Shown: positions 1-13,711 of the stretch, piece by piece
How the letters are laid out: each line of letters begins with the position of its first letter
How positions within the stretch are numbered: the first letter of the stretch is position 1
DNA from: Thermococci archaeon
Lineage (GTDB): Archaea; Methanobacteriota_B; Thermococci; Thermococcales; Thermococcaceae
Length of the DNA: 13,711 nucleotides
Assembly (NCBI GenBank): GCA_003663525.1
Contig: QMUF01000027.1
Location: 1 to 13,711 of the forward strand
Direction of reading: 5' to 3'
Notes under the pieces: generated by a model
The model's input: only the letters and a program-made list of their open reading frames with translations
Databases searched by the model: none
What the model was told of the DNA's origin: nothing
Position numbers and translations under genes: made by a program

Positions 1-50
1 AGATTTACTATATTCCACCGACCCATGTTATCATTAAATTTAACTTAAAG

Positions 51-279
51 CCTTTCACGCACTCGTTTCAATAATTTCCGACCTCTAAGAAACTACCCTA
101 GATTTAATATTCACATAAGCATTGCTGACAAAAATAATAAAGTATATGGAGGGCACTTGCTTAGTGGGAAATGTGGCCCATATGCAATAATAGCAGTTAT
201 TTCCTATGAAAAACTAAGCTTCAAGAGGGTTTATGTAGAAAAAGCAAAGCGAATGGAAACTGGGGTATATGAGGTCTAA
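51..279 (+). pseudogene. PPC/DUF296 domain DNA-binding protein, C-terminal remnant
   Basis: An open frame without any ATG, GTG or early TTG start runs from just after a TAA (48-50) to a TAA at 277-279. It contains the hallmark of the PPC (DUF296) domain: an HISIAD strand followed by KVYGGHLLSG, then a strand-rich tail ending in METGVYEV, which matches the usual family C-terminus. Intact family members are about 130-150 residues; here only about 55 residues are convincingly homologous. The residues encoded before the PRFNIHI segment do not look like the family. ATG at 25 opens another frame that closes after seven codons. I infer a 5'-truncated, decayed gene. In prokaryotes PPC proteins are small trimeric proteins of unclear role, in plants linked to AT-hook DNA binding. 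A frameshifted intact gene entering from the left edge is possible but not supported. Confidence 0.55.
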
Positions 280-353
280 TTGATATCCCACGTTGCATAT
301 TGCAGTTATTGGGATTTTTCCTACCCTACTGGTTCCCTCTTCTTACTTCGATT

Positions 354-470
354 TTAAGAGAGTTTCAGATGCTCGTCCACTATAATTTCAAAATCTCCAA
401 CCTTTGCAATTATTTTTGGTGGCAATTCTGTTTTTCTTTCAATGGAAAACTCAACATTAACTTCCTCCAA
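354..470 (-). CDS. Possible 38-residue small protein after the DUF6506 gene
   Basis: A 38-codon frame begins with TTG at 470, with AGGA eight bases upstream, and ends with TAA at 354-356. It is in the same frame as the DUF6506 gene and separated from that gene's TGA by only five sense codons. The peptide has a protein-like composition, with alternating acidic, basic and hydrophobic residues (for example EFSIERKTELPPKII, then GDFEIIVDEH), unlike random AT-rich sequence. It could be a separate translationally coupled small protein, a decayed C-terminal extension of the DUF6506 protein cut off by a nonsense change, or chance. I recognise no family. The TTG start and weak ribosome site keep confidence low. 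Confidence 0.3.
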   Translation of the reverse strand: MEEVNVEFSIERKTELPPKIIAKVGDFEIIVDEHLKLS

Positions 471-485
471 CTTTTTAATCCTTGC

Positions 486-794
486 TCACTTAAATATCTC
501 ATCTCCACTTTTTCCCTCAAGTCCTGCATGGATGTCAAACCTAACCACGCCCACAGGAACTTTTCCTTCCACTGCTTCCACAATTTTTGCAACACCTTTA
601 TGACCAAAGCCACCACATAGTTCAATTGCTCCTATACCATCATTTACAAGTTCCTTTGCAATTTTGCATGCCTCTTCATAGTCTTTAACTCCAACCACGT
701 GAAGCTCTACAACTGGCGTTGAAATAATTGCCCTATGCTTCTCAGGCTCCGCTTCGGGAGCCAAGAACATAAAAACTGCTTTAAGCTTTCCCAT
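486..794 (-). CDS. DUF6506 family protein
   Basis: This 102-residue protein matches my recollection of the small, uncharacterised DUF6506 family. It opens with MGKLKAVFMFLAPEAEPEKH, then has a VVGVKDYEEA segment, the signature IELCGGFGHKGVAKI, the segment GKVPVGVVRFDIH and a GKSGDEIF C-terminus. The alternating strand and helix pattern suggests a compact alpha/beta (ferredoxin-like or small barrel-derived) fold. I chose ATG at 794 because it follows a near-perfect ribosome site (GGAGATGAT) three bases upstream; an upstream ATG at 821 would add nine residues that read like intergenic sequence. It lies 27 bases after the membrane protein gene and is the last confident gene of the minus-strand E1 operon, which ties it to the 2-oxoacid or acetoin-like pathway. 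No catalytic residues are known to me; the conserved Cys, Gly and His in ELCGGFGHKG are candidates. Function unknown. Confidence 0.85.
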   Translation of the reverse strand: MGKLKAVFMFLAPEAEPEKHRAIISTPVVELHVVGVKDYEEACKIAKELVNDGIGAIELCGGFGHKGVAKIVEAVEGKVPVGVVRFDIHAGLEGKSGDEIFK

Positions 795-821
795 TATATC
801 ATCTCCTAAACTCCTCTTCAT

Positions 822-1859
822 TCAGTCTTCCCATGACCATGATTGCGGAAATCCCGTTCTCTTGGACGGGAAGCATAGAGGTATCGCGAATCCCCAATGA
901 ACACCAGCATATGCAAGTACAAATGCTTGCATTAGGTAGTAAGTATCTTCCGGACTTGTGGGAGGCCAGATATGCTTTGTTATTGCAATACTCACAAGAA
1001 CTGCAATTATTTGGATTATGATAACTCCGATGAAACCTACAATTGCTCCCAATGTAGGCGGCTTTATCTTTCTCCACGGCCATCCTTCGAATATTACGAA
1101 GACGCTCCAGTTAAAGCTACATCCTGCTCCGAACCATATTAGGAAATAAAGGGAATAACCACTTGTCAGGGACGCATAAGGGGCATCCAGCGAGAAATTA
1201 AAATGGCCCAGCAACGATGCGATTCCAACTGCCAAGAAGACCACTGCCATGTTTATGACCCAGAATGCTATTCCTCCCTCATATCCTTTCATATCCTTAC
1301 TCCAGTATGCTATAATTCCCGAGCCTAGGAGCCATTGTGTTGGAATAAACCACCACGCAGGCATGAGACCTGGCTTTGGGAGAGCTATTATGGTAATTAG
1401 AACTAGGGAATACCAGAGCATTAAATCCAGCACTGCCTTTTTAGGAGCAGGCGTCTCTCCCCATAGGTGGAAGGAAAAATCTGTGACTACCACCCAGAAG
1501 AACAAACCTGCCAATATCGGGAATCCATAGGTTTGAAGGTCGACCAGCTTGCTTGCTAGATACCAGCATACTACACCCAATACCCATGAAACACCGAGGG
1601 TTGCAATTCCACGGCTCCACCAGTTTTCAACTTTGTTAAAGGGCCAATACCCCCACACAACAAATGCAAAGACCCACCATAAAGCCCATAGATACGTTCC
1701 AACGATATCAAGCCATTCTGCCCCACATATGGAAACTCTAGTGAATATCAAGTGGCCAATCCACCAATTTAAAACAGAGGCTATGATAACGGCCAACATT
1801 ACAGGCCAATGATAACCCCATTTTTGCTCCTCTTTCACTTCCTCAGGCGTTCTCGTCAC
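822..1859 (-). CDS. Tryptophan-rich polytopic membrane protein, unknown function
   Basis: This 345-residue protein has about ten hydrophobic segments, at roughly residues 20-39, 49-74, 84-105, 112-133, 143-161, 170-187, 196-218, 236-260, 270-294 and 308-330. A charged 18-residue N-terminus precedes them, so no cleavable signal peptide is expected. It contains 30 tryptophans (8.7 percent), many in pairs (NWW, LWW, NWW, AWW), which is very unusual. I do not recognise a family. Position, between a VOC-fold gene (45 bases upstream) and DUF6506 (27 bases downstream) in an E1 operon, suggests a transporter or membrane-bound enzyme of the same pathway. Aromatic-lined pockets occur in carriers for cationic or hydrophobic substrates, but that is only an analogy. 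The start is GTG at 1859, with only a weak AGAAG upstream; translation may be coupled to the preceding gene. A Met near residue 21 would cut into the first membrane segment, so it is less likely. Confidence 0.8.
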   Translation of the reverse strand: MTRTPEEVKEEQKWGYHWPVMLAVIIASVLNWWIGHLIFTRVSICGAEWLDIVGTYLWALWWVFAFVVWGYWPFNKVENWWSRGIATLGVSWVLGVVCWYLASKLVDLQTYGFPILAGLFFWVVVTDFSFHLWGETPAPKKAVLDLMLWYSLVLITIIALPKPGLMPAWWFIPTQWLLGSGIIAYWSKDMKGYEGGIAFWVINMAVVFLAVGIASLLGHFNFSLDAPYASLTSGYSLYFLIWFGAGCSFNWSVFVIFEGWPWRKIKPPTLGAIVGFIGVIIIQIIAVLVSIAITKHIWPPTSPEDTYYLMQAFVLAYAGVHWGFAIPLCFPSKRTGFPQSWSWED

Positions 1860-1904
1860 CTTCTAAACATTCTCAAATTTAAAAAAAGAAAGTTTGACCT
1901 TGCG

Positions 1905-2417
1905 TCAGCCTATCCAAGGGATTTTAGCCCCGGGCGGATATACTTCATCAGGTTCTGGCCACTTGAAGCTCTCAGGTGGCTTGTAGATCTCAGCAATAAC
2001 CTTTAAGTCTTCCTCAGTGGTTAAGTAAGTGTAGATGAAGTCACACCATGTGCCACCTTGTAAAATTTTGTGACCCTTAGACCTGAAAAAGTTCATGGCT
2101 TCATCATAGTCTTCAACCCCAAAGGCTACATGGTGTAGTCCTTCGCCATGGGTGCGTAAAAATTCTGCGTAAATGCTTTTGTCATCTTTAGGTTCTATCA
2201 GTTCCCATTGGACTTTCCCAATGTTACATAGGGCGAGACGCATAGCATAATCCTCTCTTTTATCTCTGATGATCATATCTTTCACTGTTTCTGGGTTAAA
2301 TTCATATATTGCCCACGGGCCTATCCCATACTCGTCATAGTATATTTTTACAGCTTCATCTAAATTTTTCACAACAACAGCAACCTGAAGGACATCCGTA
2401 AATATAGGTTTTTCCAC
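1905..2417 (-). CDS. VOC (glyoxalase/methylmalonyl-CoA epimerase-like) family protein
   Basis: This is a 170-residue vicinal-oxygen-chelate protein. The N-terminal module has QVAVVVKNLDEAVKIYYDEY followed by GIGPW, typical of the glyoxalase_4 or methylmalonyl-CoA-epimerase-like group. The second module has GEGLHHVAFGVEDYDEAM and ends with IAEIYKPP. Candidate metal ligands are Gln11, Glu73 (or Gln70), His95 or His96, and Glu143, matching the usual pattern of one ligand per strand. Such enzymes bind a divalent metal and act on an oxyanion or enolate next to a carbonyl (epimerisation, isomerisation, lyase or dioxygenase chemistry). I chose GTG at 2417 because GGAGGT lies six bases upstream; a start at 2513 would overlap the E1 beta gene and add 32 basic non-family residues. 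It sits 34 bases after E1 beta in the same operon, so it may process the E1 substrate or product. True epimerase activity is not assured. Confidence 0.85.
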   Translation of the reverse strand: MEKPIFTDVLQVAVVVKNLDEAVKIYYDEYGIGPWAIYEFNPETVKDMIIRDKREDYAMRLALCNIGKVQWELIEPKDDKSIYAEFLRTHGEGLHHVAFGVEDYDEAMNFFRSKGHKILQGGTWCDFIYTYLTTEEDLKVIAEIYKPPESFKWPEPDEVYPPGAKIPWIG

Positions 2418-2451
2418 AATCCTACCTCCTTTTTCTAAAAAATTGGGAAGA

Positions 2452-3435
2452 TCAAAGGATCTCCCTAACAGCCTTCTCAATCTTCTCAGTGCTTGGTATC
2501 CACTCACTCTCAAGAACAGGGCTGAAGGGAACGGGTGTTGCTGGTGGTGTCACTATCTTTACAGGAGCTTTTAAGCTATCAAAGGCCTTATTAACAGCTA
2601 AAGCCGCTACATCCGTGGCAAAGCCACACCTTGGATATCCCTCATCAACCACAACAAGCTTTCCAGTCTTCTTTATGGAATTTATGATAGTGTCCACATC
2701 CAGTGGAACTATAGTCCTCGGATCAACGACCTCAACACTTATACCGTCTTTCTCAAGATTCTCTGCCACTTCTAAGGATTTGTGAACCATTGCTGCAGTT
2801 GCAACAATCGTGACATCTTTTCCTTCCCTCTTCACGTCCGCTTCCCCTAAGGGGATTGAGTACGGTTCCTCTGGGACTTCCCCTTTAACCGCGTATAATG
2901 CCTTATGTTCAATGAATATCACGGGGTCATCATCCTCTATTGAAGATATCAAGAGTCCCTTTGCATCATAAGGTGTTGAGGGCATCACCACCTTAAGACC
3001 TGGTACGTGAGCGAATATTGCATGCAGGGATTGTGAGTGCTGTGCTGCCGCTGAAAAACCAGCTCCACACACGGTTCTTAAAACCATGGAAATCTTAGCT
3101 TTTCCTCCAAACATGTACCTCATCTTTGCAGCTTGGTTGTAAATCTGGTCAAACGTAACTCCAAGAAAGTCTATGAACATCAACTCAACAACAGGTCTTA
3201 GCAAACCTGTAGCCGCTGCTCCCACTCCAGTTCCTACAAATCCGCTCTCAGCAATTGGAGTGTCTATAACTCTCTCAGGCCCGTATTTATCATAAAGCCC
3301 TGCAGTTACCCCATAAATTCCACCATAAACTCCAACATCTTCACCCATTACTACTACTTTTGGATCTTTTGACATCTCGTAGTCTAGTGCTTCATTCAAC
3401 GCCTGAGCAAAGGTGATCTCTCTCACCACTGCCAT
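2452..3435 (-). CDS. 2-oxoacid/acetoin dehydrogenase E1 component, beta subunit (set 1)
   Basis: This 327-residue protein is the beta half of an alpha2beta2 thiamine-diphosphate E1. It opens with REITFAQALNEALDYEM, then VVVMGEDVGVYGGIYGVTAGL, the family signature TPIAESGFVGTGVGAAATGL, and PVVELMFIDFLGVTFDQIYNQAAKMRYM. The C-terminal transketolase-like domain includes VEVVDPRTIVPLD and VVVDEGYPRCGF. The subunit binds the aminopyrimidine side of the cofactor and the potassium-binding loop, and with E1 alpha decarboxylates the 2-oxoacid (or cleaves acetoin) and reductively acylates the lipoyl carrier. The ATG at 3435 follows GGGGGTG and overlaps the last 13 bases of E1 alpha, so the two are translationally coupled. 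The protein is close to AcoB and PdhB. Compared with set 2 it lacks a nine-residue insert ahead of the EVPEEPY segment, which argues for a different partner or substrate. Confidence 0.93.
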   Translation of the reverse strand: MAVVREITFAQALNEALDYEMSKDPKVVVMGEDVGVYGGIYGVTAGLYDKYGPERVIDTPIAESGFVGTGVGAAATGLLRPVVELMFIDFLGVTFDQIYNQAAKMRYMFGGKAKISMVLRTVCGAGFSAAAQHSQSLHAIFAHVPGLKVVMPSTPYDAKGLLISSIEDDDPVIFIEHKALYAVKGEVPEEPYSIPLGEADVKREGKDVTIVATAAMVHKSLEVAENLEKDGISVEVVDPRTIVPLDVDTIINSIKKTGKLVVVDEGYPRCGFATDVAALAVNKAFDSLKAPVKIVTPPATPVPFSPVLESEWIPSTEKIEKAVREIL

Positions 3436-4421
3436 ACTAACACCCCCTTGGTTGGAGTAGAGAACACATCTTCAAGAACCTCCTCCTTAGAAGGCCATGG
3501 ACTCTCCTCAGCAAACTTGATAGCTTCTTCAATCTCCTTCTTTACCTTCTCCCAGATTGAATCAAGCTCCTCCTTTGTTACAATTCCTTTCTCCAGAAGC
3601 TTCTCCTCAAAGAGTTTTATGGGGTCCTTGTTCTTCTTCCACCATTCCACCTCTTCCTTTGACCTGTACACCTGAGGATCTCCTTCAAAATGTCCTCTGA
3701 ATCTGTAAGTTTTTGCTTCTATTAGAGTGGGGCCTTCTCCCCTTCTGGCTCTCTCAATAGCCTCCTTAGCCACTTCATAAACCGCTAGAACATCCTGCCC
3801 GTCCACGCTTACGCCAGGAATTCCATAAGCCTTTCCTCTCTCTGCAACACTCTTAATTGTCTGCTGTTTGTCGTATGAAAGAGATATCTGATATTGGTTG
3901 TTTTCACATACAAACACCACTGGGAGCTTCAATATTGATGCTAAGTTTATTCCCTCGTGGAAGTTCTGCTGGTTGGAAGCACCATCACCAAAGAATGCCA
4001 CTGCAACATTGTCCAAACCATTTAGCTTTATCCCCAAACCAGCGCCTACAGCATGTGGGATTCCCCCACCGACTATTCCATTTGCCCCCAACTCACCGAC
4101 GTCCAAATCAGCTATATGCATGGAGCCACCTTTTCCCTTTCCGCTTCCCGTTTTCTTTCCAAAAAGCTCAGCCATTGATGCTTTAATATCTCCACCTTTC
4201 GCGACATAATGTCCGTGTCCCCTGTGGGTGCTGGTAATGTAATCCTCTTTCCTCAAATTCGCCATGACACCTACAGCAACTGCCTCCTCACCTACATACA
4301 GGTGTACAAATCCAGGTATTTTGCCCTGAGCAAAGAGCTCTGCAACCCTTTCCTCATGCTCTCTTATCTTCACCATCATTTCATACATCCACAACAACAT
4401 TTCCTTGGATATTTCCTCCAT
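3423..4421 (-). CDS. 2-oxoacid/acetoin dehydrogenase E1 component, alpha subunit (set 1)
   Basis: This 332-residue thiamine-diphosphate E1 alpha subunit is AcoA/PdhA-like. Visible motifs are GKIPGFVHLYVGEEAVAVGV (residues 33-52), TSTHRGHGHYVAKG (63-76), KGKGGSMH (95-102) and the cofactor motif GDGASN (145-150) with ENN (173-175), fitting the GDG...N magnesium-pyrophosphate signature. The GFVHLY loop and THRGHGH resemble acetoin-dehydrogenase alpha subunits, and an acoX-like gene is transcribed divergently nearby, so acetoin is a reasonable but unproven substrate; pyruvate and branched 2-oxoacids remain possible. The start at 4421 has AGGAGAGG eight bases upstream; the upstream ATG at 4472 would add a non-family 17-residue stretch and lacks such a site. 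It heads the minus-strand operon that continues with E1 beta, VOC, membrane protein and DUF6506. A strong TATA box lies at 4524-4531. Confidence 0.93.
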   Translation of the reverse strand: MEEISKEMLLWMYEMMVKIREHEERVAELFAQGKIPGFVHLYVGEEAVAVGVMANLRKEDYITSTHRGHGHYVAKGGDIKASMAELFGKKTGSGKGKGGSMHIADLDVGELGANGIVGGGIPHAVGAGLGIKLNGLDNVAVAFFGDGASNQQNFHEGINLASILKLPVVFVCENNQYQISLSYDKQQTIKSVAERGKAYGIPGVSVDGQDVLAVYEVAKEAIERARRGEGPTLIEAKTYRFRGHFEGDPQVYRSKEEVEWWKKNKDPIKLFEEKLLEKGIVTKEELDSIWEKVKKEIEEAIKFAEESPWPSKEEVLEDVFSTPTKGVLVWQW

Positions 4422-4523
4422 ACTTTTCGCCTCTCCTGAGTTTAGATTTAAAAAAGCACTTGATTTTTGCAAATGATTAAAACATAGCCTAGATTTGACA
4501 CTAGAGATTTTACATTGAAGATG

Positions 4524-4538
4524 TATATATACTTTTCC
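4524..4538 (-). promoter_or_regulatory. Archaeal promoter (BRE plus TATA) for the set-1 E1 operon
   Basis: Read on the minus strand, GGAAAAG directly precedes TATATATA (TATA at 4524-4531, BRE at about 4532-4538). The usual 25-27 base spacing places transcription start near 4500, giving a leader of about 79 bases before the ATG at 4421. TATATATA is self-complementary, but the purine-rich BRE is on the minus-strand side only, so I assign it to the minus direction. Confidence 0.55.
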
Positions 4539-4555
4539 ATTTTTTATTCCAAAAG

Positions 4556-4595
4556 CTTATTAAACTTAAATGAAAAATAACGATATGGTGATGGT
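4556..4595 (+). promoter_or_regulatory. Promoter and ribosome site for the lipoyl/E2 operon
   Basis: CCAAAAGC precedes a TATA-like TTATTAAA at 4557-4564. Standard spacing puts transcription start near 4587, right at the ribosome-site-like GGTGATGGT (4587-4595) that abuts the ATG at 4596. The leader would be only about nine bases. It lies back to back with the minus-strand promoter, about 30 bases away, so the two operons could be co-regulated by one factor bound between them. The exact TATA call is tentative. Confidence 0.4.
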
Positions 4596-4844
4596 ATGAC
4601 CAAAGTAAATATCATTATGCCAAAATTAGGTATGACAATGAAAAAAGGTACTATCGTAGAGTGGAAGAAAAAAGTTGGAGAAAAGGTAGAGAAGGATGAG
4701 GTAATTGCCATAGTTGAGTCCGAGAAATTGAGTGGAGAAGTTAAAGCCCCGACTTCAGGAGTTTTAGCAGAAGTACTTCACGCCGTTGGTGAAGAAGTTC
4801 CCGTAGGGGAAGCAATAGCGATAATAGAAACCGAGGAGAGCTGA
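4596..4844 (+). CDS. Free-standing lipoyl-domain protein (detached E2 lipoyl domain, set 1)
   Basis: This 82-residue protein is a complete single biotinyl/lipoyl domain and nothing else. MPKLGMTMKKGTIVEWKKKV opens the domain, IVESEKLSGEVKAPTSGVL carries the lipoylation hairpin with Lys44 as the modified residue, and VPVGEAIAIIE closes it. Lipoyl-Lys44 would swing acyl groups from E1 to the E2 acyltransferase and then be reoxidised by E3. In most organisms this domain is fused to the N-terminus of E2; here a TGA at 4842-4844 and a new ATG at 4846 separate it from the E2 core. The split is clean, not a frameshift: E2 has its own start with a GAGGAGAG site. The E-S-E-K-L-S surroundings resemble E2 lipoyl domains, not glycine-cleavage H protein or biotin carriers (which have MKM). 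Confidence 0.92.
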   Translation: MTKVNIIMPKLGMTMKKGTIVEWKKKVGEKVEKDEVIAIVESEKLSGEVKAPTSGVLAEVLHAVGEEVPVGEAIAIIETEES

Positions 4845-4845
4845 A

Positions 4846-5664
4846 ATGGTAAGTGAAGAGGTCAGAATGATAGCCGAGCAGTATGATATTGACCTTTCAA
4901 AGATAAAAGGCTCAGGAGTTAATGGCGAGGTTACACTTGAAGACCTCGAAAAATACATACGAGAACACTTCTTCCCAAAAGTAAAAGAAGAGAAGAAAGT
5001 TTTTGGGATTAGAAAAGTTATAGCAGACAGGCTTTCAAAGAGCTACAGGGAGGCCGTCCATGTAACCCTCAATATGGAAACAGAGATGGACAACCTCATT
5101 CAAATGAGAAAAAAGCTCACTGAAAAACTTGGAGAAAAGCCCTCATACACTGTTCTGATGTTGAAGTGCATTGCAAAGGCCATCAGGGATTTCATAGAGA
5201 TCAATGCAACAATGGAAAAGGAAAAGATAGTGATCTATGATAATGTGAATATAAACGTGGCCATCGACAGCCCAATAGGCTTGATAACCCCCGTAATTAG
5301 AGATGTTGATAAAAAGGCCCTTAAGGAGCTTTTAAAAGACTATGCAGACATAGTTGAGAGGGCAAAGAAGGGTGCACTTAAAGAAAAGGATTTTGTAGGA
5401 GGAACTTTCACGATTACAAATCTCGGAATGTTTGGGGTGGATTCCTTCACCCCAATAATAAATCCCCCCCAAATCGCGATTTTAGGTTTGAATAGAATAA
5501 CACAAAAGCCAGTCATGAAAAATGGGGAGATAAAAATTGCCAGTGTAATGGTGCTCTCCCTAACCTTTGATCACAGAGCAATAGATGGAGCTCCGGCTGC
5601 AAGGTTCTTGGAAAGGGCTAAATACTACCTAGAACATCCAGAGAAGGTGTTTGAAGTTGAGTGA
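4846..5664 (+). CDS. 2-oxoacid dehydrogenase E2 acyltransferase lacking its own lipoyl domain
   Basis: This 272-residue protein begins directly with a peripheral-subunit-binding domain (residues about 1-37: VRMIAEQYDIDLSKIKGSGV, then NGEVTLEDLEKYI), a short charged linker, and the chloramphenicol-acetyltransferase-like catalytic domain from about residue 48 (FGIRKVIADRLSKSY). The active-site motif DHRAIDGAPAARFL places the catalytic His at 243 and Asp at 247; FTITNLGMFGVDSFTPIINP is also typical. It should form the oligomeric E2 core, bind E1 and/or E3, and transfer acyl groups from lipoyl-lysine to CoA. Its lipoyl domain is a separate protein encoded just upstream. It is shorter than usual E2 (about 400 residues) for that reason and is otherwise intact. 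It is the only E2 in the window, although two E1 pairs and two lipoyl carriers are present. Its stop overlaps the next gene's start region. Confidence 0.93.
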   Translation: MVSEEVRMIAEQYDIDLSKIKGSGVNGEVTLEDLEKYIREHFFPKVKEEKKVFGIRKVIADRLSKSYREAVHVTLNMETEMDNLIQMRKKLTEKLGEKPSYTVLMLKCIAKAIRDFIEINATMEKEKIVIYDNVNINVAIDSPIGLITPVIRDVDKKALKELLKDYADIVERAKKGALKEKDFVGGTFTITNLGMFGVDSFTPIINPPQIAILGLNRITQKPVMKNGEIKIASVMVLSLTFDHRAIDGAPAARFLERAKYYLEHPEKVFEVE

Positions 5665-6031
5665 ATGGGGAAGATATGTTATCGAGATAGGAATGGGTGT
5701 AGACCAGCATGGACAAGATCCTACTAAAGCAGCAATAAAAGCCATAAAAGATGCAATAACAAGAATCTGTACAGTTGGACTTCTTGAGCTTTTTGAGCTT
5801 GAGTTTGAGAAAGACGTGAAAGCAGAAGTCATCATAGGAGTGCCTTATCCCCAAAAAGTTGAGGTAGAGAAAGTTAAGGAAGCTATTCCTTTGCCGTGTA
5901 AAAAGGTTATTAACGTTGTTGAAGGAGGATTAAAAGGTCCTGGAATAGCTCTTAAAGAGTTTGGAGATAAAACAAACGAAATGCTAATAGCCATAGCGTT
6001 CATTACCCTTCATGTGAGGAGAGGGAAATAA
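5657..6031 (+). CDS. Lin0512 family protein
   Basis: This 124-residue protein is of the uncharacterised Lin0512 type. The signature is RYVIEIGMGVDQHGQDPTKA near the N-terminus, followed by KAIKDAITRICTVGLLELFE, a central VIIGVPYPQKVEVEKVKEAI, and the C-terminal VINVVEGGLKGPG, which is typical of the family. It is predicted to be soluble and alpha/beta. TTG at 5657 is preferred because AAGGTG lies seven bases upstream; TTG at 5651 sits too close to that site and would add only two residues. The start lies inside the end of the E2 gene, and the TAA stop overlaps the ATG of the acoX-like gene (TAATG), so all four plus-strand genes form a coupled operon. Function is unknown; its placement between E2 and AcoX argues for a role in the same catabolic system. 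Confidence 0.85.
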   Translation: MSEWGRYVIEIGMGVDQHGQDPTKAAIKAIKDAITRICTVGLLELFELEFEKDVKAEVIIGVPYPQKVEVEKVKEAIPLPCKKVINVVEGGLKGPGIALKEFGDKTNEMLIAIAFITLHVRRGK

Positions 6032-7011
6032 TGGGAAAAATCACCGTAGGAATAATAGCAAATCCTGAATCAGGGAGGGATATAAGGCGTTTAATCGCCC
6101 ATGCAAGTGTCTTTGATAACATGGAGAAGGTCAACATAGTTAAAAGACTCCTACTCATAATGCAAGAACTAGGAGTAGAGAAAGTTCTGGCAATGCCCGA
6201 AACATTTGGAATAGTGCCTGCTGCACTTCGTGCGGTAGGAGAACACATAGCCATGGAAGTTGAGATGCTCCCAATGAAAGTTTTGGGAGATTGGAGGGAT
6301 ACATTAAAGGCAGCCGAGATCATGAAGGACAGAGTAAGCGTGATAATCGTCATTGGAGGAGATGGTACTAATAGAGTTGTAGCAAAGGCCTCTGGAGATA
6401 TTCCCACAATGCCCATCTCTACAGGCACTAACAATGTCTTTCCCTACATGATAGAGGCCACTATAGCCGGAGCTACTGTCTCGGCAATAGCCACCGGCAT
6501 GGTTAAGCCTGAGGAAGGAACCTATAAAACAAAAAGAATTGAACTTTATGAGGATGGTAAACTTAAGGACATTGCCCTTATAGATGCTGTTGCAACACTC
6601 CACTCTTTCAAAGGATCCAAAGCCGTGTGGAAACCAGAATATTTGAGAGAGATAGTGGCAAGTATTTCCTTACCTTATAATATCGGTCTGAGCTCAATCC
6701 CTGGAATCTTGAAGGAGATTACCGAACAAGATGACTTAGGAATATATGTAGAGCTTGGAGGAGAAAAAGGGGTAAAAGCTCCCATAGCTCCTGGAGTATT
6801 TAGGGCAATAAAGGTCAAAGAAACAAAAGTCCTAGAACTGAACGAGGAAGTCGAGCTAAAAACCTCACCTTCTCTTCTGGCCCTTGATGGAGAAAGAGAA
6901 ACCGAGATGAAAGGAAGAATTACAGCAAAGATAACAAGAAATGGCCCAAGAGTTATAGACTACAAAAAGACTCTAAAACTAGCGGCTGAGAGGGGTTTCT
7001 TCGACGATTAG
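6031..7011 (+). CDS. acoX: AcoX-like ATP-NAD kinase family protein
   Basis: This 326-residue protein has the NAD-kinase/diacylglycerol-kinase fold. IGIIANPESGRDIR-like sequence appears at the N-terminus (here VGIIANPESGRDIRRLI, residues 6-22), the nucleotide motif VIGGDGTNR lies at about residues 107-115, and PISTGTNNVFP at 128-138. The C-terminal half is strand-rich, with LLALDGERETEMKGRI resembling the substrate-binding domain of NAD kinases. AcoX is classically encoded with acetoin dehydrogenase genes, but its reaction there is unknown; it is distinct from the housekeeping NAD kinase. The ATG overlaps the preceding TAA, with GGAGAGGG upstream. The TAG stop at 7009-7011 overlaps the stop of the convergent lplA. 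The association supports acetoin-like chemistry for the set-1 E1, without proving it. Confidence 0.88.
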   Translation: MGKITVGIIANPESGRDIRRLIAHASVFDNMEKVNIVKRLLLIMQELGVEKVLAMPETFGIVPAALRAVGEHIAMEVEMLPMKVLGDWRDTLKAAEIMKDRVSVIIVIGGDGTNRVVAKASGDIPTMPISTGTNNVFPYMIEATIAGATVSAIATGMVKPEEGTYKTKRIELYEDGKLKDIALIDAVATLHSFKGSKAVWKPEYLREIVASISLPYNIGLSSIPGILKEITEQDDLGIYVELGGEKGVKAPIAPGVFRAIKVKETKVLELNEEVELKTSPSLLALDGERETEMKGRITAKITRNGPRVIDYKKTLKLAAERGFFDD

Positions 7012-7793
7012 CTAAGTATTTCCTTTATTTTTTTGTTTATTTCTGTCTCATTTTTTATTGAACCCCCAAAGTTCCACTCGTCTTTAGAGTACTTCTCCTC
7101 ATACAAAATTTCCGCTATTTTACTCTCTTCTCTCACAGGTTCTTCAAAAGTTGAAGGAGCTGACAAAACCCTTGAATACCCCCATATCAATGCTTCAACA
7201 ACGTGATCCATGGAAATATTTTTTATAAAACTAGTGAGATTTGTCACTCTGTACTTAACTGGATCAAAGCTATGAACCTTTGGAATCTTCAAAAGGGAAT
7301 AAAGCATTTGCAGGTTGGAATCTACCAAAATGGAGCCATGTAAAAAAAGAACCTCCCACCTCAACCCTGCTGCAGTGCCAGAAACTTTTCTTTCATTAAC
7401 AACAACATCGTTAGTGTTTTTTAAATATGGCCTCAGGCCAAGTTTCTTCAGAGCAAGTAGGGTCCCTTTTAGAAGATGAGCATAAAGATAGTCTAGTGGA
7501 TACCTTACGTCCCTTTTAATGACAAGAGAATAATTTATACACCCCTCATCATGATAAACTGTTCCTCCTCCAGTAAATCGTCTTATTATCGGAAATCGAA
7601 ACCTATTAGCATTTTCTAGGTTAACATCCTCTTCAACTTTCATAAATCGCCCCAAAATCAGAGCTTTTTTATTTCTCCATATCCTCAGTGTGTCACTAAT
7701 AGTATCAACACCCCTAACCCTTGCAAGAGCTTCTTCAAAGGCTATGTTCAAATAAGGGTCAGGATACTCACTGAACAAAACTCTCAAACTCAT
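7008..7793 (-). CDS. lplA: Lipoate-protein ligase A (catalytic domain)
   Basis: This 261-residue protein belongs to the LplA/BirA catalytic family. Motifs are IRRFTGGGTVYHDEG (residues about 69-83), the lipoate-site RRxTGGGxVxH signature; NDVVVNERKVSGTAAGLR (around 107-124) with the catalytic Lys of KVSG; FLHGSILVD; and a YSKDEWNFGG C-terminus. The enzyme adenylates lipoate (or octanoate-derived lipoyl precursors) and attaches it to lipoyl lysines. The obvious clients are the two free lipoyl domains in this window. It lacks the C-terminal accessory domain of E. coli LplA, which is often a separate protein (LplB) in archaea, so an unlinked partner may be needed. It follows the second lipoyl gene by 41 bases. 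No ribosome site is visible, but TTTTAATTA lies about 26 bases upstream of the ATG, suggesting leaderless expression from its own promoter. Confidence 0.9.
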   Translation of the reverse strand: MSLRVLFSEYPDPYLNIAFEEALARVRGVDTISDTLRIWRNKKALILGRFMKVEEDVNLENANRFRFPIIRRFTGGGTVYHDEGCINYSLVIKRDVRYPLDYLYAHLLKGTLLALKKLGLRPYLKNTNDVVVNERKVSGTAAGLRWEVLFLHGSILVDSNLQMLYSLLKIPKVHSFDPVKYRVTNLTSFIKNISMDHVVEALIWGYSRVLSAPSTFEEPVREESKIAEILYEEKYSKDEWNFGGSIKNETEINKKIKEILS

Positions 7794-7799
7794 GATAAA

Positions 7800-7826
7800 A
7801 ATTAAGAAAAAAGAATAATTAAAAGT
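7800..7826 (-). terminator. T-rich terminator after the second lipoyl gene, overlapping an lplA promoter
   Basis: On the minus strand the sequence after the lipoyl stop contains ATTCTTTTTTCTTAATTTTTA, two oligo-T runs of the kind that stop archaeal RNA polymerase. The adjoining TTTTAATTA (plus positions 7816-7824) is placed correctly to act as a TATA box for leaderless transcription of lplA starting at about 7794. The same AT tract could therefore both reduce read-through and initiate anew. Confidence 0.3.
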
Positions 7827-7834
7827 TTTGAAAA

Positions 7835-8071
7835 CTATGCAGTTTCTACAACAGCTATTACATCTCCCTGAGACACTTCACCATTTTCAGGCACTAATAT
7901 CTTAAGCTTGCCACTTGCTGGAGCTTTTACAAGCACTGTGACTTTTTCTATCATAACTTCGGCTATTTCTTCGCCTTCTTCTACGACATCTCCATCCTTC
8001 TTATACCACTGGTTTACTACACCTTTTTTGTCCTCCTGACTAACTATTGGAACCTTGACTTCAATTTCCAT
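7835..8071 (-). CDS. Free-standing lipoyl-domain protein (set 2)
   Basis: This 78-residue single lipoyl domain reads MEIEVKVPIVSQEDKKGVVN, then a YKKDGDVVEEGEEIAEVMIEKVTV segment with Lys43 as the lipoylated residue, and APASGKLKILVPENGEVSQG at the C-terminal half. The domain is complete but divergent. The usual MPxLG opening is replaced by VPIVSQED, and the modified Lys is flanked by I-E-K-V-T instead of the E-S-E-K-L-S of the first carrier. The ATG at 8071 has GGAGGGG nearby and starts 21 bases after the E1 beta stop. It presumably takes acyl groups from the set-2 E1 and, with no second E2 here, would deliver them to the E2 encoded at 4846-5664 or to one elsewhere. A biotin carrier is unlikely because there is no MKM and lplA follows directly. 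Confidence 0.9.
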   Translation of the reverse strand: MEIEVKVPIVSQEDKKGVVNQWYKKDGDVVEEGEEIAEVMIEKVTVLVKAPASGKLKILVPENGEVSQGDVIAVVETA

Positions 8072-8092
8072 TCTTTCCCCTCCGATGTTAAG

Positions 8093-9091
8093 TCACATTA
8101 TGCTCTTTACAGCGTTGATGATTTTCTCTTTGTCAGGAAGGACATACTTCTCTAAAACCCTGCTGTAAGGAACGGGAACATCTGGATAAGCAACTCTAAC
8201 TGGTGGTGCCTCCAATGAGATTCCATTCTCAACAACTGTGGCAATGATTTCTCCACTCATACCATAGCTCCTGTAGTCCTCATCTGCTATTACCAAGCGA
8301 CCGGTCTTCTTTACAGACTCTAAGAGAGTTTTCTTGTCCAATGGAACTAGACTCCTCAAATCAATAACCTCTGCACTCATACCTTCCTTTTCGAGCTCTT
8401 CTGCGGCCCATATTCCCTCATGCACAGTCTTAGCAACACCGACAATCGTTACATCACTTCCCTCTCTAACCACTTTTGCCTCTCCAATTGGCACAGTATA
8501 GGGCTCTTCCGGAACTTCAACAGCAGCCTCTGGTGGAGAGGGCATCCATCCAAGTCCCATAAGGCCCTTGTGGAAGAAGTACATCACCGGATTGTCATCT
8601 CTAATTGCCGAAATCATGAGACCTTTTGCATCGTATGAGTTCGAGGGAATCACTATCTTCAAGCCTGGGACGTGTGCAAAGAGTCCATAGAGGCATTGAG
8701 AGTGTTGAGCCGCATCACTGTATCCTCCACCCATTGCAGTTGTTATAACTATTGGCATCTTTACCTGCCCACCCGACATGTAGTGGGCCTTTGCTATGTG
8801 GTTGTAAATCTGATCCATAGCGACTCCAAAGAAATCAACGAACATGAGCTCCACTATTGGTCTCATCCCTTTTGATGCCGCTCCCAAAGCAGCCCCTATA
8901 AAAGCGGACTCAGTTATTGGAGTGTCCCTAACTCTCTCAGGTCCAAATTTCTCAAGAAGACCAGAGGTTGCACCAAAGATTCCTCCATACGCTCCAATGT
9001 CCTCGCCCATGACAAATACATTTTTATCTCTCTCCATTTCCTGAGCTATTGCTTCAGAAATAGCTTTATACATGGGAAGTTTTCTTGCCAT
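8093..9091 (-). CDS. 2-oxoacid dehydrogenase E1 component, beta subunit (set 2)
   Basis: This 332-residue transketolase-like E1 beta is paralogous to the protein at 2452-3435. It has VFVMGEDIGAYGGIFGATSG, TPITESAFIGAALGAASKGM, PIVELMFVDFFGVAMDQIYN and the C-terminal AEVIDLRSLVPLD and VIADEDYRSYGM. It pairs with E1 alpha to decarboxylate a 2-oxoacid and reductively acylate a lipoyl carrier. A nine-residue insert rich in Pro and Met (GWMPSPPEAAV) precedes EVPEEPY, and the set-1 EGYPRCG is DEDYRSYG here, so the two pairs probably differ in substrate or partner. ATG at 9091 follows GGGGGGTGA and the E1 alpha stop by one base; the TTG start at 9109 adds six residues inside the E1 alpha gene and is unnecessary. 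Confidence 0.92.
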   Translation of the reverse strand: MARKLPMYKAISEAIAQEMERDKNVFVMGEDIGAYGGIFGATSGLLEKFGPERVRDTPITESAFIGAALGAASKGMRPIVELMFVDFFGVAMDQIYNHIAKAHYMSGGQVKMPIVITTAMGGGYSDAAQHSQCLYGLFAHVPGLKIVIPSNSYDAKGLMISAIRDDNPVMYFFHKGLMGLGWMPSPPEAAVEVPEEPYTVPIGEAKVVREGSDVTIVGVAKTVHEGIWAAEELEKEGMSAEVIDLRSLVPLDKKTLLESVKKTGRLVIADEDYRSYGMSGEIIATVVENGISLEAPPVRVAYPDVPVPYSRVLEKYVLPDKEKIINAVKSIM

Positions 9092-9092
9092 T

Positions 9093-10100
9093 TCACTCAC
9101 CCCCCGCAAAAACGGCCTTTAAAGCTTCTTCGGGCTCAGGATATGGGCTGTTTACAGCAAAATCAATAGCCTCTTGAACTTCCTTAATATTCTCCTCTTT
9201 GATCTTGTTGAGTTCCTCCTCTGTGACAATACCTTTTTCTAAGAGTGCCTTTTCGAAATTTAAGAGTGGATCTTTTTGCTTAGCAAGCTCTAGATCTTCC
9301 TTGGGCCTGTAATGCTGTGGATCACCCTCAAAGTGACCCCTCAATCTATAAACTTTTATCTCAATCAAGGTGGGCCCTTCTCCCCTTCTTGCTCTCTCAA
9401 CAGCTTCTTTGGCCACTTCATAAACCGCTATGACGTCAGTTCCATCCACACTCACACCTGGAACTCCATAAGCAGCAGCTCTCTCGCTGTTCTTTGAAAC
9501 TGCCGTGGATTTCTCTTTCGGAACGGATATAGCCCAGCTGTTATCTTCTATTACAAAAATCACTGGTAGTTTCCAAATTGCAGCTAAGTTAAGGGCCTCA
9601 TGAAAGGTTCCCTGGTTAGCAGCACCATCTCCACCAACAGCAACAGCAACGTAGTCTTCTCCCTTTAGTTTTGCAGCTATTCCCACACCAACGGCTTGTG
9701 GAAAGCTTGCACCAACAATTCCACTACAACTGAAGTTTTGGTATGCATCAAATAAGTGCATATGGCCACCCTTTCCTCCTGATAATCCCGTAGCTTTTCC
9801 AAAAATTTCAGCAGTCATCTTCTTTAGATCAACCCCCTTTGCTATTGCAAAGTGATGGGCCCTATGAGTTCCTACTACAGCGTCTTCAGGTTTCAAATGC
9901 AGGCAAACGCCAACTGCTGCTGATTCCTGACCAGAAGATAGGTGGAGTTCTCCTGGAATTGGGCCTGCAGATATATCGAATCTCGGAGTCTTTCCTTCAT
10001 AGTACCACTTTGCTAGTGTTTCTTCGTAGGTTCTAATCTTATGCATGGTTTTGTATATCTCAAGCAGGGTTTCCTTCGGAATTTCTTCTACTTTTTCCAT
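9093..10100 (-). CDS. 2-oxoacid dehydrogenase E1 component, alpha subunit (set 2)
   Basis: This 335-residue thiamine-diphosphate E1 alpha has GTHRAHHFAIAKG (residues 77-89), GGKGGHMHLFD (108-118), the cofactor motif GDGAAN (157-162) and EDN (185-187). Relative to the set-1 paralogue it has about ten extra residues near the N-terminus (RFDISAGPIPGELHLSSGQE, 40-59) just where the substrate channel of E1 is usually formed, and THRGHGH is replaced by THRAHHF. The reaction type is secure; the substrate is not. ATG at 10100 has GAGGTG six bases upstream; the longer frame from 10199 adds a hydrophobic AT-rich-derived stretch that is really leader sequence. It heads an operon of E1 alpha, E1 beta and lipoyl carrier, followed by lplA. 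Confidence 0.92.
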   Translation of the reverse strand: MEKVEEIPKETLLEIYKTMHKIRTYEETLAKWYYEGKTPRFDISAGPIPGELHLSSGQESAAVGVCLHLKPEDAVVGTHRAHHFAIAKGVDLKKMTAEIFGKATGLSGGKGGHMHLFDAYQNFSCSGIVGASFPQAVGVGIAAKLKGEDYVAVAVGGDGAANQGTFHEALNLAAIWKLPVIFVIEDNSWAISVPKEKSTAVSKNSERAAAYGVPGVSVDGTDVIAVYEVAKEAVERARRGEGPTLIEIKVYRLRGHFEGDPQHYRPKEDLELAKQKDPLLNFEKALLEKGIVTEEELNKIKEENIKEVQEAIDFAVNSPYPEPEEALKAVFAGGE

Positions 10101-10205
10101 ACCACACACCTCTATATACATCAAATTAAATAAAAACAAAGTCATAAAATATATCGATTGAAATATTATATAGTTTGTGGATATGCTTGCAAATATCAAC
10201 CAAAA
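10101..10205 (-). promoter_or_regulatory. AT-rich promoter region of the set-2 E1 operon
   Basis: The 105-base gap between the M23-like gene and E1 alpha is strongly AT-rich. On the minus strand ATATATTTTAT (about 10145-10155) is a plausible TATA box, which would put transcription start near 10125 and a leader of about 25 bases ending in GAGGTG (10107-10112) before the ATG at 10100. Other AT stretches in the gap prevent a unique choice. Confidence 0.35.
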
Positions 10206-10994
10206 TTAAACAATCCGCAACTCCATAGTATCTCCAATCTCAAAATCCCCACCAATCAGCTTAAGCTTCTCTTCATTGCAGAAAACTCCAACACCCTTGA
10301 CCTTAATTCCATTAGCAAAAACATCAAAATCTGCCTTGAAGACTCCAACTCCATTGGGTAAAACTTCACTGGCTTCCACGATCTTCCCAAAGAGTTCGGC
10401 TTTTCCTTCGTTGAATATTGCACCATAGTGATAGTGGGGCAGCCCTCCTTCAATGTTGTCAAAGGGCGTCATTCCCCTGCCGCTTTTTCGAAGCGACTTT
10501 AACCAGATGTAGTGCTCTTCCTTCTCAATAACTTCAAATTCCACTCCTTTAATAATGGGAACAAGACCTCTAACTTCTGGGAAAAGTGTAATCCCACCTC
10601 TAGCTCTATACCTGTCATTACAGGACCTTACTTCAAAATGCGCATGCTTATCGCTCCAAGGAGAGAAAAATCCAGAATAGATTAACCTTCCGATTTCATC
10701 ACCAAGAAAGACTTTTTCACCAATTTTAATCTTCGGCTCTACATGAAGGACCTTCAAACAAAAATCCTCAACTTCAAAAATTAGAAGGTAGTCTTCGCTA
10801 ACTGGAATGTATCGGGGAGTCTTTATCTTCCTTACCTCAACCAATTTACCCTCCTCAAATGGAAATAAAGCTTTTTCATCAAAGTAGACATCCACAGCGG
10901 TAGCGAGCTTGTGAGGAATATACGGAGTGTCAAAAAAGGAATACCTCACATCCGGAATTTCGAGATAAAGACCGTTTACCGTGGCTATCCTCAT
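10206..10994 (-). CDS. M23 peptidase-like (duplicated hybrid motif) protein
   Basis: This 262-residue soluble protein of no assigned function has a middle section that resembles the M23/LytM metallopeptidase fold. PHKLATAVDVYF (His28, Asp35) is followed by LFPFEEGKLVEVR, then VLHVEPKIKIGEKVFLGDEI with IGRLIYSGFF and DKHAHFEVR (His117, His119). In M23 enzymes the zinc is held by HxxxD and the second His of HxH; here the first motif has a longer spacing, so metal binding is plausible and peptidase activity uncertain. Thermococcales lack murein, so a classical cell-wall role is unlikely; the fold is also related to lipoyl-like barrels. The C-terminal 120 residues are strand-rich and unrecognised. 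The ATG at 10994 directly follows the TGA of the SPL-type gene, so the two are translationally coupled. No signal peptide is visible, implying a cytoplasmic role. Confidence 0.6.
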   Translation of the reverse strand: MRIATVNGLYLEIPDVRYSFFDTPYIPHKLATAVDVYFDEKALFPFEEGKLVEVRKIKTPRYIPVSEDYLLIFEVEDFCLKVLHVEPKIKIGEKVFLGDEIGRLIYSGFFSPWSDKHAHFEVRSCNDRYRARGGITLFPEVRGLVPIIKGVEFEVIEKEEHYIWLKSLRKSGRGMTPFDNIEGGLPHYHYGAIFNEGKAELFGKIVEASEVLPNGVGVFKADFDVFANGIKVKGVGVFCNEEKLKLIGGDFEIGDTMELRIV

Positions 10995-11792
10995 TCATTT
11001 CACCTCTATAACTTCCCAGCCCCCTCTGTGAACTTCTACTTCCTCAGCTTTAATATCTAAGTGTTTTATAAGTGCTATCAACTCCTTAACAAATTTCCAA
11101 AATTTATTCTCATTTATCATGATCTCATAACTTTCCGGGAAGTTTTCCTTTAAAATCTCTACGAACTCTCTTCCAGCACCCTTTAGATTGAGAACCTCAA
11201 AGGAGTGATAATCTACAATCCCTTTTGTTTCTTTAATTATGGCCTCAATATCAGTAATTTCAGGAATTATCGGGCTTATAAACCCATAGTTTTTAATCCC
11301 TTCATCTTTCAGGGTTTTTAATGCTTCTATCCTTAGCTTTTGGGAGGGTGTAAATGGCTCTATGAGCTGCTTTTCCTTCCCTTCAAAGCTGTTTATTGTT
11401 AGGCCCACCTCAATCTCATCAAAGAGTTTGAAAATATCAATATCTCTCACCACAAGCGGAGACTTAGTCAAAATACTCAATTTATTTCTCTTATCCATCA
11501 TCCGGAGGGTTCTCCTTGTTAGTTTGAGCTCCCTCTCAATTGGTTGATAGGGATCAGAGATGCTTGACATGAAAACCTCCCCATAAACTCTCTTTCTTGC
11601 CAGTTCTGGAGCGTTAATTTTTGCTTCCACCCATGTGCCCCAGTCACCGTAGGGCTTCCATTTGCATATAAACTTAGCATAACAATACCTACACCCAAAC
11701 TGGCAACCTACATATTGGTTTATAACCCAATCCACTCCAGGAATTCCGCTTTTTGTATAGATGCTTTTTGCTCTTGTTTTAATAACCCTCAT
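10995..11792 (-). CDS. SPL family radical SAM protein
   Basis: This 265-residue protein has the N-terminal signature of the spore-photoproduct-lyase-like (SPL/Rv2578c) group: KSGIPGVDWVINQYVGCQFG, then CRYCYAKF, with the iron-sulfur cysteines at 30, 34 and 37 in the CxxxCxxC spacing typical of radical SAM enzymes. Further group features are GEVFMSSISDPYQPIE, LTRRTLRMM, LSILTKSPLVVRD and IEVGLTIN. The enzyme would cleave S-adenosylmethionine to a 5'-deoxyadenosyl radical; the substrate is unknown, and genuine DNA-lesion repair is not implied by the family name. ATG at 11792 follows GAGGTG (11798-11803) and a TATA-like CTTATTTAAG, shared with the divergent gene. The gene is coupled to the downstream M23-like gene, so the two may work together. 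Confidence 0.87.
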   Translation of the reverse strand: MRVIKTRAKSIYTKSGIPGVDWVINQYVGCQFGCRYCYAKFICKWKPYGDWGTWVEAKINAPELARKRVYGEVFMSSISDPYQPIERELKLTRRTLRMMDKRNKLSILTKSPLVVRDIDIFKLFDEIEVGLTINSFEGKEKQLIEPFTPSQKLRIEALKTLKDEGIKNYGFISPIIPEITDIEAIIKETKGIVDYHSFEVLNLKGAGREFVEILKENFPESYEIMINENKFWKFVKELIALIKHLDIKAEEVEVHRGGWEVIEVK

Positions 11793-11819
11793 GGAAACAC
11801 CTCGGATATCAGCACCAAA

Positions 11820-11829
11820 CTTAAATAAG
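11820..11829. promoter_or_regulatory. Shared bidirectional TATA region
   Basis: CTTAAATAAG lies between the divergent genes and reads as a TATA-like element in both directions (CTTATTTAAG on the minus strand). On the plus strand, 26 bases on from its centre is about 11850, right at the ATG at 11851, which has no ribosome site, so that transcript is probably leaderless. On the minus strand the expected start near 11799-11803 gives a very short leader holding GAGGTG before the ATG at 11792. Confidence 0.45.
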
Positions 11830-11850
11830 CCTTAAAGTTTATAGTCTTTG

Positions 11851-12591
11851 ATGTTTGGTAGTGAGATTTATTCGAAGCGATTTTGGGAAATAGACTTTGC
11901 TAGAGGAATAGCGTTAATTATGATGTTAATTTCAAATTTTGTCACTGATTTGCAATTTTTCCTTGGTTATTCTGAGCATAAGATTTTCTGGAAATTCTTT
12001 GCCTATGCAACTGCTTCCCTCTTTGTGTCCATCTCTGGGCTTTCTTTGTGGATAAGTCACGCGAGAGGGAGGAAAAGCATAAAGAAGTACTTGCTCAGGT
12101 TTGCAAAATTGTTTGGTCTTGGAGTGCTAATAACTCTCACCACATATCTTCTTCTGGAAAGAGGGACAATTTACTTTGGGGTTCTGCACTTCTTAGGAGT
12201 TGCAAGTTTGCTCATCATCCCCTTCTACCAATTAGGATGGAAAAACATTTTTATAGCACCTTTATTCCTTCTGGGCCGTGAGATAGTAAGGGAAATTCAC
12301 GCTGAGAGCTTGTTTCTCTTACCATTAGGTATAACTCCTCACCAGTTCTTCACCTTAGATTATTTTCCTATATTCCCATGGTTTGGGGTTTTCTTACTGG
12401 GCACAGCCGTTGGCGGGATACTGTATCCAAATGGCCAGAGAAAATTCAACATCAGCAATCTAGACAACCCAGTCATAGATTTTATATGCTTCCTAGGGAG
12501 AAACACCCTGAAGATTTATGTAATTCACCAGCCTGTATTCGTGGGACTGCTCATGCTTATATATGGCGGATTACCTAATCTAGGAGTGTGA
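11851..12591 (+). CDS. DUF1624 / heparan-alpha-glucosaminide N-acetyltransferase-like membrane protein
   Basis: This 246-residue integral membrane protein has about seven hydrophobic segments. The N-terminus RFWEIDFARGIALIMMLISN matches the DUF1624 (HGSNAT catalytic-domain-like) signature of R/K-x-EIDxxRGxAI, followed by FVTDLQFFLGY. Later segments include GVLHFLGVASLL, FPIFPWFGVFLLGTAVG and FLGRNTLKIYVIHQPVFVGLL, all usual for the family. The position normally holding His after the first helix is Asn here (ISNF), which may affect acyl transfer. Such proteins are thought to move acetyl groups across membranes onto sugars; the archaeal substrate is unknown. The start is ATG at 11851 (a TTG at 11848 is immediately before it); with a TATA element 26 bases upstream and no ribosome site, leaderless translation is likely. 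Its stop is nine bases before the next ATG, forming a two-gene operon. Confidence 0.82.
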   Translation: MFGSEIYSKRFWEIDFARGIALIMMLISNFVTDLQFFLGYSEHKIFWKFFAYATASLFVSISGLSLWISHARGRKSIKKYLLRFAKLFGLGVLITLTTYLLLERGTIYFGVLHFLGVASLLIIPFYQLGWKNIFIAPLFLLGREIVREIHAESLFLLPLGITPHQFFTLDYFPIFPWFGVFLLGTAVGGILYPNGQRKFNISNLDNPVIDFICFLGRNTLKIYVIHQPVFVGLLMLIYGGLPNLGV

Positions 12592-12599
12592 GAGGTAAA

Positions 12600-12989
12600 A
12601 TGAAGACTTATATTAAAAATGTCCTCAAAATCCTTAGTATCTTGGCCGATGAAATAGTCGTTGGAATATTTCTGTTCTTTATTTTGCCAAGGGCTGGAAT
12701 AGAAGTTCCCCTAAAGCCTGCTCTCGCTGTAATAGGATTTCTTATTTTTAAGGATGTTATTGCCGTTAAATTCCTCTGGGAAGTCTTTGATAAAAGAGTA
12801 GAAGTCGGCCCCGAGACATTGATTGGAAAAGAGGCAATAGTTATTGAGGCTCTTAATCCAAAAGGAGTTGTAAAAGTTGGGAACGAGCTCTGGATTGCCG
12901 AATGCCTGAATGGAGCTGCCAAAAAGAAGGAAAAAGTCAAAATAATCGAGGTTAAGGGCGCTAGACTTCTCGTGAAACGCCAAGAGTAG
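12600..12989 (+). CDS. NfeD-like membrane protein with C-terminal OB-fold domain
   Basis: This 129-residue protein has two hydrophobic segments (about 20-35 and 42-60) and then a compact strand-rich domain matching the NfeD C-terminal OB fold: LIGKEAIVIEALNPKGVVKV, GNELWIAECLNGAAKKKEKV, and IIEVKGARLLVKRQE. This corresponds to the short, truncated NfeD type without the ClpP-like protease domain. Short NfeD proteins usually sit beside a stomatin/prohibitin-like (SPFH) gene and help organise membrane rafts; no such gene is visible here, and the partner is instead the DUF1624 gene upstream. ATG at 12600 is preferred over GTG at 12588, since GAGAGGT precedes the ATG and the GTG has no usable site. 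The last 29 bases overlap the convergent gene on the other strand. Confidence 0.78.
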   Translation: MKTYIKNVLKILSILADEIVVGIFLFFILPRAGIEVPLKPALAVIGFLIFKDVIAVKFLWEVFDKRVEVGPETLIGKEAIVIEALNPKGVVKVGNELWIAECLNGAAKKKEKVKIIEVKGARLLVKRQE

Positions 12990-13392
12990 TTAAAACCATT
13001 ACAATTTCCTCTGGGTTATTTGTTGTGAAGGCCACGTCGACTCCTCTTTTGTGGATGATTATACAGCCTTTAGCTGGAAAATTGAATCTTATTGGGGCCC
13101 AACAACCTACCCAACCTATTTTAACCTCAAAGCTCTCGATATCCTCAATTTTAATCGTTTTCCTAATAATAAAACCCACGGTGCCGCGAAGCCTTATCTC
13201 TCTGTCGTCTATTTCTATTTTAAAACTCAACAAGTCTATCAAAATCATGACAATTACAATAAAAACTGCCACCATAACTTCAAAACCCTCGCCTGCATGA
13301 TAGGTCCCCCAAAGACCCGCCAAAAGACCAATGTATGCTGGAAGCGTGATGAGAAACGTGAATCTGCTGAATCTCCTTTCTTCATAAAGCAT
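12961..13392 (-). CDS. Small membrane protein, possible bacterial-PH-like domain
   Basis: This 143-residue protein has two N-terminal transmembrane segments (about 12-33 and 37-57) with a short loop, followed by a strand-rich cytoplasmic domain: KIEIDDREIRLRGTVGFIIR, KTIKIEDIESFEVKIG, then CIIIHKRGVDVAFTTNNPEE and a final helix. That layout, with the I-D-D-x-E-I strand, an IxxxDIxSFEV strand and an NPEE helix start, resembles membrane-anchored bacterial PH (DUF304/YdbT-like) proteins. The assignment is by pattern only. The ATG at 13392 has no clear ribosome site, but an AT-rich TTTATTAAATTTTAA lies about 30 bases upstream, so a very short or absent leader is likely. It is convergent with the NfeD-like gene and overlaps it by 29 bases. 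Function unknown. Confidence 0.6.
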   Translation of the reverse strand: MLYEERRFSRFTFLITLPAYIGLLAGLWGTYHAGEGFEVMVAVFIVIVMILIDLLSFKIEIDDREIRLRGTVGFIIRKTIKIEDIESFEVKIGWVGCWAPIRFNFPAKGCIIIHKRGVDVAFTTNNPEEIVMVLTTLGVSREV

Positions 13393-13414
13393 AGGGCATC
13401 AAAAAGAGAAAGGG

Positions 13415-13504
13415 TTAAAATTTAATAAAAGTTTCCCATGTCTTAGTATCCTTAAGACCATGTCCCGTAGCTACCACAACGACTCTTTCGTCTTTATCTT
13501 TTTG
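13415..13504 (-). pseudogene. thrC: Threonine synthase, C-terminal fragment
   Basis: The minus strand encodes KDKDERVVVVATGHGLKDTK followed by a TWETFIKF tail and TAA (13415-13417). The VVVVATGHGLKD block is a hallmark of archaeal and many bacterial threonine synthases and normally stands at the very C-terminus, which fits. Only about 28-30 codons remain of an expected roughly 390. Upstream in the frame the sequence turns non-homologous (FRKGSS and beyond, over a hairpin) and meets TAG at 13577-13579. No start codon or ribosome site serves this piece. It is therefore a remnant cut by an insertion or rearrangement whose edge lies near 13505; an intact thrC may exist elsewhere, or its main part may lie beyond an inserted element to the right. 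Confidence 0.65.
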
Positions 13505-13510
13505 GGAAGA

Positions 13511-13530
13511 CCCCTTCCGAAAGGGAGGGG
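13511..13530. repeat. GC-rich inverted repeat with GAAA loop at the thrC break
   Basis: CCCCTTCCGAAAGGGAGGGG folds into an eight-pair stem (one G-U pair when read as plus-strand RNA) capped by a GAAA tetraloop. It begins six bases from the end of threonine synthase homology. Imperfect hairpins immediately inside the ends are typical of IS200/IS605-group elements, which have no terminal inverted repeats, so this may mark the edge of such an element. It could alternatively act in transcription termination. No transposase is visible in the window. Confidence 0.5.
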
Positions 13531-13553
13531 ATGCAAACACTCTAAAGGTGAGC

Positions 13554-13570
13554 ACCGAAAAGTTTAAATA
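13554..13570 (+). promoter_or_regulatory. Strong archaeal promoter (BRE plus TATA)
   Basis: ACCGAAAAG precedes TTTAAATA (13563-13570), a near-consensus Thermococcales BRE/TATA pair. Standard spacing predicts a start near 13592, just ahead of the GC-rich structured stretch. No protein frame longer than a few codons follows directly (ATG at 13586 stops after six codons), so the first product appears to be RNA or a long structured leader. Confidence 0.6.
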
Positions 13571-13591
13571 CTCTTGCTAGTAGTAATGAGT

Positions 13592-13711
13592 GCTTCAATA
13601 ATTTGAAAAGTAGCCGGCGATTCCCTCGTTGGAGAGATAGCCGGTAGTGGCCGTGTGAACCGGCCAGTGAGAGTGAGGCTACCGGCAACGGGATGCTGAA
13701 TGAACTCTCAC
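13592..13711 (+). ncRNA. Candidate structured RNA or structured leader, cut by window end
   Basis: Behind the strong promoter, 13611-13690 has 50 G or C in 80 bases, far above its surroundings, a usual sign of structured RNA in hyperthermophiles. Nested pairings are visible. GCCGGTAG (13640-13647) pairs perfectly with CTACCGGC (13679-13686), and inside it TGGCCG (13648-13653) with CGGCCA (13661-13666). Outside it, CCTCGTT (13624-13630) pairs with AACGGG (13687-13692) with one bulged T. The 12-base bulge starts with GTGAGAGT (13667-13674), complementary to ACTCTCAC (13704-13711), giving a potential pseudoknot. It does not resemble tRNA, 5S, SRP or RNase P RNA as far as I can recall. It may be a stand-alone RNA, a transposon-associated RNA, or the leader of a gene beyond the window. 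Confidence 0.45.

Follow-up and report, generated by a model that had tools for sequence, protein, structure and literature searches.

Two E1 Enzymes with Free Lipoyl Carriers and a Possibly Shared E2 Acyltransferase in Thermococcales

In textbook 2-oxoacid dehydrogenase complexes, the lipoyl arm, E2 and E3 are tied together. The locus described herein raises the question of how two E1 enzymes and two free lipoyl proteins might operate around a single E2 in an archaeon. The window, i.e. the whole stretch of 13,711 nucleotides analysed in the present study, belongs to a draft Thermococci genome (1.62 Mb, 83% complete). The two E1 alpha/beta pairs, two single-domain lipoyl proteins, one E2 and lplA described in an earlier note were all recovered as open frames with family matches, and the AcoX-like and Lin0512 genes behind E2 are further components of the window beyond those first noted.

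Gene content of the window

The genes are listed below in the order of their positions.

486 to 821, minus strand: DUF6506 protein, accessory (PF20116, 3e-39)
822 to 1859, minus strand: membrane protein, variable accessory, possible transporter
1905 to 2432, minus strand: VOC/methylmalonyl-CoA-epimerase-like protein behind set 1, variable accessory (PF13669, 8.5e-17)
2452 to 3435, minus strand: E1b1, E1 beta of set 1, acetoin-dehydrogenase type (PF02779/PF02780)
3423 to 4421, minus strand: E1a1, E1 alpha of set 1 (PF00676, 1.2e-97)
4596 to 4844, plus strand: Lip1, free lipoyl-domain protein, apparently cognate to set 1 (PF00364, 1.9e-18)
4846 to 5664, plus strand: E2 acyltransferase, 272 aa (PF02817, 32.6 bits; PF00198, 4.5e-80)
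5651 to 6031, plus strand: Lin0512 family protein behind E2 (PF09585, 1.6e-32)
6031 to 7011, plus strand: AcoX-like protein of the NAD-kinase fold (PF01513, 5e-9)
7008 to 7793, minus strand: LplA-type ligase, N-terminal catalytic domain only (PF21948, 3.3e-44)
7835 to 8071, minus strand: Lip2, free lipoyl-domain protein, apparently cognate to set 2 (PF00364, 6.5e-13)
8093 to 9091, minus strand: E1b2, E1 beta of set 2 (PF02779/PF02780)
9093 to 10100, minus strand: E1a2, E1 alpha of set 2 (PF00676, 4.6e-87)

This grouping is not due to chance, because the same genes recur in the same order in relatives. The start of E1b2 is probably the ATG at 9091; the searches were run with 8093 to 9094, which is one residue longer. 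The outer genes are less constant: the DUF6506 gene was observed near set 1 in 15 of 27 stretches, and the membrane protein, which has no Pfam or NCBIfam match and a predicted structure of mean pLDDT 41, in four of 27. The VOC gene occurs in 4/27 stretches, split into two parts in one of these, and as a short fragment in one more; VOC genes were also seen near set-2-type E1 genes at loci L110 and L108.

The gene at 4846 to 5664 had been described as an E2 core. The catalytic domain is present, with HRAIDG at residue 243 corresponding to the catalytic HxxxDG, but the protein is more than a core, since it also carries the N-terminal subunit-binding domain PF02817. No lipoyl domain was found in this chain, which matched only PF02817, PF00198 and, weakly and overlapping, PF00302. 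The protein is 80-88% identical to the E2 of four Thermococcales MAGs, and the E2 tree gave no supported origin and does not tell from which set E2 came.

Two E1 sets, each apparently with its own carrier

The two sets are clearly distinct, with 55% identity between E1a1 and E1a2, 52% between E1b1 and E1b2, and 43% over 72 columns between Lip1 and Lip2. Both contain GDG..N, which we take to be the thiamine diphosphate motif of two-subunit E1 enzymes, together with DTPI.E and AQHSQ, presumably providing the catalytic Glu and His. Trees were built from 30 rows, two of them acetoin-type references with long branches. For E1 alpha, E1 beta and the lipoyl proteins alike, set 1 parts from set 2 in the same manner, indicating that E1 and carrier share common descent within each set. 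The carriers had been proposed to be interchangeable; the parallel splits do not support this, and because the three trees part alike, each E1 of sets 1 and 2 apparently possesses its own carrier.

Set 1 resembles acetoin dehydrogenase (AcoABCL/AcoX), in that its E1 subunits group with Enterococcus and Paracoccus proteins. E1b1 (motifs DTPIAE and AQHSQ) clusters with two acetoin-type E1 beta proteins at a support of 94/92, and E1a1 (GDGASN and GHFEGD) falls on the acetoin-type side at only 84/82, in an open fork shared with set 3 (see below). E1a1 is 56.4% identical to an Enterococcus E1 alpha whose gene is flanked by lpdA on one side and, at some distance on the other, by that of butanediol dehydrogenase. 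The likeness extends to the GHFEGD motif and to the AcoX-type gene at 6031-7011, a gene kind also found in Paracoccus (locus L107), where the acetoin cluster has an NAD kinase gene ahead of E1. In the available part of one report, acoX is a predicted NAD kinase of an acetoin cluster (PMC9676059). The AcoX-like protein has no solved relative by sequence and, among the matches listed, is at most 37.6% identical to plasmid-borne relatives. In contrast to acetoin dehydrogenase clusters, the window has a separate lipoyl protein, a second E1 set and a Lin0512 gene, and neither AcoL/E3 beside set 1 nor butanediol dehydrogenase was found among the window genes searched. Taken together, tree, motif and AcoX neighbour make it doubtful that both E1s act on 2-oxoacids, as had been assumed, and the substrate of set 1 is most likely acetoin or a similar acyloin. 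Among the matches listed, no paper title concerned an acetoin dehydrogenase in Thermococcus or named the E1/lipoyl/E2 layout of the window, and the available part of PMC4030962 does not mention acetoin.

By phylogeny, set 2 is a member of a wider group of E1/E1/free lipoyl/mini-E2 clusters, distributed among Rhodobacterales and other alphaproteobacteria, Rhodococcus and haloarchaea, for which we know of no established name. E1a2 (GDGAAN and GHFEGD), E1b2 and Lip2 fall on the mini-cluster side of their trees, with splits of 100/100, 100/100 and 97/93, respectively, and the lipoyl protein is free in these clusters as in set 2. Nine set-2-type clusters, taken from the top rows of 714 matching records, were opened: seven have their own mini E2 of 226-271 aa after the lipoyl gene, and two, both on Haladaptatus plasmids, have E1/E1/lipoyl without an annotated adjoining E2. 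A lipoate ligase or LipA accompanies two of the nine, and LplA is present in the window. Unlike these clusters, however, the window has no second E2: next to Lip2 there is the LplA gene instead of a mini E2, and E2 is the only PF00198 gene of the draft genome. The LplA-type ligase, which shares 32% identity with the genome's second ligase of this type (contig C66), is possibly dedicated to the cluster. The substrate of set 2 would be another hydroxyketone or a 2-oxoacid; for the related archaeal E1s oadhAB2 and oadhAB3 of Haloferax volcanii, no substrate is identified in the available part of the source (PMC8305020).

One E2, probably shared by several E1 sets

E2 (PF00198) is present in 20 of 94 Thermococcaceae genomes, set 1 in 19 and set 2 in 15; a 2014 survey, in the part available, recorded E2 in only three Thermococcus species (PMC3904984). 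Lip1 lies directly 5' of E2 in all 20 E2-bearing genomes, and Lip2 is present in all 15 genomes with set 2. The Lin0512 gene occurs in 15/94 genomes, all 15 of them E2-bearing, and adjoins E2 by position; a search of plasmids for Lin0512 gave no match. The arrangement of two E1s around one E2 was borne out by relatives, in which the linkage is conserved and E2 is single-copy in all 20 cases. A second E2 elsewhere, which would have spoken against the reading of the earlier note, was searched for and is absent from the source draft, and at E 0.001 none of the 94 genomes yielded a second PF00198 gene, in a search that is blind to an alpha/beta-hydrolase-type transferase. With NF011457, 0/13 genomes of the genus passed the cut-off, but 0/14 control genomes passed it too, making this a weak test.

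Set 1 and the single E2 are both present in all 10 high-quality set-2 genomes, and the co-occurrence of set 2 with set 1 plus E2 is pronounced (Fisher p = 4.2e-9, 74 genomes, with kinship ignored). The profile survey of 94 genomes revealed more E1 types than E2s in a genome, with strong E1 alpha matches per E2-bearing genome ranging from none (the decayed G016) to three. Genome G064, with the end of E1b2 plus Lip2, and Lip3 plus a TRAP subunit, near contig ends, was counted in neither set 2 nor set 3.

A third E1 and lipoyl cassette, with a TRAP transporter and without its own E2, was observed in two relatives (G084 and G047); in G053 (73% complete), set 3 was found and E2 was not. E1a3 falls on the acetoin-type side, E1b3 clusters with two PDH-type rows (100/97), and Lip3 is placed without support; for set 3, we infer the link between E1 and carrier from gene order only. 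The catalytic-type motifs are kept in the compared rows of all three sets.

Herein, we propose a modular dehydrogenase complex in anaerobic Thermococcales, in which one lipoyl-free E2 hub would be served by cassettes of an E1 pair and a free carrier; we assign this reading a probability of about two in three. Each E1 would cleave its substrate with thiamine diphosphate and reductively acylate its own carrier, which would bring the acyl group to the shared E2 for the formation of acyl-CoA. The optional third cassette might use an organic acid imported by its TRAP transporter. A shared E2 is the best reading of two E1 sets around one E2 from the genes compared, and it has precedents. Corynebacterial OdhA with E2p forms a hybrid 2-oxoacid dehydrogenase complex with a shared E2. 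In the part of the literature available, human 2-oxoadipate dehydrogenase, which has no known E2 of its own, uses the E2 of the 2-oxoglutarate complex, so that in DHTKD1/OGDH hybrids, as here, an E1 without its own E2 stands beside a complex having one (PMC8146983). The hybrid complexes differ from the window in carrying the lipoyl domain on the shared E2 and in possessing E3, whereas the window has a free carrier per E1 and no recognised E3.

The most serious competitor of the shared hub is that two separate systems adjoin, with set 1, Lip1 and E2 forming an acetoin-type complex, and set 2 with Lip2 independent of E2, either donating its acyl group to a different transferase or serving as a lipoyl-linked carboligase or oxidoreductase. 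This idea fits with set 2 forming a separate clade that has its own carrier, and with the two Haladaptatus plasmids, although their hosts may have E2 elsewhere. Despite this, set 2 accompanies E2 in 14 of 15 genomes, and no genome has the second PF00198 gene mentioned above. The one exception, G083 (77% complete), in which set 2 was found and set 1 and E2 were not, has set 2 on a contig of 4.1 kb that starts 61 bases before AcoX, so that E2 would lie past the contig end. Independence of set 2 is thus considered unlikely.

Putative re-oxidation of the carriers without a recognised E3

No E3 was found among the window genes searched by family models, in agreement with the earlier note. Elsewhere in the source draft, a search for a dedicated E3 gave two PF02852 proteins, neither of E3 type: a CoA-disulfide reductase over the cut-off and a CoADR/NOX-like protein below it. 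No genome of the 94 exceeded the TIGR01350 (E3) cut-off; this result was down-weighted because the clear operonic E3 of locus L119, in a related lineage, also falls below it (360 bits against 408.8). In 8 of the 15 high-quality E2-bearing genomes, the E3-model search recognised no E3-type enzyme, the best match being no better than 1e-42 to 4e-47 and the matches listed beginning at model position 98-99, presumably past the place of the redox-active cysteines. The look-alikes in the other seven genomes are mercuric-reductase or glutathione-reductase-like, by model (4 run) or by motif. E3-like proteins of 357-402 bits were rejected as E3 on account of a vicinal Cys pair at the end in all 11 listed places, and those of L063, L064 and L066 because they exceed the NCBIfam cut-off for mercuric reductase. 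Proteins of the CALRGC type were read in four of five listed places, and those of L074 and L077 had a glutathione-reductase model as their top match, with scores under its cut-off; this type may serve as a lipoamide oxidoreductase where present.

Related archaea differ in this respect. Genomes G113 and G114, of the same class, carry a canonical E1/E1/E2/E3/LplA operon of the same component types (E1 alpha 58-59% identical to E1a1). Unlike the window, both of these operons (L119 and L120) encode an E3 with GGTCLNWGCVPSK and a full-length E2. This E2 measures 543 aa in L120; in L119 it is 526 aa long and comprises a lipoyl domain, two stretches of binding domain and the catalytic domain. L119 also has GHSRFD where the window sets have GHFEGD. 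In G104 (L124), from another family of the class, E1-E1-fused E2 (399 aa) and a ligase occur with no E3-type cysteine motif within the 15 kb read; thus, E3 is not always linked in the class.

It is improbable that both sets are ordinary pyruvate or branched-chain 2-oxoacid E1s, with a lipoyl protein split off by trivial gene fission and a normal E3 that was missed. The nearest NCBIfam alpha models are those of pyruvate dehydrogenase E1 alpha (scores of 377 and 334 bits against a cut-off of 393.85), both betas exceed the cut-off of 321 of the pyruvate dehydrogenase E1 beta model (384.7 and 352.7), the source genome is only 83% complete, and the score of the L119 protein means that the E3 cut-off alone is no proof of absence. 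However, the GHFEGD of both window sets, and the GHFIGD or GHFVGD of set 3, stand where a Priestia pdhA-annotated protein and one Rhizobium protein have GHSKSD, and the poor, late-starting E3 matches of the eight genomes speak against an overlooked enzyme. That set 2 is a decaying passenger kept by chance beside E2 can practically be dismissed, since, despite the losses in G016 (E1a1, E1b1 and E1a2 lost, E1b2 truncated) and in G093 (only a piece of Lip2 kept), E1a2 runs without stops at 88-100% identity in 15 genomes, which span three genera (one copy being cut by a contig end), set 2 is retained at the E2 locus in relatives with either of two gene orders, and its motifs are kept in the rows compared.

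Under the modular complex proposed above, the reduced free carrier would be re-oxidised by an unlinked, non-classical disulfide oxidoreductase. Glycine cleavage H protein is a free small lipoyl carrier that shuttles between enzymes, to which the reduced carrier, likewise free and small, might be compared. The source genome encodes one on contig C94; it is a free carrier like Lip1 and Lip2 but of another family (PF01597) and with other partners. More tentatively, and at less than even odds, the locus might be an open, expandable platform, in which E1-plus-carrier cassettes for different substrates came and went during evolution and free carriers deliver electrons to the general thiol network of the cell rather than to E3. 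Thioredoxin reductase, relatives of CoA-disulfide reductase and, where present, an OsmC protein may then be candidate acceptors, and the same oxidant may also serve the glycine-cleavage H protein.

Compared with textbook complexes, the locus, from an anaerobic order, has loose carriers, one per E1, and no recognised E3. Two questions have thereby become testable: whether several free carriers can be served by one E2, and which oxidant acts on dihydrolipoyl groups in Thermococcales. If the platform reading holds true, obligate anaerobes would run lipoate-based oxidation without E3.

Locus organization and E2 copy number

The genes described in the earlier note (two E1 pairs, two lipoyl proteins, an E2 acyltransferase and lplA) are all present in the window, which is contig C27 of a draft genome of 1.62 Mb and 83% completeness. 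They lie in three blocks, where set 1 denotes E1 alpha and beta (E1a1/E1b1) with the free lipoyl-domain protein Lip1, and set 2 denotes E1a2/E1b2 with Lip2:

Left block, minus strand, left to right: DUF6506, membrane protein, VOC protein, E1b1, E1a1
Middle block, divergent from E1a1 across 174 bases: Lip1, E2, Lin0512, AcoX-like NAD-kinase-fold gene
Right block, minus strand, left to right: lipoate ligase (LplA), Lip2, E1b2, E1a2

Within each gene run, neighbors overlap or are separated by at most 45 bases. The E2 comprises 272 residues, with a subunit-binding domain and a catalytic domain carrying HRAIDG; a lipoyl domain was absent from this protein in a domain profile search. It is 80-88% identical to the E2 of four named relatives, all Thermococcales MAGs. 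The membrane protein (822-1859) is conserved, had no match in Pfam or NCBIfam searches and yielded a structure model too poor for use. A protein upstream of set 2 (10206-10994), next to a radical SAM gene and with no Pfam match, was observed in 7 of 27 stretches examined. VOC genes were found near E1 clusters in the window (1905-2432) and in two alphaproteobacteria (L110:5317-5895 and L108:10970-11500).

A search of the draft for further E2 genes revealed a single gene matching the E2 catalytic-domain profile PF00198, and this profile was matched in 20 of 94 Thermococcaceae genomes, always in one copy. Leaving out ten weak matches (E 8e-4 to 9e-5), set-2 E1 alpha was observed in 15 of the 94 genomes (88-100% identical to the query, own genome included), set-1 E1 alpha in 19 (55-59% identity), and a third E1 alpha type in three, G047, G053 and G084 (47-48% identity). 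Among the 74 high-quality genomes (completeness at least 90%, contamination at most 5%), set 2 occurs in 10, set 1 in 14 and E2 in 15, and when the co-occurrence of the E1 sets was compared, all ten set-2 genomes also carried set 1 and the single E2. The association of set 2 with E2 (Fisher's exact p = 4.2e-9, 74 genomes) is uncorrected for kinship and thus shows only that it is not random scatter. E1 and E2 are both absent in G074, G077 and G081, all of the same genus as the window, so the locus is patchy. The occurrence of one E2 per E2-bearing genome favors, without proving, the earlier proposal that the E1 sets share a single E2.

Gene order in relatives and the third cassette

Linkage was examined in 20 stretches from 18 genomes, 7 further stretches and the loci of E2-matching relatives. 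In the E2-holding loci, Lip1-E2-(Lin0512)-AcoX faces LplA, and E1a1-E1b1 is divergent, with the exceptions of G016, which has lost set 1, and of G003 and G085, in which the locus lies on two contigs. Set 2 is located at the LplA side in the window, G075, G076, G078, G079, G080, G082, G083, G084 and G085, and at the set-1 side, past DUF6506 and an OsmC gene, in G003, G031, G034, G043 and G047; either position is still within the E2 locus. Every one of the 15 set-2 genomes has Lip2, as do G016 and G064. A Lip2 piece in G093 (L099:4394-4528), without set 2, is perhaps the trace of a lost cassette. The G016 locus is decayed (L100:7114-11247): E1a1, E1b1 and E1a2 are gone and E1b2 is short, with both lipoyl genes and E2 retained and LplA matches in two pieces.

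Lin0512 (window 5651-6031) occurs in 15 of the 94 Thermococcaceae genomes, only in E2-bearing ones and adjoining E2. It was not found in 5 of the 20 E2-bearing genomes (G016, G031, G034, G043 and G085, whose contig is truncated), and is therefore not essential. Its one sequence relative with a solved structure, 3c8l, is termed an FtsZ-like protein of unknown function.

A third cassette, with no E2 inside its blocks, was observed at two places:

L088:5053-10243 (G084): Lip3, TRAP transporter, E1a3, E1b3
L093:430-5583 (G047): Lip3, TRAP transporter, E1a3, E1b3

The order in G084 is E1a2-E1b2-Lip2, Lip3, TRAP DctP/DctQ/DctM, E1a3, E1b3, an HTH_10 protein, and the LplA and E2 operon. In G047, the block lies on contig C55, which starts with a Lip2-like tail and shares about 300 bases with a region close to the end of the set-2 contig; these are 93% identical rather than the same, suggesting a possible second strain or copy. 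In addition, partial DctM, E1a3 and E1b3 lie on one 3.4 kb contig of G053, and Lip3 lies with DctP close to a contig end in G064.

Carriers, substrates and lipoylation

The carriers had been proposed to be interchangeable. This is not supported by the trees, which were built from 30 E1 alpha, 30 E1 beta and 27 lipoyl rows and part the two sets alike, with set 2 (E1a2, E1b2, Lip2) on one side and set 1 with Lip1 on the other; the trees are small and midpoint-rooted, with long reference branches. The set-2 side, supported at 100/100 (E1 alpha), 100/100 (E1 beta) and 97/93 (lipoyl), includes clusters from Phaeobacter, Paracoccus, Roseibium, Sphingomonas, Rhodococcus and haloarchaea, and the Lip1 side also holds lipoyl domains from full-length E2s. 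For set 3, the trees place E1a3 on the acetoin-type side, E1b3 beside two PDH-type rows (100/97) and Lip3 near Lip1 in an unsettled position; given this less clear placement, Lip3 was assigned to E1a3/E1b3 by gene order.

Among 714 plasmid records that gave a match, nine set-2-type clusters in the top rows were inspected. Seven have the order E1-E1-free lipoyl-mini E2; a split lipoyl protein thus also exists outside Thermococcales, and what the Thermococcales locus lacks is a set-2 E2. The remaining two clusters, from Haladaptatus, show no annotated E2 alongside. A Haloferax operon reportedly also contains an unattached lipoyl domain.

Set 1 most closely resembles acetoin-type proteins from two clusters that both include 2,3-butanediol dehydrogenase, one in Enterococcus, also with lpdA, and one in Paracoccus, also with an NAD kinase gene. 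The closest NCBIfam models are those of pyruvate dehydrogenase, with the window E1 alphas below and the E1 betas above cut-off. Both window E1 sets carry GHFEGD at a site that is GHSKSD in a Priestia pdhA-annotated protein and in one from Rhizobium, and this loop may read the substrate type. AcoX in an acetoin cluster is termed a predicted NAD kinase in a passage of PMC9676059, and the portion of PMC8305020 on Haloferax acetoin-like E1s reports no substrate identified. The window LplA (7008-7793) is divergent; the other LplA-type ligase of the genome, on C66, is 32% identical, a biotin-ligase-like protein lies on C1, and the GcvH gene lies on C94. T. kodakarensis possesses LipS1/LipS2 and a two-part ligase that has been characterized (PMC10332631).

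Electron exit and comparison with known E2 sharing

The dihydrolipoyl dehydrogenase (E3) missing from the window was also searched for in the draft. Two proteins matched PF02852, the profile used to find E3-like flavoproteins, and neither was recognized as an E3: one is a CoA-disulfide reductase over cut-off, the other is CoADR/NOX-like and below cut-off, and each has, by reading, a single N-terminal Cys. None of the 94 Thermococcaceae genomes passed the E3 cut-off (NCBIfam TIGR01350; the best 15 or fewer candidates scored per genome), a result tempered by the E3 inside the canonical L119 operon, which is also under this cut-off. This operon, E1-E1-E2-E3-LplA with a full-length E2, occurs in G113 and G114 (L119, L120), of the same class but another family, indicating that an E3 of ordinary form is visible where present. 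In G104, of a third family, E1-E1-fused E2 lies with a ligase, and no E3-type cysteine motif was found within 15 kb.

Among the matches listed, 11 full-length proteins scored 357-402 bits with the E3 model. All 11 have a vicinal Cys pair at the C-terminal end, and 9 have CVN.GC, the N-terminus of the other two being obscured by upstream frame extension; the three run through NCBIfam (L063, L064, L066) are mercuric reductases over cut-off. Proteins of mercuric-reductase type occur in several Thermococcaceae. A second E3-like type (315-332 bits) is represented by five of the matches listed, with CALRGC in the four read. Across the 15 high-quality E2-bearing genomes, the first type occurs in G016, G075, G078 and G093, the second in G076, G080 and G084, and the other eight (G031, G034, G043, G047, G079, G087, G089 and G090) have only matches of 1e-42 to 4e-47.

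Candidate oxidants of the reduced carriers may include an OsmC protein, thioredoxin reductase and CoA-disulfide reductase, the latter two being known in Thermococcales according to part of PMC7278568. In 9 of the 27 stretches, though not in the window, an OsmC gene adjoins DUF6506; the OsmC of L085 (12665-13135) is over the Pfam cut-off, under every NCBIfam subfamily cut-off, and has two Cys by reading. A lipoyl redox link through OsmC is possible by analogy with Xylella Ohr, an Ohr/OsmC family protein described in an excerpt of PMC5962072 as reduced by lipoylated proteins.

E2 sharing itself is already known: passages of PMC8146983 describe human 2-oxoadipate dehydrogenase as relying on the 2-oxoglutarate complex for its E2, and corynebacterial OdhA as obtaining lipoyl groups from E2p. 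Three Thermococcus species are reported to have an E2 (PMC3904984). As far as the literature search shows, what seems to be new is the combination of several E1-plus-carrier cassettes with one lipoyl-free E2 and no recognized E3.
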